A stretch of DNA of 64,000 nt from Rikenellaceae bacterium (GTDB lineage Bacteria > Bacteroidota > Bacteroidia > Bacteroidales > Rikenellaceae), in contig JAJQEF010000020.1 of NCBI GenBank assembly GCA_021201795.1, positions 92,357-156,356 of the forward strand, read 5' to 3'. The notes beneath the pieces are model-generated. The model did no database searches, was not told where the DNA came from, and was given only the letters and a program-made list of their open reading frames with translations. The position numbers were made by a program, and so were the translations under genes. Shown here in pieces: positions 1-64,000 of the stretch (positions are counted from its first letter, which is position 1; each line of letters opens with the position of its first letter).

Positions 1-91
1 GTTAAATTTTTAATATTTATCTTGCGTAAGTCTAACCTAAAATTAATTGCCTATTGATTAAAATCTACTCTTAACAAAAAACTTGAGTAGA

Positions 92-676
92 ATGAATCTA
101 ACAAAAATGAACGATTGGGAGTTGCTGACCGCTTATTCCTCAGGCAACGGAGACGCTGTTTCCGTGTTGATCGAAAGACACCGCAAAAGGGTATTTGATT
201 ATATCCGAATGATGGTTAAAGACCCGGACTTGGCAGACGACCTTTTTCAGGAAACCTTTATTAAGGTAGTGAAATCTTTAAGAGAGCGCCGTTATGAGGA
301 TAACGGTAAGTTTCTGGCGTGGGTTATGAGAATTGCCCATAATCAGGTAATTGACCATTTCCGCAGACAAAAACAACAAAATAACGTGCGTAACGAAGAT
401 GCAGGCTACGATCTGCTGAACAACAAGAAATATTCCGACCGGACGGTAGAGGAAACTATGATCTCGGATCAGATAACTTCCGATATCCGTAAGTTGGTGG
501 AGTATCTTCCTGCTGAACAGAAAGAAGTAGTTATTATGCGGCACTATCTTGATATGAGTTTCAAGGAAATTGCCGAGCAAACGGGCGTGAGTATCAACAC
601 TGCTTTGGGGCGTATGCGATATGCACTCATCAATCTCAGAAAACTGATTGAAGAGAAACAATTGGTTTTAAACTAA
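92..676 (+). CDS. ECF-type RNA polymerase sigma factor
   Basis: Sigma-70 family protein of the extracytoplasmic-function group, 194 aa. Region 2 lies at about residues 20-95 and contains DPDLADDLFQETFIKV, the usual ECF region 2.2 signature, followed by the DNA-melting stretch WVMRIAHNQVIDHFRR. Region 4 (about 125-185) has the helix-turn-helix FKEIAEQTGVSINTALGRM. The ATG at 92 is preferred over an upstream TTG at 83; an ATG at 107 is also possible. No anti-sigma gene (FecR or zinc-finger type) is adjacent. The only companion is a 48-codon acidic ORF 54 nt downstream in the same transcription unit. The regulon cannot be read from the sequence. Confidence 0.93.
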   Translation: MNLTKMNDWELLTAYSSGNGDAVSVLIERHRKRVFDYIRMMVKDPDLADDLFQETFIKVVKSLRERRYEDNGKFLAWVMRIAHNQVIDHFRRQKQQNNVRNEDAGYDLLNNKKYSDRTVEETMISDQITSDIRKLVEYLPAEQKEVVIMRHYLDMSFKEIAEQTGVSINTALGRMRYALINLRKLIEEKQLVLN

Positions 677-730
677 TCGGAGACAATATCAGCCGACAAA
701 TTCCGTTATACCAAAAAAACATATTTGCCT

Positions 731-877
731 ATGAAAGAAAATTACGATGAATCTCTGATTGATGATGCCGAACTCGACGAAGAAATGCTATTTGCAGAAC
801 ACGTTATCAAAGATGATTTCGATCTTCTGGCGATAGATGGACTGCTTAGAAATGCATTCTCGAAAGAGTCGGAGTAA
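731..877 (+). CDS. Small acidic protein of unknown function (48 aa)
   Basis: Short ORF from ATG 731 to TAA 875-877, 54 nt after the sigma factor gene and directly before a strong terminator, so it is probably the last gene of the sigma-factor transcript. The product is very acidic: 18 of 48 residues are Asp or Glu. It has no Cys and no membrane segment, and looks like one or two amphipathic helices. I do not recognise a family. Its place suggests a modulator of the sigma factor, but that is inference only. Confidence 0.6.
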   Translation: MKENYDESLIDDAELDEEMLFAEHVIKDDFDLLAIDGLLRNAFSKESE

Positions 878-886
878 TGTTTAACT

Positions 887-920
887 GGAGGACGCAGGTA
901 TAGGCGTCCTCCTTATTTTT
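887..920 (+). terminator. Rho-independent terminator after the sigma-factor unit
   Basis: Perfect 9-bp stem (887-895 with 904-912, GGAGGACGC and its complement), 8-nt loop, then a T-rich tail to about 922. The tail runs straight into the promoter box of the next gene. Confidence 0.9.
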
Positions 921-922
921 TT

Positions 923-930
923 TATCTTTG
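923..930 (+). promoter_or_regulatory. Bacteroidota -7 box (TATCTTTG) for the DUF2807 gene
   Basis: TATCTTTG fits TAnnTTTG and lies 17 nt before the ATG at 948. It begins inside the T-tract of the preceding terminator, which leaves no room between the two transcription units. Confidence 0.65.
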
Positions 931-947
931 TCATAAAATATATTATT

Positions 948-1664
948 ATGATAAAGCCCTATATTACCCTTTTGGTTTTATCGTTGCTGATCTTTGCCTC
1001 TGCTTCCCCCTCCAAAACAAAAATCAAAGGCAGTGGAAAACAGGTCACCAATGTAGAACATGTTAACCCTTCTTTTAATTGTATCCGTGTATCGATAGAC
1101 GGACAGGTTCAGTTAATCGAAGGCACAAGTGGAATAGTCAATATTACCGTTTACGAAAACCATCGTGAGTATATCGAAGTCGTATCGTCGGGAGATACCC
1201 TTCATATTCGCTATAAAGATGGGGTCTCACTCACAAAAGCGAGAAATTCGGTCACTGTGTTCATGCCTCTCGCCGTTAAATATGTCAGGAATGACGGAAG
1301 TGCTTCTGTTACTGTTAAGGCTCCTGTCGCACCGGATATCGAGGTGAGAACATCAGGCAGTGGCAGATTGGAGCTCATGAATGTCGAATGAGATAATATT
1401 TATGTCAATGCCAGTGGAACAGGGCAGATAAATATGAGCGGCCAATGTAGAGAACTTAAGATCATTTCAACCAACCGGGATAAATTCGACTGTGAATTTC
1501 TGAATGCCGACGAAGTAAATATAACTCAATCCGGAAGCGGAACGGCAGTGGTCTCCCCATACCGTACATTATGGATCAATGGAGGAAGTTCGGGAATAGT
1601 CGTTTATACCGGGGATCCGGATGTTCTGGGCAACATAACTTCCCGAGTAATGAGAAAGCAGTGA
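948..1664 (+). pseudogene. DUF2807 (GIN-domain) exported protein, interrupted by an in-frame TGA
   Basis: The reading frame encodes a signal peptide (about residues 1-20) and then repeated short beta-strand units rich in SGSG, SGTG and GSG, as in DUF2807 putative adhesin-head proteins, about 238 codons in all. A TGA at 1389-1391 (codon 148) splits it. The same frame continues without a gap as D-N-I-Y-V-N-A-S-G-T-G to the TGA at 1662-1664, with the same repeat character, so the stop is a point lesion and not a gene end. Glycine (GGA) would fit the repeat at that position. As written only a 147-aa N-terminal half would be made; a restart at ATG 1434 is possible. Base miscall or real nonsense mutation cannot be separated here. 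Confidence 0.75.
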
Positions 1665-1698
1665 TCACAAGGTATATTTAGTCGATAAAATTGTATAA

Positions 1699-1727
1699 TG
1701 TCGTGAAAAAAATCACGACATTTTTAT
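1699..1727 (+). terminator. Rho-independent terminator after the DUF2807 gene
   Basis: 7-bp stem TGTCGTG (1699-1705) with CACGACA (1714-1720), loop of eight mostly A bases, then TTTTTATT. Confidence 0.8.
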
Positions 1728-1760
1728 TATGATTTATCTATAATCTCCACTTTATCTATG

Positions 1761-1768
1761 TATATTTG
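1761..1768 (+). promoter_or_regulatory. Bacteroidota -7 box (TATATTTG)
   Basis: Exact TAnnTTTG match 25 nt before the ATG at 1794. It serves the PLP lyase and LuxR-type gene pair. Confidence 0.7.
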
Positions 1769-1793
1769 CAGGTATTAATCAAATGTGACGTAT

Positions 1794-3041
1794 ATGAAAA
1801 AGAGAGAGAATTTATTCCCGGAAACCATAATTTTGCATAATCCATACCCTCAGCCGGATACTTATAATTCCCTCTCGATGCCCATGTATAATACGGTTGC
1901 ATTCGAGTTCGAAACAGCGGAACAAATGGAGAGCGCCTTTACGGGACGTTCCGCGGAGCACGCTTATTCCCGCATAACTAATCCTACTGTACAGAATTTC
2001 GAGAACAGGGTTAAGGCTATAACCGGTGCGCTCGACGTGGTTGCATTTAATTCCGGCATGGCAGCTATATGTAATACCATAATTGCGCTGGCATACAGCG
2101 GTGCCAATATCGTTACTTCACATCATTTATTCGGTAATACATTTTCTTTTTTCAATTCGACGCTCCGGGAATTCGGCGTCGAACCGAGATTCTGTGACCT
2201 TACATCGGAAGAAGATGTCCGTAATAATATCGATGAAAATACTTGTGCGGTATTTCTTGAGATAATAACCAATCCCCAGCTCGAAGTTGTGGACCTGAAA
2301 AAGTTGTCTGCCATATGTATTGAAAAAGAAGTGCCGTTGATTGCCGATACGACCATCGTTCCGTTCACGGTGTTTCATGCGAAGGACTTCGGTGTTAATA
2401 TAGAGATTGTTTCCAGCACAAAATATATTTCCGGAGGAGCTACTTCCATAGGAGGCTTGAGTATCGATTACGGTATTTTTGACTGGACTAAATCTAAAAA
2501 ACTTGCGGAGTTTGCCAGGGGCTTCGGTCACAATTCTTTCACGGCGAAAATGAGAAAAGAAATACACCGCAACCTCGGTTCGTATATGACTCCGCAGACA
2601 GCTTATATGCAGTCCCTCGGACTCGAGACCTTGCAGGTCAGATTCGAGAAAGCTACCTCCAACGCCCGCAAAGTTGTTGATGGAATGAAAGCCTTTAAAG
2701 GTGTAAAATCAGTAAATTACACTGCGCTGCCTGATAATAAATTTTATGATATCAGTAAACTTCAGTTCGGAGATTCGCCCGGAGCGATGTTCACTTTCGA
2801 TCTCGAGTCTCGCGAAGCATGTTTTAAATTTTTAAATAATTTGCGGCTTGTAAAACGCTCGACTAATCTATTTGATAATAAAACTCTTGCCATACATCCT
2901 GCGAGCACCATATATGGCACGTTTGATGAACCGACTCGTGTTAAAATGAACGTACGCCAGACTACTGTAAGAATTTCCGTAGGGTTGGAAAATTATCGGG
3001 ATATACTGCATGACTTTCATCAGGCACTGGAGGAAAAATAA
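1794..3041 (+). CDS. Cys/Met-metabolism PLP enzyme (O-acetylhomoserine sulfhydrylase or methionine gamma-lyase type)
   Basis: Gamma-family PLP enzyme of 415 aa that acts on sulfur amino acids, cytosolic and normally a tetramer. Visible hallmarks are YSRITNPT near residue 58 (phosphate and partner-subunit contact), LIADTT near 185 with the Asp that pairs with the pyridine nitrogen, and SSTKYISGG with the Schiff-base lysine at about K210. Length fits the family. The motifs cannot separate O-acetylhomoserine sulfhydrylase, methionine gamma-lyase and cystathionine gamma-synthase or lyase. The start at ATG 1794 sits 25 nt after a good -7 box; a GTG at 1785 is less likely. The stop codon shares one base with the start of the next gene, so the two are translationally coupled. 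cysK and patB nearby support a role in Cys/Met/H2S metabolism. Confidence 0.88.
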   Translation: MKKRENLFPETIILHNPYPQPDTYNSLSMPMYNTVAFEFETAEQMESAFTGRSAEHAYSRITNPTVQNFENRVKAITGALDVVAFNSGMAAICNTIIALAYSGANIVTSHHLFGNTFSFFNSTLREFGVEPRFCDLTSEEDVRNNIDENTCAVFLEIITNPQLEVVDLKKLSAICIEKEVPLIADTTIVPFTVFHAKDFGVNIEIVSSTKYISGGATSIGGLSIDYGIFDWTKSKKLAEFARGFGHNSFTAKMRKEIHRNLGSYMTPQTAYMQSLGLETLQVRFEKATSNARKVVDGMKAFKGVKSVNYTALPDNKFYDISKLQFGDSPGAMFTFDLESREACFKFLNNLRLVKRSTNLFDNKTLAIHPASTIYGTFDEPTRVKMNVRQTTVRISVGLENYRDILHDFHQALEEK

Positions 3042-3691
3042 TGAAAACTTTAATTCTTGCCGATAATCAGGAAATTACAAATGCGGGACTGCGATTCCTA
3101 TTCTCTGATAAAGATGAGATTGCAGATATTGTTTCTGCGTCCGATAAACAGGAACTTGTAAAATTTTTGTTGGAATCAGAGGATGCGGTTGTGTTTCTCG
3201 ACTATACTCTTTTTGATTTTTCCAGCATAGACGATGTGGCGATAATACAGGAGAGATTCCCTAAAACTTCATGGATCCTTTTTTCCGAGACCCTTAACGA
3301 CGTGCTTTTAAGAAGAATAGTACAGTGTAATTATAATATAAGCGTGGTTCTGAAAACGTGTTCCGTCGCTGAAATTGAGATGGCTTTTAATTCTTCCATT
3401 CATGGGGGACGGTTTATCTGTAATTCGATCAGCAACCATCTTCTGGGAACCAGACTTACTACACCTGTAAAAACAGATGTAAGCCTGACTGCTACCGAAG
3501 TGGAGATACTGAGAGAGATATCACTCGGCAAATCGGCAAAAGAGATAGCCGCTCAGCGTAATTTAAGCGTTCACACGGTTATTACCCATAAGAAAAATAT
3601 TTTTCGCAAACTGGATGTAAACAATATTCAGGAAGCTACAAGATATGCGATGAAATCAGGAATAATAGATATAGCGGAGTATTGTATTTAA
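3041..3691 (+). CDS. LuxR/NarL-type response regulator
   Basis: 216-aa two-domain regulator. The N-terminal receiver (1-125) keeps the residues needed for phosphorylation: D8, D54 in VVFLDYTLF, S82 and K105. The C-terminal LuxR-type helix-turn-helix (about 148-208) has LTATEVEILREISLGKSAKE and a recognition helix around SVHTVITHKKNIFRKL. No histidine kinase gene is adjacent, so its sensor is elsewhere or absent. Its ATG overlaps the TAA of the PLP lyase by one base, an unusual partner for a regulator, which suggests control of sulfur amino-acid genes or autoregulation (inference). A terminator hairpin overlaps its last codons. Confidence 0.9.
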   Translation: MKTLILADNQEITNAGLRFLFSDKDEIADIVSASDKQELVKFLLESEDAVVFLDYTLFDFSSIDDVAIIQERFPKTSWILFSETLNDVLLRRIVQCNYNISVVLKTCSVAEIEMAFNSSIHGGRFICNSISNHLLGTRLTTPVKTDVSLTATEVEILREISLGKSAKEIAAQRNLSVHTVITHKKNIFRKLDVNNIQEATRYAMKSGIIDIAEYCI

Positions 3692-3709
3692 TGCTCCGCT
3701 ATTTATTAT
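3671..3709 (+). terminator. Terminator overlapping the 3' end of the regulator gene
   Basis: Perfect 9-bp stem (3671-3679 with 3694-3702), 14-nt loop containing the stop codon, then TTATTATC. The T-tract is weak. Confidence 0.65.
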
Positions 3710-3744
3710 CTATTAACAAACTTAACTAAATTAAGTAGGTATTT

Positions 3745-4692
3745 CTATAAAGGATATTCTTCGAATGCGTAAAGTACCGTAGAAAGATATCTTTCACCTG
3801 TGTCCGGAAGTACCGCCACAATTAATTTACCTTTATTTTCGGGGCGTTCCGCCAATATGGATGCCGCATAAGCCGCAGCTCCGGATGATATTCCGACTAA
3901 TAATCCTTCATTCCCTGCAAGTCCGCGGCTGGTTCTGATAGCATCGTCGTTCGATACTTTCAAAATTTCGTCTACTACATCTCCGTTAAATGTCTTGGGG
4001 ACAAATCCTGCACCGATTCCCTGTATTTTATGAGGACCGGGATTGCCTCCAGATAATACCGGAGAATCCTCAGGCTCTACAGCAACTATTTTTACGTTCG
4101 GATTGAGCTCTTTCAATCTCTTACCTATACCGCTTACAGTTCCGCCGGTTCCTACACCTGCCACGAAGATATCCACTTTGCCGTCAGTGTCCCTCCATAT
4201 CTCTTCCGCCGTAGTAACTACGTGAATAGCAGGGTTGGCAGGATTCTCGAATTGCTGGAGAATGATAGCATTCTCATTTTCTTCCTTTAAAGAATTAGCT
4301 TTGGCTATCGCACCTTTCATTCCTTCCGCACCCGGAGTAAGAACTATATTTGCTCCTAATGCTTTTAAGAGGTTGCGTCTCTCGATGCTCATGGTTTCAG
4401 GCATTGTGAGAGTAAGTTTATAACCTTTGGCAGCCGAGACAAGTGCTAAACCGATCCCTGTATTACCACTGGTAGGTTCGATTATCTCTACTCCTTTTTT
4501 AAGGTTTCCTTTTTTCTCAGCATCTTCGATCATGGCGTTGGCTATGCGGTCCTTAACGCTTCCGCCCGGGTTGAATGATTCGAGTTTTGCAACTACTGTT
4601 GCTTCCAAGCCTTTGGCTTTATTGAAGTTCGACAGTTCGAGCAAAGGTGTGTTGCCTATCAGCTCTGTAAGTTGTTTTGCGATTTTTGCCAT
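3745..4692 (-). CDS. cysK: Cysteine synthase A (O-acetylserine sulfhydrylase)
   Basis: Makes L-cysteine from O-acetylserine and sulfide; cytosolic PLP dimer. The 315-aa protein has the usual fold-type II features: [10 protein letters not shown] near the N-terminus, NPGGSVKDR with Schiff-base lysine K47, the substrate loop [11 protein letters not shown], the PLP-phosphate loop [12 protein letters not shown], and LVGISSGAA near the C-terminus. I chose ATG 4692 (M-A-K-I), which matches family length; an in-frame ATG 45 nt upstream lies at the -7 box and would add an atypical tail. It converges on the LuxR-type gene. Together with the gamma-family lyase and patB it forms a sulfur amino-acid neighbourhood. 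Confidence 0.96.
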
Positions 4693-4724
4693 CGTTTTAT
4701 ATTTTTTAGTGTTTTTTCTTATTG

Positions 4725-4732
4725 CAAAGATA
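4725..4732 (-). promoter_or_regulatory. Bacteroidota -7 box for cysK
   Basis: Reverse complement reads TATCTTTG, 32 nt upstream of the cysK ATG. It supports ATG 4692 as the start because the longer start at 4737 would lie upstream of this box. Confidence 0.7.
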
Positions 4733-4953
4733 TGCAAGAATATTACCGACAGTTATAACAATGAGGCGGTATTTTCATACCACATTTATGGTATTATTTT
4801 GCTAAAGTAATATTTTTAAAGAATATAGGAGTCGTCCGGGAGATCTTTTGCAAATAAATTTGAACAATTTCGCCCACCTTACTATTTACAGAATATAGGA
4901 TGCGACTCAACAATCTTTGAATCCAAGTTTTCACGATTGTACTCCCCTTTCAC

Positions 4954-4961
4954 TATATTTG
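4954..4961 (+). promoter_or_regulatory. Bacteroidota -7 box for patB
   Basis: TATATTTG, 19 nt before the patB ATG, with a T-rich -33 region about 20 nt upstream. Confidence 0.7.
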
Positions 4962-4980
4962 CAAAAAAATCAGAGATTAT

Positions 4981-6156
4981 ATGGAGAAAAAATATGACTT
5001 CGATAAGATTATCGAACGGCGTGGTTCCGGTGCGGTTAAAACAGATGCCCTGAAATTTCTTTACGGTAGAGAGGATATTATGCCTATGTGGGTTGCTGAT
5101 ATGGATTTCGAGACACCGGATTTTATCTTGGATGCCCTGAAGATAAGACTTGAACACCCTATATTCGGATATACCCGTAATTCCCCTGGATACAAAAAGT
5201 CCATCGTCGAATGGAACAAAAACCTCCATGGGTGGGATCTTAAAAATGACTGGATCGCGTTCATTCCCGGAGTCGTGAAGGGAATAGCAATGGTAATGAA
5301 TTATTTCACTAAACCAGGCGACAAAGTTATAATACAGCCGCCCGTTTACCATCCGTTCCGCATTACAACAGAGAAGAACGGACGGACGGTGGTAAACAAC
5401 CAGCTCAAATTGGTCGCTGGGCAGTATCAGATGGATTTCGAACAGTTGGAATCGGTTATAAAAGGCTGTAAATTGTTCATACTTTCCAATCCACATAACC
5501 CAGGAGGAAGGGTATGGAGAAAAGAGACGCTTGCACATCTGGCTGAAATATGTTATAAAAATAATGTCCTGGTTATATCCGATGAGATACATTCGGATAT
5601 GGCTCTTTACGGAAACAGACATACTCCGTTCGCTACGGTATCGGATGAGGCTCGCAGGAATTCGATAACATTCGCCGCACCTTCTAAAACGTTCAATATC
5701 GCAGGTATCGTAAGTTCCTACGCAGTGATTCCGGACGATAAACTAAGGCACGAATTTTACAGCTGGCTCGAAGCTAATGAATTAAGCGATCCTTCGATAT
5801 TCTCGGCAATCGCTGCGGAAGCTGCGTTTACTTACGGTTACGAGTGGATGAAGCAGATGCTTGCCTACATCGAAAAAAATGTAAACTATGTAGCGGATTT
5901 TATAGATGAAAATATTCCTACGATAAAAGTAATTAAACCGGAGGCTTCCTTCCTTGTATGGCTGGACTGCCGTGAATTGGACCTTAACCATGAACAGTTG
6001 GTATCTTTGTTCGTAAACGACGCAAGGCTCGCATTGAACGATGGCGAGATGTTCGGACCGGGCGGGGAAGGATTCATGAGAATGAATATAGGAACTCCGA
6101 TGTCTAATATTAAGCTTGCACTCGGACAGCTGAAAGAAGCCGTAGATAAGCTATAG
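4981..6156 (+). CDS. patB: PatB/MalY-family C-S beta-lyase (cystathionine beta-lyase type aminotransferase fold)
   Basis: 391-aa fold-type I PLP enzyme of the MalY/PatB subgroup, which cleaves the beta C-S bond of cystathionine or cysteine conjugates to pyruvate, ammonia and a thiol. The sequence shows MPMWVADMDFETP near residue 34, typical of MalY/PatB, then SNPHNPGGRVW (169-179), D201 in VISDEIHSD, and APSKTFNIAG with the Schiff-base lysine K236. Length is standard. It has its own promoter and is transcribed divergently from cysK. MalY proteins can also act as regulators, but the subgroup motif alone does not decide this. A role in methionine synthesis or H2S production is likely. Confidence 0.9.
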   Translation: MEKKYDFDKIIERRGSGAVKTDALKFLYGREDIMPMWVADMDFETPDFILDALKIRLEHPIFGYTRNSPGYKKSIVEWNKNLHGWDLKNDWIAFIPGVVKGIAMVMNYFTKPGDKVIIQPPVYHPFRITTEKNGRTVVNNQLKLVAGQYQMDFEQLESVIKGCKLFILSNPHNPGGRVWRKETLAHLAEICYKNNVLVISDEIHSDMALYGNRHTPFATVSDEARRNSITFAAPSKTFNIAGIVSSYAVIPDDKLRHEFYSWLEANELSDPSIFSAIAAEAAFTYGYEWMKQMLAYIEKNVNYVADFIDENIPTIKVIKPEASFLVWLDCRELDLNHEQLVSLFVNDARLALNDGEMFGPGGEGFMRMNIGTPMSNIKLALGQLKEAVDKL

Positions 6157-6182
6157 CTTGAGATTTCTTTTATTTTCGGCAT

Positions 6183-6196
6183 GTAAATTAATTTAC
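6183..6196. other. 14-bp perfect palindrome in the patB-oadB intergenic region
   Basis: GTAAATTAATTTAC, its own reverse complement, 27 bp after the patB stop. The rest of the 240-bp gap (6157-6396) shows only the terminator at 6344-6376. It could be a protein-binding site or chance in AT-rich DNA. Confidence 0.3.
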
Positions 6197-6343
6197 GTTA
6201 ATAAACCGAATTATTCTTAGTTTGAAGACTTCTGTTGTCTGAGCGTGAAGTTAGGCAGAGAAAAATAATAACGTTTTGGTAATTATTTAGCTGTAAATCC
6301 AGACGCTTCTTTGGAAGTATCCATTAAAAAATATTTTGAAATG

Positions 6344-6376
6344 AATAAGGTTCCGTAATCCGGAACCTTATTTTGT
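6344..6376. terminator. Bidirectional terminator between patB and oadB
   Basis: Perfect 12-bp stem (6344-6355 with 6361-6372), 5-nt loop, followed on the plus strand by TTGTT and carrying T-rich stem ends on both strands. It ends the oadGAB operon and can stop read-through from patB. Confidence 0.8.
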
Positions 6377-6396
6377 TATGAGTATGAATCATTGAT

Positions 6397-7602
6397 CTAA
6401 GAAAGAAAAGAGATAAGTACCCCTGCTGCTACTGCCGATCCGATAACACCGGATATATTACTCGACATAGCATATTGGAGCAGATGATTGCGCGGATCGT
6501 ATTTGACCGCTATCTCGTTTGCTACGCGCGACGCCATAGGAACTGCGCTCAGACCTGTCGCACCGATAAGCGGATTGATCTTCTTTTTTGTGAATAGATT
6601 GAATATCTTTACGAAACAGATACCGCCCGCAATAGAAATTGCGAACGCGAGAAATCCTCCCACTACTATACCGATAGTCTTCCAGTCGAGGAACGCTTCT
6701 GCTGTCATGGTCGCCCCTACGGATAGTCCGAGAAATATGGTAGCGGAGTTCATGATCGCTCCCGAAGCCGCATCGAATAGGCGTGAAGTGTTAGCTCCGA
6801 TCTCTTTAACGAGGTTGCCGAACATAAGCATACCCACAAGAGGAACGGATGACGGTACGATTATACCGACCAACGTTCCGACAGCGATAGGGAATATTAT
6901 CTTCGCAACCCTCATATTCTTGATCTCGTTCTTGGAAGGGTGTAGACGTTCCTGTTCTTTCATATTTATCATAAGTTCTTTCTTGGTACAGAATAGTTTC
7001 ACTACCAGAGGAATTATCACCGGAACAAGTGCCATGTAGGAATATGCTGCAATGGCGATAGGTCCCAGAAGGTGTGGTGCGAGTTTGATCGTCGTGAAGA
7101 TCGCTGTCGGACCGTCTGCTCCGCCGATAATGCCCAGAGAACCAGCTTCCTGTAATGTAAAACCAAGTAATACCGCTACAAGAAGCACGCTGAATATACC
7201 CACCTGTGCAGCAGCTCCGAATATCGCGAGCCGGAGGTTCCTGAGAAGCGGACCGAAGTCTGTAAGCGCCCCTACACCCATGAAGATGATCGGAGGAAGT
7301 ATTCCAGTCTTAATAAGGGCATAGTAAATCAGGTTCATTATACCATGATCGTGGGCGATTTCGAGAAGGGTCTTGTGCATGATACCGTTCTCTTCGGTAG
7401 CCTGCACAACGCCCATTTCTCCGCCCGGAAAGTTAGCCAGCAATATACCGAACGCTATCGGTACGAGAAGGAGCGGTTCGTACTGTTTCTTTATACCGAG
7501 ATAGAGAAACAGGAAACTGATCCCGAACATTATAAGTATCTGAGGTTCCGCGATAATATTGTTAAAAGCGGTCATCTCGTACAGTTTCTCAAATATATTC
7601 AT
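6397..7602 (-). CDS. oadB: Na+-translocating decarboxylase, beta subunit
   Basis: Integral membrane subunit that couples decarboxylation of the carboxybiotin carried by the alpha subunit to Na+ export. The 401-aa protein is hydrophobic throughout with about ten membrane segments and shows the conserved GIIGGADGPTAIF loop and the Gly/Ser-rich GLSAVPMASRVAN segment near the C-terminus, both typical of the OadB/GcdB/MmdB family. It is the last gene of oadG-oadA-oadB; its ATG is 5 nt after the alpha-subunit stop. Which acid is decarboxylated (oxaloacetate, methylmalonyl-CoA or glutaconyl-CoA) depends on the alpha subunit, which here is of the oxaloacetate/pyruvate type. Confidence 0.94.
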   Translation of the reverse strand: MNIFEKLYEMTAFNNIIAEPQILIMFGISFLFLYLGIKKQYEPLLLVPIAFGILLANFPGGEMGVVQATEENGIMHKTLLEIAHDHGIMNLIYYALIKTGILPPIIFMGVGALTDFGPLLRNLRLAIFGAAAQVGIFSVLLVAVLLGFTLQEAGSLGIIGGADGPTAIFTTIKLAPHLLGPIAIAAYSYMALVPVIIPLVVKLFCTKKELMINMKEQERLHPSKNEIKNMRVAKIIFPIAVGTLVGIIVPSSVPLVGMLMFGNLVKEIGANTSRLFDAASGAIMNSATIFLGLSVGATMTAEAFLDWKTIGIVVGGFLAFAISIAGGICFVKIFNLFTKKKINPLIGATGLSAVPMASRVANEIAVKYDPRNHLLQYAMSSNISGVIGSAVAAGVLISFLS

Positions 7603-7607
7603 ACCGG

Positions 7608-9491
7608 TTAGCGGATTTTAAGTATCACATCGTCTTCGTAAACAGTCTCGCCGCTATTAACCGGAATAGCGACTATTACACCGTCCCTTGTAGCGAGAAT
7701 TGCATTGTAGGTCTTCATGGCCTCCACATAGCAGAGGGTGTCGCCCTTCTTGAAGCTGTCGCCCACTTTGAGCGGAGTCTCTGACGGAGTCTTCGTAAGG
7801 AAGAACTTACCTTCGAGAGGCGATTCGATATCCTCTGCATTGCCGTCCGCTACCGGATCAGGCGCAGTGACCGTGCCAGGTGATTCCGCAGGGGTGCCGA
7901 TTCGCTGGTTGCCGTTAGGTATGTCCGCTCCCGGAGGTGCAATAGTTACGCGGAATTTTTCTCCGTTAACGTCCACTGTAAGCGTCTGCGGTGCGATAAC
8001 CTCAGCGGCAGATGTTATAGGCATCGTTTCTTTTTCTTTGCGTTTAGCAATGTCAGCCTCGAAGTCTGCTTTGGCCTTGCCGGATTTATATGCTTCGTAT
8101 TGAGCAGGGTGCATAGCATATTCGAACAGTTCTTCCTCGTCCGGACCGAGCTCCCAGCCTTTATCTTTCATCTTCTGTTTATAATCCTCCAGTGCGTCAG
8201 GATATACCGATTGAGGATCGCCTTCGAAGAATTCGCGTCCCTGCTCCTTCGCAAGCTGGATAATTATAGGATCGAGTTTACCCGGAAGGCGTCCTGCCTT
8301 ACCGAGGATCATGTCCCAAACATCGTCAGCGATCATGCTCCAGCGTTCTTTGCCTTTGAGCAGCTGCATTACGTTCATCAGAGCAACGTTCTTAACATAC
8401 TGGCTGAACGGAGTTACGAGCGGAGGATATCCGAGACGAGGCCATACGTATGCCACCTCATCGAACAATTTTATCAGAAGATCGTCCTGTGATATTTTAG
8501 GTTTGTTGTTCTTCTCCATGTAGCGGTTGATGCTCTCGATATTTGTTTCGAGGTCAGCCATAAGGCTTCCCATCATACCTCCCGGAAGTCCCGGACCGAT
8601 AAGGAGCGAGTTCATGAGCCTGTTGCGAGGACTTATATAATAACCAAGAAAATCATCCATAAACTCTTGTGTTAAGGCACGCACCTTCATATATGCTTCC
8701 ATGTTTATCTCAGGAACCTTGAATCCTGCATCCTTAAGCATAGCCTGTACGGTAAGAAGGTCCGCGTGTCCCGTACCCCATGAAAGTGGTTCCATTCCGA
8801 CGTCTATGAAATCTGCTCCTGCTTTGCATACTTCCAGAATGGATGCGACCGAAAAACCCGTACCTGCATGGCTATGATATTGTATAGGTATTTCAGGATA
8901 TTTTTTCTTGATGTTCGCTACGATCTCGCCAAGTGACACAGGACGTCCGATACCTGCCATATCCTTGATGCATATTTCGTCAGCGCCGGCTTCGATAAGT
9001 TCGTAAGCCATGTCGGTGTAATATTCAACAGTGTGAATAGGGGAAACTGTAATACTCAGAGCCGCCTGCGAGATCATCCCCGCCGCCTTTGCGTATTTAA
9101 TGGACGGTATAATATTGCGCTTATCGTTGAGTCCACAGAAGGTACGTGCTATATCCGTACCCTGCGCTTTTTTAACTTTGTAGAATAATTTTCTCACATC
9201 GGTAGGAACAGGGCTCATACGGAGTCCGTTGAGTCCGCGGTCGAGCATATGCGTTTGGATGCCAGCGTCGTTGAACGGCTGGGTCCATTTTCTAACCGCT
9301 GTATTCGGGTTCTCGCCGAATAATAAATTTACCTGCTCGAATCCACCTCCGTTGGTTTCAACCCTGGCAAAACATCCCATTTTCACGATCTCCGGTGCTA
9401 CGCGCTCCAATTGATCCACCCTCGGCACATATTTGCCTGCCGACTGCCACATATCCCTGTATAAAAGGCTGAATTTAATTTCTCTGCTCAT
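7608..9491 (-). CDS. oadA: Oxaloacetate decarboxylase alpha subunit / pyruvate carboxylase subunit B
   Basis: 627-aa biotin protein. The N-terminal carboxyltransferase domain (about 1-300) carries EICIKDMAGIGRP and QYHSHAGTG, the metal- and substrate-binding TIM-barrel motifs of the pyruvate carboxylase/OadA family. A conserved PYC_OADA region follows (300-460). After an Ala/Pro-rich hinge the C-terminal biotinyl domain holds VEAMKTY, with K593 the biotinylated lysine 35 residues from the end. It takes CO2 from oxaloacetate onto biotin and passes it to OadB. It needs biotin ligase and a biotin supply, which matters because bioA and bioB in this window are frameshifted. It is the middle gene of the operon, 20 nt after oadG. 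Confidence 0.93.
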   Translation of the reverse strand: MSREIKFSLLYRDMWQSAGKYVPRVDQLERVAPEIVKMGCFARVETNGGGFEQVNLLFGENPNTAVRKWTQPFNDAGIQTHMLDRGLNGLRMSPVPTDVRKLFYKVKKAQGTDIARTFCGLNDKRNIIPSIKYAKAAGMISQAALSITVSPIHTVEYYTDMAYELIEAGADEICIKDMAGIGRPVSLGEIVANIKKKYPEIPIQYHSHAGTGFSVASILEVCKAGADFIDVGMEPLSWGTGHADLLTVQAMLKDAGFKVPEINMEAYMKVRALTQEFMDDFLGYYISPRNRLMNSLLIGPGLPGGMMGSLMADLETNIESINRYMEKNNKPKISQDDLLIKLFDEVAYVWPRLGYPPLVTPFSQYVKNVALMNVMQLLKGKERWSMIADDVWDMILGKAGRLPGKLDPIIIQLAKEQGREFFEGDPQSVYPDALEDYKQKMKDKGWELGPDEEELFEYAMHPAQYEAYKSGKAKADFEADIAKRKEKETMPITSAAEVIAPQTLTVDVNGEKFRVTIAPPGADIPNGNQRIGTPAESPGTVTAPDPVADGNAEDIESPLEGKFFLTKTPSETPLKVGDSFKKGDTLCYVEAMKTYNAILATRDGVIVAIPVNSGETVYEDDVILKIR

Positions 9492-9511
9492 TTAGTTATT
9501 GGTTTTAGTTG

Positions 9512-9781
9512 TTATTTTACTTTTTCGATTTTTACTACTTTTGATTTACCTTTTGTCGCCATACCTACAGCTGCGGTGATAGCTGCTATGATCTTAGGCG
9601 GAATGGTGTCGTTGCTTCCGGAAGCTGCGACCGAAGGCGCAGGTTTTAAGGTCTCGTCCGGAGCAAATTTATTGACGAGTTTTATCAGCCCCTGGCTGAA
9701 GTATATTATTAACAGTAGTATGACGAAAACCGTTCCCATACCTACTGCAAGAAGCATTAATGCAGTACTAAATTCACTCAT
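9512..9781 (-). CDS. oadG: Na+-translocating decarboxylase, gamma subunit (OadG family)
   Basis: 89-aa single-span membrane protein: one N-terminal hydrophobic helix (about residues 7-30), then a short hinge with Ala, Pro and Ser, and a basic C-terminus. This is the layout of the small subunit that anchors OadA to OadB. First gene of the oadG-A-B operon. I see no exact TAnnTTTG box in its AT-rich upstream region (9782-9900). Confidence 0.88.
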   Translation of the reverse strand: MSEFSTALMLLAVGMGTVFVILLLIIYFSQGLIKLVNKFAPDETLKPAPSVAASGSNDTIPPKIIAAITAAVGMATKGKSKVVKIEKVK

Positions 9782-9910
9782 ATCTTAAAGTTTAAATTTG
9801 TCGAAAACGAAAACGACTAAAATTAATAAATTTTTTTTATAAAAAGAAGTATTATGTTTCTACAACATATTTTGTTCTGAATAACCCTGTATTATGAACC
9901 ATATAAAACA

Positions 9911-9941
9911 AAAAAACGGCTCCTGTTAAGAGCCGTTTTTT
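9911..9941 (-). terminator. Terminator downstream of the Dps-like gene
   Basis: Perfect 12-bp stem AAAAAACGGCTC (9911-9922) with its complement (9930-9941), 7-nt loop; T-tracts on both strands. Confidence 0.88.
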
Positions 9942-9958
9942 AAAGTATCCGTAACAGA

Positions 9959-10387
9959 CTATTGAAGTTTTTTAAGCCTGTAAAGCAGTTGCTGTATTGC
10001 TTCCTGATAGTCGTCTATGATAGAATCCTGAAAATCTTCGGTAAAAAGATCTTCTCTTTCTTCCTTTATGTAATTATAGAAGTCCGTACAATGCTGTACT
10101 ATATTCTGCGGAGTCGGAGTTTGAGGAACGTTGATGTCGATATTCTCGAGGAGTGCATAAGTCGTTTCAACGATACGGTCCAATACGTCGCCTAGTGTTT
10201 CTAATGCCTGATCTAGCGCCATATGTTCAGCGTAGCTTCCTTTACCTGTTACGTGCCAATGGTAAAGTTTCAGGCTCACGTTGAAAGAATATAGGCTTCC
10301 GAAGAAATCGCCTACGTTTTTATTAGCTCCCGATGGATTGTTAGGGCTTTGAGATTTAGCCGGTTTTGATTTTGTTGCAGTTTCCAT
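9959..10387 (-). CDS. DUF5856 Dps/ferritin-like protein
   Basis: 142-aa protein. After a polar Ser/Pro/Asn-rich N-terminus of about 28 residues it has the Dps-like segment LKLYHWHVTGKGSYAEHMAL, in which the His residues and the acidic residues of the following helix resemble the ferroxidase ligands of Dps, then helical DVLDRIVETTYALLENI and a long C-terminal helix. In Bacteroidota this is the DUF5856 family. A likely role is iron binding or protection from oxidative damage, but I see no direct proof. Monocistronic, with a strong terminator just after it. Confidence 0.8.
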   Translation of the reverse strand: METATKSKPAKSQSPNNPSGANKNVGDFFGSLYSFNVSLKLYHWHVTGKGSYAEHMALDQALETLGDVLDRIVETTYALLENIDINVPQTPTPQNIVQHCTDFYNYIKEEREDLFTEDFQDSIIDDYQEAIQQLLYRLKKLQ

Positions 10388-10455
10388 AGTACTATTCTTT
10401 AAATATGTTTACTACGGAGCAAGCCAAAATTATGCCAACAGCATTTGAGATTGTA

Positions 10456-12855
10456 CTATTGCTCACAATCTTCCAATTCCGTTAATTCCTTATCTTTTCC
10501 CGTTTTTATAAAATTTTTTATTCTTTGCTGGAGGAAAGAGACCGCAGTCAATAATCCGCCCAGAATAATAAATGCTATGATTCTTCCTGCGTGAGACATG
10601 TGCCATACGTCGTAAATGTAGAATTTAAGAATGATCAATCCGAAGAATGCCAGTGATATCGAACGGAGAATTTTTATTTTCGCACGAATTCCCCATATCA
10701 TAAGTAATGTCGCGATTGTGCTCCATACAAGAGGATAAACAAATGTGTGGATTTCTCTAAGATTGCCGTATAGTTCGTGGTTAAGGAGTAATGCAATGTT
10801 ATCGGTTTCTATACTTATTATATATATACTGAATGCTGCGGCAAACCAGAGAACTATATCGCTCTGTCTGAAATTTTTTTTATAAATATATTTTGTCAGC
10901 ATACTTATATTGAACGCTGTAAATGGAATTCCTATCAGATGAAAAATAAAAAATGAGTCCGGATATATATTCTCAGCAAAGACTGAATCACCCAGTGTCT
11001 TCGTCGATTCGAAAAATCCGTTAGTAAAAAGAAGAGTCGTCACAAACACTATTATAAGCGAAGGAAGGTTCTCCTGAAGTTTTTTTCGGAATATAATTAT
11101 AAGAAAACTTAAGTATACCGCTATAAACTGGTATTCCAGCATCGTTGTAATTACATTCGTCCACGAATTATATTCCAGATATGTTACAGACTGATTCTTT
11201 ATTTCACAGTATGGGATTATAAATGCGAGCACCAGAGTGATTGCTAAAAACGTTATTCTGGAGGGTGTGTCGTAATATGTTTTTCTGCGGAAGGTGAAGT
11301 ACACTGCGGCAAATGAAGCAGTAACGCATATTCCTGTGATTACTGCCGGGTTGAAGACCGGAACAAGATTGTCGTTAATTATATAAGCACTTACAAGATT
11401 TTCCGTAAACATTGTCAATACCGATGCCGATACCACGTAAAGACTGATCCTGAATGCTTTGATATCTGTTATGTACCATAACAGTGCGAGAACGGAGAGT
11501 TCCGCAGCCCAGAATAAAGTTATCGTATATCCGTCGAAATGATTAGGTATTGCTATCGTGAAAAATGCGACGGTAAGCAATAAAAGCAGGGCTTGCAGGT
11601 TTTTGTCGATATCCCCGAACTTATTCATAACAAATAAAACGCCTGCATTCAATACGGCAAGACTCAGGGGAACAATTCCGGAAAATTGTCCGTCATAGTC
11701 GCTGAGAATAAATATAAAACCGATATATATCAGAAAGTTGTCCAGCGTTATCAGGGACGTTATATATGGGGAAAGTTTTTTCTCATCTTTTAAGTGGTCC
11801 AGAATGGCAGCTGCATAGAACTGTATAAAGAAGAGGACCGAGAAGATCGTCGCGGGCCATAATTCTCCGTAATAGTCTGTTCCCAGTTTTAACAGGTAAT
11901 ATACTGCTGTACAAGAGAAAGCCAGTACGGCGGTTACTCTCCATTTCTTAAACAGTGAAAGTGCCAGCATTCCCGTATTAAGAAGAAAAATGTAGGAGAA
12001 GAGTCCTGTGATGCTCGATGAGTATGTTCCTGCCATAAGGGGAGCCGTGAAGCCTCCCAGCAGGGATAGGATCGCAAGTTCCTTCCTGTCGTAGTAGAGG
12101 GAGAGCAATACGGATAATACGGTAATAAAGGTCAGGATCACAAATGCAGTGATTTCAGAAAACATTCCGTGCATCCTGAATGCGATCGTGACAGTAAAAT
12201 AAAGGGCTGCTATACCGCCTCCCGTAAGCACAGATGAGAAAATCCTGTAATTTTTTTTTAGAACATATCCGCTTCCGATCAGTAGCAGTCCTGTAAATAT
12301 TCCGACGGCTACGCGCCAGAACTCATTTATCCAACCGTTATCTATGGAATATTTTACGAAGAAACCTATTCCTAGAACGAATGTTGCTATTCCTATTTTA
12401 CTGAGTAGGTTTGCTCCAAGTAATTTGTCGGATAGCGATCTTTTTTCAGATTTCTTCCGGTTATACGGATTTTCAGTAGGGAAATTATTAGGAACATTAT
12501 ATGCACCGGTTTGGCTTTCGATATTTTCTTTTTTCTCTTCTTTGTATTCGGTGACTGTCTGGGAGTCGGGAACCATATTATTCAATAACGGTGCGAGTTG
12601 TCCGGATTCCGTAGTTTCTTCTTTTTTCTCCATAAAAACAGAATCTGGTTCGGTTACTTTATTTTCGGACCCTGTATTTAACAATGGAGAGACAACTCTG
12701 TCTGTTTTGGGCTGCGCTTCGGATTGGGTGTTGACAAAGTTTTGAAGGCGGTTTATTTTTCCTTCCAGAATCTGAATGTTCTTCTTCAGCCCGTCCAGTT
12801 TTACAATGCAGACGACTATAAGGCCGACCAAAAGTAGAGTAAGAAAGTATAGCAT
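10456..12855 (-). CDS. DUF2339 polytopic membrane protein
   Basis: 799-aa protein. An N-terminal membrane helix (about 1-18) is followed by a short coiled coil (LDGLKKNIQILEGKINRLQN), a polar low-complexity linker of about 90 residues rich in Glu, Ser, Thr and Asn, and then more than 20 predicted membrane segments from about residue 135 to 780. The segment LSKIGIATFVLGIGFFVKYS with the following NGWINEFWRVAVG is the conserved start of the DUF2339 membrane domain. Function is unknown in the family; a link to envelope or surface polymer assembly is only a guess. Monocistronic. Confidence 0.85.
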   Translation of the reverse strand: MLYFLTLLLVGLIVVCIVKLDGLKKNIQILEGKINRLQNFVNTQSEAQPKTDRVVSPLLNTGSENKVTEPDSVFMEKKEETTESGQLAPLLNNMVPDSQTVTEYKEEKKENIESQTGAYNVPNNFPTENPYNRKKSEKRSLSDKLLGANLLSKIGIATFVLGIGFFVKYSIDNGWINEFWRVAVGIFTGLLLIGSGYVLKKNYRIFSSVLTGGGIAALYFTVTIAFRMHGMFSEITAFVILTFITVLSVLLSLYYDRKELAILSLLGGFTAPLMAGTYSSSITGLFSYIFLLNTGMLALSLFKKWRVTAVLAFSCTAVYYLLKLGTDYYGELWPATIFSVLFFIQFYAAAILDHLKDEKKLSPYITSLITLDNFLIYIGFIFILSDYDGQFSGIVPLSLAVLNAGVLFVMNKFGDIDKNLQALLLLLTVAFFTIAIPNHFDGYTITLFWAAELSVLALLWYITDIKAFRISLYVVSASVLTMFTENLVSAYIINDNLVPVFNPAVITGICVTASFAAVYFTFRRKTYYDTPSRITFLAITLVLAFIIPYCEIKNQSVTYLEYNSWTNVITTMLEYQFIAVYLSFLIIIFRKKLQENLPSLIIVFVTTLLFTNGFFESTKTLGDSVFAENIYPDSFFIFHLIGIPFTAFNISMLTKYIYKKNFRQSDIVLWFAAAFSIYIISIETDNIALLLNHELYGNLREIHTFVYPLVWSTIATLLMIWGIRAKIKILRSISLAFFGLIILKFYIYDVWHMSHAGRIIAFIILGGLLTAVSFLQQRIKNFIKTGKDKELTELEDCEQ

Positions 12856-12913
12856 CTCGTTTTATTCTCTGATTATTAATATATAAATGTAGTAATTATA
12901 TTTAAATGGCAAC

Positions 12914-12938
12914 AAAAAACCGCCCCTCGAGGCGGTTT
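12914..12938 (-). terminator. Terminator after the sulfotransferase operon
   Basis: 8-bp stem AAACCGCC/GGCGGTTT (12917-12924 with 12931-12938), 6-nt loop. On the minus strand it is followed by six Ts. Confidence 0.85.
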
Positions 12939-12943
12939 AATGT

Positions 12944-14050
12944 TTATAAGGAATAGTCCCAGTCTTTTATCGCATAGTCCCAGTGTTTCTCCACAAGTTC
13001 AACGGTACGGCTGTCGTATTTATATTTATTCTTTTTGAAACCTTTTTTTGAATCCAGATATTTATTGATATTGGCTTGAGCCAAATCATAGCCCGGAAGG
13101 CTTAGTTCATTATAAATACGTTCCGTTAATCCTATGGAATCTTTTTCGAAATCCTCGAACTTCACCTCGATCAGATTGCCTTTGGGAATTAAAAGTTTTT
13201 CTTCTTCGTACCTGCGGTAGAGTTTAGTGTAAACGTCGAGTATTTTTTCTTCAACGTATTCTACGGACACGTCCTGAAGTTTAAGTGGTTGGAACGCGTT
13301 CATGAAGAATCCTCTGGTACTTTCGAATACCGTGTAAGGATTGCGCATCAGGTAGATAAATTTCGCATCCGGGAAGGTCTCCATAAGGAATTTTATCCTT
13401 GCCGTATGCGGAGGATTCTTGGAGAGGAATTGGGTTCCACCGGTGTTCCATAGTGATATTTTAACTACTTTTATAAGAGTTTCGCGGAATATTTCTTTTT
13501 CTTCTTCGGTAATGTCGTTGAAGAGCAGGTATTTTTCACAGTATTCATCCAGATATTCGGGGAAGAACCAGAAATTATAATAGGAATACGGCATCATACT
13601 TCCCAGTGCGAATTCCTCTTCCTGTGGAAGACCCGGATCGAGTTCCATGTTGTCGTGCGGTCTTTTATCCGGCATAAGCCATTTTACGGTCTTTTTGAAA
13701 AATGGCTGCCCCCACATCATAAGATGCGGAAAAACTGTCTGGTACGTCGTATTGTAACCGAAATGATCGTCCTTGCATAAAACGTTATGGACAAAAGTTG
13801 TACCGCTTCTCCAGTGTCCAAGTATAAATAGGGGGGGATTCTCGAGAGGTTTGTCCGCAAGAAGTTTCTGATACTTTTTTTCCTGAATCGGAGCCATTGT
13901 GCTGAGTATATGGCATATCGCTTTGGTTAGCCTGTATTTTTTTAAATACGGTTTTTCTACGGTGCGTCCCGCGCATATTTTTTTGAAAGTATCGACATCT
14001 GCCCCGACAAGGGTATTTATAGGTAGTTTGTCGAATTCTAAAAGCCCCAT
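12944..14050 (-). CDS. PAPS-dependent sulfotransferase family protein
   Basis: 368-aa protein that should transfer sulfate from PAPS to an acceptor alcohol. The 5'-phosphosulfate loop is FILGHWRSGTTFVHN (about 76-89) and the 3'-phosphate-binding region is KFIYLMRNPYTVFES. No membrane segment or signal peptide is evident. It overlaps cysC by 13 nt and follows cysQ-cysC, so PAPS supply, PAP removal and sulfate transfer are in one operon. From memory, Bacteroides thetaiotaomicron BT_0416, a cholesterol/steroid sulfotransferase, sits in a comparable cluster; whether this protein shares that acceptor is not decided by the sequence. Sulfolipids or surface glycans are alternatives. Confidence 0.87.
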   Translation of the reverse strand: MGLLEFDKLPINTLVGADVDTFKKICAGRTVEKPYLKKYRLTKAICHILSTMAPIQEKKYQKLLADKPLENPPLFILGHWRSGTTFVHNVLCKDDHFGYNTTYQTVFPHLMMWGQPFFKKTVKWLMPDKRPHDNMELDPGLPQEEEFALGSMMPYSYYNFWFFPEYLDEYCEKYLLFNDITEEEKEIFRETLIKVVKISLWNTGGTQFLSKNPPHTARIKFLMETFPDAKFIYLMRNPYTVFESTRGFFMNAFQPLKLQDVSVEYVEEKILDVYTKLYRRYEEEKLLIPKGNLIEVKFEDFEKDSIGLTERIYNELSLPGYDLAQANINKYLDSKKGFKKNKYKYDSRTVELVEKHWDYAIKDWDYSL

Positions 14051-14661
14051 TCCTGATTTTTTTTAGTGCTGATAAGCGGTAAAATAACTTCCATGATTTT
14101 GTTTACGGATTCTTCGACTGTTAGCGATGTAGTGTCGATCTCGACATCAGGGTTTTCAGGCTTTTCGAATGGAGCGCTGATCCCTGTAAAATTTTTGATT
14201 TCCCCGAGACGGGCTTTTTTGTACAGCCCTTTGACATCCCTGTCTTCACATACTTCCAAAGGGGTACTTACGAAAACCTCTACGAAATCGTTTTCGCCGA
14301 TTATACTGCGGGCGAGATTACGTATATTGTTATTGGGGCTTATAAAAGCCGATATGGTAATTATACCGCTGTCTATAAATAATTTACCTACCTCTGCGAT
14401 GCGCCGTATATTTTCGATCCTGTCACTTTCCGTGAATCCAAGGTTGTTGTTTATTCCGCTCCGTATATTATCCCCGTCAAGAATTCGGCACAGGAACCCG
14501 AGCCTGAAAAGTTCTCTCTCGAGTGCTATCGCAATGGTACTTTTACCTGATCCCGATAATCCCGTAAGCCATATCATTATGCTGTGCTGTCCGAGCAATT
14601 GCTCTTTGTCCGTACGGATCTGCATCCGTGAAAAAATGGGGTATATGTTATTATCGTTCAT
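14038..14661 (-). CDS. cysC: Adenylylsulfate kinase
   Basis: Phosphorylates adenosine 5'-phosphosulfate to PAPS. 207 aa with the P-loop GLSGSGKST (34-42), LDGDNIRSGINNNLGF, the ISAFISPNNNIRNLAR segment and VSTPLEVCEDRDVKGLYKKA, all family hallmarks. Starts one base after the cysQ stop and overlaps the sulfotransferase start, so the three genes are translationally coupled. No ATP sulfurylase gene (cysD/cysN or sat) is present in this window, so APS must come from an enzyme encoded elsewhere. Confidence 0.95.
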   Translation of the reverse strand: MNDNNIYPIFSRMQIRTDKEQLLGQHSIMIWLTGLSGSGKSTIAIALERELFRLGFLCRILDGDNIRSGINNNLGFTESDRIENIRRIAEVGKLFIDSGIITISAFISPNNNIRNLARSIIGENDFVEVFVSTPLEVCEDRDVKGLYKKARLGEIKNFTGISAPFEKPENPDVEIDTTSLTVEESVNKIMEVILPLISTKKNQEWGF

Positions 14662-14662
14662 A

Positions 14663-15454
14663 TTATTTAACTATAAAGAATGGATTAAGCAGAGATTCTT
14701 TATTATAACGCAGAGGGCAGCCTGTTCCGACGTCGATCAATTCCTTCCCCGCAGCGGAAGCTATCGCATGGCCCGCCGCCGTGTCCCACTCCATTGTTGG
14801 ACCGAAGCGCGGATATTCGTCGGCACTACCTTCCGCAACTTTGCATATTTTAAGCGAACTTCCGCAGGATACAATCTCGATCTCACCGTGTAGTTTTTTT
14901 TTTTCGTCGATATATTTTTCCGTTACAGGATACATATGAGACCTCGAAGCTACGATGGTGAATTTTTCCCTGTGTTGTTCTTCCGGTATTTTCACTGATA
15001 TTCTGCTGAGATTTCTAAGGGACAATTCGTCCTGTATTTCTGCTTTATAAGCTCCGTTTTTATCGGAATAATAAAGTATTTTTTTGACAGGAACATAAAT
15101 TACCCCTGCAATGGGAACTCCGTTCTCGACAAGAGCTATGTTGACGGTGAATTCTCCGTTCCTTCTGATAAACTCTTTGGTACCGTCCAGCGGATCTACA
15201 ATCCACATAGTGTTCCAGTTTTTGCGAACTGAAAAATCTTTACTCTCTCCTTCTTCGCTTAGTATGGGTATTCCAGTCTCGTCGAGAATGAAGCAGATTT
15301 TTTCATGCGCCTTTTTATCCGCTACGGTTAGCGGTGATTCGTCGTCTTTAAAACTTAAGCCGAACTCTTCGTCAGGCAGGGTATATACCGACATAATTTC
15401 ACCGCCGGCTTCGACAGCAGCTCTTAGGGCTGTTTTCAAATAGGATTTTTCCAA
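14663..15454 (-). CDS. cysQ: 3'(2'),5'-bisphosphate nucleotidase
   Basis: Removes the 3'-phosphate from PAP, the by-product of sulfotransferases. Inositol-monophosphatase-fold protein with the metal-binding motif WIVDPLDGTKEF and the C-terminal GPTMEWDTAAGHAIASAAG. No ATG lies near the expected N-terminus. The TTG at 15454 (L-E-K-S-Y-L-K) gives 263 aa, the usual length. A TTG at 15502 gives 279 aa but would start at the transcription start predicted from the -7 box at 15511-15518, so I prefer 15454. First gene of the cysQ-cysC-sulfotransferase operon and divergent from the SLC13 transporter. Confidence 0.85.
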   Translation of the reverse strand: MEKSYLKTALRAAVEAGGEIMSVYTLPDEEFGLSFKDDESPLTVADKKAHEKICFILDETGIPILSEEGESKDFSVRKNWNTMWIVDPLDGTKEFIRRNGEFTVNIALVENGVPIAGVIYVPVKKILYYSDKNGAYKAEIQDELSLRNLSRISVKIPEEQHREKFTIVASRSHMYPVTEKYIDEKKKLHGEIEIVSCGSSLKICKVAEGSADEYPRFGPTMEWDTAAGHAIASAAGKELIDVGTGCPLRYNKESLLNPFFIVK

Positions 15455-15510
15455 CTTTTTAAATAAATCTTTAATTACAGTAGAGGAACGGTCATGAACC
15501 AAATGATTGC

Positions 15511-15518
15511 CAAAATTA
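15511..15518 (-). promoter_or_regulatory. Bacteroidota -7 box for the cysQ operon
   Basis: Reverse complement reads TAATTTTG. Expected transcription start is about 15504, leaving a leader of some 50 nt before the TTG at 15454. Confidence 0.5.
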
Positions 15519-15676
15519 TCAATTAAAATTAAAAAAATAAACTTTATGTTTTATTCGGGACAATTATTGTTACTATCGGGAATGAACGGAACCGGAATAT
15601 GTCTGTAACTTTAATAAATTAATGTTTGATGAAATATTTAGTTGTCCCGGTTATTTCGCGGCCTGTTAAATTTTAT

Positions 15677-15684
15677 TATTTTTG
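15677..15684 (+). promoter_or_regulatory. Bacteroidota -7 box for the SLC13 gene
   Basis: TATTTTTG, about 37 nt before the ATG at 15721. The short inverted pair GTCCC...GGGAC (15643-15688) brackets it and could be an operator, but it is weak. Confidence 0.5.
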
Positions 15685-15720
15685 GGACGATTTAAAAATG
15701 CCCTATAAACCGACTTCCAT

Positions 15721-17574
15721 ATGATGATCCGTGAATTTTTCACTCCGATGAATGTAACGCTGTTAATATTATTTATTACCTCTTTCTTTTTTATACAGGG
15801 AAAATATCGAACCGATATTGTGGCTCTTTGCGCATTATTGGCTTTGACCGTTACCGGTATCTTAGAGCCGTCCGAGGCCCTTGCCGGATTCTCCAATTCG
15901 GTGGTGGTGATGATGGTCGGATTGTTTGTAGTCGGAGCAGGAATATTCAGGACGGGATTGGCAAAGCTTATAAGCAGTAAAATTTTGCTTCTCGCAGGTA
16001 AGAACGATACGCTTCTTTTTTTCCTGGTTATGCTGGTTACCGCATTTATAGGATCCTTCATAAGCAATACGGGAACAGTGGCCGTAATGATGCCTATAGT
16101 TATAAGTATAGCCGCAAGTGCCAATGTGAGTCAGAGACGCTTCCTTATGCCGCTTGCATTCGCCAGCAGTATGGGCCTGTTCACCCTTATCAGTACACCG
16201 CCTAACCTGGTGATCCAGGAGGCTTTGGTCAGTGGAGGATTCGAGCCACTTAAATTTTTTTCATTCGCCCCTGTCGGATGTGTGGTTGTTACCGTCGGTG
16301 TGATAGTCTTGTTCTTTATGTCGAAGTTGCTGGTAACGAAAAATAATAATGTCGAGAAAAAAGATAAAAAAGGGAAATCCATAAAAGATCTCGTAAATGC
16401 TTATAATCTCAGACAGCAGTTCTCGAGATTGGAGGTGCCTGCGGGTTCCGTACTGGTCGGCGTCAGTCTCGCAGATTCATGTATTCGTTCTGAGTATAGT
16501 GTAAATATCGTTAAAATAGTAAGAAGAAGCGGTTCCCGTTTTAGGTCTTCAGTAACGGAAGAATTGGCCGGTCCGGATTCGGTAATAATTAAAGACGATA
16601 TTATTTATTGTCAGGGAAGTATGGAAAATATGCAGGCTTTGGTGAATGATAAAGGCCTTGTAATGCTGGATGCCGATAATCATGAACATGTTTACGATAT
16701 TCAGAATCATGGAGTAGCGGAACTTTATATTCTTCCTAATTCCGAATTGGTTAACCATACCCTGAAAGATATGAGTTTCAGAGAGAAATACGGAGTAAAC
16801 GTTATAGGTATACAGCATAACGGCAATTACAATATAGAACATATAGCTAACCAGAGACTTCATTCAGGCGATGCACTTCTTGTTCAGGGGGATTGGGATA
16901 CTATCGCTAAACTGGCCGATTACCAGGAGGATGTGGTGCTTGTCGGCCAGCCTTTGAAAGAAGCGGCAAAAATAACAATCGATCACAAAGCGCCGATGGC
17001 AGCAGGTATAATGCTGCTTATGATCGCAATGATGGCATTCGATGTCGTTCCCGGCGTCGTGGCGGTTCTCGGAGCTGCGGTACTTATGGTAATTACCGGC
17101 TGTCTTAAAAATGCCGAGGAAGCATACGGAAGTATAAACTGGGAGAGTATTGTGCTTATCGCCGCTATGATGCCGATGTCTACCGCATTCGAAAAAACAG
17201 GTATAACTACGATCATTTCAGGATTTCTCATGGACAGTTTAGGAGGAATGGGACCGTATATACTTCTTGCAGGGGTTTATTTCTGTACTTCGCTTATGAC
17301 TATGGTCATCAGCAATACGGCGACCGCCGTCCTTATGGCGCCGATCGCTATGCAGACCGCGCTTATAATGGGTGTAAGTCCCTATCCGTTCCTGTTCTCG
17401 GTGGCAGTAGCGGCGAGTATGTGCTTCGCATCTCCGTTTTCTACTCCGCCGAATGCACTGGTGATGACTCCGGGTGGATATAAGTTTATAGATTATATCA
17501 AAGTCGGACTGCCTCTGCAGATTGTAATGGGGATAGTTATGGTTATTGTCCTTCCCTTTATTTTTTCATTCTAA
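15721..17574 (+). CDS. SLC13/DASS family transporter with two TrkA-C (RCK_C) domains
   Basis: 617-aa inner-membrane carrier. N-terminal half: about six membrane segments with the family signature FISNTGTVAVMMPIVISIA and LISTPPNLVIQEAL. A soluble middle part (about 225-415) shows two RCK_C-like modules (LEVPAGSVLVGVSLADS and YILPNSELVNHTLKD). The C-terminal half repeats the transport fold with ISNTATAVLMAPIAM and FSTPPNALVMTPGGYKF. SLC13 proteins move sulfate or dicarboxylates with Na+; the RCK_C-containing bacterial subgroup is often linked to sulfate. Divergent position next to cysQ-cysC-sulfotransferase supports sulfate uptake (inference). ATG 15724 is an equally possible start. Confidence 0.88.
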   Translation: MMIREFFTPMNVTLLILFITSFFFIQGKYRTDIVALCALLALTVTGILEPSEALAGFSNSVVVMMVGLFVVGAGIFRTGLAKLISSKILLLAGKNDTLLFFLVMLVTAFIGSFISNTGTVAVMMPIVISIAASANVSQRRFLMPLAFASSMGLFTLISTPPNLVIQEALVSGGFEPLKFFSFAPVGCVVVTVGVIVLFFMSKLLVTKNNNVEKKDKKGKSIKDLVNAYNLRQQFSRLEVPAGSVLVGVSLADSCIRSEYSVNIVKIVRRSGSRFRSSVTEELAGPDSVIIKDDIIYCQGSMENMQALVNDKGLVMLDADNHEHVYDIQNHGVAELYILPNSELVNHTLKDMSFREKYGVNVIGIQHNGNYNIEHIANQRLHSGDALLVQGDWDTIAKLADYQEDVVLVGQPLKEAAKITIDHKAPMAAGIMLLMIAMMAFDVVPGVVAVLGAAVLMVITGCLKNAEEAYGSINWESIVLIAAMMPMSTAFEKTGITTIISGFLMDSLGGMGPYILLAGVYFCTSLMTMVISNTATAVLMAPIAMQTALIMGVSPYPFLFSVAVAASMCFASPFSTPPNALVMTPGGYKFIDYIKVGLPLQIVMGIVMVIVLPFIFSF

Positions 17575-17602
17575 AGGACTTGATTAAATGTTAATTAAAA
17601 TG

Positions 17603-17631
17603 TCGCCGGATGTGCTCCGGCGATTTGTTTT
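17603..17631 (+). terminator. Terminator after the SLC13 gene
   Basis: Perfect 8-bp stem TCGCCGGA (17603-17610) with its complement (17616-17623), 5-nt loop, then TTTGTTTTT. Confidence 0.9.
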
Positions 17632-17685
17632 TGGCAGGTTCTTGTGATAATTTTGATGTTATCAACTAAAACTACAATAGCTCCT

Positions 17686-18955
17686 ATGAAAATTTTTACA
17701 AAACTTTTATTATCTGCATTATTGCTATGCACATGCGTAGCGGTATCCGCGCAGATAGGAACAAGGCTTCCATCGGAAAAATTCAATTACGAAGATACTG
17801 TAACCGGACTCACGGTGAAGGTTCTTACTAATAGTCCGGAGTTCAGCGACGGCAGGATATATCAAACCCATCCTCAGTGGACCTATGATGACAAATATGT
17901 GGCGTTCCGTTCGAGGCGCACCGGCTCGGGACAACTGTTCTTCGTTAATGAAGAAACAGGAGTTATCGTTCAGATAACTGACGGTCCGGGTAACGGGGAC
18001 TACAATCTGTCCCGCAAAAAACGGACTGCTTTATTTTTTCAGGAGAGAGCCGGGAGAGCCTTCAAAGATTATCGAACTTAACACGGATCGCGTCCTTGCA
18101 GATAGTGAGAAAGGACAAATGAAACATTATTCCGAATATGAAAGGGTGGTGGCTGAATGGCCCGATTCATTGCGTGTATCCGGAGGAATGGGACTCGACG
18201 TCGAAGAAGATATGTTATTTGTCGGTGTTGCTCCTCCCCAGGCAGATGATTGGGTTAATCCTATTGATGACAGCGAACACCGTATTAAGAACCGTACCGG
18301 AGGGATCCGCAGCGTGAATGTACATACAGGAGAAATAAACTTTGTATTTAATGTGGATTTTACTATGGGGCACGTGCAGGCGAGTCCGTTCGTGACGCGT
18401 GAAATCGTATTCTGTCATGAGACCGGAGGAGATTCTCCGCAGAGAATGTGGTTCGGAGATATGGTTAACAATACCTACCGTCCTCTATATATAGAGTCCG
18501 ATTATGAATGGGTAACACATGAAACTATAGCTACTGCGGACCATGTATACTTTAACGTATTGTCGCATCTCGACCCTCTCAGGAAGAAACCATCCGGAAT
18601 ATTTTCTGTAAATCGCAGAACCGGGGATGTTCGTGTTCTGGGTCAGGTACTGGAGCCTGATAAAAATCCGGAATATGCTGACGTTCTTCGCCGTGGAAGA
18701 AGTTTCTGGCACTGTAACGGTTCCTCGGACGGCTATTGGGCTGTTGGAGATGACTTCGCAGGCAACGTGTCTCTTATCAATGTGAAGAACGGAAGGATAC
18801 ACCTTCTTACAACCGGGCACATGATGAAGCCTGACCATGCCCATCCGTATTTCAGTACGGACAATAAAAGGGTGCTTATCCAATCCGGTAAATTCTCGGA
18901 GGGCAAGAGGCTCGCGGTTATGGTCGTGGACATTCCGGAGGAATGGAGGGATTAG
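17686..18955 (+). pseudogene. Oligogalacturonate lyase (PL22 family), frameshifted
   Basis: The two frames together encode an exported PL22-type beta-propeller lyase that splits oligogalacturonides from pectin. There is a signal peptide (MKIFTKLLLSALLLCTCVAV), then HPQWTYDDKYVAFRSRRTG in the first frame, and FTMGHVQASPF, SFWHCNGSSDGYWAVGDDF and DHAHPYFSTDNKRVLIQSGK in the second. The first frame ends at 18081. Reading on one base later from the A6 run at 18016-18021 gives G-L-L-Y-F-F-R-R-E-P-G-E-P-S-K-I-I-E-L and then the second ORF with no gap. A single extra A (or loss of two) explains it. Start is ATG 17686. It may be a real frameshift mutation or a homopolymer error. Confidence 0.85.
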
Positions 18956-18990
18956 TTTTTTGAATATACGGAAAAATCTTATTTATAGCA

Positions 18991-19015
18991 GGCTCCTGAT
19001 TTCAGGAGCCTTTTT
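18991..19015 (+). terminator. Terminator after the PL22 gene
   Basis: 8-bp stem GGCTCCTG (18991-18998) with CAGGAGCC (19003-19010), 4-nt loop, T5. Confidence 0.9.
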
Positions 19016-19052
19016 GCATATTTTATGTAGGTTTCCAATTAAAAAATAATCT

Positions 19053-19766
19053 ATGGAAAATCAACAAGAGTGTCATGGAATGCCCAGAATAGGAGAGCAG
19101 GCGACTTCTTTTACGGCACACACTACAACGGGAAAGATTAGCTTCCCGGATGATTTTAAAGGTAAATGGGTGATTCTGTTCAGCCATCCTTCGGATTTTA
19201 CACCTGTCTGTACATCCGAATTCATAACCTTCGGACATATGGCGCAGGAATTCGAGGACCTTAACTGCCAGCTTATCGGTCTTTCGATAGACGGCCTGTC
19301 GAGCCATATCGCATGGCTCAGGACCATTGAGGAAAAAATCCGGTTCAGAGATATGGAAAATGTGGAAATAAAATTCCCCTTTATTGATGACGTATCTATG
19401 AAGGTTGCTAATTTATACGGTATGCTCCAGCCCAGCGAAAGCGAAACGAAAGCGGTTCGTGCAGTGTTTTTTATCGACCCTAAGGGGATCATCCGTGCTG
19501 TTATTTATTATCCGCTGTCGCTGGGACGTAATTTCGACGAGATCAAACGTGTGTTGATCGGATTACAGACGATCGATAATTTCTCCGTTTCACTTCCTGC
19601 CGACTGGCGTCCCGGAGATGAAGTGGTGGTTCCTGCTCCGCAGACATGTGAGGCGGCAAAAGAGAGAATGGCCGACGATTCGATAAAACATGACGATTGG
19701 TTCTTCTCCCTGAAAGAGCTGCCTAAAGATAAAGTAGAAGAAAAATTATACGAAAAAAATAACTAA
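19053..19766 (+). CDS. Peroxiredoxin (Prx6 / 1-Cys type)
   Basis: 237-aa thiol peroxidase. The peroxidatic motif is HPSDFTPVCTSEF with C53. The conserved Prx6 arginine region lies in KAVRAVFFIDPKGIIRAVIYYP, and a long C-terminal dimerisation arm includes LQTIDNFSVSLPADWRPGD, which places it in the Prx6 subgroup and not AhpC. A Cys in the C-terminal arm (QTCEAAKERM) could act as resolving residue, as in archaeal Prx6 proteins. It is 13 nt from the following Cys-rich gene, so they are probably co-transcribed as a stress unit. Confidence 0.93.
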   Translation: MENQQECHGMPRIGEQATSFTAHTTTGKISFPDDFKGKWVILFSHPSDFTPVCTSEFITFGHMAQEFEDLNCQLIGLSIDGLSSHIAWLRTIEEKIRFRDMENVEIKFPFIDDVSMKVANLYGMLQPSESETKAVRAVFFIDPKGIIRAVIYYPLSLGRNFDEIKRVLIGLQTIDNFSVSLPADWRPGDEVVVPAPQTCEAAKERMADDSIKHDDWFFSLKELPKDKVEEKLYEKNN

Positions 19767-19779
19767 TAACTAAAAGATT

Positions 19780-20127
19780 ATGGACGATAGAATGAAAGAG
19801 TTGGTACATAAGCTCGCGGAATGTGTGCATATGTGCAACGACTGCTTCAATGCCTGCCTCGATGAAGAAAATGTGAAAATGATGAAGGAATGTATCAGGC
19901 TCGATAAAGAGTGTGCAGAGATATGTTCAGCTACCCTGAACCTGGTTTACGGAGGCAGTCATTTCAAAAAGGAAATCCTGAGTTTATGTAAAACTATCTG
20001 TCATCAATGCGCGGATGAATGTAAAAAACATCGAGTGGAGCATTGCCAGAAATGCGCGGACGCATGTGAATCCTGCGCTGCTGCATGCAGCGATTTCTTG
20101 AACGACTCCTATGACGGAGTTTGTTAA
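19780..20127 (+). CDS. DUF326 Cys-rich four-helix copper-binding protein
   Basis: 115 aa with 17 cysteines spaced in CxxxC and CxxC pairs (for example ECVHMCNDCFNAC and EHCQKCADACESCAAAC) along four helices. This is the pattern of DUF326/Csp copper-storage proteins, in which inward-facing Cys bind many Cu(I) ions. No signal peptide, so cytosolic. Follows the peroxiredoxin gene by 13 nt. A copper P-type ATPase exists in the window only as a pseudogene (35985-37466). Confidence 0.88.
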   Translation: MDDRMKELVHKLAECVHMCNDCFNACLDEENVKMMKECIRLDKECAEICSATLNLVYGGSHFKKEILSLCKTICHQCADECKKHRVEHCQKCADACESCAAACSDFLNDSYDGVC

Positions 20128-20143
20128 TTGGCATAATTTCCTT

Positions 20144-20176
20144 GAAGGGCCGCACTGTAAGGGCGGCCTTCTTTGT
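20144..20176 (+). terminator. Terminator after the DUF326 gene
   Basis: 9-bp stem with one bulged G (20144-20153 with 20162-20171), then TTTG. The rest of the gap to 20342 is AT-rich with no clear gene. Confidence 0.65.
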
Positions 20177-20342
20177 TAAATAATGATAAATATTTTTAGC
20201 TGAGAATAAGAATACAATGAGGTGTCCATACCGTGAAATTTATCTGTCGTTTGAAAATTGTTAAACTTACATACAGATAGTTTCAAATGGTATAATGTTT
20301 GTCTCGTGTTAGCTACTATTAACTATTAAAAAATATACTAAT

Positions 20343-20855
20343 ATGGCGACAAAACATGAAAGCGGATCGGATTTTTACGAATTCTTTATCGATGAACTGA
20401 AAGATATTTATTGGGCGGAAAAACATCTTGAGGAATCACTTCCGAAACTTGCCGATGCTGCAACCAGCGAAGAAGTTAAGGATGCGTTTATGAAACATGC
20501 GAGGGAAACAGAACAGCATATTTCTATGGTTGAACAAGTATTTAGGTATATGGGTGAAGAACCCGAAACAAAAAAATGCGAAGCTATGGAAGGGCTATTG
20601 AAAGAAGCTAAAACTATCATTAGCGATACGGAAAAAGATAGTTTCACACGGGATGCAGGATTAATCCTTGCAGCTCAGAAGGTCGAGCATTATGAGATTG
20701 CTACTTACGGAACCCTGAGGATATTTGCAGGATATATGGATCAGGAGGAGGTCGTGGATGTTCTTACACAGATACTCGATAATGAAAAATATACCGATGT
20801 ATCGTTAACAAAAGTTACAGAGTCTTTTGTCAATGTTAAAGCTGCGGTGGAATAG
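20343..20855 (+). CDS. YciE/YciF-family ferritin-like protein (DUF892)
   Basis: 170-aa all-helical protein. FYEFFIDELKDIYWAEKHL is the conserved N-terminal helix of DUF892. Paired EXXH-like motifs (ARETEQHISMVEQVF and QKVEHYEIATYGTL) supply the di-iron ligands expected for a ferritin-like four-helix bundle. Members are general-stress proteins of uncertain reaction. It has its own terminator and lies next to the peroxiredoxin and DUF326 genes, consistent with oxidative or metal stress protection. Confidence 0.9.
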   Translation: MATKHESGSDFYEFFIDELKDIYWAEKHLEESLPKLADAATSEEVKDAFMKHARETEQHISMVEQVFRYMGEEPETKKCEAMEGLLKEAKTIISDTEKDSFTRDAGLILAAQKVEHYEIATYGTLRIFAGYMDQEEVVDVLTQILDNEKYTDVSLTKVTESFVNVKAAVE

Positions 20856-20882
20856 ATATAGATTTATATTTTACTAAAATAT

Positions 20883-20916
20883 AGCGGATGGTTTTAATCA
20901 TCCGCTTTTTTATTTT
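20883..20916 (+). terminator. Terminator after the YciF-family gene
   Basis: 8-bp stem AGCGGATG (20883-20890) with CATCCGCT (20899-20906), 8-nt loop, then TTTTTATTTTT. Confidence 0.9.
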
Positions 20917-20984
20917 TACTGTTAAATTTATACCTATCTTAAAATGATAAATCTTAAAATACGAATAATGAATGTTGAGGGAAA

Positions 20985-21833
20985 TTAAATATCTTCCCTG
21001 TATTTCTGGGGAGTCAGCCCCGTTCTATTCTTAAACCATCGGTAAAAAAAAGATGTATTCGTAAATCCTATGTCGGAAGCGAGGGATTTTATCGGAGCAG
21101 ATGAAAATTTCAGTCTGGATTTGGCTTCCATCAAAAGGAACGAGTCGATTATTTTAGTCGCATTCTTTCCTGTCATTTTCTTTATCACCCGTGATAAATG
21201 CTGGAGCGACAGCCCCATCTTATCGGCATAAAAACTAAGATGGTGTTCGGAAGTGAAGTTATTCCTTAATAGCAGCGTAAACTCCATATATATCTGGTAT
21301 TCGCGCGACATTTTATGTTTGTCAATCTGATAGTGGGCGTGGTACGTAGCCTTGACCTGTTCTATCAGGATATTAAAAACAGACTGTATGGTCACATCTG
21401 TTAATAAATATGATCCATCGGAAAAACAAAATGCAAGGAAATCAAAAAATCGTTTCTGTGTATTGTATTCTATTTCATTCAATTTCTTTACCGGATGTAT
21501 GCTTAATACGGGGATAAGTTCGAAAATAGGCTGCATAAGCGGATTCTTGTCGAGAAATCCGGATGAAAAAGCGACGAATGAGAAATTAAATTCCCTGCTT
21601 ATACTTTGCAGTTGGATAAAACTGTCTGGAATAAGGAACGTAAAATCTCCCTTTTTGAAAGTATAGTCCGATAGGTTTATCGTTACGGTTATTTCACCTG
21701 CCGTGCATATGAAAAAGATTGCGCTTTTAATTCTACACGGAAATTTCGTGTATGATTCGAGTATCTCGAAGTCAATATTTTGACTGGATATAAAATCTAC
21801 AGGAATATCCAGTTTCGGAAAATCGTTATTCAT
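20985..21833 (-). CDS. AraC-family transcriptional regulator
   Basis: 282 aa. The N-terminal part (1-170) looks like a cupin-type sensing domain (FFICTAGEITVTINLSDYTFKKGDFTFL). The C-terminal AraC double helix-turn-helix (about 185-282) contains LSFYADKMGLSLQHLSRVIK and the second motif DIGFTNTSFFYRWFKNRTGL. It is divergent from the DUF4925 lipoprotein/TonB receptor pair with a 146-bp shared upstream region, so those genes are its likely targets (inference from position). Confidence 0.92.
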   Translation of the reverse strand: MNNDFPKLDIPVDFISSQNIDFEILESYTKFPCRIKSAIFFICTAGEITVTINLSDYTFKKGDFTFLIPDSFIQLQSISREFNFSFVAFSSGFLDKNPLMQPIFELIPVLSIHPVKKLNEIEYNTQKRFFDFLAFCFSDGSYLLTDVTIQSVFNILIEQVKATYHAHYQIDKHKMSREYQIYMEFTLLLRNNFTSEHHLSFYADKMGLSLQHLSRVIKKMTGKNATKIIDSFLLMEAKSRLKFSSAPIKSLASDIGFTNTSFFYRWFKNRTGLTPQKYREDI

Positions 21834-21979
21834 TACCGCGAATTTAATACGTCTGCAATATATTCAAAATTTATTTATTATCAACCCTGGATGTTCAAAA
21901 AAGTAAGTCGATTTACAATTCGGGGACTTGATTCATATAATAAAACGACAGACCTTTGCCATGTATAAAACTCTATTTT

Positions 21980-23305
21980 ATGAATAAAATTTTACATTTT
22001 GTATTTTTAACGGTTGCTGCAGTGTTCCTGCTGAGTAGCTGTGATGATTCTGATCCGTATTATGGTTCCGGAGTTCAGTCGGAATTTAATCTGTTATATT
22101 CCAATAGAACAGGTTCTTCCGAAAAATACGGAACCCTTCAACTGAAATATAGCGGTGAGGAATTTTATGGTGCGGATGTCTATTTTGAAAAACAATCGGA
22201 TTATACGGCAAATATCAAGTTGCTAAATGTGGTTCCTGGGGAAGCTGCTCTTATAGAAAATGTAGAGCTCGTTCCGTCGGAAGGTTCTGGATATACCTTC
22301 GGAGGTTCGGCAACAACGGAACGTGGAACGGCTTTAAAATACAGCGGTTCGGTTGTCGTTACGGAAGAAGGATATGAGAACGCCAACAAGAGGCTTGTTT
22401 TATCGCTATCGGATGTGGTCATTCCTGAAAGTTCGGTATTCGTTTCAGGGACATATCCTACTATGAAAATCGATGCACGGAGGGAAACCGGTTATAACGG
22501 AACATTCTATTCCATGCCTGCTTACCTGGACTGGAAAGTTAAGAGAGACGGGAAAACCGAGAGCCTCATAAGCGTTGCCGGAATCGATATGACACTGATG
22601 GTACAGAGACTTCTCGGTTCGATGCTTTATCTTGTTTTACCTGATATTACGTTCCACAAGGACGGTAATCTTACGGTAAAATATGCTGCCCTTCCTGATG
22701 TGGATATGGCTGATCTTATGAACGGTAATGTCGATGCTGGCATGCGTCAGGAAATCAATGAATCACCTAAGAATCTTGTTTTTTACAATGTAAAACGTGA
22801 AACAAGGAATTCCAATCTGGGTGAGAGGGATTATATGTATATAAGGATCAATATAGAGAGCCTGCTGAAAATCGTTAACATAGGCAATATAAATATTGAT
22901 CTCGGAGGTTTGCTCGGAGGTATCGACCTGGGAGGTGACGGACTGGATCTGGGCGAAATAATCAATGTATTACTCGATTATTATCCTAAACTTAACAGTT
23001 TGCTGAATAACGGAATTCCGTTCCTTATAGAGAAAAATGAAGTTTATGTCCCTGAATACGGAACAAGTTATTTTTACGGAGACTATAAATTATATATTGA
23101 AGAGAACGAAATAGGCTGGTTAATAGAGCTTCTTCCCGATATCCTCGATCTTTTAGGTGTGGACTTATCGTCTCTTCTGCAATCTTTGATCGACGATCCG
23201 ACCCTTGCACCTATTCTAGGACCTCTATTGGATAATATCGTAGACGATATGAAAAATACAGTATCGGTAAAACTTGGTTTATACCTTCAAGGTGAAAATA
23301 ATTAA
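21980..23305 (+). CDS. DUF4925 lipoprotein
   Basis: 441-aa exported lipoprotein: signal peptide with lipobox LLSSC (lipidated Cys about residue 21) followed by D-D-S-D-P. The N-terminal half looks like beta-strand repeats related to DUF4925. The C-terminal part holds unusual Leu/Gly-rich stretches: about residues 300-345 (GGLLGGIDLGGDGLDLG) and about 379-424 (WLIELLPDILDLLG and LLQSLIDDPTLAPILGPLL). ATG 21980 starts the signal peptide; an in-frame ATG 24 nt upstream is less likely. The TonB receptor starts 4 nt after its stop, so the pair is an operon; the lipoprotein is probably a surface partner of the receptor. Ligand unknown. Confidence 0.85.
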   Translation: MNKILHFVFLTVAAVFLLSSCDDSDPYYGSGVQSEFNLLYSNRTGSSEKYGTLQLKYSGEEFYGADVYFEKQSDYTANIKLLNVVPGEAALIENVELVPSEGSGYTFGGSATTERGTALKYSGSVVVTEEGYENANKRLVLSLSDVVIPESSVFVSGTYPTMKIDARRETGYNGTFYSMPAYLDWKVKRDGKTESLISVAGIDMTLMVQRLLGSMLYLVLPDITFHKDGNLTVKYAALPDVDMADLMNGNVDAGMRQEINESPKNLVFYNVKRETRNSNLGERDYMYIRINIESLLKIVNIGNINIDLGGLLGGIDLGGDGLDLGEIINVLLDYYPKLNSLLNNGIPFLIEKNEVYVPEYGTSYFYGDYKLYIEENEIGWLIELLPDILDLLGVDLSSLLQSLIDDPTLAPILGPLLDNIVDDMKNTVSVKLGLYLQGENN

Positions 23306-23309
23306 ACGC

Positions 23310-26099
23310 ATGAAAAAATTATTACTACTGACCGTTATAACATTAATTATATGTTCTTCGTCATTCGCTCAAATTGTCGAAGGATATGTTTATGACGATA
23401 AAACAAAAAATCCTTTGATCGGAGCAAGTGTGACTTATTCTTTCAGAGGTGAATACAAAGGAGTTTCGACAGATTCCAGGGGATATTATCAGATCTCGGT
23501 TCCGGACGGAGGTGCGACCGTTATATATTCTTATATAGGATATGAAGAACAAAGCGTGCCTGTCGTAGTTAGCGAAGGAAACACAGCTACCAGAAATATA
23601 TACATGAGTCCGTCGGTTCTTCTTCTCGAAAATGTGGTGGTGAGTGCCGGACGTTTCGAACAGAAACTGAATGAGGTAACCGTATCGATGGAGATCATTG
23701 ATGCAGATGCTATACAAAGACAGATTCCTACTGATCTGGGAGAAGTATTGAATACACTGCCCGGTGTGGATATAAATGATGGACAGCCCTCGATTCGAGG
23801 TGGTAGCGGATGGACATACGGTGTCGGATCGAGAAGTCTAATGCTACTCGACGGGATGTCGGTTCTCGGAGCTGCGAGCGGAGAGATAAACTGGGACATG
23901 ATCCCGATGGAAAGTGTAGATCAAGTCGAGGTTATTAAGGGGGCTTCTTCCGTACTTTACGGTTCCGCAGCGCTTAACGGACTTGTGAACATACGTACCG
24001 GCCGTCCGGGTATCGAGCCTAAAACAAATATGAAATATTATGTGGGTATTTATGATAATCCTTCGAATTCAGACTATATATGGTGGGATAAGGCTATGTG
24101 GACCGATGGTAAATATGCAGTTAAGAGTCCTTTGAGAAATTCTGTTTACTCCGGAGTCCGCAATCCTATGTTCGAAGGATTCGAATTCTCGCATACGAGA
24201 AGAATCGGTAACTTCGATGTATCAGGAGACTTGAATATGCTTACTGACGAGGGATACCGTGAGCAGGGATATCGTAAGCGTTTCCGTATTGGAGGTAATG
24301 TGACCTATTATCAGCCCGGAGAAAATATAGTTAATTACGGTGCCAATTATAATTTCGTAACGGATAAGGCTGCAGACTTTCTTGTATGGCGTTCTCCTAA
24401 AGAGGCACTACAGCCCTCTGCCGTAACAAATATGGCGCGTGAAGAAAATACCTTTAATATTGATCCATTCTTTAACTGGGTCAATCTGGAAAAGAATTTT
24501 TCCCATAGCGTTAAAGGACGGTTTATGTACGAAGCCGATAATATTGCACAGGGTGTTAAAGACAAATCCCTGGTGGAGATTCTGGGTAATCTAGGCACTG
24601 ACATAACCAAGTTTACAGATCTCAGTTCCCTGCTTACAATGGATAATCTGCTTCCGTTGCTTAACAGCGGGACATTGGTTGATGGACTTCTTAATATTAT
24701 AGGAGATATATTCCCTAGCGGAACCACTTCCGATTATATGGATCTTATAGGTTGGTTGATGAATAATCTCGACGGAAATCCTTTATCCGATTTGTCCAAC
24801 ACTATTCCATGGATGGCGAATGTCGTAGAACAAACTCCTAATCCGACATATGTGGATGAGAATTTTACATATTATGTGGACTATCAGTTCCATAAAGATT
24901 TTGGAGGAGCGAAAATAACTACCGGAACCACTTACCACCATGTGACCAATAAATCTGCGATGACTGGTTCGCACAATAGCGACAACATATCCTTATATTT
25001 ACAGTATGACCAGAGGTTCTTCGATCGTCTGAGTGTTTCTGCCGGTGTTCGTGGAGAATATTACAGAGTCGACGGACATTACCGGGAGGCGGAAACAAAA
25101 ATATTCGGACAGAACATTCCTGTAAAACCGATATTCCGAGGAGGCCTTAACTACCAGGCTTCGGAATATACGTTTATCCGTGCTTCGTTCGGTCAGGGAT
25201 ACAGATATCCGTCGCTTATTGAAAAATTTGCCCGTAGAGATGTAGGAGGAGTCGGAGTCTTCCCTAATGCCGACCTGAAAGCTGAAACAGGTGTGAATGC
25301 GGAACTGGGTATCGTACAGGGTTACAAAGTCGGACGTTTTCAGGGATTCTTCGATATTGCAGGTTTTTACACGCAGTATAAGAATATGATCGAATTCAAT
25401 ATCGGATTTTTCGATACGGAAAATTTTAAACATATAAATAGTACTTCTGATCTTTTAAATGCAATTTTTAATGACGGTTCAGTAGGGCTCGGCGCTCAGT
25501 TCTATAATGTCGGTAAAGCGCAGATATACGGAATGGACATTTCGACGACCGGTACTTTTGATATTGCTCCCGGTATGAGGTTCCTTTATAATCTTGGGTA
25601 CATATATCTTGAACCGAGGGATCCTGATTATAAGAAGAAGAACGATGAAGAAAACCAGATAACAGATCCTCTTACGTTCAAAGAAAAATCGAACCCTTCG
25701 CGTTATCTTAAATATAGGCAGAAACATACGTTCAAAGGGACGATCGACTTTGAATGGAAACGTTTTACACTCGGAACAAATCTTCAATGGAAAAGCCGTA
25801 CACTTGCCGTCGATTATATTTTTCTCGATGAGAGAGGTTTAGAAAATGGTCAGTATGGTATTATGGATTATGTACGTCTTGTATTATTAGGTGATATCGA
25901 TGGTGAGACATTCGAGTCTTATTGGAAAAAGCACAATAAAGCATATTTTGTAATGGATCTTCGTACAGGGGTGAAAGTTACGGATAAACTTAATTTCCAG
26001 TTGATGATTTCTAACCTTTTTAATAAAGAATATTCATACCGTCCTATGGCATACGCTCCTCAAAGGACTTATGTAATGACGGTCGGTTATACTTTTTAA
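23310..26099 (+). CDS. TonB-dependent outer-membrane receptor
   Basis: 929 aa. Signal peptide (1-22), a carboxypeptidase-regulatory-like domain (about 24-105: VEGYVYDDKTKNPLIGASV, then a Y-I-G-Y-E-E type end), plug domain (about 115-230: VVVSAGRFEQKLNEVTVSME, GVDINDGQPSIRGG, VEVIKGASSVLYGSAALNG), and a beta barrel ending in a C-terminal aromatic residue (VMTVGYTF). It is not SusC-like: shorter and without the SusC plug signature. An unusual Leu/Gly-rich insertion at about residues 419-502 (LVEILGNLGTDITKF, LLNIIGDIFPSG) resembles segments in the upstream DUF4925 lipoprotein. It imports an unknown ligand with TonB energy; regulation by the divergent AraC gene is likely. Confidence 0.93.
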   Translation: MKKLLLLTVITLIICSSSFAQIVEGYVYDDKTKNPLIGASVTYSFRGEYKGVSTDSRGYYQISVPDGGATVIYSYIGYEEQSVPVVVSEGNTATRNIYMSPSVLLLENVVVSAGRFEQKLNEVTVSMEIIDADAIQRQIPTDLGEVLNTLPGVDINDGQPSIRGGSGWTYGVGSRSLMLLDGMSVLGAASGEINWDMIPMESVDQVEVIKGASSVLYGSAALNGLVNIRTGRPGIEPKTNMKYYVGIYDNPSNSDYIWWDKAMWTDGKYAVKSPLRNSVYSGVRNPMFEGFEFSHTRRIGNFDVSGDLNMLTDEGYREQGYRKRFRIGGNVTYYQPGENIVNYGANYNFVTDKAADFLVWRSPKEALQPSAVTNMAREENTFNIDPFFNWVNLEKNFSHSVKGRFMYEADNIAQGVKDKSLVEILGNLGTDITKFTDLSSLLTMDNLLPLLNSGTLVDGLLNIIGDIFPSGTTSDYMDLIGWLMNNLDGNPLSDLSNTIPWMANVVEQTPNPTYVDENFTYYVDYQFHKDFGGAKITTGTTYHHVTNKSAMTGSHNSDNISLYLQYDQRFFDRLSVSAGVRGEYYRVDGHYREAETKIFGQNIPVKPIFRGGLNYQASEYTFIRASFGQGYRYPSLIEKFARRDVGGVGVFPNADLKAETGVNAELGIVQGYKVGRFQGFFDIAGFYTQYKNMIEFNIGFFDTENFKHINSTSDLLNAIFNDGSVGLGAQFYNVGKAQIYGMDISTTGTFDIAPGMRFLYNLGYIYLEPRDPDYKKKNDEENQITDPLTFKEKSNPSRYLKYRQKHTFKGTIDFEWKRFTLGTNLQWKSRTLAVDYIFLDERGLENGQYGIMDYVRLVLLGDIDGETFESYWKKHNKAYFVMDLRTGVKVTDKLNFQLMISNLFNKEYSYRPMAYAPQRTYVMTVGYTF

Positions 26100-26190
26100 A
26101 TCATATCATTGTATATTCATTCTCTAAATTATAAATTAAGCTGCCTGTTTTAGTGGGCATACCCATGGAAGATCGTTATATATGCAAAAT

Positions 26191-26225
26191 AATAAACCTG
26201 CCTTATAAGGCAGGTTTATTATTTT
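26191..26225. terminator. Bidirectional terminator between the TonB receptor and PL11 genes
   Basis: Perfect 12-bp stem AATAAACCTGCC (26191-26202) with its complement (26209-26220), 6-nt loop, T-rich flanks on both strands; the genes converge here. Confidence 0.9.
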
Positions 26226-26241
26226 ATAATATTTATGAATT

Positions 26242-29200
26242 TTATTTCAGAAGATCCGAGCCTAGATAATATCCGAGATGGGTCGGAGGATTATAACCTA
26301 CGTTTTGATGTACCGTACTCAAATAATAAATATGGTCGCTCATCAGATAAGGGAAACGGTACTCTGTCGGATACGGAGTGGAGAATATACGGATCTCATC
26401 GTCATTGCTGGTAGGGAATATAATTTCTTCACGCCAGTCTCCGAAAATATCTCCGTAGAATGCTGGGGTACTCTTCGTATCGTTTGTATATTTTACATCG
26501 AAGTACCATAAAGTATTGACCCTTGAAATGCCTTCGCCCGGAATATATTCGTCTATCATTGTCTGGGCAAAGAATTGTCTGTTCAGAGAACCTGTCCACC
26601 AGATAGCATTAGTGGAATAGAATACTGCGGTTAAACGGGATCCTCCGATATCATCGATAGTATAGAGTTTGTTGCCGTTGACGTCGTAAACATCGCCTAC
26701 GCTTGTCCACATTTCACATCCTGGATTGTTAGGATCTATATCTGCTACAAGACAACGTCCTACATCGCCTGAATCATCGAAACCGAATATTTCATAACCG
26801 CTTGCTGCATCCCGGAATGCAGCTCCTTTGTTTCCGTCTTCAAAACATGACCATACCTGAAGGCCGGATCTGTTCGGATCGAACTTCCCTAAATGGAGAG
26901 CGTCTCCGTGACCGTATCCAAGACTGTACATTCCCCGTCCGTCGTGGTCTACTGTCATCGCTCCATATATGATTTCGTCTTTGCCGTCGCCGTCGATATC
27001 ACCGAGGGCCATCTGGTGATTGCCCTGACCTGCATATGCTGAATTCTGTCCGTTAGGAAGTGCAGTGAAGTTCCATTTTTTAGTCAGGGTACCGTTGGCA
27101 CGGTTGAAATCCCATGCTTCGAGTACGGTTTTAGCATAATAACCACGAGTTATCAGGATGCTCGGATTGCTGTTTTTTCCATCGAAATATCCGCATCCCA
27201 TCATATAACGGTTCATTCTATTACCCCAGTCGTCTCCCCATGTTGCTGCCCATTCTTCTTTGGGGCCTCTTTCAATGTAGTCCGCGCGTGCGAGTTCTCT
27301 TCCGGTCATTCCATCCAGCACCGAGAAAAATTCCGGTCCTGAAAGTAAACGTCCATCAGATTCTTCTTGATAGAATGTAATTCCGTCGACATTTACATCC
27401 CCTATCTGTGTGCCGTCACCGAAGGTTGTTAATTCAGAGCTTCTAACGATAACATCACATCTTCCGTCACCGTCGAAGTCAGCGACCACGAATGGAGATG
27501 TAGGTTTACCTTGGCTGATATTTGGGCCTAAGCCTACTCTCCACATAAAAGTTCCGTCCATTTTATAGGCTTCTATAAGAGTTTCACCAGGGCTATATCC
27601 GCTGTGATAAACGTCCTGCATCCACGGGTCGCATTCGCGTTTGACAATGAGTTCATATTCTCCGTCTCCGTCGAGATCGCCCGCAGCTACATCCATTACG
27701 ATGTACGGATGGTCTGCGTCAGGAGCTTCCGCATGAAGTAGGGGAATAGAAATATACGGCTGGGCAGCCTTTTGTGCTGTGAAGGCGAGCTCGTCAAGAA
27801 TTTGTCCCGTAGAAGCGTTCCTCAACTGATAGAAGTTATCTTCGTTGAAATTCGATTGTTCATCGAGAAAATTCGATGAATTAACAATAGGCTCCGCATT
27901 AAGTTTTACATAGGTATCGCTGCTTGCTGACTTTCTATATAAGTCGAATCCGAGATTCGGGTCATCATCCGGCATGAACCGCCAGCTTACAAGTGCACTA
28001 TTGCTTAAAGTAGGAGCCTGTGCGTTCCAAAGGCCCTGCGTAAATACCCGTGTCGCCCACATTAGGCGTGCTCCGAAAGAAGCGGACAGTTCCGGCGCTG
28101 CTCCCTGATAGATTGTTACCGTCTGTTCTTCTCCTGTTCTTGTCGCAGTGAAAATGATTTTTCCCGTACGTGCGGATCCGAAGTTTTGTGATGCTGAGAA
28201 TACGAAACTTTCTTCTCTTAATGATTTAACAGCGACTGTTTCTTTCATTTTGAGCCAATCTTGTTGGGAGCCTTCATAATCAAACCGGTAACTATAATCT
28301 TCGGTATTCGTTTTCATGATCACTTCGAACGTGAAGCTGTTATAATCGATCTCGTATTCATCGCGGGTTTTAACGATAGCATCCCTGTACGATTGAGTTA
28401 CGTAAACCGTATCGCTTACGTTGATACCATTTGTGAATGCGATTTTTGCGGTACGATTTTCTTCCACATTGTCATAACTGTCGATTTCGAAATAAATCTC
28501 ATCGACTTTAAGGGATTTGTAATCAGGGGTTTCGATATTTCTGATCCAATCAGGGTTATTGACTATCTCGTAACTGTAGTTTACGTTACTTTTAATCACT
28601 ACCCTCAGTACACCACCTTCAAAGTCAACTATCTGGTTTTCTGCCGATGCAACTATACGTTCTTTCATATCCTGATATATGTATATCGTATCGGCGAGAT
28701 CGGAATAATCACCCAGTCCGATTATATGAATTTCTCCGGAGCGACTTGTCCATACATCTTCTTCGGTGATAGCAGCAATATCGAAAGAAAGAGTCTTTGT
28801 CGTTAAGGCTTTGGTTCCATTGTACTTTATCCAAGGGTAGGCGGATGGAACAGACACCTTGTAATCGACATTGCTTTCTACAGTTATTTCTATCAGCATC
28901 CCGTCTGCGGGAACTTCCCATTTACTTTTGGAAAGAATAAGTGCATCCTTGCCTTTTTGAACAATGGTAACGGTATTTTTACCGATAGTGATGTTGGCGG
29001 ACCTTTCGTCGTTAAGTGGATTTTCTTCCGTGATGCTCAAAGTCACAGAAGTAGTTCCCGCACTTCCGCTGGAGGGATAAAGTTGTAGCCAGTTAACTTC
29101 GCTTTGAGTTCCCGAAGTAATCGATGCAGACCAGGCTTCGGAGGAGACAACTTCAAATGTTGTGGAAGATCCCAATTTGGAAGATAGTACGATACCTTCT

Positions 29201-29316
29201 TCCGGAATCCCTTTTAAATAAACCGGATCGTAATCTGAATCCAATTCCTTATCATCTTTGCTGCAACTTGCGAAAATAATTGCAAAGAAGAATAAAAAAA
29301 GTAATTTTTTGCTCAT
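26242..29316 (-). CDS. Rhamnogalacturonan lyase (PL11 family) with N-terminal BACON repeats
   Basis: 1024-aa lipoprotein (lipobox IFASC, Cys about 18). Residues about 40-405 hold four BACON-type beta domains, each ending in a strand such as VTIVQKG, IYIYQD, VYVTQS or VTIYQG. A fibronectin-like domain (about 410-500: SALVSWRFMPDDDPNLGFDLYRK) follows, then the PL11 beta-propeller (about 505-1024). The propeller has calcium-binding DxDGDG motifs (AGDLDGDGEYELIV, VADFDGDGRCDVIV, LGDIDGDGKDEIIYG) and the conserved YGHGDALHLGKFDP. It cleaves the rhamnogalacturonan I backbone at the cell surface. PL22, SGNH esterase and GH88 genes in the window fit pectin use. Monocistronic. Confidence 0.93.
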   Translation of the reverse strand: MSKKLLFLFFFAIIFASCSKDDKELDSDYDPVYLKGIPEEGIVLSSKLGSSTTFEVVSSEAWSASITSGTQSEVNWLQLYPSSGSAGTTSVTLSITEENPLNDERSANITIGKNTVTIVQKGKDALILSKSKWEVPADGMLIEITVESNVDYKVSVPSAYPWIKYNGTKALTTKTLSFDIAAITEEDVWTSRSGEIHIIGLGDYSDLADTIYIYQDMKERIVASAENQIVDFEGGVLRVVIKSNVNYSYEIVNNPDWIRNIETPDYKSLKVDEIYFEIDSYDNVEENRTAKIAFTNGINVSDTVYVTQSYRDAIVKTRDEYEIDYNSFTFEVIMKTNTEDYSYRFDYEGSQQDWLKMKETVAVKSLREESFVFSASQNFGSARTGKIIFTATRTGEEQTVTIYQGAAPELSASFGARLMWATRVFTQGLWNAQAPTLSNSALVSWRFMPDDDPNLGFDLYRKSASSDTYVKLNAEPIVNSSNFLDEQSNFNEDNFYQLRNASTGQILDELAFTAQKAAQPYISIPLLHAEAPDADHPYIVMDVAAGDLDGDGEYELIVKRECDPWMQDVYHSGYSPGETLIEAYKMDGTFMWRVGLGPNISQGKPTSPFVVADFDGDGRCDVIVRSSELTTFGDGTQIGDVNVDGITFYQEESDGRLLSGPEFFSVLDGMTGRELARADYIERGPKEEWAATWGDDWGNRMNRYMMGCGYFDGKNSNPSILITRGYYAKTVLEAWDFNRANGTLTKKWNFTALPNGQNSAYAGQGNHQMALGDIDGDGKDEIIYGAMTVDHDGRGMYSLGYGHGDALHLGKFDPNRSGLQVWSCFEDGNKGAAFRDAASGYEIFGFDDSGDVGRCLVADIDPNNPGCEMWTSVGDVYDVNGNKLYTIDDIGGSRLTAVFYSTNAIWWTGSLNRQFFAQTMIDEYIPGEGISRVNTLWYFDVKYTNDTKSTPAFYGDIFGDWREEIIFPTSNDDEIRIFSTPYPTEYRFPYLMSDHIYYLSTVHQNVGYNPPTHLGYYLGSDLLK

Positions 29317-29485
29317 TTTTAAATTAATTAGTTTGGATGTGATATTGTGTTTTGTATATTAATTTAATGTTAAATTAATAAAAAAAATTATTAAAAGCTA
29401 AAAAAGTCAAACAAAAAAAATATTTTTAAAATATGATAATAAAAATTAATGATATAAAATATTCAAAATACGATAGTTAACCGAG

Positions 29486-29686
29486 CTAATCGTAAATAAA
29501 AATTTTTTCTATCGGAGTGTTAACTGCCCGTGAAATATCGATTGCAAGTTTTAGTGAGGGATTGTATCTGGCAGCTTCCAACCTTACTATGGTTTCTCTT
29601 CTTACATCTACTTTTTCGGCAAGTTCTTCCTGTGTCATTCCGGCTTTTATGCGGTATTCTTTCAGAAAACTTTTAAATTCTAACAT
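29486..29686 (-). CDS. Xre-family helix-turn-helix regulator (66 aa)
   Basis: A compact Cro/CI-type DNA-binding protein consisting of the HTH domain alone: IKAGMTQEELAEKVDVRRET is helix-turn-helix, followed by IVRLEAARYNPSLKLAIDISRAVNTPIEKIF. This is the YozG-like group of mini-regulators. Starts 2 nt after the stop of the upstream 68-aa membrane protein gene and is the last of three coupled genes. Probably represses its own promoter at the repeats 30100-30157 (inference). Confidence 0.9.
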   Translation of the reverse strand: MLEFKSFLKEYRIKAGMTQEELAEKVDVRRETIVRLEAARYNPSLKLAIDISRAVNTPIEKIFIYD

Positions 29687-29688
29687 CT

Positions 29689-29895
29689 TTACCCTCTTTT
29701 TTCATATATAATAAATGATATAAAATATGTACATAAAGATACTACTAATCCTATGGTGATGGAAAGTATATAAAATAATGTAGGAAGCGTCGTCATGTTT
29801 GCAGATACAGTTGTAATTGTTCCTATTAGCATAAGTGTGAAAATGGCTACTACTCCTGCATTTCTCGCAGCTTTATTATTATTATATACCATCAT
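29689..29895 (-). CDS. Small two-span membrane protein (68 aa)
   Basis: After a short basic, Asn-rich N-terminus (M-M-V-Y-N-N-N-K-A-A-R-N) it has two hydrophobic helices, about residues 15-33 and 38-62, and a short charged C-terminus. ATG overlaps the stop of the preceding 61-aa ORF by 4 nt (ATGA type). No recognised family. Small membrane proteins paired with an Xre mini-regulator recall DUF2178/DUF3796-type pairs in other phyla, but that is resemblance of layout only. Confidence 0.65.
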   Translation of the reverse strand: MMVYNNNKAARNAGVVAIFTLMLIGTITTVSANMTTLPTLFYILSITIGLVVSLCTYFISFIIYEKRG

Positions 29896-30077
29896 TTCAT
29901 CTTTCTTTCCCTTTTGTAATTTGTGTATATAAAAGAATCCGAGAAAGGTAAAAAAAGAAAAATAAAATAAAAATAAAATAAAAATGCAGGATTTCCCGTA
30001 TCAAAATAACGAAATCCGTTTATCCCGATGATTGCCGGAAACCAATAGCTTTTTTCTGTAAACTTTGTTAATTTCAT
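29892..30077 (-). CDS. Small membrane protein (61 aa), first gene of the Xre unit
   Basis: Aromatic-rich 61-aa ORF: hydrophobic stretch FLFYFYFIFLFLPF (about 32-45), preceded by WFPAIIGINGFRYF and followed by a basic tail (Y-K-R-E-R-K-M-K). It lies 26 nt downstream of a -7 box and overlaps the next gene by 4 nt, which supports translation. Family unknown. Confidence 0.55.
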   Translation of the reverse strand: MKLTKFTEKSYWFPAIIGINGFRYFDTGNPAFLFYFYFIFLFLPFSDSFIYTNYKRERKMK

Positions 30078-30099
30078 AATATGATAATTTTAGAGTTTG

Positions 30100-30157
30100 T
30101 GACAAATATATCACTTTATTTCTAATGATATAAATTTGTCACTTTATTTTTATTGAT
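30100..30157 (-). promoter_or_regulatory. Promoter and repeated operator-like sites of the Xre unit
   Basis: The reverse complement of 30103-30110 is TATATTTG, an exact -7 box 26 nt upstream of the first ATG. Around it are two 19-bp direct repeats (30111-30129 and 30139-30157, 17 of 19 identical, 28 bp apart) and an inverted pair GTGACAAAT (30100-30108) and ATTTGTCAC (30134-30142). The repeats cover the -33 region, as expected for repressor sites of the encoded Xre protein. Confidence 0.6.
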
Positions 30158-30306
30158 GTTCAGCTGCTGAATAACACCCGGTAATATTTTATACAAATAT
30201 TTTGAGAGAAGTTTTCGACAATTTCTTTTGTATTATTTGGATATGTTTAATGCCGTATAACATTTTTTGGCTTTGGTAAATGAAGTAAAGGTCTTATAAA
30301 TTTGAC

Positions 30307-30314
30307 TATATTTG
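30307..30314 (+). promoter_or_regulatory. Bacteroidota -7 box for the biotin operon
   Basis: TATATTTG, 128 nt before the bioB ATG, giving a leader of about 120 nt. The 365-bp gap 30078-30442 holds this box, the Xre promoter and the hairpin at 30379-30410, with no ORF of note. Confidence 0.6.
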
Positions 30315-30378
30315 CCATTCGCCGGATGCCTCCTAAAGTCCGGTGTATTACTTTAACATTTTTTTTCGTTAGATAACA

Positions 30379-30410
30379 GTGATTATTTTATTCCTGACAG
30401 AAATAACCAC
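30379..30410 (+). other. Leader hairpin upstream of bioB
   Basis: Arms GTGATTATTT (30379-30388) and AAATAACCAC (30401-30410) pair at nine of ten positions with a 12-nt loop; as DNA they form an imperfect inverted repeat. It may be a repressor site or an RNA leader element. A shorter GC-rich pair, CCGGA/TCCGG, lies at about 30322-30342 in the same leader. Confidence 0.35.
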
Positions 30411-30442
30411 GATGCCGGCAGGCAAAAATATTGGTTAAAAAT

Positions 30443-31403
30443 ATGAACTTAATTTCAGAAATTGAACAAAAGGTGCTGCATGGCAGTACTGTTAGTTATG
30501 AGGAAGGTCTTCGATTGGCGCAGGTTAGTAATAAGGAGGAACTTTATGCCGCTGCTGATCGTGTAAGAATTCATTTCCATAAAAACCGAATGGATCTTTG
30601 TACGATTGTCAATGCCCGGAGCGGTAAATGCAGCGAGGACTGTAAATGGTGTTCACAATCGGCACATCATTCTACGGATATTGAAATTTATGATCTTATC
30701 GAGCGAAAAAATGCTCTGGATCAGGCACAGATCAACAGGGATGCAGGAGTGAAAAAGTTTTCGCTGGTTACAAGCGGAAGAACCATTACCGATAAAAATC
30801 TTGATAGTTTGTGCGAAATTTATGCTGTTTTGAATAAAAAAGGACGGCATGAGTTATGCGCCTCTATGGGGCTGCTTACCAAAGAACAATTACAGAAACT
30901 TTATGATAACGGAGTAATAAACTATCATTGTAACATAGAAACTGCGCCTTCATATTTCTCAAAAGTATGCACCACCCATACGATTGAAGAAAAAGTGAGA
31001 ACTATTGAGTGGGCCCGGGAAATAGGTATGAAAATATGTTCGGGTGGCATAATCGGGATGGGTGAAACTATGGAACAGCGAATAGAAATGGCTATCGCGT
31101 TGAGGGAGCTCAGGGTGGACTCCATACCTATTAATATACTTAATCCGATACAGGGTACGAAACTGGAAAATGCAGAACCTTTGTCCGATGAGGAAATACT
31201 TACAACTATAGCATTGTTTCGTTTGATTAATCCGCGTGCGCTTATTCGGTTCGCGGGGGGGGCGGACGAAAATACTTCATATTCAGGATAAGGCTCTTAA
31301 AGCTGGAATAAACGGAGCGTTGGTGGGTGATCTGCTTACGACTGTCGGAGTGGGCATGGACGAGGATATTGCGCATTTACGTGAAATGGGATTTGAATGC
31401 TGA
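30443..31403 (+). pseudogene. bioB: Biotin synthase, frameshifted in a G8 tract
   Basis: Radical SAM enzyme that inserts sulfur into dethiobiotin. The first 272 codons are typical: IVNARSGKCSEDCKWCSQSA with the CxxxCxxC cluster ligands, CASMGLL, YHCNIETAPSYF and PINILNPIQGT. After FAGG the frame shifts at the eight Gs 31255-31262. With seven Gs the protein continues F-A-G-G-R-T-K-I-L-H-I-Q-D-K and ends [16 protein letters not shown], a normal 319-aa BioB whose TGA (31401-31403) overlaps bioA by 7 nt. As written the protein ends early at about 31291 and lacks its C-terminal region. The ATG at 30443 is preferred over TTG 30431. A G8 tract is prone both to real slippage and to sequencing error. 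Confidence 0.9.
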
Positions 31404-32696
31404 AAAAGGAACATATACAAATGTTGCTGGAAACAGACAGGAGTCATTTATGGCATCCTTATACTTCTGCTGTCGATCCTATTCCTGTATATCCGGTTAA
31501 ACGGGCCCAGGGTGTAACTATCGAACTGGAGGACGGGACTCGTCTTATAGACGGAACATCGTCGTGGTGGGCGTGTATACATGGCTATAATAATCCGGTT
31601 CTTAATGATGCCGTAACTGAACAGGTTAAAGAGATGTCTCATGTCATGTTCGGAGGGTTCACGCGTAGACCTGCCGTTCTACTGGCTGAAAAATTATTGG
31701 ACATTGCGCCTCACGGATTATCTCGTATTTTTTATTGCGATTCCGGATCAGTATCTGTAGAAATTGCTTTGAAAATGGCTGTGCAATACTGGCAGTCTTT
31801 GGGTCGGATTACTAAAACCAAATTTGCCACTGTAAAAAGCGGCTACCACGGCAATACGTGGAAGGCAATGTCTGTATGCGACCCTGTTACCGGTATGCAC
31901 GGTATTTTCGGGAACGCTTTATCTCCACAGTTTTTTGCGGAACAGCCGAGAACGAGGTTCGGTTCTGAATGGGATCCGGAAGATATTGAATCTATGCGGC
32001 GGATATTGGAGCGGAACAATAATGAAATTGCTGCTGTAATAATTGAACCGGTGGTTCAGGGTGCAGGTGGAATGTGGTTTTATCATCCTCAGTATTTAAA
32101 TGAACTCTCGAAGTTATGCAGAGAACATGATGCTCTGTTGATTTTTGACGAAATCGCCACAGGATTCGGAAGAACCGGTGAAATGTTCGCGACATATCAT
32201 ACAGAAGTTGTTCCGGATATTATGACGATCGGTAAGGCTCTTACCGGGAGGGTATATGTCATTTGCCGCGACGCTGGCAACTGAGAAAGTAGCACAAACC
32301 ATATCCGGGGGAGTCGCTGGAGTTTTTATGCATGGTCCGACCTTCATGGGAAATCCGTTGGCTTGTGCAGTGCCCTGCGCTTCAGTGGATCTGCTGACAG
32401 CGTCTCCATGGAGAGAATTCATCAGAAGAATAGAACAGCAGATGTCGGATGAATTGGAGGATGCCCGTAATCATAAAGAAGTATCGGATGTGAGAACCTT
32501 GGGTGCTATCGGAGTGATTGAGACTCGTAAACCTGTAGATGTGGGAAAAATACAGTCGATGTTCGTAAAAGAAGGAATATGGGTAAGGCCCTTTGGTAAA
32601 AATATTTATATAATGCCTCCGTATATTATCGAATCGGATCAGTTAACTAAATTGACGACTGGGATTCTAAAAGTTATACATGAATACTATGGATAG
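31397..32696 (+). pseudogene. bioA: Adenosylmethionine-8-amino-7-oxononanoate aminotransferase, frameshifted
   Basis: PLP aminotransferase of biotin synthesis. N-terminal part: [74 protein letters not shown] and the Schiff-base lysine in [10 protein letters not shown]. Right after that motif the frame is lost: the text reads acc-ggg-agg, whereas acc-gga-ggg would give [11 protein letters not shown] and lead into the second frame, which carries the rest (HGPTFMGNPLACAVP to the TAG at 32694-32696). One extra G in 32246-32248 explains the break. Total length without it is 432 aa, normal for BioA. Real mutation or base-call error is open. Confidence 0.9.
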
Positions 32697-33846
32697 GTAT
32701 GAAAAGATTCTCTATGATTTGAAAGAATCCGGTAATCTGCGGTATTTTAGGGATGTGAAGCATGATGGTTCTTATATAGAATATAACGGGCGCCGTATGA
32801 TTAATCTCTCCTCAAATGATTATTTGGGATTGAGTTCAAATATCGAACTTTGGAGAGAGTTTATGAATCGGGAAACCGAAAAAGGAGTATTCGGTGGGGG
32901 AACTTGTTCTTCCCGGTTGCTTACGGGCAATCACCAGGCCTACCGGTTTCTTGAATGCAAGCTTGCAGCTGCCTATGGTTCCGAAGAAGCATTGGTTCTG
33001 GTAAGCGGATACCATGCCAATATAGGAATACTTCCAGCCGTATCTGGGCCTAAAGATCTTATTCTGGCGGATAAACTGGTACACGCAAGTATTATCGACG
33101 GAGTAAAACTTTCATCCGCACAATTTTTAAGATACAGACATAACGATATGAAGAGTCTCGAATCCATGTTGGAAAAGAATCGTAAAAATTACGACAGGGT
33201 TTTTATCGTTACGGAATCCGTATTCAGCATGGACGGGGACCTTTGTGATTTGGATAAACTGGTCGAAATTAAGAAAAAATATGACGCCTGCCTGTATGTG
33301 GATGAAGCACATGCCGTGGGTGTGATATCGGGAAAAGGGTTAGGTCTTTGTGCGGAAAAAGATGTGTTGAAAGAGGTGGATTTTATGGTTGGAACCTTCG
33401 GTAAGGCGTATGCTTCACAAGGTGCTTTCGTAATATTGTCCGGAACTATGAAAGATTTTCTGATAAATAAAATGCGGCCCCTTATATTTTCGACGGCTCT
33501 TCCGCCTGTATCGGTAAATTGGACGGAATTCGTATTCGACAGGATTGCGGAAATGAATGACCGCAGGGTACATTTGAAAAATATTTCCGATAGATTGAGA
33601 AACGGATTACGTGAAGCGGGATTCGAAACGTGCGGGGAATCCAGTATAATTCCTATTATATTGAGGAATAATGATAAATGTGTCCGTTTTTCCGATTATC
33701 TTTGCAGTCGCGGATTTTTCGTACTTCCGATAAGACCGCCTACCGTACCCGTCGGTGGAGAACGGTTGAGGATATCTCTCACGGCGGCAGTAACAGATAA
33801 AAACATTGAAGATTTTTTAAGCGCATGCAAACGATTTGGAACCTGA
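32680..33846 (+). CDS. bioF: 8-amino-7-oxononanoate synthase
   Basis: PLP enzyme that joins pimeloyl-ACP and alanine. 388 aa; SSNDYLGLSSN near the N-terminus, GGGTCSSRLLTGNH, LYVDEAHAVGVISGKGLG and the Schiff-base lysine in VGTFGKAYASQGAF are all present, with the C-terminal FVLPIRPPTVPVGGERLRIS. It overlaps the end of bioA by 17 nt from ATG 32680; ATG 32689 is also possible. The frame is open and complete. Third gene of the biotin operon. Confidence 0.95.
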   Translation: MNTMDRYEKILYDLKESGNLRYFRDVKHDGSYIEYNGRRMINLSSNDYLGLSSNIELWREFMNRETEKGVFGGGTCSSRLLTGNHQAYRFLECKLAAAYGSEEALVLVSGYHANIGILPAVSGPKDLILADKLVHASIIDGVKLSSAQFLRYRHNDMKSLESMLEKNRKNYDRVFIVTESVFSMDGDLCDLDKLVEIKKKYDACLYVDEAHAVGVISGKGLGLCAEKDVLKEVDFMVGTFGKAYASQGAFVILSGTMKDFLINKMRPLIFSTALPPVSVNWTEFVFDRIAEMNDRRVHLKNISDRLRNGLREAGFETCGESSIIPIILRNNDKCVRFSDYLCSRGFFVLPIRPPTVPVGGERLRISLTAAVTDKNIEDFLSACKRFGT

Positions 33847-34481
33847 ATGACAACGACAAACTGATAATTTTTTTCAGCGGATGGGGAATGGACTATAAAG
33901 CTACGGAGCATCTTTCATACGAAGGCTGGGATGTCTGTACCTGTTACGATTATACCGACCTGAGTACTGACGATATCGATAGTTGGAGAAGTTACCGGAC
34001 AGTATTGCTTGTTGCATGGTCTATGGGAGTTTGGGCGGCGGAGGCGATAGCTGCGAAAGAAAAACTTTATATAGATGGCGCAGTGGCTATAAACGGGACT
34101 CCTTATCCGGTTCACGATGACTATGGAATTCCGTCAAAAATTGCCTGGGCGACCCACGACGGACTTGATGCGGATAGTCTGGATAAGTTTTACCGCAGAA
34201 CCTTCGGTGGTGCCGAACTGCATAAAAAAATGTCCGACGCCCTGCCGGAAACCAGAGATATAGATAATTTGCGGGAGCAGCTTTATAAAATTTATAATGA
34301 TAAATGCGGCGACGGACATATAAAATGGGATATGGCCGTAGTTTCGGAAAATGATAAAATTTTTCCGGTAGGTAATCTGAGGAAATATTGGGAGAAAAAA
34401 TGCCGGATCAATCTTATAAAAGCTCCGCATTATCCTTTTCACCTTATAGAACGATGGGAAGATGTTGCCAACGGGTGGTAA
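33825..34481 (+). CDS. bioG: Pimeloyl-ACP methyl ester esterase, BioG type (DUF452)
   Basis: 218-aa alpha/beta hydrolase of the DUF452/BioG family, which removes the methyl group from pimeloyl-ACP methyl ester to end pimelate synthesis (the role of BioH elsewhere). FFSGWGMD near the N-terminus and the nucleophile elbow LLVAWSMGVWAAE are typical; APHYPFHLIERW near the C-terminus supplies the catalytic His. It overlaps bioF by 22 nt and bioC by 20 nt, so the operon is tightly coupled. In related genomes bioG and bioC are sometimes fused; here they are separate. Confidence 0.93.
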   Translation: MQTIWNLNDNDKLIIFFSGWGMDYKATEHLSYEGWDVCTCYDYTDLSTDDIDSWRSYRTVLLVAWSMGVWAAEAIAAKEKLYIDGAVAINGTPYPVHDDYGIPSKIAWATHDGLDADSLDKFYRRTFGGAELHKKMSDALPETRDIDNLREQLYKIYNDKCGDGHIKWDMAVVSENDKIFPVGNLRKYWEKKCRINLIKAPHYPFHLIERWEDVANGW

Positions 34482-35241
34482 TATTGACAAAGAACTTGTA
34501 AAGAAACGGTTTCAGCGGTCTTTGCCTTATTATGACAGGATTGCCGAGATACAGCGTATGATTGCGAAAAATCTTTCGGATAAATTTGCTGAGGCTTATT
34601 CAGTATGTCATGGAAACATTTTCGAGATCGGATGCGGTACGGGATTTCTCACCACGGAAATTCTTAAAAAACAATCTTTTAAAAATTTTTTCATTAACGA
34701 TCTTGTCCCCGAAGCCATGGATATAGTTTCTGAGAAGATCAGGCGACTCGATTCCGGCATTAATGTCAAATGCGTGAATGGAGATGCTGAGAATATCGAC
34801 ATTCCGGAAGATATAGATTCTTTGCTCGCCGCTTCAGTCGTACAATGGTTCGATGATTTCGTGGAATTTTCAGCCCGGGTCTCAAAGGTATTGCCGAATG
34901 ACGGAATCTTTGCCTTCAATACCTTCGGAACAAATAATCTATGTCAGATTAAGGAATTGACGGGGATGGGCCTGAATTACTTCGAGGCTGATGAATTGAA
35001 CGAGATTCTTAAAAGAAATTTTAGAAATGTCGAATTATCCGAAGATATCATTTCACAAACCTTCGATGCTCCGTTTGATGTTCTAAGGCATTTACAGCGG
35101 ACAGGGGTCACTGCTACGGGTGATTTTAAATGGACGAAGAGTCGGTTGGAAAAATTTGAACGCGAATATAGCCGTAATTATTCCGTTAATGGAAAAATCG
35201 AATTAACATGGCATGTGATATATGCCATATGTAAAAAATAA
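34462..35241 (+). CDS. bioC: Malonyl-ACP O-methyltransferase
   Basis: SAM-dependent methyltransferase that masks malonyl-ACP so fatty-acid enzymes can build pimelate. 259 aa; KRFQRSLPYYDRIAEIQ is the BioC N-terminal signature, IFEIGCGTGFLT is motif I, and SLLAASVVQWFDDFVEF with RHLQRTGVTATG are BioC-specific. Overlaps bioG by 20 nt and is followed 10 nt later by bioD. Confidence 0.94.
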   Translation: MLPTGGNIDKELVKKRFQRSLPYYDRIAEIQRMIAKNLSDKFAEAYSVCHGNIFEIGCGTGFLTTEILKKQSFKNFFINDLVPEAMDIVSEKIRRLDSGINVKCVNGDAENIDIPEDIDSLLAASVVQWFDDFVEFSARVSKVLPNDGIFAFNTFGTNNLCQIKELTGMGLNYFEADELNEILKRNFRNVELSEDIISQTFDAPFDVLRHLQRTGVTATGDFKWTKSRLEKFEREYSRNYSVNGKIELTWHVIYAICKK

Positions 35242-35251
35242 CGTTCACCAT

Positions 35252-35944
35252 ATGGAAAAAATATATTTCATTACGGGAATCGATACGGATGCCGGGAAAA
35301 GTATATCCACAGGAGTTATGGCCCTTTATTTGAAAAATAAAGGTATAAATGTTATCACCCAGAAAATGGCACAGACGGGATGTGTAGGTATCTCGGAAGA
35401 TATCGCCACCCATAGAAATATTATGGGTATTGGACTCTTGCCGGAGGACGTACAGGGTTTGACCTGTCCGTATATTTTTTCCTTTCCCGCCTCACCGGAT
35501 TTTTCAGCTTCCCTTGAAGGAAAAGAAATAAATGTTAATGAGATTATAGATGCGACGAATTTTCTTTCCGGGAAATATGATGTCGTTTTAGTGGAAGGAG
35601 TGGGAGGAATAATGGTTCCGCTTAATGAATCTGTTACCGTTGCGGATTATCTTGTCCGCACTTCTTATCCGGCAATAATCGTTGCCATCGCGAAACTCGG
35701 AAGTATAAACCACACCTTGATGACGCTGGAAGTTTGCCGTAACCGTAATATTAAAGTGACGGGCTTAATCTATAATAAATACATCCGGACAAATCCGGAG
35801 ATAACTGATGCCAGCGCTGAAAGTCTGAAAAAATATCTTTCATGTTATTATCCGGAAGCTGGATTCGTAGAGCTGGATGAATGGGAAACTGGCTGTCAAC
35901 CTCCCGACATGTCGGCTGCATTGGAGAGAATCCAGAAATCATAA
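35252..35944 (+). CDS. bioD: Dethiobiotin synthetase
   Basis: ATP-dependent ring-closing enzyme of biotin synthesis, 230 aa. P-loop is FITGIDTDAGKSIST. The conserved Lys and Thr of the substrate pocket lie in QKMAQTG, and VLVEGVGGIMVPL is the second family motif. ATG 35252 starts M-E-K-I-Y-F; an in-frame ATG 30 nt upstream lies inside the end of bioC. Last gene of the biotin operon; followed directly by a perfect palindrome and the copper ATPase relic. Confidence 0.95.
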   Translation: MEKIYFITGIDTDAGKSISTGVMALYLKNKGINVITQKMAQTGCVGISEDIATHRNIMGIGLLPEDVQGLTCPYIFSFPASPDFSASLEGKEINVNEIIDATNFLSGKYDVVLVEGVGGIMVPLNESVTVADYLVRTSYPAIIVAIAKLGSINHTLMTLEVCRNRNIKVTGLIYNKYIRTNPEITDASAESLKKYLSCYYPEAGFVELDEWETGCQPPDMSAALERIQKS

Positions 35945-35956
35945 AATTATGAAAAT

Positions 35957-35978
35957 CTTTTACAAAATTTTGTAAAAG
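35957..35978. repeat. 22-bp perfect palindrome after bioD
   Basis: CTTTTACAAAA at 35957-35967 followed at once by its reverse complement to 35978. There is no T-tract, so it is not a classical terminator. It sits exactly where the 5' part of the ATPase gene is missing. Confidence 0.6.
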
Positions 35979-35984
35979 TTATTA

Positions 35985-37466
35985 AATTGAACGAAGGCGA
36001 TAATATCTTTGTTCGTGCCGGGGAAAAGATTCCTGCTGATGGCATGTTAATCGATGGCGGCGCCTATGTGGATGAAAGCATGTTCACCGGAGAACCAGTT
36101 CCTGAATATAAAAATATAAGGAAGCAAGGTGCTTGCAGGTACGGTCAATCAGAATGGCACATTCAGTATGAAAGTGGAAAAGGTCGGTATCGATACGGTT
36201 TTGTCCGGTATAATAGCTATGGTGTGTGATGCGCAGGGAAGCAAACCTCCTTTGCGGAAATTGACCGATAAGTTAGCTGGTATTTTCGTACTTGTGATAA
36301 TCGGAATATCGCTTATTACTTTTATAATATGGCTGATATCCGACCCGGTGGATGGTCTTACCTATGGTATATTGTCTATGGTTACCGTTCTGGTAATAGC
36401 CTGTCCGTGTGCATTGGGACTTGCGATGCCTACTGCTATAACAATGGGTGTAGGGATCGGTGCGGAAAAAGGAATATTGATTAAAAATGTGGCCACTCTC
36501 GAGAATGCAGTAAAAATAACAGCCGTTGTATTGGATAAAACAGGTACAGTGACCGAAGGCAAACCGGATGTCAGGCAGATTATATGGTATCAGGATGACG
36601 AATATTTTAAAAGAATTTTTTCTTCTATGGAAAAATTTTCTGAACATCCTTTAGCCGGGGCGGTTGTTAAATATTTAGGATATAAAGAAATGGAACCGAT
36701 AACGGACTTTCGTAATATAGCAGGAGGAATAACGGCAGTGGTCAACGGGGTGCGGTATTATGCGGGCAATCGGAAGCTAATGGAAAAAAACGGGATATCT
36801 TTGGAGTTAAATTTATCGGCAACAGAAGAAATACCGGATGATAAAACTAATATATGGTTTGCGACCATGGAAAGGGTTCTGGCTGTAGCTACTATCGAGG
36901 ATGTTCTACGAGAGAATGTTCCTGACGCAGTAAATAAACTCAAATCTATGGGAATGAAAATATTTATGGTTACGGGGGATAACCAGGGAGCGGCGGGAAA
37001 CGTAGCAGAAAAAATAAATGTCGACGGCTACCGGGCAAATGCGCTTCCTTCCGATAAGATAGATTTTGTTAAAAAATGACAGGAGGAGGGACATAAAGTT
37101 GCTGTGATAGGGGACGGTATAAACGATAGTGCTGCGTTGGCAGCGGCAGATCTCAGCATTGCCATGGGAAGCGGAACGGATATCGCTATGGAAACGGCAA
37201 TGGTGACTATGGTTTCGTCCGATCTTAGAAAAATTGCAGATACGATAAGATTGTCCGGAATAACCCTGCGTACAATAAAACAGAATTTGTTCTGGGCTTT
37301 TATTTATAATGTTGTAAGCATACCTATAGCAGCAGGGATTCTCTATCCTTTTACGGGATTTTTGTTGAATCCTATGGTTGCAGGCGCTGCCATGGCCCTA
37401 AGCAGTCTAAGTGTGGTTGCGAATAGTTTATCCATGAGGTTAAAAATAAAAACTTTTAGTTCGTAA
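35985..37466 (+). pseudogene. Copper-type P1B ATPase relic (5'-truncated, frameshifted, with a stop)
   Basis: Remains of a CopA-like Cu(I)-exporting ATPase. Missing are the metal-binding domain and the first four membrane helices: homology starts in the actuator domain ([30 protein letters not shown]). A +1 shift near 36117-36121 moves into the second frame ([20 protein letters not shown]), which keeps the ion-site motif IACPCALGLAMP, the phosphorylation motif VLDKTGTVTEGKP and SEHPLAGAVV. An in-frame TGA at 37077-37079 follows D-F-V-K-K; the same frame goes on with [19 protein letters not shown] and ends with two membrane helices. Three independent lesions make this a clear pseudogene. It directly follows the biotin operon. 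Confidence 0.93.
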
Positions 37467-37505
37467 ATTATATTAAAAGTTTATTTTGTATTAAAAATAT
37501 GAACT

Positions 37506-38777
37506 TTATTGTTTTTTATCCACAATACAACAAACTGCGGTATCACCAGTAACATTTACAGCGGTACGGAGCATATCCAGCGGTCTGTCTATGCCAAGAA
37601 TCAATGCGAGTCCTTCGGCTGGAATTCCCACTGAAGAGAGCACCATTGTAAGAATAACGAAACTTCCGCCCGGAATCGCAGGAGTGCCAATGGAGGAGAG
37701 TACCGTAGTTGCAATTATAATCAGTATTTGGTATATCGTAAGATCGATTCCGAGAACCTGTGCAATGAAAATAGTGGCAACGGTCTGGTAGCAGCTTGTG
37801 CCGTCCATGTTTATGGTTGCGCCCACCGGAATTACGAATGATGCAGTCTCCTGAGATACGTTTAATTCCCGTTCTACGGTTTCCAGAGTCAATGGTAAAG
37901 TTGCGGCGCTGCTGCTCGTTGTAAAAGCAAATAGTTGTACCGGATATATAGCCCGTAAAAACCTGAGAGGTTTGATTTTGGTGAATATTTTGATTAACAG
38001 GGGATAAAATATTAGAATAAGGATGAATAATGCTGCTGTAACCGTGAGCGCGTACATGCCGAGAGCAGAAAAAAGCGAGGTACTTCCTTTGAAATCAATA
38101 ACCAACCCTGCCATTAATGCAGCTACCCCGATAGGTGAGAAACGGATAATAATATCTACCATTTTGAAGATTATATCGTTAAAACTATCGAACAAATCAA
38201 TTACCGGTTTTATCTTTTTTTCTTTAAGCATTAAGGCGGCCAGACTGAAGAAGACAGCGAAAAATATTATCTGAAGCATTCCGGAATTATCGGACATTGC
38301 ACCTATTATATTCTCCGGAACGATATCTTCGAGGAATCCCAATGACCCTGTTTCTGTTATTTGTTCTGCGGCAAGTTTGTTGGATTCGATTATCGATTCA
38401 TAATCTTTTTGTATGTGTATTATCTCGTTTTTATCGACGAGGTTGCCCGGTTTAATAAGATATGCCATGCTTAATCCGATCGTTACGGCAAATACGGTTG
38501 TAAACAGGTACAGAATAATGGTTCTTCCGCCCATAGCTGAGAATTTATGGATATTTTTCAATCCAAGCACTCCTTTGGTAAGCGATATGAAAACCAATGG
38601 AATAGCTATAAGCTGAAGAAATCGTATAAAGATACGCCCGAATGGCTGAAGCCAATCCCTGATTAATTTCTCACCGTTTATCTCGATCGCCAGCATCCCG
38701 ATGACAACCCCGAGAATCATTCCCAGAAGAATCTGAATATATAGTGGAAGAGCAAAAGTTTTTCTTATAAATGACAT
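37506..38777 (-). CDS. Dicarboxylate/amino acid:cation symporter (DAACS/GltP family)
   Basis: 423-aa inner-membrane carrier with about eight helices and two re-entrant loops. Visible motifs are the serine-rich hairpin FTTSSSAATLPLTLETVE, GATINMDGTSCYQ in helix 7, and the second hairpin SIGTPAIPGGSFVIL. Family members import glutamate, aspartate or C4-dicarboxylates with Na+ or H+. Start ATG 38777 matches the family length. It stands alone, convergent with the ATPase relic; no strong terminator lies between them. Confidence 0.93.
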   Translation of the reverse strand: MSFIRKTFALPLYIQILLGMILGVVIGMLAIEINGEKLIRDWLQPFGRIFIRFLQLIAIPLVFISLTKGVLGLKNIHKFSAMGGRTIILYLFTTVFAVTIGLSMAYLIKPGNLVDKNEIIHIQKDYESIIESNKLAAEQITETGSLGFLEDIVPENIIGAMSDNSGMLQIIFFAVFFSLAALMLKEKKIKPVIDLFDSFNDIIFKMVDIIIRFSPIGVAALMAGLVIDFKGSTSLFSALGMYALTVTAALFILILIFYPLLIKIFTKIKPLRFLRAIYPVQLFAFTTSSSAATLPLTLETVERELNVSQETASFVIPVGATINMDGTSCYQTVATIFIAQVLGIDLTIYQILIIIATTVLSSIGTPAIPGGSFVILTMVLSSVGIPAEGLALILGIDRPLDMLRTAVNVTGDTAVCCIVDKKQ

Positions 38778-39250
38778 TCGTGATGTTTTAGGAGATTATA
38801 TAAGCCCTTATCAAAAATAATGCGGTAAATTACAGAGGTGGTTTAAGGTAAACGGGTACTTTGGATTTCGTAAAGTTTATTGACCATCCATTGTCATATC
38901 GCCTTCGTAAAGCATAAATAATATAAAACTACTTTTTGTGAATCGCTCTACCTGCCCACTAATTGTCGTTGTATAATGTCTATGTTTTACAGAAACCAAT
39001 AAGACCGGAAAAATTAAAAAAAGAAACGACCGGGTGTCTGATTTTACAGGATTGCGAAGTAGTATAAAAAAGTATAAAACTAAACGGCTCCATGTGGTTT
39101 AATTTTATATAAATTTTTACTAAATGTTGATATCATTATGGAGAAATTTTTTAAGATCAGGCCATTGCATGGTCTGCTTACTGAATGATATAGCGGAAAG
39201 TAAGTAATAACTATAGAATTTCAATAATTACCACTCACTAAAGATTGTTA
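38778..39250. other. 473-bp intergenic region at the left edge of the prophage relic
   Basis: AT-rich DNA without a credible ORF on either strand. I see no tRNA, no long repeat and no copy of the tRNA-Gly end found at 41674. It probably contains the left junction of the phage relic, but the boundary cannot be placed. Confidence 0.4.
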
Positions 39251-39448
39251 ATGAGCATACACATAAATACATTAAAAAGAATAGAAATTATCTCGGAAAT
39301 CACAAATAAATACTATGAAATTGGACGGCTTGACCGGTGCTATAAAACCATCTGGAAGAAATACATTTATCCTGTTTATCCTATAAGCTACCGAACGTAT
39401 TTGCGTTACCTGCGAACGAATTATAAAAAGAAAATAAAGGAAAAATAA
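39251..39448 (+). CDS. Small basic phage-type protein (65 aa)
   Basis: Basic and aromatic-rich ORF: RIEIISEITNKYYEIGRLDR, then CYKTIWKKYIYPVYPISYRT and YLRYL. From memory, short proteins with this GRxDRCYKxxWxxxIYP pattern occur in Mu-like and other prophages of Bacteroides; function unknown. ATG 39251 is preferred over TTG 39245. A strong terminator follows immediately, shared with the convergent phage gene. Confidence 0.65.
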   Translation: MSIHINTLKRIEIISEITNKYYEIGRLDRCYKTIWKKYIYPVYPISYRTYLRYLRTNYKKKIKEK

Positions 39449-39473
39449 AAAACTCCCTGGATAGGGAGTTTTT
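39448..39473. terminator. Bidirectional terminator between two phage-relic genes
   Basis: Perfect 11-bp stem AAAAACTCCCT (39448-39458) with its complement (39463-39473), 4-nt loop, poly-A/T arms on both strands. Confidence 0.9.
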
Positions 39474-39479
39474 AATATC

Positions 39480-39944
39480 TTATGATTCTATATTTATATT
39501 GGTTGGGGTGGGAAATAAAGCGTTATCCGGAATTCCACAAATGTCGTAATAAGAGGAGTTATATGTTATTTTGATTTCGTTTATACGGTCTTCCCTGTAA
39601 TTCTTTTCTATCCGTAGGCGTATTAGCCGTCCTGATTTTTCAGTTTCATAGCCATGTAGGAGATTATTAACTTTTTCTGCTAACTGGTATATGGTGAAAG
39701 GTTGTTTCTTTCCGAAAATATCATGGGTTTCAGATCTGTCTGCAATGGTTATCCCGAGTTTTATCGTAGCAGTTTGTCGGCAGCCCGGCAATGTGCCGAA
39801 TTCTATCGCGTCTATGGAAATAAGAATGCAGGGGAAAAAACTGCTTAATGTGATATTATAAAGTTGTCCCTGTTCTTCTCCGATATGTCCTATGCCTGGG
39901 ATAGTTTTCAGGCGGTCGTAAATGCTGTCAAGAATTTCCTTCAT
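39480..39944 (-). CDS. Phage tail-completion (gp37/DUF1834-like) protein
   Basis: 154 aa. Layout fits small phage neck or tail-terminator proteins: an N-terminal helix (EILDSIYDRLKTIPGI), a strand segment SSFFPCILISID, and the segment KQPFTIYQLAEKVNNLLHGY. Family assignment is by resemblance to proteins seen in Mu-like prophages of Bacteroidota and is uncertain. It lies 12 nt downstream of the amidase gene on the same strand. Confidence 0.5.
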   Translation of the reverse strand: MKEILDSIYDRLKTIPGIGHIGEEQGQLYNITLSSFFPCILISIDAIEFGTLPGCRQTATIKLGITIADRSETHDIFGKKQPFTIYQLAEKVNNLLHGYETEKSGRLIRLRIEKNYREDRINEIKITYNSSYYDICGIPDNALFPTPTNINIES

Positions 39945-39956
39945 TTTATTATTGGT

Positions 39957-40406
39957 TTAGATGTTTCCGTATTCAGATGATGCATCGAAGCAGGGACATT
40001 CTTTTGTCCATTCCCATTCTTCTATTATTCCGTTACCGTTGCGATCTGGAGAAAAATCCCTGTGTCCGCAGATTAGAGCATTGGGGAATTTTTCCTTTAA
40101 TTGTTGTAAGAGCGCCAGCATGGAGGATTTCTGTGCTGCCGTACGGGTATCGGATATTTTGCCGTTAATATCAAGGCCGCCTATATAACATATTCCTATA
40201 CTGTTGGAGTTATTGCCGGCTACATGTGCACCGGCTTCTGTTATATCGCGCCCGTTATGTATGGTTCCATCGGGATATATTACGTAATGATAGCCGATTT
40301 TACGAAATCCTCTTTCTTTATGCCATCTGTCTATGTCATCTACAGTGACCCTGATTCTGGGTTTTGTTGCACTGCAATGCACTACTAAGTAATCGATTTT
40401 CCTCAT
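39957..40406 (-). CDS. Phage-type N-acetylmuramoyl-L-alanine amidase (endolysin)
   Basis: 149-aa Amidase_2/PGRP-fold zinc enzyme that cleaves between muramic acid and the stem peptide. Zinc ligands: the first His in YLVVHCSAT, the second in ICGHRDFSPDRNG, and a C-terminal Cys in TKECPCFD. The conserved WHKERGFRKIGYHYVIYPDG and AGAHVAGNNSNSIGICYIGG are typical of small Bacteroidota prophage endolysins. ATG 40406 is preferred over an upstream in-frame start at 40451. No signal peptide. It is divergent from the candidate spanin genes. Confidence 0.92.
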   Translation of the reverse strand: MRKIDYLVVHCSATKPRIRVTVDDIDRWHKERGFRKIGYHYVIYPDGTIHNGRDITEAGAHVAGNNSNSIGICYIGGLDINGKISDTRTAAQKSSMLALLQQLKEKFPNALICGHRDFSPDRNGNGIIEEWEWTKECPCFDASSEYGNI

Positions 40407-40468
40407 GATTAAAATGTTTTTGTTTGGAGTAATTTCGTACAAAAATGCCATCGAAAAGGGCTGAAATT

Positions 40469-40499
40469 AAATGGAGTGTACATTATGTACACTCCATTT
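40469..40499. promoter_or_regulatory. 31-bp perfect palindrome between divergent lysis genes
   Basis: Two perfect 15-bp arms around a single T (40469-40483, 40484, 40485-40499); the core is GTGTACATTATGTACAC. It ends 21 bp before the -7 box at 40521, so it covers the -33 region of the plus-strand promoter and lies upstream of the amidase on the other strand. It fits a dimeric or tetrameric regulator site, though a hairpin role in RNA is also possible. Confidence 0.6.
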
Positions 40500-40520
40500 T
40501 AAATGGGGCCTTTCAAGCCG

Positions 40521-40528
40521 TATGTTTG
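40521..40528 (+). promoter_or_regulatory. Bacteroidota -7 box for the spanin genes
   Basis: TATGTTTG with TTTT 20 bp upstream, 69 nt before ATG 40590. Confidence 0.55.
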
Positions 40529-40554
40529 TACTGCAAATCAAACGAACCATAGTT

Positions 40555-40593
40555 ATGAACAATGAAACCCAATGTAAAGGAGGTGAGGAATGA
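40555..40593 (+). other. 12-codon leader ORF overlapping a perfect Shine-Dalgarno sequence
   Basis: ATG 40555 to TGA 40591-40593 encodes M-N-N-E-T-Q-C-K-G-G-E-E. Its last codons contain AAGGAGGTGA (40577-40586), fully complementary to the 16S 3' end, and its stop overlaps the next start as ATGA. This is the only such SD I noticed in the window. Confidence 0.5.
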
Positions 40594-40907
40594 TTGAGAT
40601 TACAGGAGCTGTAATAGGGTGGCTTGGAGCATTTACTGGAATTTTTACATCGGTATTTTATTTCCGCCGGGCAAAAAAAGCAGAAGTACACAGTAAAGAA
40701 ATAGCAACGGAGGATCAGATGATCGAACTCGTTAAAAAAGCAAATCGTGAGGCACTTGAAATCAACCGCAAGGAAAATGAAAAATTACGCCGTAGCATCA
40801 GCAGGCTTGAACAGGCGGTCAGGGCAATTAATAGTTGTAATTACCGCAATGAGTGTCCTGTTATTCACGAACTGCGCCGTCAGGAAGATCCCGACATCAT
40901 TCAATAG
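40590..40907 (+). CDS. Phage membrane protein with coiled coil (holin- or i-spanin-like)
   Basis: 105 aa with one N-terminal membrane helix (about residues 4-25, AVIGWLGAFTGIFTSVFYF), a basic stop-transfer segment (F-R-R-A-K-K), and then a charged helical region with coiled-coil character (MIELVKKANREALEI and KLRRSISRLEQAVRAI). This is the arrangement of an inner-membrane spanin subunit; a holin-related role is possible. The overlapping +1-frame lipoprotein gene recalls the nested Rz/Rz1 organisation. Translation should be strong because of the perfect SD. Confidence 0.6.
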   Translation: MIEITGAVIGWLGAFTGIFTSVFYFRRAKKAEVHSKEIATEDQMIELVKKANREALEINRKENEKLRRSISRLEQAVRAINSCNYRNECPVIHELRRQEDPDIIQ

Positions 40908-41316
40908 TATCAGTTCGGATACGGTAATTATTAAAGAGACATTTCGAGATACTCTAATAGCTGTGAAGGCGGACAGTTCTATGATCAAAGCCTTGCTGGA
41001 GTGCGATAGCATAGGACAGGTCAGAATGAAAGAATTGATAGAATATCGACAAGGCGATAAGGTCAGCATTCCCCAAGTTAAAATTTCGGAAAACATTCTT
41101 ATATCGTCTGTGGTTGTCGATAGTATGGATATTTACCTGTCCCTTAAAGATTTTTATGAGGAAAGGATATCGAACAGGGAAGAACGGGTTACTGAAATTA
41201 TAGAAATAGTTCGGATGTCCGGGTGGCAGAGATTCTGGTGCCGTATAGGACAGGCATGCGGGATGCTTTTGACTATAGTCTTTATTCTCAGAATGAATAG
41301 ACTAAAACTTTTTTGA
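40777..41316 (+). CDS. Phage lipoprotein with C-terminal membrane helix (candidate u-spanin)
   Basis: 179-aa protein in the +1 frame relative to the preceding gene, overlapping it by 131 nt. From ATG 40777 it starts with a polar, basic n-region (L-N-R-R-S-G-Q), a hydrophobic core (LIVVITAMSVLLF) and a lipobox-like LFTNC with Cys33. The middle has regular Ser/Thr/Asp-Thr-Val periodic strands (SDTVIIKETFRDTLIAVKAD) and ends with a Trp-containing C-terminal hydrophobic helix (IGQACGMLLTIVFIL). Lipid anchor at one end and membrane helix at the other is the layout of unimolecular spanins, which fuse inner and outer membranes at lysis. Starts at 40747 or 40849 are possible. Asn at lipobox -1 is unusual. 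Confidence 0.55.
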   Translation: MKNYAVASAGLNRRSGQLIVVITAMSVLLFTNCAVRKIPTSFNSISSDTVIIKETFRDTLIAVKADSSMIKALLECDSIGQVRMKELIEYRQGDKVSIPQVKISENILISSVVVDSMDIYLSLKDFYEERISNREERVTEIIEIVRMSGWQRFWCRIGQACGMLLTIVFILRMNRLKLF

Positions 41317-41640
41317 GATGATAACGAATATATTATGACACAGAAAATTTTAAGAAAAATTTAACCGGTACGGATGTGGTTATCGCCGGAATATCCGGAT
41401 GAAAATGATGATAATGGCAATGAGGATGATTTCGGAAATGAAACAGAGCCAGACGTTGATAGCGATGACTCTTCCGAGGAAAGTTAACCGGAACAAGGAT
41501 CGTTGATATCGGTAGCGCGGAAATATGCCGTGAATATCCTTTAAGCTCCGTGATTTACGTTACCTCGAGTAAAATGGTTTTCTGGAAAATAAGTGCGACC
41601 TTATACGGTAAAGATTAGTGAGTTATAATCTAAATAAAAA
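41317..41640 (+). other. Degenerate phage-relic DNA without an intact gene
   Basis: Two open stretches are visible. One ends at the TAA 41485-41487 and encodes an acidic tail (E-Y-P-D-E-N-D-D-N-G-N-E-D-D) with no proper start. A second, ending at the TAG 41616-41618, reads S-K-M-V-F-W-K-I-S-A-T-L-Y-G-K-D at its end and also lacks a start. They look like 3' remnants of broken phage genes; I do not recognise the families. Confidence 0.4.
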
Positions 41641-41666
41641 AGGACAGTGTACTACTGTCCTTTTTT
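41641..41666. terminator. Terminator downstream of tRNA-Gly
   Basis: 8-bp stem AGGACAGT (41641-41648) with its complement (41654-41661), 5-nt loop, T6 on the plus strand and T-rich tail on the minus strand. Confidence 0.85.
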
Positions 41667-41673
41667 ATTTATG

Positions 41674-41746
41674 AGCGGAAGACGAGGTTCGAACTCGCGA
41701 CCCTTAGCTTGGAAGGCTAATGCTCTACCAACTGAGCTACTTCCGC
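41674..41746 (-). tRNA. tRNA-Gly (anticodon TCC)
   Basis: On the minus strand: acceptor GCGGAAG/CTTCCGC, D arm GCTCAGTTGGTAGAGC, anticodon stem-loop TTAGC-CTTCCAA-GCTAA giving anticodon UCC, and T arm with GTTCGAA. Discriminator U; CCA is not encoded. It borders the phage relic and could have been its integration site, but no second copy of its 3' end was found. Confidence 0.97.
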
Positions 41747-41811
41747 GTTATTACGGTCACAAAAGTAAAACAAAATTTCAATTCGACAAAAAAAAGAAAA
41801 AAAATTTAGCT

Positions 41812-43002
41812 TTAATACTGTCCGAATCTATAACCGACTCCGAGCATTAGAAAACTCGGAAGGCTGAAATCCTTGATCCGGTATCCGAGATTCAGGAATA
41901 ATCTTTCGGTAAGGGATGTTTTCAAAGTTAATGACTGATAGAATCTCCGGTAATCTTCACCGTTCCTTAACACTTCCATTCCCAATCCGACCGAAATGGT
42001 GAATATCGGCATAACATAATCTACTTTAGCCGCGATACCGGCAGATAAACGATCGCTGAATTTAGGGATGTAGTAATCAAATTTTCCATAATTATAATCC
42101 GAATAAGTTACGTTTGCACTCGCATCGTATACTATATCCAATGCTCCCCCCAGCCTCAAACGCGGATTGATACTATATAACGGTGAAAATGTAATTCCAC
42201 CGACACCAAACGGTTTAGAGTTTACCAACTGAGTCGTTTCATTTCCATAGAGCAGTATGCCGCGTCGTTTCCATGACCCGAATAAAACCAACTCATAGAT
42301 CATATGTTTATCGAAGTTCAGTTCTCTGATACGGATCGATTTTACATGTTCTTTGTATATTCGTCCAATATTATATGTCATGTTTACAGTTCCAGAGAAC
42401 ACATTTACGCCGCTGTTGGGCTGTTTGGTATTACCGTTTGAAAAATGTGAAAGTGCTAATCCCGCCGAAAGGTCCAATGTCCGTGATATACTCCACACAA
42501 AAAAGAAATTTGCATTTATGTATGCATTGTTTTTACTGCTTACACTCGTATTGTAAAGGTTATTTTCTTTATCATAATATTTCCATCCGGTAGATATACC
42601 GAAATTCCATTCGTAAAAAACCGATAATGTGGGAGAAAGACGAAATATGCGCGCTCCCTGAAATACGTAGAAAGACCACGGATTACCCAATTCGGAATAA
42701 TTTCTGAAATCATTTAGAGCTATTCCGACACCATGATAAACCGATGCATACAGATCATGCATAAGAGTTCCTTTCTCCGGTTGAAAACTTATTTTTATAT
42801 GGTGCGAATCAGTAAAGCCGAATGGTTGCTTTTTTTTATTTTTTCCTTGTAAAAAAGAGTTCGTTCGAGCTGTATATCCGGCGTTATATTTATAGGAAAC
42901 GCGAGGAATGTGCTTTTCAAAGCCGATTATATTGAAGATTCCTTCCGGAACTTCATAAGAATAATGTTCGTTCCCGGAACATAAAAAAACGGGAAAAAAC
43001 AA
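41812..43002 (-). CDS. PagL-like lipid A 3-O-deacylase (acyloxyacyl hydrolase family)
   Basis: Outer-membrane beta-barrel protein of about 396 aa ending in a hydrophobic strand (GVGYRFGQY). The signature LSHFSNGNTKQPNSGVN carries the catalytic His and Ser of PagL-type enzymes, which remove an acyl chain from lipid A. The only standard start near the N-terminus is TTG 43002, which falls inside an evident signal peptide. Reading upstream in frame gives A-K-Y-I-I-G-I-F-L-F-F-P-V-F-L-C-S, a complete signal sequence preceded by ATT at 43027-43029. Either a rare ATT start is used or a start codon has been lost. Monocistronic. Confidence 0.85.
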   Translation of the reverse strand: MFFPVFLCSGNEHYSYEVPEGIFNIIGFEKHIPRVSYKYNAGYTARTNSFLQGKNKKKQPFGFTDSHHIKISFQPEKGTLMHDLYASVYHGVGIALNDFRNYSELGNPWSFYVFQGARIFRLSPTLSVFYEWNFGISTGWKYYDKENNLYNTSVSSKNNAYINANFFFVWSISRTLDLSAGLALSHFSNGNTKQPNSGVNVFSGTVNMTYNIGRIYKEHVKSIRIRELNFDKHMIYELVLFGSWKRRGILLYGNETTQLVNSKPFGVGGITFSPLYSINPRLRLGGALDIVYDASANVTYSDYNYGKFDYYIPKFSDRLSAGIAAKVDYVMPIFTISVGLGMEVLRNGEDYRRFYQSLTLKTSLTERLFLNLGYRIKDFSLPSFLMLGVGYRFGQY

Positions 43003-43079
43003 AAATATTCCGATAATATATTTGGCAATGTGGTTAATAATAATTTATATTTAAAGTCAGTTATGAGTCGGGTAAATAT

Positions 43080-44093
43080 TTAATTCAAAAATTTTTCAAA
43101 ATCCTTTATGTTGAAACCATTCGATTTATGAATAATTATTCCTTCCGGGTCAAACAGAATAAATAATGGAATATCTTTTATTTCATATAATTCAATGGGA
43201 AGTTCCCCTGCATTGAAAATATTTGGCCAGGGGATATTATGTTTTTGAATGGCTCCCAACGAATGTTCCCTCAGGTTTTTTACTGATACTCCCACTATAT
43301 CTAAATTCTCAGAATGATGTTTTGAGTAGAATTTTTTCAGGTCAGATGTATATCTGAAGAAAGTGGTTTCCCATGAGGCCCAGAAAGTTACGAGTGTATA
43401 TTTACCTTTACCCACGTAGTCGGACAAAGAAGCCTCAGTGCCGTCGATATTTCCGTCAGGTATAGTAAAATCCACGAATTTTTTCCCTTTATATATACCT
43501 CTTTCCCGAGAATAAAATTCATACAGTCTTTTTATTGTTTCATTTTCCTTTATAAACTCGCCGGAGGATTCATATATTTTTAAGAAATTCGATTCTTTCA
43601 TTAACCTTTTGTCATATAAAGTGAGTATCAAAACACCTACTATATTGTTATTATTATTTTGAAGAATATTGTGAGTAGACTTATCGATAGAAATAAAGTC
43701 TACCTCACGGTCATCCGGCATATTTTGTTTAAAGGAGTCATGTAATTGTGTATAATTCGCGTGAAACTCGCTCAAAATATTATTTAATGAAGTTCCTTTT
43801 GTTTTTACGAGACCCGACATGTCTACTGATGTTTTACCTTTTTCAAGTATTACTATCGATCTTAATTTTCCGGCCTGTATTATAACAGGACGGTCCGGAT
43901 CTGCCTCGCCCTTAAATCTGAATTCATTTTCTTTGACGAATGCACTGTCTATTATTTTCGAATCATCAAAAAAGTCGAGCATGTAAATATAACTGTTACG
44001 GAACCGATAATTAGGGATAGTGCCGTCTATTACATATTTATCTGCACACGAAAAAAATAAAATGGGAAAAAATAACAATGCTAATTTTTTCAT
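43080..44093 (-). CDS. TlpA-like thioredoxin-fold lipoprotein lacking the CXXC motif
   Basis: 337-aa lipoprotein: MKKLALLFFPILFFSC signal with lipidated Cys16, a DUF4369-like beta domain (about 20-110), a helical linker, and a C-terminal AhpC/TSA-thioredoxin domain (about 205-337). Where the redox site should be it reads TFWASWETTFF, so both cysteines of the usual W-C-x-x-C are absent; the cis-Pro region (KDIPLFILFDPEG) remains. It therefore cannot exchange disulfides in the normal way. It lies 80 nt downstream of a paralogue that keeps the motif (44174-45256), so they form a tandem pair. ATG 44093 gives the signal peptide; the longer start at 44165 adds an unlikely tail. Confidence 0.85.
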   Translation of the reverse strand: MKKLALLFFPILFFSCADKYVIDGTIPNYRFRNSYIYMLDFFDDSKIIDSAFVKENEFRFKGEADPDRPVIIQAGKLRSIVILEKGKTSVDMSGLVKTKGTSLNNILSEFHANYTQLHDSFKQNMPDDREVDFISIDKSTHNILQNNNNNIVGVLILTLYDKRLMKESNFLKIYESSGEFIKENETIKRLYEFYSRERGIYKGKKFVDFTIPDGNIDGTEASLSDYVGKGKYTLVTFWASWETTFFRYTSDLKKFYSKHHSENLDIVGVSVKNLREHSLGAIQKHNIPWPNIFNAGELPIELYEIKDIPLFILFDPEGIIIHKSNGFNIKDFEKFLN

Positions 44094-44173
44094 TTTCTGA
44101 TATTTATTTTTTATTTGAATGGAGACAAATTTATAAAATTCCGGTGATATCTGGCATATCCACAACTAATCTT

Positions 44174-45256
44174 TTAATTATTTTCCAGCGAATTCTCTAT
44201 TGATTTCTCAATCTCGTTTCTGGCGAAACCTTCCCATCTTTCCAATATAATTCCCGCCGGGTCAAAAAGAATATAGGTCGGGAATGTTTGGATCCCGTAA
44301 AATTCTATAGGTATGGATTCGGCATTTATGATGTTGTCCCATGGCAGTTCGTATTTATTAATTGCGCTCATGCTGCCGGTTTCAGTATCTGATACGGATA
44401 TTCCTAATATCTGGAATTTATCTTCCGGGTATTTTTCGTACATTTTCTTTAGACCTGGGAATGACATCAGGCATGGATAACACCAAGATCCCCAGAAATC
44501 GACAAGGGTAAGTTTCCCGTTTCCAACGTATTCGGATAATGAGACGCTTCCTCCTCCGATCCTGCCGTTTTCGATTCTAAAATCGGTAAATTTATTGCCC
44601 GGTGAGGTTGCAGCAGCGGCAATAGCCGCCTTATAAAACCTTCTTGCGTAATTATTTTCCTGCATCTCATTTCCAAGCAGTTCATATCTCGAAATTATTT
44701 GCTCGTCGGTATAAAACCTGACCATTGTAAGGTATGTAAGTAACCCTACATAATTATCTTTATTTTCAGTTATAACAGGTAAAGCGAACGAGTCAAAAAT
44801 CGCATTATACTTGTCTGACACCTCTTCACTTTTAATTTCTTTTTCTTCCTTACTCAGTTCTTCGGTATTTTTAATAACATCCAATTCTTCCGTATATCGT
44901 TCCATTACCGAAGAATAATCGCTTAGAAATTTCCCCAGTTTATTATTTGAAGGCGTGCCTCTGAGTTCGCATGATACTGCATCGATGTAAATATCTCCTT
45001 TTTCGATTATCGGTCTTTCGACGACTCTTTTTCTATGGATCAGTGCTACGGGAACAATAGAGTCTACTTTTCCCTCGAAATAGAATTTTCCGTTCGTAAC
45101 CAGGGAGCTGTCTATAACTTCATTATCTATAAAGGTCCACATATAAACATAAGTGCTGTCATAAGAGTTATCCGGAAATATACCGGTAATACTGAATTTA
45201 TCTTTCGAACAGGATAGACATAAGATTGAAATCAATAGTAAGGAAAAATTTTTCAT
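44174..45256 (-). CDS. TlpA/ResA-like thiol-disulfide oxidoreductase lipoprotein with DUF4369
   Basis: 360-aa lipoprotein (MKNFSLLLISILCLSC, lipidated Cys16). An N-terminal DUF4369 domain (about 20-115) and a helical linker precede a thioredoxin domain with the active site DFWGSWCYPCLMSF and cis-Pro segment TFPTYILFDPAG. Such proteins reduce disulfides in the periplasm or at the surface and are abundant in Bacteroidota. Start ATG 45256; ATG 45295 is possible. First of a tandem pair; the downstream copy has lost its cysteines. Confidence 0.9.
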   Translation of the reverse strand: MKNFSLLLISILCLSCSKDKFSITGIFPDNSYDSTYVYMWTFIDNEVIDSSLVTNGKFYFEGKVDSIVPVALIHRKRVVERPIIEKGDIYIDAVSCELRGTPSNNKLGKFLSDYSSVMERYTEELDVIKNTEELSKEEKEIKSEEVSDKYNAIFDSFALPVITENKDNYVGLLTYLTMVRFYTDEQIISRYELLGNEMQENNYARRFYKAAIAAAATSPGNKFTDFRIENGRIGGGSVSLSEYVGNGKLTLVDFWGSWCYPCLMSFPGLKKMYEKYPEDKFQILGISVSDTETGSMSAINKYELPWDNIINAESIPIEFYGIQTFPTYILFDPAGIILERWEGFARNEIEKSIENSLENN

Positions 45257-45346
45257 AATATTCAGTTTTGGATTTTTTCTTCTAATATTTTTCATGGACT
45301 TTGGTTGTAGTATTTAGCTATAGCAATTTATGTTAAAATTAAATAA

Positions 45347-45371
45347 AAAAATCCGGATATAGCCGGATTTT
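45347..45371 (-). terminator. Terminator after the ndh-DoxX operon
   Basis: 8-bp stem AAATCCGG/CCGGATTT (45349-45356 with 45363-45370), 6-nt loop, followed on the minus strand by a run of Ts. Confidence 0.9.
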
Positions 45372-45400
45372 CATTAAAAATTATAAGTTTACCCACCGAG

Positions 45401-45844
45401 TTACTCTTCTTTTCTATAGTACAGCTCCAGGATTCGATCCACTGAATACTTTCCAGCTCCGGATATCATGATAGTCATAAAAATACCGAGGTATAAGATG
45501 GCATTCTCGGATTCCGTTAGAACCAGGTCGGGTTTGGTAAGGAACGCCGCTACAAATAACCCGAACACCAAAGGAATGGCAGCCAGGCGCGTTATGAGTC
45601 CAACCATTATAAGACACGCACACCCTACCTCAGCCAGTATCATTAGAAACAGAGAAAACTGCGGACCCAAACCAATCGGATCGGCAAAAGTTTTGGAGAG
45701 TTCCGGGAAGTTTATGATTTTGGGAATCCCATGCGTAAGGATCATTATTCCTGCATATATTCTTAAAAATAGTAGTGCCGAATCTACTCCCTTACCTGAA
45801 AAAAGGAAGTGGCGTAATTTTACAGCAAATTTTTTCTTATCCAT
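45401..45844 (-). CDS. DoxX family membrane protein
   Basis: 147 aa with four membrane helices; LLFLRIYAGIMILTHGIPKI and the conserved FLMILAEVGCACLIMVGLITRLAAIPL are DoxX signatures. DoxX proteins are linked to respiratory or redox functions without a fixed reaction. It overlaps the upstream NDH-2 gene by 8 nt, so it is probably part of the same quinone-linked redox unit. Confidence 0.92.
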   Translation of the reverse strand: MDKKKFAVKLRHFLFSGKGVDSALLFLRIYAGIMILTHGIPKIINFPELSKTFADPIGLGPQFSLFLMILAEVGCACLIMVGLITRLAAIPLVFGLFVAAFLTKPDLVLTESENAILYLGIFMTIMISGAGKYSVDRILELYYRKEE

Positions 45845-47144
45845 AGTTATAATTTATTCTGTTGGTGCCGATTTTTTTTGTAGTTCGTATTATTACCCGT
45901 GCGGGATGGTCGTTCGTGTAATAGTTCCATGCCCATCCCAGCAGTATACTGAATTTATTGTTTACACCGAGTACCAGTATTATATGTACCATTACCCAGC
46001 CCAACCACGCGATAAATCCAGACAGCATATATTTATTTTTATATTCGGCGAATGCATTGTTTCTGCCGACTACCGCCATTACCGGATATTCCTTATATTT
46101 AAAAGGCACGGGATTTTTTTCTTCCGATATTCTTATAAAATTTTTTGCCAGATGTTGGGCTTGTTCCATAGCTACGCGTGCCAGTTGAGGATAACCTTTG
46201 GGATTTTTAATATCCGTCTGCATCGATGCATCTCCTATGATAAAAACATCCGGGAGGCCTTTGATTGTAAAATAACCGTCGGTATTTATCCTGCCTCCAT
46301 TCGTAGTCAGTTCTTCCGGAACTCCGTCTATTTTATCTATCTTTACACCGCTCGTCCATATAGCATTGGATGTCGGAATCGTCTTGCCTGTTTTGAGAAC
46401 GATTTGTCCGTTGATGTAATCCGATACAGTTGAATTCAGCAAAACATTTACTCCTTTTTTCCGGAGAAGTTTTAACGTTTTGTCCGAAACTTTCGTCCCC
46501 ATATTGCCCAGTAGCGCTCCCGTACCCTCGATGAGATATATCTCAAGCTCTTCGTACATATCGTGGGAGTCGCCCTTCCTCATATTGTTCCGCATCTCCG
46601 AGACCGCGCCTGCGAGTTCTATGCCTGTGGCGCCTCCTCCGACTATGACTACGTTCAGTAATGAACGTTTGATTGCGGAGTCTGCCGTTATGGATGCTTT
46701 TTCTATATTCTCTAAAATATGGTTTCGTATGTCCAGTGCATCGGAAGAAGATTTCATCGGAAGTGCATTTGCCTCGACATTATTCATTCCGAAAAAATTC
46801 GATACAGATCCTACCGCAAGCACCAGATAATCGTAATCTATATATCCCTTATCCGTAACAACTGTTTTGGTTTTTGCATCCATCCTTATAAATTCAGCCA
46901 TGCGGAAGATTATATTGTCGTGTTTCCGGAATATTTTACGGAACGGGAACGAAATCTCTTCTGCGGTTAATTCTGCTGTTGCGACCTGATAAAGTAATGG
47001 TTGGAACTGATGATAATTATTCTTATCGATCAGAACCACCTGATAGTTGCTGCCGGCGAGTTTTTTCGCGAGGGTCATCCCTGCAAACCCTCCGCCGATA
47101 ATGACTATTCTCCTCTTATCGTTTTTAGGTATATTGAGCTCCAT
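45837..47144 (-). CDS. ndh: Type II NADH:quinone oxidoreductase (NDH-2 family)
   Basis: 435-aa flavoprotein that passes electrons from NADH to quinone without pumping protons, bound to the inner membrane face. The FAD-binding fold is VIIGGGFAGMTLAKKL at the N-terminus, the NADH-binding fold is VVIVGGGATGIELAGAV, and the FAD-closing motif is VFIIGDAS. A C-terminal hydrophobic and amphipathic part (FIAWLGWVMVHIILVLG, then a Trp/Tyr-rich region) gives membrane binding. Upstream of and overlapping DoxX. Confidence 0.92.
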   Translation of the reverse strand: MELNIPKNDKRRIVIIGGGFAGMTLAKKLAGSNYQVVLIDKNNYHQFQPLLYQVATAELTAEEISFPFRKIFRKHDNIIFRMAEFIRMDAKTKTVVTDKGYIDYDYLVLAVGSVSNFFGMNNVEANALPMKSSSDALDIRNHILENIEKASITADSAIKRSLLNVVIVGGGATGIELAGAVSEMRNNMRKGDSHDMYEELEIYLIEGTGALLGNMGTKVSDKTLKLLRKKGVNVLLNSTVSDYINGQIVLKTGKTIPTSNAIWTSGVKIDKIDGVPEELTTNGGRINTDGYFTIKGLPDVFIIGDASMQTDIKNPKGYPQLARVAMEQAQHLAKNFIRISEEKNPVPFKYKEYPVMAVVGRNNAFAEYKNKYMLSGFIAWLGWVMVHIILVLGVNNKFSILLGWAWNYYTNDHPARVIIRTTKKIGTNRINYNYG

Positions 47145-47171
47145 ATTTTTTATTTTTCAAAATACATGCCG

Positions 47172-47197
47172 TTTAAAAGGCGCCCTTGTGAGGCGCC
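47172..47197 (-). terminator. Terminator after the surface-protein gene
   Basis: 6-bp GC stem GGCGCC (47179-47184 with 47192-47197), 7-nt loop, followed on the minus strand by TTTT. Confidence 0.7.
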
Positions 47198-47211
47198 CCG
47201 GATAGGTTTGA

Positions 47212-50200
47212 TTAATTGTCTTTGACACACCTTATCGAAAATCCTAAATCGCGCATGCCGGTCTGCCATGCACTAAGATTTCCGTTGGAATAAAATTCGA
47301 ATTTACGTGCTTCGTTTCCGTTAGGAGCTGCTCCCCAGAAGAAACCCATATAACTATACGAAGTATTTGTACTCCATACATAATTTGCTCCGTTCGAATT
47401 AGACCTTTGTCCTGCAGCCTGCCAGTAACCGATTCCTGAAAAAATTATACCATAGGTTGACTCCATCTTTGTTCCGCTGGATATTTCTGCCCATGGAATA
47501 GTAGAACCCTGATTATGCGGAACCCTCCAGCCGTATGGACATGGATCGTATGGGGTTTTATTATTGCTCGCGTCAGCCCATAGGTAATCGTTGTAGTTTG
47601 TGGTTTTGCCACTGTACCAGTCGCTTGTACTTGCTCCGTAATAGAAATTCATAGGATTTTCTATGGCATTTTCAAGATTGGTCGGTTCAGTCATGGAAGA
47701 AGGCGAGTGATTTACGGAAGGCTCGTCGTTACGGTGTTCTTAGCGTTGTAAATAGTCCGTGCCGATGTTCCCGATATGCTTGCTATACCGGGGAACGGAT
47801 CTTTTCTACCCCATTGATAAACCAAACCTAACGAACCGTCCGAGCCATTGGTTCCGTCTGTCGCGCCCAGATTATATGTCATGAATTCATATTTATAACC
47901 CGACACTGTGTTGGAAACAGTTTCCGATCCGTCGTAATCGACCACCCAGATATGCCAGCTCCAGCGTATCGTTCCGTTTACCACAGCTGCTATTACTGCG
48001 TTGCCCGGTACCGATCCCGGAATTACGGTAATGGATGCGGACGATCCCTGTCCTTCGAGGGCAAAGCTGCGTATAGCTGCGTCTGTTCCCAGATATTCCG
48101 CGACATCCGTCCATAAGAGTTGTAGCTCTATCTCATCCGTTGCACCGATACGTGTAACGATTCCATCTTTATTTGCCTGTCCGACAGGGAAGGTGATACC
48201 GTCGCCTCCCGGTTTAAGCATATAAGTGTTCGCATAATTGGTAGTAGGTACTATTATCACGTCCGGTTCGGAGAAGAAATTAAGAACCACATCCTTTGTT
48301 TCCTGCACGCCGTGTTCTCCCTGATAGTCGAATCTTATTGTAGCTGTCGCAGAGTTTATGTCGTTTGTTTCGATTACTGTAAATTGTATAGGCGTCCCTT
48401 CACCTGTATTTATACCTCCGCTCCAGCTGGAAGGTGTTTTAACTACCTTATCCTTGTCGTTTATTAATGTTGCGGTCCAGTTCGCATTGGATCTTACATA
48501 TAATGTATATGTACTTCCGTCAAGTTCGTATTTTTCCTCGGGAACAGCAATAACATCATAATGAATCTGTCGCAGCAGAATTGTCTTTGCTTCGATGGCT
48601 CCGTTGTCCGTCACCATATAATTATATCTTATCGTTTTTTCAAGGAACGGGTTCCCGTTATCAGGATGAACTTCAGCGTCAGTCATCAAAGGAGGTTTAA
48701 TAGAATGTGAAATAATTCCACCTGTAGATTGATGATGAGTTTCAGGTATATCGTAGCCATTGTCGTGTGTGAAATCTACGTCGGAAACAGAGACCTTGCT
48801 TACCATAAGGGGAAGGTCATCCGGCGTCCACATAACATCGTAACTTTGTGGAGAGACCGTTGCATTCCCCAGTCCGCAAAGGAATATCAGTTCGGATATG
48901 GGCTTCCCGTCATTATCGACTACCTGAAGAGTAAGCGCGTCTCCTATCCCCTGCGTAACTTTTACCTTGTAAACAAGACGACCAGCAGTGAATGTGAAAT
49001 AGCCCACACGTTCGGTGTCTCCAAAGTTTTCATCGACACTGAATATCACTGTATCTTTGGAATTTTCTCCGCCGAACTGTCCTGAAACGAAATGCAGCCA
49101 GTGGTATGTGGTTTCATCGAAATTTTCTTTCCATCCGCCCGGATAGTCAGTGGTTACGATAATAGAATATTCCGCCTGTTTTTTAGGTACATAATACTCT
49201 CCCTGGCTCACTCCCAGCATATATTGATTGTCGAAAACCACATCCGTTATATCTCCTTCGTTCCAATAGATTACTTCCACGTCCATATTCTGCGATTTGG
49301 CTTCGAACGCTTCGTCGGGATCGGTATATCCGCTTCCTTTAACGGACATAATATTTATACGGTAAATATGATTCCTCAGTATCTGCATATATGCTTCCAT
49401 GTCGTCATCGCTGTTCCTTTTAAAGAAATCCACCCTGTAGTATGAGGTTGTGGCGTCATCTTTATATTTACCACCGATTACTATACATGTAGCATCTGAT
49501 GAATTAGTAATATCGACCTCAGGGGCTTCGAAGATATAAGAAGTAGGAATGTAATTAACAGTTCCGTCGTTTGCCGCCTTTATATTGAACGGATCCCTGA
49601 TCTTCTGGTAAGTAGAGGGAAGTGAAACGTTTTTAACTATATAATTATCAGTATCCCATATATTGTCGTCAGGGTAGGGAGCGACCTTACCTTCGTTAAG
49701 ATGGTTATAGATATAGATTTCATCGAGTACGAAATCTTCTTTAGCCTCATCCGTACTCAGCCAGACATCCACCCTTGCAATAGATCGGAGTAATTTTACA
49801 GTTCCTACCTGTGTAGTCGAATCGTCTATACGTTCCGGTGCGCTTTCACCCCACATTGGGAGCGGAGTGAACTGGTTTTGTGATGCGGCATGCCATACGT
49901 TATTATTTTCGAATATAATATCTTCTAGAAGATCGTTTTTAAGGGTCATACTGTCTGCCTTACTGATATGGGCTGTTGCATCCGCTGCATTGGCGAGAAG
50001 TACGAATTTCTGATCGAAATCTTTTTTAAATATAGTTACGGTAAATTTTTTGTGGCTCGAAGTCGACATATTTTCTATAGAGTGTCCCTGTGCCTTGTAT
50101 AAAAAATATTCTTTCACATTTGCAGGACCCGAATCGTCTACTTTGAACGCCAGGACAGTTATATCTTTTATATAATTCTCCTGATCCGTACCTTCGACTG

Positions 50201-50363
50201 TATTTATTCCTGAAGAAGCAGGTTTGGGTAATTGGATTTGAAAATCCATGGCGACGGTTTCCGATTTCGTATCCGGTATCACCGTCTCTATTCCTTTTCC
50301 CCTCGTACAGGAAAAAAAGAGTAGCGCCGTACAGAATGCTATTCCATTAATTATATTTTTCAT
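47212..50363 (-). pseudogene. Fimbrillin-like/FISUMP surface lipoprotein, frameshifted near the C-terminus
   Basis: About 1050 codons in two frames. Lipoprotein signal (TALLFFSC), an Mfa/FimB-type or DUF4906-like region (about 25-380: KDITVLAFKVDDSG, RSIARVDVWLS, ILRNHIYRINIMSVKG), BACON-like domains in the middle, and a C-terminal FISUMP domain (KYEFMTYNLGATDG, LVYQWGRKDPFPG). The first frame stops at 47712 after NAKNTVTTSLP. One base earlier the other frame reads N-D-E-P-S-V-N-H-S-P-S-S and continues into MTEPTNLENAIENPMNFYYG to the end (CPYGWRVPHNQG, LGFSIRCVKDN). Loss of one A around 47730-47733 explains it. It is probably a cell-surface or pilus-tip-like protein; as written it lacks its last 170 residues or so. 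Confidence 0.82.
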
Positions 50364-50679
50364 AATATTCCCTTTTAATCAATTAAGAGCTTCTCTTTTG
50401 TAGAGAATGTGTTGAGGAAATATTACAACAAATAAGCCGAATAGAATATTTATCTCAAGTCGACGGAGTCATCTGCGGGACTTTTTATTTTATTTTTTCA
50501 GGCTCCGGAATTTATGGAAATTATCTATAACTATAATTTGGTCCTGATCCGGAATTAAAGGATTTGTAGTCCAAGGATAAAATCCTGCCGTTATGCCTTT
50601 AATCATCCGGTGTTCGATTGAGATAAATAGTCGTGTATTTTACTAACTTTGTATTATCCAACTAAAACTACGTGTAATT
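50364..50679. other. 316-bp divergent intergenic region
   Basis: AT-rich spacer between the surface-protein gene (minus) and the esterase-GH88 operon (plus). It contains the -7 box at 50644-50651 and no ORF of note; no long repeat seen. Confidence 0.5.
50644..50651 (+). promoter_or_regulatory. Bacteroidota -7 box for the esterase-GH88 operon
   Basis: TAACTTTG, 29 nt before ATG 50680, with a TTG-containing -33 element about 20 bp upstream. Confidence 0.65.
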
Positions 50680-52287
50680 ATGAACCTGAAAAGAATTTCC
50701 GCCATTTTGATTACGGCAATTATTTTTGCCGTCACATGGCAATCTTTTTCCACGACCAGATTGGGCAGTCCGTTCCAGGATCACATGGTGCTCCAAAGGG
50801 ATAAAAACGTCAATATCTGGGGTTGGGACGATCCGGGAACCGATGTTTCCGTCAAATTAAACGGTTATTCTGTTTCTGCAAAAGCGGATGAAACGGGGAA
50901 ATGGAGTGCCGTTCTGCCGAAAATGAAACACGGAGGCCCTTATGTGATGGAGGTAAGCGGAAGCGGAACCGTTAAACTCAATGATATTTATATAGGGAAA
51001 GTATGGCTGTGTTCCGGACAGTCCAATATGGTCATGACCGTTGCCAAAGAGGACCGCTACTGGTGCGGGGTTTATGACGAAGAGAAGGAAGTTGCTAATG
51101 CCAAATATCCTCAGATAAGAATGTACACAGTAGAATTCGCCACCAGCGACACACCGGTGGATACATGTAGGGGTATCTGGGAAGTAGTATCGCCGGAAAC
51201 AGTGGGACATCTGTCTGCCGCTGCGTACTTTTTTGCACGCGATATATACAACAAATATAAAATTCCCGTAGGCCTTATCGTGTCTTCCTTCGGTGCGAGT
51301 ACCATCGAGACATGGACAAGCGAAGATGCTTTGAAAAATAATGAGCGGATGCTGCCGCTTCTCGATAAATATTACGATGCATGTAAGGATTACGATATAG
51401 GACATGCTTACGGCAGATATAAAACCCTGCTTGACAAATGGGAGGCTGAGAACGGTGTGACGGACAGCGAACGTAATGTTTCGGATAATTCCCGGTCGCA
51501 GGATGTGAATGCGAGTGCTCCACGAACACGCAAGCCTTCTCCTCCGAGAAACCCGCATACCGATCAGCATAGTCCGTTCGTATGCTGGAACGCGATGATA
51601 AATCCGTTGATTCCATATACCATTAGAGGTGCTTTATGGTATCAGGGTGAGTCGAATGGAGGTACCGCTAAAATTTACAGGGAACAGATGGAAGTTCTGA
51701 TTAAAGATTGGCGCTACCGTTGGGAGCAGGGAGACTTTCCGTTCTATTATGTTCAGCTAGCAAACAGGGATAATCCGGAAGATGTTCCTGCAAAAGGAGG
51801 ACAGGATGCTCTGGTAAGAGAGGCGCAGTTGCAGACTCTATCCATACGAAACACCGGAATGGTAGTCGCGATCGATAATGCCAACCCAGAGAATCCGTCG
51901 GACGTACATCCTAAAAATAAACAGAAAATAGGACGGAGGCTCGCCCTTATCGCGAGAAATAAAGTTTACGGCGAATCGAAACTCGTTTATTCAGGTCCCG
52001 TGTATAATTCTATGGAAATAGATGGGAACCGCATAATCTTAAATTTTGATCATGCCGGAAGCGGACTTAAATTTACAGACGGCAGGGGAGAGGGTTTTGC
52101 AATAGCAGGTCGTGACGGTAATTTCGTATGGGCCGATGCTGAAATAAAAGGAAATACGGTAGTAGTGTGGAGTAACCAGATAGATAATCCTACTATTGTA
52201 AACTATGGCTTCGGACGTAACCCGAAGACGAGTCTGTATAATAAGGAGGGACTTCCTGCTTCTCCGTTCAGAACTAACGACAATTAA
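50680..52287 (+). CDS. SGNH-family carbohydrate esterase (sialate O-acetylesterase-like)
   Basis: 535-aa exported enzyme (N-terminal hydrophobic segment about 8-22). A beta domain (25-105) precedes the SGNH hydrolase: block I WLCSGQSNM with nucleophile S115, block III ALWYQGESN, and the C-terminal Asp/His pair in DNANPENPSDVHPKNKQKIG. The family removes acetyl groups from sugars; sialate O-acetylesterase is the database name, but in pectin-degrading Bacteroidota such enzymes often act on acetylated pectin or hemicellulose. The GH88 gene starts 9 nt downstream, so both act on plant or host glycans in the periplasm (inference). A polar Ser/Arg/Pro-rich insertion lies near residues 270-300. Confidence 0.92.
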   Translation: MNLKRISAILITAIIFAVTWQSFSTTRLGSPFQDHMVLQRDKNVNIWGWDDPGTDVSVKLNGYSVSAKADETGKWSAVLPKMKHGGPYVMEVSGSGTVKLNDIYIGKVWLCSGQSNMVMTVAKEDRYWCGVYDEEKEVANAKYPQIRMYTVEFATSDTPVDTCRGIWEVVSPETVGHLSAAAYFFARDIYNKYKIPVGLIVSSFGASTIETWTSEDALKNNERMLPLLDKYYDACKDYDIGHAYGRYKTLLDKWEAENGVTDSERNVSDNSRSQDVNASAPRTRKPSPPRNPHTDQHSPFVCWNAMINPLIPYTIRGALWYQGESNGGTAKIYREQMEVLIKDWRYRWEQGDFPFYYVQLANRDNPEDVPAKGGQDALVREAQLQTLSIRNTGMVVAIDNANPENPSDVHPKNKQKIGRRLALIARNKVYGESKLVYSGPVYNSMEIDGNRIILNFDHAGSGLKFTDGRGEGFAIAGRDGNFVWADAEIKGNTVVVWSNQIDNPTIVNYGFGRNPKTSLYNKEGLPASPFRTNDN

Positions 52288-52296
52288 AAAACAAAT

Positions 52297-53496
52297 ATGA
52301 AAAAGTTTACATTTTTATTTTTTGCAGTAATGATTTTTGCATCTTGTTGCTGTAAAGAAAAAAACACCGAAAAACCGATAATGGCAGTTATCGATGAAAG
52401 TATGGAGCATGCTGTAAAACAGTCGTTATTCATGGCCGGGACGATCGACGGCATGGAAGGCAGGCTTCCTAAAACTATCGATAAATACGGGAAGCTGGTA
52501 ACATCCGATTCCCATTGGTGGTGCAGCGGCTTCTTCCCCGGGGTCCTGTGGTATCTCTATGAATACAGCGGTGATCCTGACCTAAAAAATTATGCGGAAA
52601 AAATTACTGCCCGCGTGGAACGGGAGAAATATACTACTACCGATCACGATGTCGGTTTTATGCTCAACTGCAGCTTCGGTAACGGATTAAGGATCGACAG
52701 TATCGAATCATACAAAGAAGTTCTTCTTACAGGCGCCAGGTCGCTCAGTACGAGATTCAATAAGACCGTGGGGACAACACGTTCATGGGACTGGAATAAG
52801 AATGTATGGGATTTCCCCGTTATAATCGATAACCTGATGAACCTCGAGCTGTTGATGTGGGCCTTCAAAGAATCCGGGGACAGTATGTTCTACGATATCG
52901 CCGTTTCACATGCTGACGTGACAATTAAAAACCACTTCCGGGACGATTACAGCTCATGGCACCTGATATCTTACGATACCATTACGGGACAGCCTGCCAT
53001 AAAACAAACCAATCAGGGATACAGCGATGATTCCGCATGGGCGCGTGGGACGGCGTGGAGCTTGTACGGGTATACTATGATGTATAGGGAGACAGGGCTT
53101 GAAAGGTATTTGGAACAGGCTAAAGGAATTGCAGGTTTCATTTTGAACCATCCGAATATGCCGGACGACTATATTCCGTATTGGGACTTCAATGCGCCGG
53201 ATCAGCCGAATTGCTACAGGGATGCTTCTGCCGCTGCCATCATTTCCTCGGCCCTTATCGAGCTAAGCCAATACGATAAGGCCAACAGTAAGAAATATCT
53301 GGACGTTGCCGAGAAACAGATACGTGTCCTTTCTTCAGATGAATACACCGCGCCTATAGGCACAAACGGAGGGTTTATTTTGAAACACAGTGTAGGCTCC
53401 CTGCCGGGTAATACGGAGATAAACGTTCCGCTAACTTATGCAGATTATTATTATCTGGAAGCAATGATGCGACTCAGGGAACTGCTTAAAAATTAA
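52297..53496 (+). CDS. GH88 unsaturated uronyl hydrolase
   Basis: 399-aa lipoprotein (MKKFTFLFFAVMIFASC, followed by two more Cys). The alpha/alpha barrel holds SDSHWWCSGFFPGVLWYLYE, the catalytic Asp in DHDVGFMLNCSFG, and the second essential Asp region QTNQGYSDDSAWARGTAW. It removes the unsaturated uronic acid left by polysaccharide lyases, acting after enzymes such as the PL11 or PL22 gene products (substrate inferred). Second gene of the operon with the SGNH esterase. Confidence 0.93.
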   Translation: MKKFTFLFFAVMIFASCCCKEKNTEKPIMAVIDESMEHAVKQSLFMAGTIDGMEGRLPKTIDKYGKLVTSDSHWWCSGFFPGVLWYLYEYSGDPDLKNYAEKITARVEREKYTTTDHDVGFMLNCSFGNGLRIDSIESYKEVLLTGARSLSTRFNKTVGTTRSWDWNKNVWDFPVIIDNLMNLELLMWAFKESGDSMFYDIAVSHADVTIKNHFRDDYSSWHLISYDTITGQPAIKQTNQGYSDDSAWARGTAWSLYGYTMMYRETGLERYLEQAKGIAGFILNHPNMPDDYIPYWDFNAPDQPNCYRDASAAAIISSALIELSQYDKANSKKYLDVAEKQIRVLSSDEYTAPIGTNGGFILKHSVGSLPGNTEINVPLTYADYYYLEAMMRLRELLKN

Positions 53497-53616
53497 ACCG
53501 GATTAAACTAAAACGTGTTCTTAAGGAATACGTTTTATTGAGAAGTGAAATGGTAAGAAGCCGCCGACAATACGATTAAACCTGTTACGCAGTATATCTT
53601 TAAACAATTATAATAA

Positions 53617-53642
53617 AAAACGGAGTCGAAGACTCCGTTTTT
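53617..53642. terminator. Bidirectional terminator between GH88 and the efflux operon
   Basis: Stem CGGAGTC/GACTCCG (53621-53627 with 53631-53637) around GAA, extended by A/T arms; T5 follows on the plus strand. The operons converge here. Confidence 0.88.
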
Positions 53643-53658
53643 CGTATTGCAGAATTTA

Positions 53659-53952
53659 TTAGAGCTGGTCCTCTATATTCCAAACGAATGCTCTGAGTCC
53701 CTGCATTTCCGTGCGGGAGTCCAATTTACGCAGTGCATCCAAGAGAGGCCTTACTTTATCGTCGTTTACGATAGTTATTATCGCAGAATTCATGGCAGGC
53801 CACGTGTGTTTGCCCATGTGGGGTTCTCCTGTGAAGCTGCCCCGTCCGTGAACGGTTTCAACTTTGGTATAGCCACGTATATGCAGTCTGTCCATTATAG
53901 CGTTGACCGGATCGGTCAACGCTTGATTATAGCTTATGAAAACTGATTTCAT
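53659..53952 (-). CDS. PII-like protein at the end of an RND efflux operon
   Basis: 97 aa with a ferredoxin-like beta-alpha-beta pattern as in PII/CutA-type trimers: MKSVFISYNQALTDPVNAIM, YTKVETVHGRG, MNSAIITIVNDDKVRPLLDALRKL. The T-loop is short and the uridylylated Tyr of classical GlnB is not evident, so it is a PII-like and not a nitrogen-regulatory PII. It lies 16 nt after the RND pump gene as the last gene of the operon, so it may sense a small ligand and adjust the pump (inference). Confidence 0.8.
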   Translation of the reverse strand: MKSVFISYNQALTDPVNAIMDRLHIRGYTKVETVHGRGSFTGEPHMGKHTWPAMNSAIITIVNDDKVRPLLDALRKLDSRTEMQGLRAFVWNIEDQL

Positions 53953-53968
53953 TACCGATAATTTAAAT

Positions 53969-56900
53969 TTAATTTAATTCTTCAACAAGTTTCAATTCCC
54001 TTTTACGCTCTCTCTTAAGCCTACCCGCTCCGAATACCGAGTAAACCACCGGTACCACGATCAGCGTAAGGATAGTGGAGAACGTAAGACCTCCGATAAC
54101 GGCGATACCCATGGGCTTCCATATCTCCGATCCTTCGCCAGCACCCACTGCCAGCGGAATCATACCCAGAATTGTCGTAAGGGTGGTCATCATTACCGGA
54201 CGAAGACGCGATTTACCCGCGTTGATTACCGCCTGGTTAATCGACATTCCCCTGTCGCGGAGCAGATTCATGAAGTCCACCATCACGATACCGTTCTTAA
54301 CCACGATACCCACGAGCATTATGGCTCCGATAAGGGCGATGATACTGAGCGGAGTGCCTGTCAGATACAGTACAATAAACACACCGGTAAATGCGAACGG
54401 AAGAGAAAGCATGATGATAAATGGCATCCTGAATGATTCGAACTGAGTCGCCATTACTATGTAAACGAGTACCACGATAAGGAAGAGTAGTGTGAAAAGA
54501 TCCGCAAACGAATCCTGCTGATCTTCGTAACTACCTCCGAGTTCGATAAATACACCTTCCGGAATTTCTTCCTGACTCAACACTTCCTGCACTTCCTTCA
54601 CCACTTCACCCATCGCTGCTCCGGAAAGTGTAATATCTACTGAAACGACACGCTGGCGGTCTTCACGCTCGATTGTAGGTGGAGCGAATTCTTCTACAAC
54701 CTTACCGACATCTTTGAGTTTTATAGGCCTTCCCAACGAGTTATATATGATTATGTTTTCTATATCGTCCACACTTGTCCTGAAATCTTCCGCATAACGT
54801 ACCACGATGTCATATTCGTCCCCGTCTTCACGATATTGGGATGCGGTAAGTCCGTTTATACGATTTCTGACATATGAAGAAACCGTTTCGGTAGTAAGTC
54901 CGTAATATGAAAGTTTTTCCCTATCGTAAATTATTCGAAGCTCGGGTCTCATGTCTTCACGGCTTAACTGTACGTCTGCTGCTCCGGGAATTTCTCGGAT
55001 CTTATATCTCAGGTCACGAGCAAGCGCATCGGTAACGTCGAAGTCATACCCGAATATTTTGACGCTGATATCTGCTTTGGTTCCGCCTACACTTCCCCCT
55101 GCAGTGACACTGTAATCCACCACTTCTGCGATATTATCCAAATCTTCCCTGAGAAGATCCGCTATGTCGAATATCGTACGGTCGCGGTCCTTCGTATCGG
55201 AAAGGTTCATCAAATAATTTATAATGTGGGTTCCGGTCTCCTCCCGCATCGCTGCGATTGCATTGTCCGAACTTGCCGTTCCTGCACTGGTAGAAAGAGT
55301 CGATATTTCAGGATATTTTGTTTTGAACAATGAATCCAGATGTCTTGCCACGACCATCGTATACTCCACGCTTACTCCCTGCTCGAGTTTTACCGTTGCG
55401 CTGATACGGCCGTCGTCCGATTTAGGGTAGAATTCAGTTGGCACTCGTCCGAGAAGGAATATACTCGATACGAATACCAATACTGCTATGAGAAGGATAA
55501 ACGTCCTGTGCCTTACAGACCAAGTAAGCATGCGTGCGTAGAAGGCGTCCATCCAGTCGAGGAACTTATCGATAGGTTTGAATAGTATTCCGAGGCCTTT
55601 GTATGTATGGGTCTGCTGTGCTCTCAGCATGAGCGAGGTAAGCATCGGAGTCAAAGATATAGCTGCAAGAGTAGAGACCACGGTTACAAGCGATACGATC
55701 CATCCGAGTTCGCGGAACATAATACCTGCCATACCTGAAAGCATTGTAAGCGGCATAAACACGGCAACAACCACGAGCGTCGTCGCAATAACTGCCAGCC
55801 ATACCTCATTCGTAGCATATATGGAAGCTTCCCTCGGCGAACTACCTTTCTCGATATGTTTGGTGATGTTTTCGAGTACCACGATGGCATCATCCACCAC
55901 CATACCGATAGCAATGGAGAGCGAACTGAGCGATATAATATTCAGCGTACTGCCCGTTATATAAAGGTATATGAAGGATACGATAAGTGATACAGGAATG
56001 GTAAGTACGATTATGAACGTTGCCCTCCATCTTCCGAGGAAGAATAATACGACCACCATCACGAAGATAAACGCGTACATTACCGTTTCACTCAAACTGT
56101 TGATACTGTTTTTAATAGAATCCGACATGTCGATGATTACACCGAGTTTCACATCTGGAGGAAGGGTCTTCTGTATGTCGTCGATAGCCTTGGTTACCTC
56201 CTTGGCGATGTTTACCGTATTCGCTCCGGATTGTTTCTGTACGATTACACGCACCCCGAGTTTCCCGTTGATGCGTTCGTCGAGAGTCGTTTTTTCCAGC
56301 GTATCCTTGATTTCCGCAACATCCGATAGATAAATCTGTTTGCCGTCGATAGTCGTTACAACTACCTTTTTCAGTTCATCGCTGGAATTGAATTCTCCCA
56401 TTGAACGGATGCTCAGCGTCTGCTGTCCGATATCGAGATTACCGCCGGGTGTATCGAGATTCTCAGCAGCGATAAGTTGTCCGATCTGTTCTATGGACAG
56501 GTTGTATGCTTCGATCTTTTTCGGATCTACATTTACTTGCACTTCCCTTACCGGGCTACCCATAAGACTCACGGCCCCGACACCGCTAACCCTATTGAGA
56601 ACGTTTACCAGTTTTTCATCGAGTATTTTGTTCAGTGCAGGATAACTCTCTTCTGCTGTTGCATAGAGTATGATCACAGGGATCATGCTGGAACTGAACT
56701 TGAATACCATAGGTGTTTCAGCTTCATCCGGTAGATCAGTCGTGGTACGTCCTATAACGTCGCGGATGTCGTTGGCTGCCTCGTTAAGGTCGGAACCCCA
56801 TTCGAATTCGAGCTGTACCAGGGATATATTATCCTGGGATGTGGAAGTAATCTTTTTAAGATTTTCTACCGTATTGAGGTTGTCCTCGAGTATACGGGAA

Positions 56901-57088
56901 ACATTGGTTTCGATATCGGCCGCATTCGCTCCCTGATAGGTCGTCAGGATAGTAATGGTAGGAATATCCATGTCCGGATACATATCTATGGACAGGTTCC
57001 TCAGCGAAAACAGACCGAAAACTATAACACCGATAAATATAAGTATCGTAGATACAGGTTTCCGTACGGACGTTTCGTATATTTTCAT
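53969..57088 (-). CDS. RND efflux pump, inner-membrane permease
   Basis: 1039-aa HAE1/AcrB-like proton-driven exporter. It shows the standard halves: N-terminal helix and porter domain (ISIDMYPDMDIPTITI-like start, VRVIVQKQSGANTVNIA), the proton-relay helix region SLSIAIGMVVDDAIVVLENI, and in the second half IALIGAIMLVGIVVKNGIVMVDFMN and SRLRPVMMTTLTTILGMIPL. Works with the adaptor and TolC homologue in the same operon (tetR-tolC-MFP-RND-PII). Substrates cannot be told from sequence. Confidence 0.95.
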   Translation of the reverse strand: MKIYETSVRKPVSTILIFIGVIVFGLFSLRNLSIDMYPDMDIPTITILTTYQGANAADIETNVSRILEDNLNTVENLKKITSTSQDNISLVQLEFEWGSDLNEAANDIRDVIGRTTTDLPDEAETPMVFKFSSSMIPVIILYATAEESYPALNKILDEKLVNVLNRVSGVGAVSLMGSPVREVQVNVDPKKIEAYNLSIEQIGQLIAAENLDTPGGNLDIGQQTLSIRSMGEFNSSDELKKVVVTTIDGKQIYLSDVAEIKDTLEKTTLDERINGKLGVRVIVQKQSGANTVNIAKEVTKAIDDIQKTLPPDVKLGVIIDMSDSIKNSINSLSETVMYAFIFVMVVVLFFLGRWRATFIIVLTIPVSLIVSFIYLYITGSTLNIISLSSLSIAIGMVVDDAIVVLENITKHIEKGSSPREASIYATNEVWLAVIATTLVVVAVFMPLTMLSGMAGIMFRELGWIVSLVTVVSTLAAISLTPMLTSLMLRAQQTHTYKGLGILFKPIDKFLDWMDAFYARMLTWSVRHRTFILLIAVLVFVSSIFLLGRVPTEFYPKSDDGRISATVKLEQGVSVEYTMVVARHLDSLFKTKYPEISTLSTSAGTASSDNAIAAMREETGTHIINYLMNLSDTKDRDRTIFDIADLLREDLDNIAEVVDYSVTAGGSVGGTKADISVKIFGYDFDVTDALARDLRYKIREIPGAADVQLSREDMRPELRIIYDREKLSYYGLTTETVSSYVRNRINGLTASQYREDGDEYDIVVRYAEDFRTSVDDIENIIIYNSLGRPIKLKDVGKVVEEFAPPTIEREDRQRVVSVDITLSGAAMGEVVKEVQEVLSQEEIPEGVFIELGGSYEDQQDSFADLFTLLFLIVVLVYIVMATQFESFRMPFIIMLSLPFAFTGVFIVLYLTGTPLSIIALIGAIMLVGIVVKNGIVMVDFMNLLRDRGMSINQAVINAGKSRLRPVMMTTLTTILGMIPLAVGAGEGSEIWKPMGIAVIGGLTFSTILTLIVVPVVYSVFGAGRLKRERKRELKLVEELN

Positions 57089-57149
57089 GTTTGTTCTTCT
57101 TTTTAAGTTTCTTTACCCGCAATGCCGGATATCCGGCAGCTTATCTGCA

Positions 57150-58178
57150 CTATTTGGATATTTCTACCTCGATTCCGTCAAGAAGTTTCTGTATACCTGC
57201 GATCACAACCTGCTCGCCTGCACTCAACCCAGAGTTTACCTCGATATTCGAACCTACGATCTTACCTGCGTCAACAACTTTGCGTCGCGCCACATTCCCG
57301 TTTTCGATTACGAACACATAGCGTTCGTTCGATCCCATCTGTTTGCCGACAGCAACATCCGGTACGAGGACTTTTTCAGTTTCACCGAAGTTAAGCGCAA
57401 CCCTTGCGAACATACCCGGCCTGATCCTCATATCCTGGTTAGGGATAGTGATCTCGGTAACGAATGTACGTGTTCCTGCATCGATAGCCGGATAGATGAG
57501 CGATACGTTACCTGCGAATACATCTCCTGAATACACATCCAATGTAACTTCAACCGGCATTCCTACATAAACATGAGGGAAATAAACTTCAGAAATGTTA
57601 ACCTGAACCTTAACCCTGTCCATCTGCATAACTGACAGGATACGTCCGTCAGCATCTGAATATACGTCGCCCGGATCGTAAACCCTCTCAGTAACGATAC
57701 CGTCCACAGGAGAGAGCAGGTTAGTATTCTCTTCAAGGTTGTCGATAGCATGCTGTGCCACGTTAACCTGGGTCTCCATCTGATCCAATTGTTGTTTAGA
57801 GATACCGCCTTCTTCATACAGATTCCTGTAACGGTTGAGGTCTGCTATAAGGTTCTCCAACTGCGCTTGCGATTGAAGAAACTGATTCTTATCCATCTCC
57901 ACGAGAAGCTGTCCTTTGCGTACGCGGGCTCCCACTTCAACATGGATTCGTTCGATACGTCCGCCGATGCTGGGACTGATCTTGTTGTATTTATACGGTT
58001 GTATCGTACCGGTGAACTCTTCCTTGTTATCAACAGTTCCGATAACGGCTGTAGTTGTTTTGACTACGGGTAGTTTAACCTCTTCCGTTGCAGCAGAATT
58101 GTTTCCACCTCCGCATCCAGCCATTAAAGCCAAAACTGCCAACAAACCTGCATTTTTAAAAATAATGCTTGTTCTCAT
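57150..58178 (-). CDS. RND efflux periplasmic adaptor (membrane fusion protein)
   Basis: 342-aa lipoprotein (lipobox LMAGC, then G-G-G-N-N). HlyD-like order: beta-barrel and lipoyl halves (FTGTIQPYKYNKISPSIGGRI, VEVGARVRKGQLLVEMD), an alpha-helical hairpin (about 95-150: LENLIADLNRYRNLYEEGGI), lipoyl half LSPVDGIVTERVYDPGD, then beta-barrel and membrane-proximal domain. It bridges the permease and TolC. ATG 58178 gives the signal peptide; an upstream in-frame ATG at 58205 is less likely because it overlaps the tolC end. Confidence 0.94.
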   Translation of the reverse strand: MRTSIIFKNAGLLAVLALMAGCGGGNNSAATEEVKLPVVKTTTAVIGTVDNKEEFTGTIQPYKYNKISPSIGGRIERIHVEVGARVRKGQLLVEMDKNQFLQSQAQLENLIADLNRYRNLYEEGGISKQQLDQMETQVNVAQHAIDNLEENTNLLSPVDGIVTERVYDPGDVYSDADGRILSVMQMDRVKVQVNISEVYFPHVYVGMPVEVTLDVYSGDVFAGNVSLIYPAIDAGTRTFVTEITIPNQDMRIRPGMFARVALNFGETEKVLVPDVAVGKQMGSNERYVFVIENGNVARRKVVDAGKIVGSNIEVNSGLSAGEQVVIAGIQKLLDGIEVEISK

Positions 58179-58205
58179 TTTAATTATGTATTTTACGTTT
58201 AACAT

Positions 58206-59534
58206 TTATTCTGTTCTTCCGATAATTTCTTCGTAGTCCGCAAGCGCGCTCATATAATCGTATATGGACTGTGAAAAGTTAAGATATGCTTGAAGGAGTG
58301 CCATTTGTGCGCTATTGAGCTCCACGATGGTACCTGCTCCTACGTCGTATCTCGTTTTCGCAATGCTGTATCCTTTTTGAGCCTGCTCGCGCGTGGACTC
58401 GTTGGCTAACATTTGTTCTTTGGCTTGTACCAGATTGCTTATGGATGTCTGTGCCTGAACGTTTATATTGTCTTCAAGATATTCCCTCTGCTTTTCGAGT
58501 TGGCGGATGTTATTCCTGATCTGACTTTCTTTATTGGTATTTGTGAATCCTGAAAATATAGGAATGTTCAGTTGCAACCCTACCAGCGACGAGCCTTTCC
58601 ATTGGTAATGTCCTATTTTGAGATCGTTACTCTGTGAGTAAACGTTATATTGCGCTATAGCGCTGAGGTTCGGATACCTTTGGGCCCTCTGAATTTCAAA
58701 CTGTTTCGCAAGGATATCTTTTTGAATATCTATTTGGCGCAGTTCGGTGTTTCCTGTAAGATCTACGTAAAAATCATATGGGTCGGCTACATAATCCTTG
58801 TATTCATATAGTTGCTCTTCGAGTTCAAGTATTGTTTCGATAGGAAGCGACAAGAGCATATTCAGCATCAGGCGCGTAACCCTGATACTATTTTCCGTGC
58901 TTATCTTCGTAGGTCGGAGATTATTCAACTGCACTTCGGCGGTAATAAGATCGTATTCGGACGATATCCCCTGATTGAAGGAGTTGCGCGTATCTTTTAC
59001 TACAATTTCCGCGTATTCGATATTCTTGTCGATCACCTCGAGTGAATTTTCAGCCAGAAGAATCGAAAAATACGCCTTCTTTACCTGATTGACCAGAGTG
59101 ATTTCCGATGCTCTTGCAGCCTCTACTGCTGCAAGCATCTGCTGATCGTTCAATTGCAGTGTTTTGTAAATGGTCGGCATATAAACCGGAAGGGACAATG
59201 CGAAGCCGCCAGTAAAACTATGGTCGAAACCCATACGCATCGCTCCTCCTGTTCCGGGGCCGAATATATCCACCGGCATGAACATAACCGAGTTTTGCAG
59301 ATTGTAATCATAAGATCCGTTGCCTGTAATGAACGGCAGTAGATTACCTTTGGTTTCTTTTTTTACATATTCCTGTCTTTGAATCTCCAATTCCGCGATC
59401 CGGATGGTCGGATTATCGTTCAGGGCGATCTTAATCGCTTCGTCGAGGGTGATGTTTACCCTTTGCTGAGCCACGGATTCTGTAAGTAAGAAGGCCGTGA
59501 ACACGGTCAGTAGCAACAAAATTCTTTTAATCAT
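58206..59534 (-). CDS. TolC-family outer-membrane efflux protein
   Basis: 442 aa: signal peptide (1-22), then the two OEP repeats of long coiled-coil helices (ITLDEAIKIALNDNPTIRIA, GISSEYDLITAEVQLNNLRP; second repeat ISNLVQAKEQMLANESTREQ, YDVGAGTIVELNSAQMALLQ). Exit duct of the tripartite pump. Starts 2 nt after the reconstructed end of the tetR reading frame, so it was probably translated by coupling from tetR. Confidence 0.94.
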   Translation of the reverse strand: MIKRILLLLTVFTAFLLTESVAQQRVNITLDEAIKIALNDNPTIRIAELEIQRQEYVKKETKGNLLPFITGNGSYDYNLQNSVMFMPVDIFGPGTGGAMRMGFDHSFTGGFALSLPVYMPTIYKTLQLNDQQMLAAVEAARASEITLVNQVKKAYFSILLAENSLEVIDKNIEYAEIVVKDTRNSFNQGISSEYDLITAEVQLNNLRPTKISTENSIRVTRLMLNMLLSLPIETILELEEQLYEYKDYVADPYDFYVDLTGNTELRQIDIQKDILAKQFEIQRAQRYPNLSAIAQYNVYSQSNDLKIGHYQWKGSSLVGLQLNIPIFSGFTNTNKESQIRNNIRQLEKQREYLEDNINVQAQTSISNLVQAKEQMLANESTREQAQKGYSIAKTRYDVGAGTIVELNSAQMALLQAYLNFSQSIYDYMSALADYEEIIGRTE

Positions 59535-59536
59535 AT

Positions 59537-60153
59537 TTATTTAATGTTTTTCATTTCATTTATTTTCTCATCCATAATGGCTATACCTTTATCTGTTGAT
59601 ATACCTCTGAAGAAATAGATGATTATATACCTGAAAGCATCTATTACCGATATTTTTTTGTAACAAAAGTTTCCGGTCGGATCAGTATATTATAAATAGT
59701 CTCCAAAATCAGGAATACGGCAAAATCCAAATTGGTATCCGGACTTATTATTCCTTGTTCCACCCCTTTCTGAAGCATTGTTTTCATTTTCTCATAAGCG
59801 CTGTCATACTGTCTTCCTATTTTGTCTTCATAAATGTCCGGATAAAATCTTTTGAGGTCCATTTCGAACTTCGTCCTGCAGTGAAAATGCTCGTCCAGAT
59901 TGCTCATCATTATAAAAATTTCCTCAATTATATTGGAAGTCGTTCTTTTCAGTTCTACCTCGAACTCATTATGAGCCTCTATCATTTTATCTACGCAGGC
60001 GGCCAGCAATTCTTTTTTGTTCGAAAAATTCACATAAATAGTTCTTTTGGAAATTCAGATGTTTACAGCCACATTGTCCATTGTTACATTCTTCAATCCG
60101 TACTTCAGAAAAAGATTTATGGCTGAGTTGACTATTTTTAATCTTAAGTCCAT
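59537..60153 (-). pseudogene. TetR-family repressor of the efflux operon, broken by a TGA and a frameshift
   Basis: From ATG 60153 the frame reads M-D-L-R-L-K-I-V-N-S-A-I-N-L-F-L-K-Y-G, then NVTMDNVAVNI, a TGA at 60055-60057, then ISKRTIYVNFSNKKELLAA, an obvious TetR helix-turn-helix in which Gly (GGA) is expected at the stop. The ligand domain follows in the same frame to TKKYR, where an A7 run (at about 59651-59657) shifts the frame: with one more A it continues K-I-S-V-I-D-A-F-R-Y and ends MDEKINEMKNIK at the TAA 59537-59539, 2 nt before tolC. Two independent lesions mean no functional repressor as written. It is the first gene of the pump operon. Confidence 0.9.
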
Positions 60154-60384
60154 TGTAAACGAAATAATTTTCTGCAAATGCATGACAAAAACTAAACAAA
60201 AAAAAGTTTTCAAATTTTCCAGCAATTTAACATTTAGTTTATACTAAAATAAAAAACTCGTATACCATAGATATTTTAAGATCGTTTTTGTAACCGTAAT
60301 TATTGTATAAGGAACCGAAAATAATTTTTTTATCCCTTCAGAACTACATGGAATTCGCATATAGGAAAATATCGAAAATAAAAG

Positions 60385-60392
60385 TAACTTTG
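60385..60392 (+). promoter_or_regulatory. Bacteroidota -7 box for ricT
   Basis: TAACTTTG, 18 nt before ATG 60410. The rest of the 256-bp gap back to 60154 is AT-rich and must also hold the promoter of the tetR-efflux operon; no gene seen. Confidence 0.65.
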
Positions 60393-60409
60393 TAGCTAAA
60401 TTTCAACAT

Positions 60410-61693
60410 ATGAGTTGTGATAATTGTAAAAATAATAAGTGTAAATTAAATATAGGGCGAGGATGTTGTTTCATAACCGATGGTTCTGAGGATACTAAAG
60501 TTTCGGTATGTGCAGGCGGTAGTAAACTTAATGTTTACGATTGGTTGGAAGAATATCCGAATAATAAGTCTGATGATATATTTGAAATCCAATTTAAGAA
60601 TACACGGAAAGGGTATTATAAGAATGTAAATGACCTTCCTCTTAAAAAGGGAGATATAGTAGTTGTAGAATCAAATCCGGGGTACGATACGGGTATCGTT
60701 TCTCTATGCGGAGATCTGGTATTCGCTCAGATGAAAAAAACTGGGTTTAATATTGCGAACGCTGAATTCCGCAAAATTTACAGAAAGGCTAAGCCTGCCG
60801 ATATAGAAAAATGGCAGGAAGCGATAGCCCTCGAACATTCGACCATGATCCAATCCAGGCAGATTGCAGCAGATCTTAATCTCAATATGAAGATCGGCGA
60901 TGTGGAGTATCAGGGTGATAAGTTGAAGGCAATCTTCTATTATATTGCAGATGAACGTGTGGATTTCCGCGAACTTATAAAAATATTTGCCGAAAGGTTC
61001 CGTATACGCGTAGAAATGAAGCAAATCGGAGCACGTCAGGAGGCCGGAAGGATAGGAGGTATTGGATCGTGTGGAAGAGAGTTGTGCTGTGCGTCTTGGA
61101 TATCGAACTTTGTTTCCGTTACAACCAATTCGGCGAGGATACAGGAGATATCCCTGAATCCACAGAAACTTGCAGGACAGTGCGGTAAACTTAAATGTTG
61201 TCTGATATATGAGCTTGACACTTATATTGATGCCCGTAAGGAGATCCCTCGCATAATGGCGCCTATCGAAGCGGATGATGCAAATTATTACCTTGTTAAA
61301 ACGGATATCTTTAACCGCACTATGTACTTCAGCAGCGACCCGCATTCCAATGTTGCTTCCATCCCTCTTTCTATCGAGAAAGTGAATGAGATCATCAGGA
61401 TGAACCGCAAAGGAATAAAGGTTCAAAATCTTGCCGACTACAACAATTCAAAAAAAGAGGTAGAACCGGATTACAAGAACGTAGTAGGGGAGGACAGTAT
61501 TACAAGATTCGACAGTGCTAATAAAAAACCACGGAAGAACAATAGGAATAGGAAAAACTCCAATGGTAAACCGCAAGTTGAAAAAAATGTGCAGGAAACG
61601 ACTGCAAAAGAACAACCTAAGGATAACCAGAAAAGACCCCCCGTAAGAAAGAATAAATACAGAAATAAAAAGCCGAAAAATAATGTCCAGTAA
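60410..61693 (+). CDS. ricT: RicT/YaaT-like PSP1-domain protein
   Basis: 427 aa. Cys-rich N-terminus (MSCDNCKNNKCKLNIGRGCC), PSP1 domain in the first 270 residues (DIVVVESNPGYDTGIVSLCG, VDFRELIKIFAERFRIRVEM), and the Fe-S ligand region IGGIGSCGRELCCASW with CGKLKCCLIYE. The C-terminal 90 residues are basic and low-complexity (Lys, Asn, Arg, Pro). Bacillus YaaT/RicT forms an Fe-S complex that supports mRNA maturation with RNase Y; in Bacteroidota the role is not established. It is coupled to gldH by an 11-nt overlap. Confidence 0.9.
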   Translation: MSCDNCKNNKCKLNIGRGCCFITDGSEDTKVSVCAGGSKLNVYDWLEEYPNNKSDDIFEIQFKNTRKGYYKNVNDLPLKKGDIVVVESNPGYDTGIVSLCGDLVFAQMKKTGFNIANAEFRKIYRKAKPADIEKWQEAIALEHSTMIQSRQIAADLNLNMKIGDVEYQGDKLKAIFYYIADERVDFRELIKIFAERFRIRVEMKQIGARQEAGRIGGIGSCGRELCCASWISNFVSVTTNSARIQEISLNPQKLAGQCGKLKCCLIYELDTYIDARKEIPRIMAPIEADDANYYLVKTDIFNRTMYFSSDPHSNVASIPLSIEKVNEIIRMNRKGIKVQNLADYNNSKKEVEPDYKNVVGEDSITRFDSANKKPRKNNRNRKNSNGKPQVEKNVQETTAKEQPKDNQKRPPVRKNKYRNKKPKNNVQ

Positions 61694-62126
61694 AATAAAA
61701 CCTGGTTGTTTTATATTGGTTATTTTAATGTTTGCGGCTTGCTCAAGAGAGAAAAATCTCTATTTCACGGGGATCGATAGTAGCGGATGGGATTCTTCCG
61801 AACCTGCCTATATTTTTTTTGATAATAGCGATACGGTATCCGTAAGGGAACTCACAATCTTCGTTCGCACCACGGAACTTTTTAAGTATGATAAAATTAA
61901 TTTAACCGTGGAGACAATGGACCCCGGTCGTGTTTATTTTACCGATACAATAAGTATCAATATTATCCATGGAAATTCGGGTGATACCGAAGTCATCTAC
62001 CGGAGTAATGTCAGGTTAATGAAACAGGGAGAATATAGGGTTAAGTTCAATCATCTGTTGCCGGAAACTGAAGTCAGCGGTATATCCGGTTTGGGTGTCA
62101 AAGTTAAGGATAATGGGAAAGAATAA
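61683..62126 (+). CDS. gldH: GldH-family lipoprotein
   Basis: 147-aa lipoprotein: signal with lipobox MFAAC (Cys20), then a single beta-sandwich domain (SGWDSSEPAYIFFDNSDTVS, TTELFKYDKINLTVETMDP, MKQGEYRVKFNHLLPE) matching GldH. In gliding Flavobacterium GldH is needed for motility and the type IX apparatus; gldH is widespread in non-gliding Bacteroidota too, where its task is unclear. It overlaps ricT by 11 nt and trmB by 14 nt. Confidence 0.9.
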   Translation: MSSKIKPGCFILVILMFAACSREKNLYFTGIDSSGWDSSEPAYIFFDNSDTVSVRELTIFVRTTELFKYDKINLTVETMDPGRVYFTDTISINIIHGNSGDTEVIYRSNVRLMKQGEYRVKFNHLLPETEVSGISGLGVKVKDNGKE

Positions 62127-62817
62127 ATTTAAAAGATTTAAAGAAAATGAAACGTTCGGTTGCCTGTTGCAGCCCGAATTCGACGATATTTTCAGGAAGG
62201 ATCATTATATAAAAGGTGCGTGGAGAAAAGAATTTTTCAGGAACGATAATCCGGTTTGCCTTGAACTCGGATGCGGAAGAGGGGAGTATACAGTGGGTCT
62301 GGGAGTGAGGAATCCGGAAACAAATTACATCGGAATAGACATAAAAGGCGCTCGCATGTGGAGAGGGGCTAAAACCGCAACCGAAAATCAAATGAATAAT
62401 ATAGGTTTTTTACGTACCAGAATAGAATTTATAAACTCGTTTTTTACAAAGGATGAAATAGATGAAATATGGATTACCTTCCCTGATCCGCAGCTCAAGA
62501 AAGGACGAGAGAAAAAACGCCTGACCTCATCTGTCTTCTTATCGATGTATGCGGAATTTTTAAAACCAAATGGATTAATTCATCTTAAAACGGATTGTCG
62601 AGAACTGCATGATTATACAAAAGAGGTAATCCGTGTGAATGGTTTGGAACTTGTCGAGCAAAATACTGATATATACGGTATGGAATTTGCGGATGAAATA
62701 CTGTCCGTGAAGACTACTTATGAAGAATTTTATTTGAAACAAGGAGTGCCGATAACTTACGTAAGTTTCAGATTGAACGGCAAAAAGGAATTTATATCAC
62801 CGGAAATGCCGGAATAA
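62113..62817 (+). CDS. trmB: tRNA (guanine-N7)-methyltransferase
   Basis: Methylates G46 of tRNA with SAM. 234 aa from ATG 62113 (M-G-K-N-K-F-K-R-F). Motif I is CLELGCGRGEYTVGL, followed by NYIGIDIKGARMWRGAK and the catalytic IWITFPDPQLKKGREKKRL, in which the Asp of F-P-D-P is conserved. HLKTDCRELHDYT near 175 is also family-typical. Last gene of ricT-gldH-trmB. Confidence 0.95.
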   Translation: MGKNKFKRFKENETFGCLLQPEFDDIFRKDHYIKGAWRKEFFRNDNPVCLELGCGRGEYTVGLGVRNPETNYIGIDIKGARMWRGAKTATENQMNNIGFLRTRIEFINSFFTKDEIDEIWITFPDPQLKKGREKKRLTSSVFLSMYAEFLKPNGLIHLKTDCRELHDYTKEVIRVNGLELVEQNTDIYGMEFADEILSVKTTYEEFYLKQGVPITYVSFRLNGKKEFISPEMPE

Positions 62818-62839
62818 AACGATATTTTTTAAGAAATTA

Positions 62840-62871
62840 TTTGCAGAAATAAAAAACACGTTATATATTTG
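62840..62871 (+). promoter_or_regulatory. Consensus Bacteroidota promoter of tRNA-Asn
   Basis: TTTG (62840-62843), 20-bp spacer, TATATTTG (62864-62871): an exact TTTG-N20-TAnnTTTG promoter, 36 bp before the tRNA. Confidence 0.85.
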
Positions 62872-62907
62872 CACTCGCAATCGGGAAATAACAGTACCGC
62901 ACAACAC

Positions 62908-62981
62908 TCCTCAATAGCTCAGTTGGTTAGAGCACCTGACTGTTAATCAGGGGGTCCTAGGTTCAAGTCCTAGTTGAGGAG
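62908..62981 (+). tRNA. tRNA-Asn (anticodon GTT)
   Basis: Acceptor TCCTCAA/TTGAGGA, D arm GCTCAGTTGGTTAGAGC, anticodon stem-loop CTGACTGTTAATCAG with anticodon GUU, and T arm with GGTTCAAGTCC. Discriminator G; CCA not encoded. Confidence 0.97.
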
Positions 62982-62991
62982 CCTGAAAATG

Positions 62992-63025
62992 AAAGAGTTA
63001 CGATTTATAATCGTAACTCTTTTTT
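62992..63025 (+). terminator. Terminator after tRNA-Asn
   Basis: Long stem (62992-63005 with 63009-63022; GAGTTACGATT core) with a 3-nt loop and T-run. Confidence 0.92.
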
Positions 63026-63116
63026 GTTCCATAAAAAATTTTAAATCAATGGATTAAACTGGGATTTTTCGACCAAAAACCGATGGTAATTCAGAAAAGT
63101 AATTAAACGAACAGGG

Positions 63117-63323
63117 ATGTTGGGCTTTAATTTATTTAAATCAATAGGAATCATTGCAGGTTGGATATTTATCAACCTAATTAATATTTTTCGAAGAAAG
63201 CCATATATCAAAATCTGGAAAGGAAGGAAGACAAGAGACGGGCAATATTACCATATGTATGATGCATATTTCTGTCTTTTAGGTTTTATTATTTTTCTCA
63301 TTATCGTCGCCTTAACGATCTGA
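63117..63323 (+). CDS. Small two-span membrane protein upstream of the FtsZ-like gene
   Basis: 68 aa: first hydrophobic helix about residues 8-24 (SIGIIAGWIFINLINIF), a basic loop (R-R-K-P-Y-I-K-I-W-K-G-R-K-T-R), an aromatic patch (GQYYHMYDAYF), then a second helix (LLGFIIFLIIVALTI) to the C-terminus. No family recognised. It is followed 64 nt later by the FtsZ-like gene on the same strand; a basic loop between two spans could recruit a cytosolic partner to the membrane (inference). Confidence 0.65.
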   Translation: MLGFNLFKSIGIIAGWIFINLINIFRRKPYIKIWKGRKTRDGQYYHMYDAYFCLLGFIIFLIIVALTI

Positions 63324-63387
63324 ATACATCTGATGGTAAATCAGTTGAAATTGTTAAATTTACAATATTAAATCAACACTAAGAATC

Positions 63388-64000
63388 ATGATTTTAGCTA
63401 TTTGTGTCGGAGGGGGAAGTTATGCAGCTGCCAGAAAACTGTATAATTCAAATTTGGTTAGTAAGGAAAATATATTGGTTATTGATACAGATATTAGTAG
63501 TCTTGAAAGACTTAAATTGCCAAGACAGAATAAATTACCGATTGGTGATGGATCCGGCGCAAAACACGATCCTAAAGTGGGTAGAAGTTTTGCGATTGAA
63601 AGTTATGATCTCATTCATAACACTCTAAGCCAAAGAAGGTTCTCCAGTATTTTTATTTTGTCTTGTCTTGGCGGTGGGACGGGAACAGGAGCGACTCCGG
63701 TTATTGCCGATCTATGCAGGAAAGAATTCGGAAAAGTAACTGTGACGATTGCCTCTCTTCCCTATGCTATGGAGGGCGTAAGAAGGCAGGAAATTGCAAC
63801 GAATTCTATCTCCGAACTCAAGGCGAATACAGATTCTCTGATTTTACTTTCAAACGACTCTATTTCCTCCAATAATCCATTAATGACCATTTCAGAAGCG
63901 TTTGAAATTTCTAGTAATTATCTGATTTCCCCGATAGAAATTATCAATTCTATTATTACCTCAAATGGTTTCGTAAATTTAGATTTTGCCGATGTAAGTG
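63388..64000 (+). CDS. Divergent FtsZ/tubulin-like GTPase (5' part; runs off the window)
   Basis: 204 codons are visible from ATG 63388, with no stop. Tubulin/FtsZ features in order: a glycine-rich first loop (LAICVGGGSYAAARKL, where FtsZ has GVGGGGGNAVNRM), LVIDTDISSLERL (FtsZ NTDxQAL), LPIGDGSGAKHDPKVGRSFA (FtsZ GxGAGxxPxxG), the GTP-binding signature LGGGTGTGATPVIADL, SLPYAMEGVRRQEIA (FtsZ FxFEGxxR), and NLDFADVS (FtsZ INLDFADV). The N-terminal leader of housekeeping FtsZ is missing and the match is loose outside the motifs. There is no division/cell-wall cluster around it, so it is probably a paralogue and not the cell-division ftsZ. The T7 catalytic loop lies beyond the visible part. Confidence 0.85.
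   Translation, partial: MILAICVGGGSYAAARKLYNSNLVSKENILVIDTDISSLERLKLPRQNKLPIGDGSGAKHDPKVGRSFAIESYDLIHNTLSQRRFSSIFILSCLGGGTGTGATPVIADLCRKEFGKVTVTIASLPYAMEGVRRQEIATNSISELKANTDSLILLSNDSISSNNPLMTISEAFEISSNYLISPIEIINSIITSNGFVNLDFADVS

Follow-up and report, generated by a model that had tools for sequence, protein, structure and literature searches.

In a Rikenellaceae bacterium, a DUF4925 lipoprotein and a TonB-dependent receptor encoded by adjacent genes are fairly likely to form a lipoprotein-assisted importer of the BtuBG/XusAB kind, in which an unrelated lid is combined with an extra helical loop of the receptor. The established part of this interpretation comprises the gene order, the recurrent pairing of the two genes, the signal features of the lipoprotein, the receptor class and the insertion in the receptor. 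The window, i.e. the whole stretch of DNA that was analyzed, spans 64,000 nt (assembly GCA_021201795.1, contig JAJQEF010000020.1, positions 92,357–156,356) and contains the following features:

20985..21833, – strand: divergent AraC-family regulator (HTH_18, 1.3e-17)
21834..21979, + strand: AraC–lipoprotein intergenic region with a conserved box and the elements TTG (around –33) and TTTG (around –7) (alignment of 10 intergenic regions)
21980..23305, + strand: DUF4925 lipoprotein, 441 aa (Pfam PF16272, 7.6e-20, residues 53–297)
22079..22426, + strand: N-terminal beta domain, calycin-like candidate, aa 34–149 (AF2 model; VIA-align Z 7.9 to 3rwx)
22877..23014, + strand: Leu/Gly segment 1, aa 300–345, a low-confidence Gly-rich linker followed by helix 324–344 (AF2 model)
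23114..23251, + strand: Leu segment 2, aa 379–424, within helices 375–391, 396–403 and 410–424 and their links (AF2 model)
23310..26099, + strand: TonB-dependent receptor of 929 aa, modeled as a 22-strand barrel (Pfam; AF2 model; Foldseek)
23376..23642, + strand: CarboxypepD_reg-like domain, aa 23–111 (Pfam)
23667..23981, + strand: Plug domain, aa 120–224 (Pfam)
24546..24851, + strand: extracellular loop 4 with helical insertion, aa 413–514 (length comparison; AF2 model)
24711..24761, + strand: conserved core of the insertion, aa 468–484, FPxAxxADYxDLIxWxM (column conservation in 38 receptors)
26186..26225, + strand: strong terminator-like hairpin of 18 pairs, 3' of the receptor gene

The coordinates given in an earlier sequence-only reading of this DNA were correct. 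Only 4 bases separate the lipoprotein gene from the receptor gene, which starts with an ATG at 23310 and whose stop codon ends at 26099. The TTG and TTTG elements upstream of the lipoprotein gene form a candidate promoter of the Bacteroidota type, and the promoter-proximal region was conserved across the paired loci in the 10 aligned intergenic regions.

With 72.1 bits against a gathering cut-off of 28.5 (profile positions 1–229 of 324), the lipoprotein belongs to the DUF4925 family, for which the Pfam entry (PF16272) describes no function. The profile also matched all 23 sequences in our alignment of lipoprotein homologues (A4) at E 0.1 or better. DUF4925 was the sole Pfam match of the window protein at E 1 or better, with no propeller, DUF4374, SusD or HmuY domain. 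The lipobox Cys21 is followed by DDSD, and 20 of the 23 homologues likewise contain a lipobox with acidic residues after the cysteine, resembling an experimentally tested surface-export signal (PMC6222051, in excerpt). These export features and the adjacency to a receptor gene are the marks of a lidded importer, with surface location of the lipoprotein as a prediction from the signal sequence. In structural comparisons of the AF2 model with calycin/lipocalin-like lipoproteins (Pfam Calycin_like), residues 34–149 aligned to 3rwx with 97 residues at an rmsd of 2.9 and to AimA (6b7l) with a Z of 5.2, while the C-terminal half (residues 148–441) reached a Z of about 4.5 or less. We take 3rwx and AimA to be calycins, and on the basis of the model the lipoprotein may possibly be a fast-evolving, calycin-like lid. 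The lipoprotein model had no Foldseek match at E 0.001 or better, none of the 23 homologues reached the cut-off of a calycin Pfam family, and searches for solved relatives by sequence gave none at E 1 with the single sequence and no match below 0.04 when the A4 profile was used. An initial scan of the genome contigs with the lipoprotein sequence alone as query gave no match either.

The second protein is a TonB-dependent receptor by its Plug and barrel Pfam matches and the 22 barrel strands counted in the model. Foldseek aligned it to Cir at E 1.5e-31, and the best 50 solved structures listed were Cir/BtuB/FepA-type and other small-ligand receptors. Between strands 397–412 and 515–530, the model contains an insertion of about 100 residues with six helices at 421–505. 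That the Leu-rich stretch of the receptor is a true insertion into the barrel, as the first reading had claimed, was confirmed by the distance between flanking anchors, which is 103–191 residues in all 54 long relatives measured (116 in the window; the truncated loci L092 and L116 were left out) versus only 18–20 residues in short receptors (25 rows, 23 loci). Most leucines of the insertion are not conserved; the conserved part is the FPxAxxADYxDLIxWxM core, from which the window copy deviates at 471 (G) and 474 (S). The short-receptor loci gave no DUF4925 match and no sign of the insertion. A lipoprotein of about 135 residues is encoded directly upstream at 11 of these 23 loci and a neighboring secreted protein with T9SS-type features at five, indicating that a surface partner recurs in the receptor family. 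Kinship of the small lipoproteins to DUF4925 was rejected because the profile comparison aligned the signal peptide only, and they have no solved relatives by sequence below 0.7.

A DUF4925 gene adjoins 23 of the 55 long-receptor loci (8 were not judgeable), with 9–40 bases between the genes in 17 and a divergent AraC relative in 13 of the 23. The proposed lipoprotein–receptor pair is recurrent, but its description as self-contained was overstated, since the unit showed no inner-membrane transporter. Co-occurrence of the insertion with DUF4925 in homologues held for the paired loci but not for 22 long-receptor loci without an adjacent DUF4925 gene, in 21 of which the insertion is visible (L092 is truncated). 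Insertion-bearing receptors without a DUF4925 partner had been named as what would refute the original idea, which is thus refuted in part: 17 of these 22 genomes contain DUF4925 elsewhere, and the A4 search detected none in the other five draft assemblies. No receptor of the family lies beside DUF4925 in the 13 genomes with DUF4925 elsewhere whose loci were inspected, and no insertion-bearing receptor was found in seven other genomes that contain DUF4925 without a neighboring receptor. Among 393 Bacteroidales genomes, 11 contain the insertion, 11 contain DUF4925 at E below 1e-14, a cut-off picked after the list was viewed, and six contain both (0.31 expected). At E 0.001, DUF4925 was detected in 33 genomes and co-occurrence was still six (0.92 expected, p 8e-5); in these tests the models were partly built from paired loci and related genomes were counted as independent.

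In a quick receptor tree, the pairing with DUF4925 is scattered over the insertion clade, and it is therefore probably ancestral within this clade. Considering that neither element turned up at the short-receptor loci, both may share one arrival on the stem. Some DUF4925 family members have no neighboring receptor; nine of these, including the P. distasonis group, form a clade separate from the paired proteins (97/93 support), and others branch in between the paired proteins. The DUF4925 trees and counts omit the fragments L043 and L046 and rows not chosen, and L154, labelled ALONE in the tree, sits at a contig end beside an AraC gene in the genome of L045 and may be paired. A sprA gene (PF14349, 4.2e-204 at L080) neighbors related Parabacteroides loci only, and a secretion-system link was dropped for this reason.

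We propose that the two genes constitute an outer-membrane uptake unit that would be under AraC control. The DUF4925 lipoprotein, exported to the cell surface, would bind a small ligand, probably hydrophobic or amphipathic, and cap the receptor, which would import the ligand with TonB energy. The helical mini-domain of loop 4 may touch the cap, or gate or receive the ligand, in a role comparable to that of the ligand-dislodging receptor loops of BtuBG and XusAB. The genes of the unit gave no hint to the ligand. This importer interpretation is supported by the 4-base gene spacing, the strong terminator, the recurrent pairing, the association across genomes, the export-signal features, the resemblance to small-ligand receptors, the surface partners found beside short receptors and the working precedents BtuBG and XusAB, and it is weakened by the 22 unpaired long receptors, the lack of insertion-specific co-evolution (see below) and calycin Z scores of 7.9 for one domain and about 4.5 for the other.

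Lipoprotein-capped TonB importers are already known for glycans, vitamin B12 and siderophores (PMC13142918 and PMC10404256, both in excerpt). In BtuBG of Bacteroides thetaiotaomicron, a surface lipoprotein forms the lid for B12 uptake and receptor loop EL8 destabilizes the bound ligand (PMC10404256, in excerpt). The window likewise encodes a receptor and a putative lipoprotein lid, but BtuG is a beta-propeller instead of a DUF4925 protein, loop 4 carries an additional helical domain here, and the receptor scored 114.3 bits against the BtuB (TIGR01779) cut-off of 599.7. The xenosiderophore transporter XusAB also has a lipoprotein lid, and its beta7-8 extracellular loop was implicated in ligand release (PMC13142918, in excerpt). 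By strand count, this is the same loop that bears the insertion here; XusB, however, is a DUF4374 beta-propeller. The glycan importer SusCD is a further lipoprotein–receptor pair of Bacteroidota, from which the present pair differs by the missing SusD domain and the small-ligand type of the best 50 structures listed for the receptor. If our interpretation holds, it would add a lid family for which the sequence searches gave no solved relative, a helical domain carried on a loop, and a pair that recurs across many genomes of Bacteroidales, including Parabacteroides, as a defined route to a nutrient. In the papers searched, of which one mentions DUF4925 and none PF16272, we recognized no description of the pair, although this is not proof of absence. 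A bolder version, in which DUF4925–receptor pairs are undescribed importers of a lipophilic molecule whose calycin-type lid, swapped for calycin-like or T9SS-secreted partners in distant relatives, hands an amphiphile to the clade-specific loop-4 domain, seems rather unlikely to us.

Alternatively, the loop-4 domain could be the receptor's own ligand gate, unrelated to DUF4925, with the lipoprotein as an added accessory, which we regard as quite possible, if somewhat short of probable. The insertion is present in all 54 long relatives measured irrespective of a DUF4925 neighbor, and its core is conserved receptor-wide. Covariation with DUF4925 specific to the insertion was not supported. A first partial Mantel test gave r 0.32 (p 0.0005), which did not survive controls: with 14 receptor control segments and quadratic correction, at 22 loci and with the mean substituted for 41 missing EL1 distances, the partial r was an unremarkable 0.16 (p 0.055), and covariation with DUF4925 was higher for segment 515–570 (0.43) and the N-terminal region (0.23). 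Against this alternative, the pairing spans the insertion clade and both elements may share its stem.

It is improbable, in our estimation, that the cargo of the unit is LPS or some other membrane lipid, with DUF4925 binding lipid A-like amphiphiles and the receptor importing lipid-derived material. LPS binding was reported for a Parabacteroides distasonis DUF4925 protein (Guo et al. 2026, as cited in the review PMC13333682, in excerpt), a family for which our analysis supplies a genomic setting. At five Parabacteroides-type loci, a receptor-less DUF4925 gene lies beside a gene that encodes an LptF/LptG permease in the one copy scanned (L160) and whose other four copies start alike by eye. However, the permease gene points toward DUF4925 rather than in the same direction, which makes it weak evidence, and the P. 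distasonis group falls into the separate clade of nine receptor-less proteins, the other such proteins being intermixed. We consider it distinctly improbable that the lipoprotein is not a ligand binder but a decoy or shield of the receptor against phage, bacteriocins or antibodies. Its non-synonymous divergence exceeded that of the receptor of the same operon 1.7–6.5-fold in all eight locus pairs compared (not all independent), but dN/dS was 0.07–0.22 in the six pairs where it was estimable, indicating purifying, not diversifying, selection, and fast drift of a cap would give the same pattern. A haem/haemoglobin uptake pair like HmuR/HmuY is very improbable, because TIGR01785, although the best NCBIfam match of the receptor (9.6e-40), reached 136.7 bits against a curated cut-off of 316.85, attributable to general receptor similarity, and the lipoprotein has no HmuY match.

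The Leu/Gly/Ile/Asp-rich composition that had drawn attention to the pair is real, as the two proteins rank first and second in L+G+I+D among the 43 non-overlapping ORFs of the window with at least 150 aa. These residues make up 32 of 46 positions in lipoprotein segment 1, 30 of 46 in segment 2 and 42 of 84 in the receptor segment, contents equalled in the best stretch of 2, 11 and 20 of 5000 within-protein shuffles, respectively. For Leu only, the two proteins rank first and second over 46 residues and second and third over 84; the leucine content by itself stood out for the receptor segment (9 of 5000 shuffles), whereas lipoprotein segments 1 and 2 were not unusual in this respect (3948 and 447 of 5000). 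Of the suggested shared Leu-rich helices, the helical nature of the receptor insertion was retained in the model, but there is no homology between the lipoprotein and receptor segments (best blastp E 0.32, not significant). The L+G+I+D fraction was 0.42 with and 0.35 without DUF4925 (24 versus 24, p 5e-5, uncorrected for relatedness), and that of Leu 0.14 and 0.13 (24 versus 24, p 0.6). Among the 23 aligned lipoproteins, including the one from the window, an L+G+I+D fraction of at least 0.5 was found in five at segment 1 and in 11 at segment 2.

We interpret the DUF4925 lipoprotein and its TonB-dependent receptor as a recurrent pair with a clade-specific helical loop in the receptor, probably a new form of lipoprotein-assisted TonB uptake. 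In the window, the following features belong to or adjoin this unit:

20985-21833, opposite strand (-): AraC-family gene
21980-23305, + strand: DUF4925 lipoprotein of 441 aa (Pfam)
23310-26099, + strand: TonB-dependent receptor of 929 aa with CarboxypepD_reg-like, Plug and barrel regions (Pfam)
26186-26225: strong hairpin 3' of the receptor gene

Four bases lie between the lipoprotein and receptor genes, and the receptor scored below the cut-off of every NCBIfam model listed (25 listed of 29 matched). The 2.48 Mb draft genome (53 contigs) contains a single PF16272 match, that inside the window, and one full-length match to the window receptor, with partial matches at six other places. Two tandem, more distant DUF4925-like lipoprotein genes were observed elsewhere in this genome (L167:6276-8732), with no receptor of the window type within the surrounding 13 kb.

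Receptor relatives were collected by one scan of genome contigs with an 11-row alignment; 251 stretches encoded a relative, and the analysis used the top 79 distinct loci among them. Between fixed anchors, receptors with the helical insertion (long receptors) have 103-191 residues (n=54; 116 in the window) versus 18-20 residues in short receptors (25 rows, 23 loci), the truncated sequences of L092 and L116 having been dropped, which confirms the proposal of the sequence-only reading that this stretch is a true barrel insertion. The AlphaFold2 model of the receptor (58 rows, pLDDT 81, pTM 0.77) folds residues 421-505 into six short helices, located in the link from barrel strand 7 to strand 8, with a confidence of 51-79 per block of ten residues; by our strand count, they would form extracellular loop 4. 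The conserved core of the insertion, computed on 38 of the 55 receptors aligned for it (window included), consists of N-M-G at 427-429 and FPxAxxADYxDLIxWxM at 468-484. Except for L425 and L479, the Leu residues of the window insertion (16 of 18) occupy columns where another residue is more frequent or where Leu accounts for 55% at most.

The expectation that the insertion goes together with a DUF4925 partner held in part: with a DUF4925 profile built in part from the same loci, and after the adjacency had first been noticed with a smaller set, a DUF4925 gene was found beside the receptor at 23 of the 55 long-receptor loci among the best 79 (window excluded), but no adjacent one at 22, including L082 and L092, where the downstream side was not covered. 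A short, weak match adjoins the receptor at two further loci, and eight end at a contig end too early to be judged. Spacing is 9-40 bases in 17 of the 23 pairs, which include one downstream, one divergent and one frame-broken DUF4925 gene; the AraC gene is retained at three of the 22 loci without adjacent DUF4925. Paired loci branch basally within the insertion clade and also turn up in several of its sub-clades (quick tree, SH-aLRT only), so the pairing looks ancestral, with later losses, e.g. in the P. distasonis group and Paludibacteraceae.

DUF4925 was detected elsewhere in 17 of the 22 genomes whose long receptor has no adjacent copy and was not detected in the other five; the Pfam model alone, applied to another set of 30 genomes, found it in 17. 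Among 16 searched genomes with a receptor-less DUF4925 gene, nine carry an insertion-bearing receptor and seven do not, the DUF4925 match being weak in two of the seven (G031, G056). Scoring no more than the top 8 and top 4 candidates in each genome, we found the full insertion in 11 of 393 Bacteroidales genomes and DUF4925 likewise in 11 at E <1e-14, with both in six (expected 0.31, p 4e-8), using models derived partly from paired loci and ignoring relatedness of the genomes. At E 0.001, DUF4925 was found in 33 genomes and both features in six (expected 0.92, p 8e-5), and counting by family gave p about 0.001-0.002 for the stricter threshold, assuming 100-120 families. Adjacency counts and genome-level association, together with the loci and genomes lacking a partner, indicate a pairing that is genuine without being obligatory; the refuting case named in the sequence-only reading, homologous receptors that bear the insertion but lack a DUF4925 partner, applies in part.

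Short receptors have partners of other kinds. A lipoprotein of 132-145 aa is encoded directly upstream at 11 of the 23 loci, often with overlapping stop and start; some of these lipoproteins gave weak lipocalin-like Pfam matches (GH43_C in 4/11, Lipocalin_4 in 3/11, best E 0.008). Five loci have an adjoining secreted protein (25-29% mutual identity, aligned), and of two such proteins scanned, one had a T9SS sorting domain above and one just under the cut-off. Six loci have neither neighbor, and one ends before that position. Because of the partners at 11 and 5 short-receptor loci, a surface partner seems to be a habit of the receptor family, of which DUF4925 would be the insertion clade's version. 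In one Bacteroidetes MAG, the short receptor occurs in three tandem copies (L111:937-8541).

The AlphaFold2 model of the lipoprotein (23 rows, pLDDT 79.7, pTM 0.76) is mainly beta, with helices including 205-219, 292-301, 324-344, 375-391, 396-403 and 410-424, and pLDDT <50 in the Gly-rich part 302-320. Foldseek gave no match to it at E 0.001. VIA-align matched residues 34-149 to 3rwx (Z 7.9; next AimA, 5.2) and residues 148-441 to lipocalin-like chains (Z 4.2-4.5), values that according to the program's warning may reflect a common arrangement only; these matches make it a candidate calycin-type protein. The lipoprotein Cys is followed by acidic residues (CDDSD), which resemble a tested Bacteroides export signal (PMC6222051). 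Such residues follow the Cys in 20 of 23 proteins, and a wrongly chosen Cys explains two of the three misses.

The Leu/Gly-rich stretches of the two proteins had been proposed to form a shared binding surface. L+G+I+D make up 32/46 residues at lipoprotein 300-345, 30/46 at 379-424 and 42/84 at receptor 419-502, values matched by 2, 11 and 20 per 5000 within-protein shuffles, and by this measure the two genes take the top two places among 43 window ORFs. All three segments are rich in these residues; Leu alone is unusual in the receptor segment only. As no sequence similarity was found between lipoprotein and receptor segments (best E 0.32) and the covariation of the lipoprotein with the insertion was not specific to the insertion, a matched surface is not supported by these tests. 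The lipoprotein diverged faster than the receptor of the same operon in 8/8 locus pairs, some sharing a locus; when the window is compared with its nearest relative, the lipoproteins are 38% and the receptors 79% identical, with dN of 0.64 and 0.14. Lipoprotein dN/dS was 0.07-0.22 in the six pairs where it was computable.

Among working systems, BtuBG (PMC10404256) and XusAB (PMC13142918) come closest: in each, the receptor is covered by a lipoprotein cap, and one of the receptor's own loops is held to displace the ligand. The loop implicated in XusA (PMC13142918) is the beta7-8 loop, as is, by strand count, the insertion site of the window receptor. By analogy, the DUF4925 lipoprotein may cap the receptor, and loop 4 would meet cap or ligand. 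According to a sentence in a review (PMC13333682), a DUF4925 protein from P. distasonis binds LPS. Alignment of the AraC-lipoprotein intergenic region from 10 loci shows conservation, including TTG and TTTG elements, consistent with joint regulation of the unit.

Beside the unit, a rhamnogalacturonan lyase (RGL11) with BACON domains (26242-29316) and a pectate-lyase-like gene mark a region that looks pectin-related and was common to the window and locus L031 only (14 loci compared). An oligogalacturonate lyase-like gene at 17656-18955 is split into two ORFs (17656-18081 and 18119-18955) by a frameshift or assembly error; its L031 relative is a single 423-aa ORF (10306-11577). A row of three genes adjoins the AraC gene (19053-20855), encoding a peroxiredoxin, a Cys-rich DUF326 protein and a ferritin-like DUF892 protein; among the 14 loci, L031 alone also has the first two. 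Upstream of the receptor in Odoribacter laneus lie three small ORFs (L049:3828-5678), and two of them, when scanned, resembled lanthipeptide/GG-leader RiPP precursors just under NCBIfam cut-offs. In Parabacteroides (L065, L067, L070, L075, L078, L080), a ~1950-aa ORF immediately precedes the receptor gene; judged by eye, the six copies resemble one another, and the one scanned (L080) is sprA of the T9SS. Receptor-less DUF4925 genes are convergent to a common-type gene in L151, L160, L161, L163 and L165, an LptF/LptG permease in L160, and the gene after this neighbor is presumably tgt-like. Other DUF4925 neighbors are a polysaccharide lyase 8 (L155), a beta-galactosidase (L163) and, in Parabacteroides gordonii (L150:5117-11908), an upstream SusD-family gene and a 1109-aa FGE-sulfatase-domain protein.
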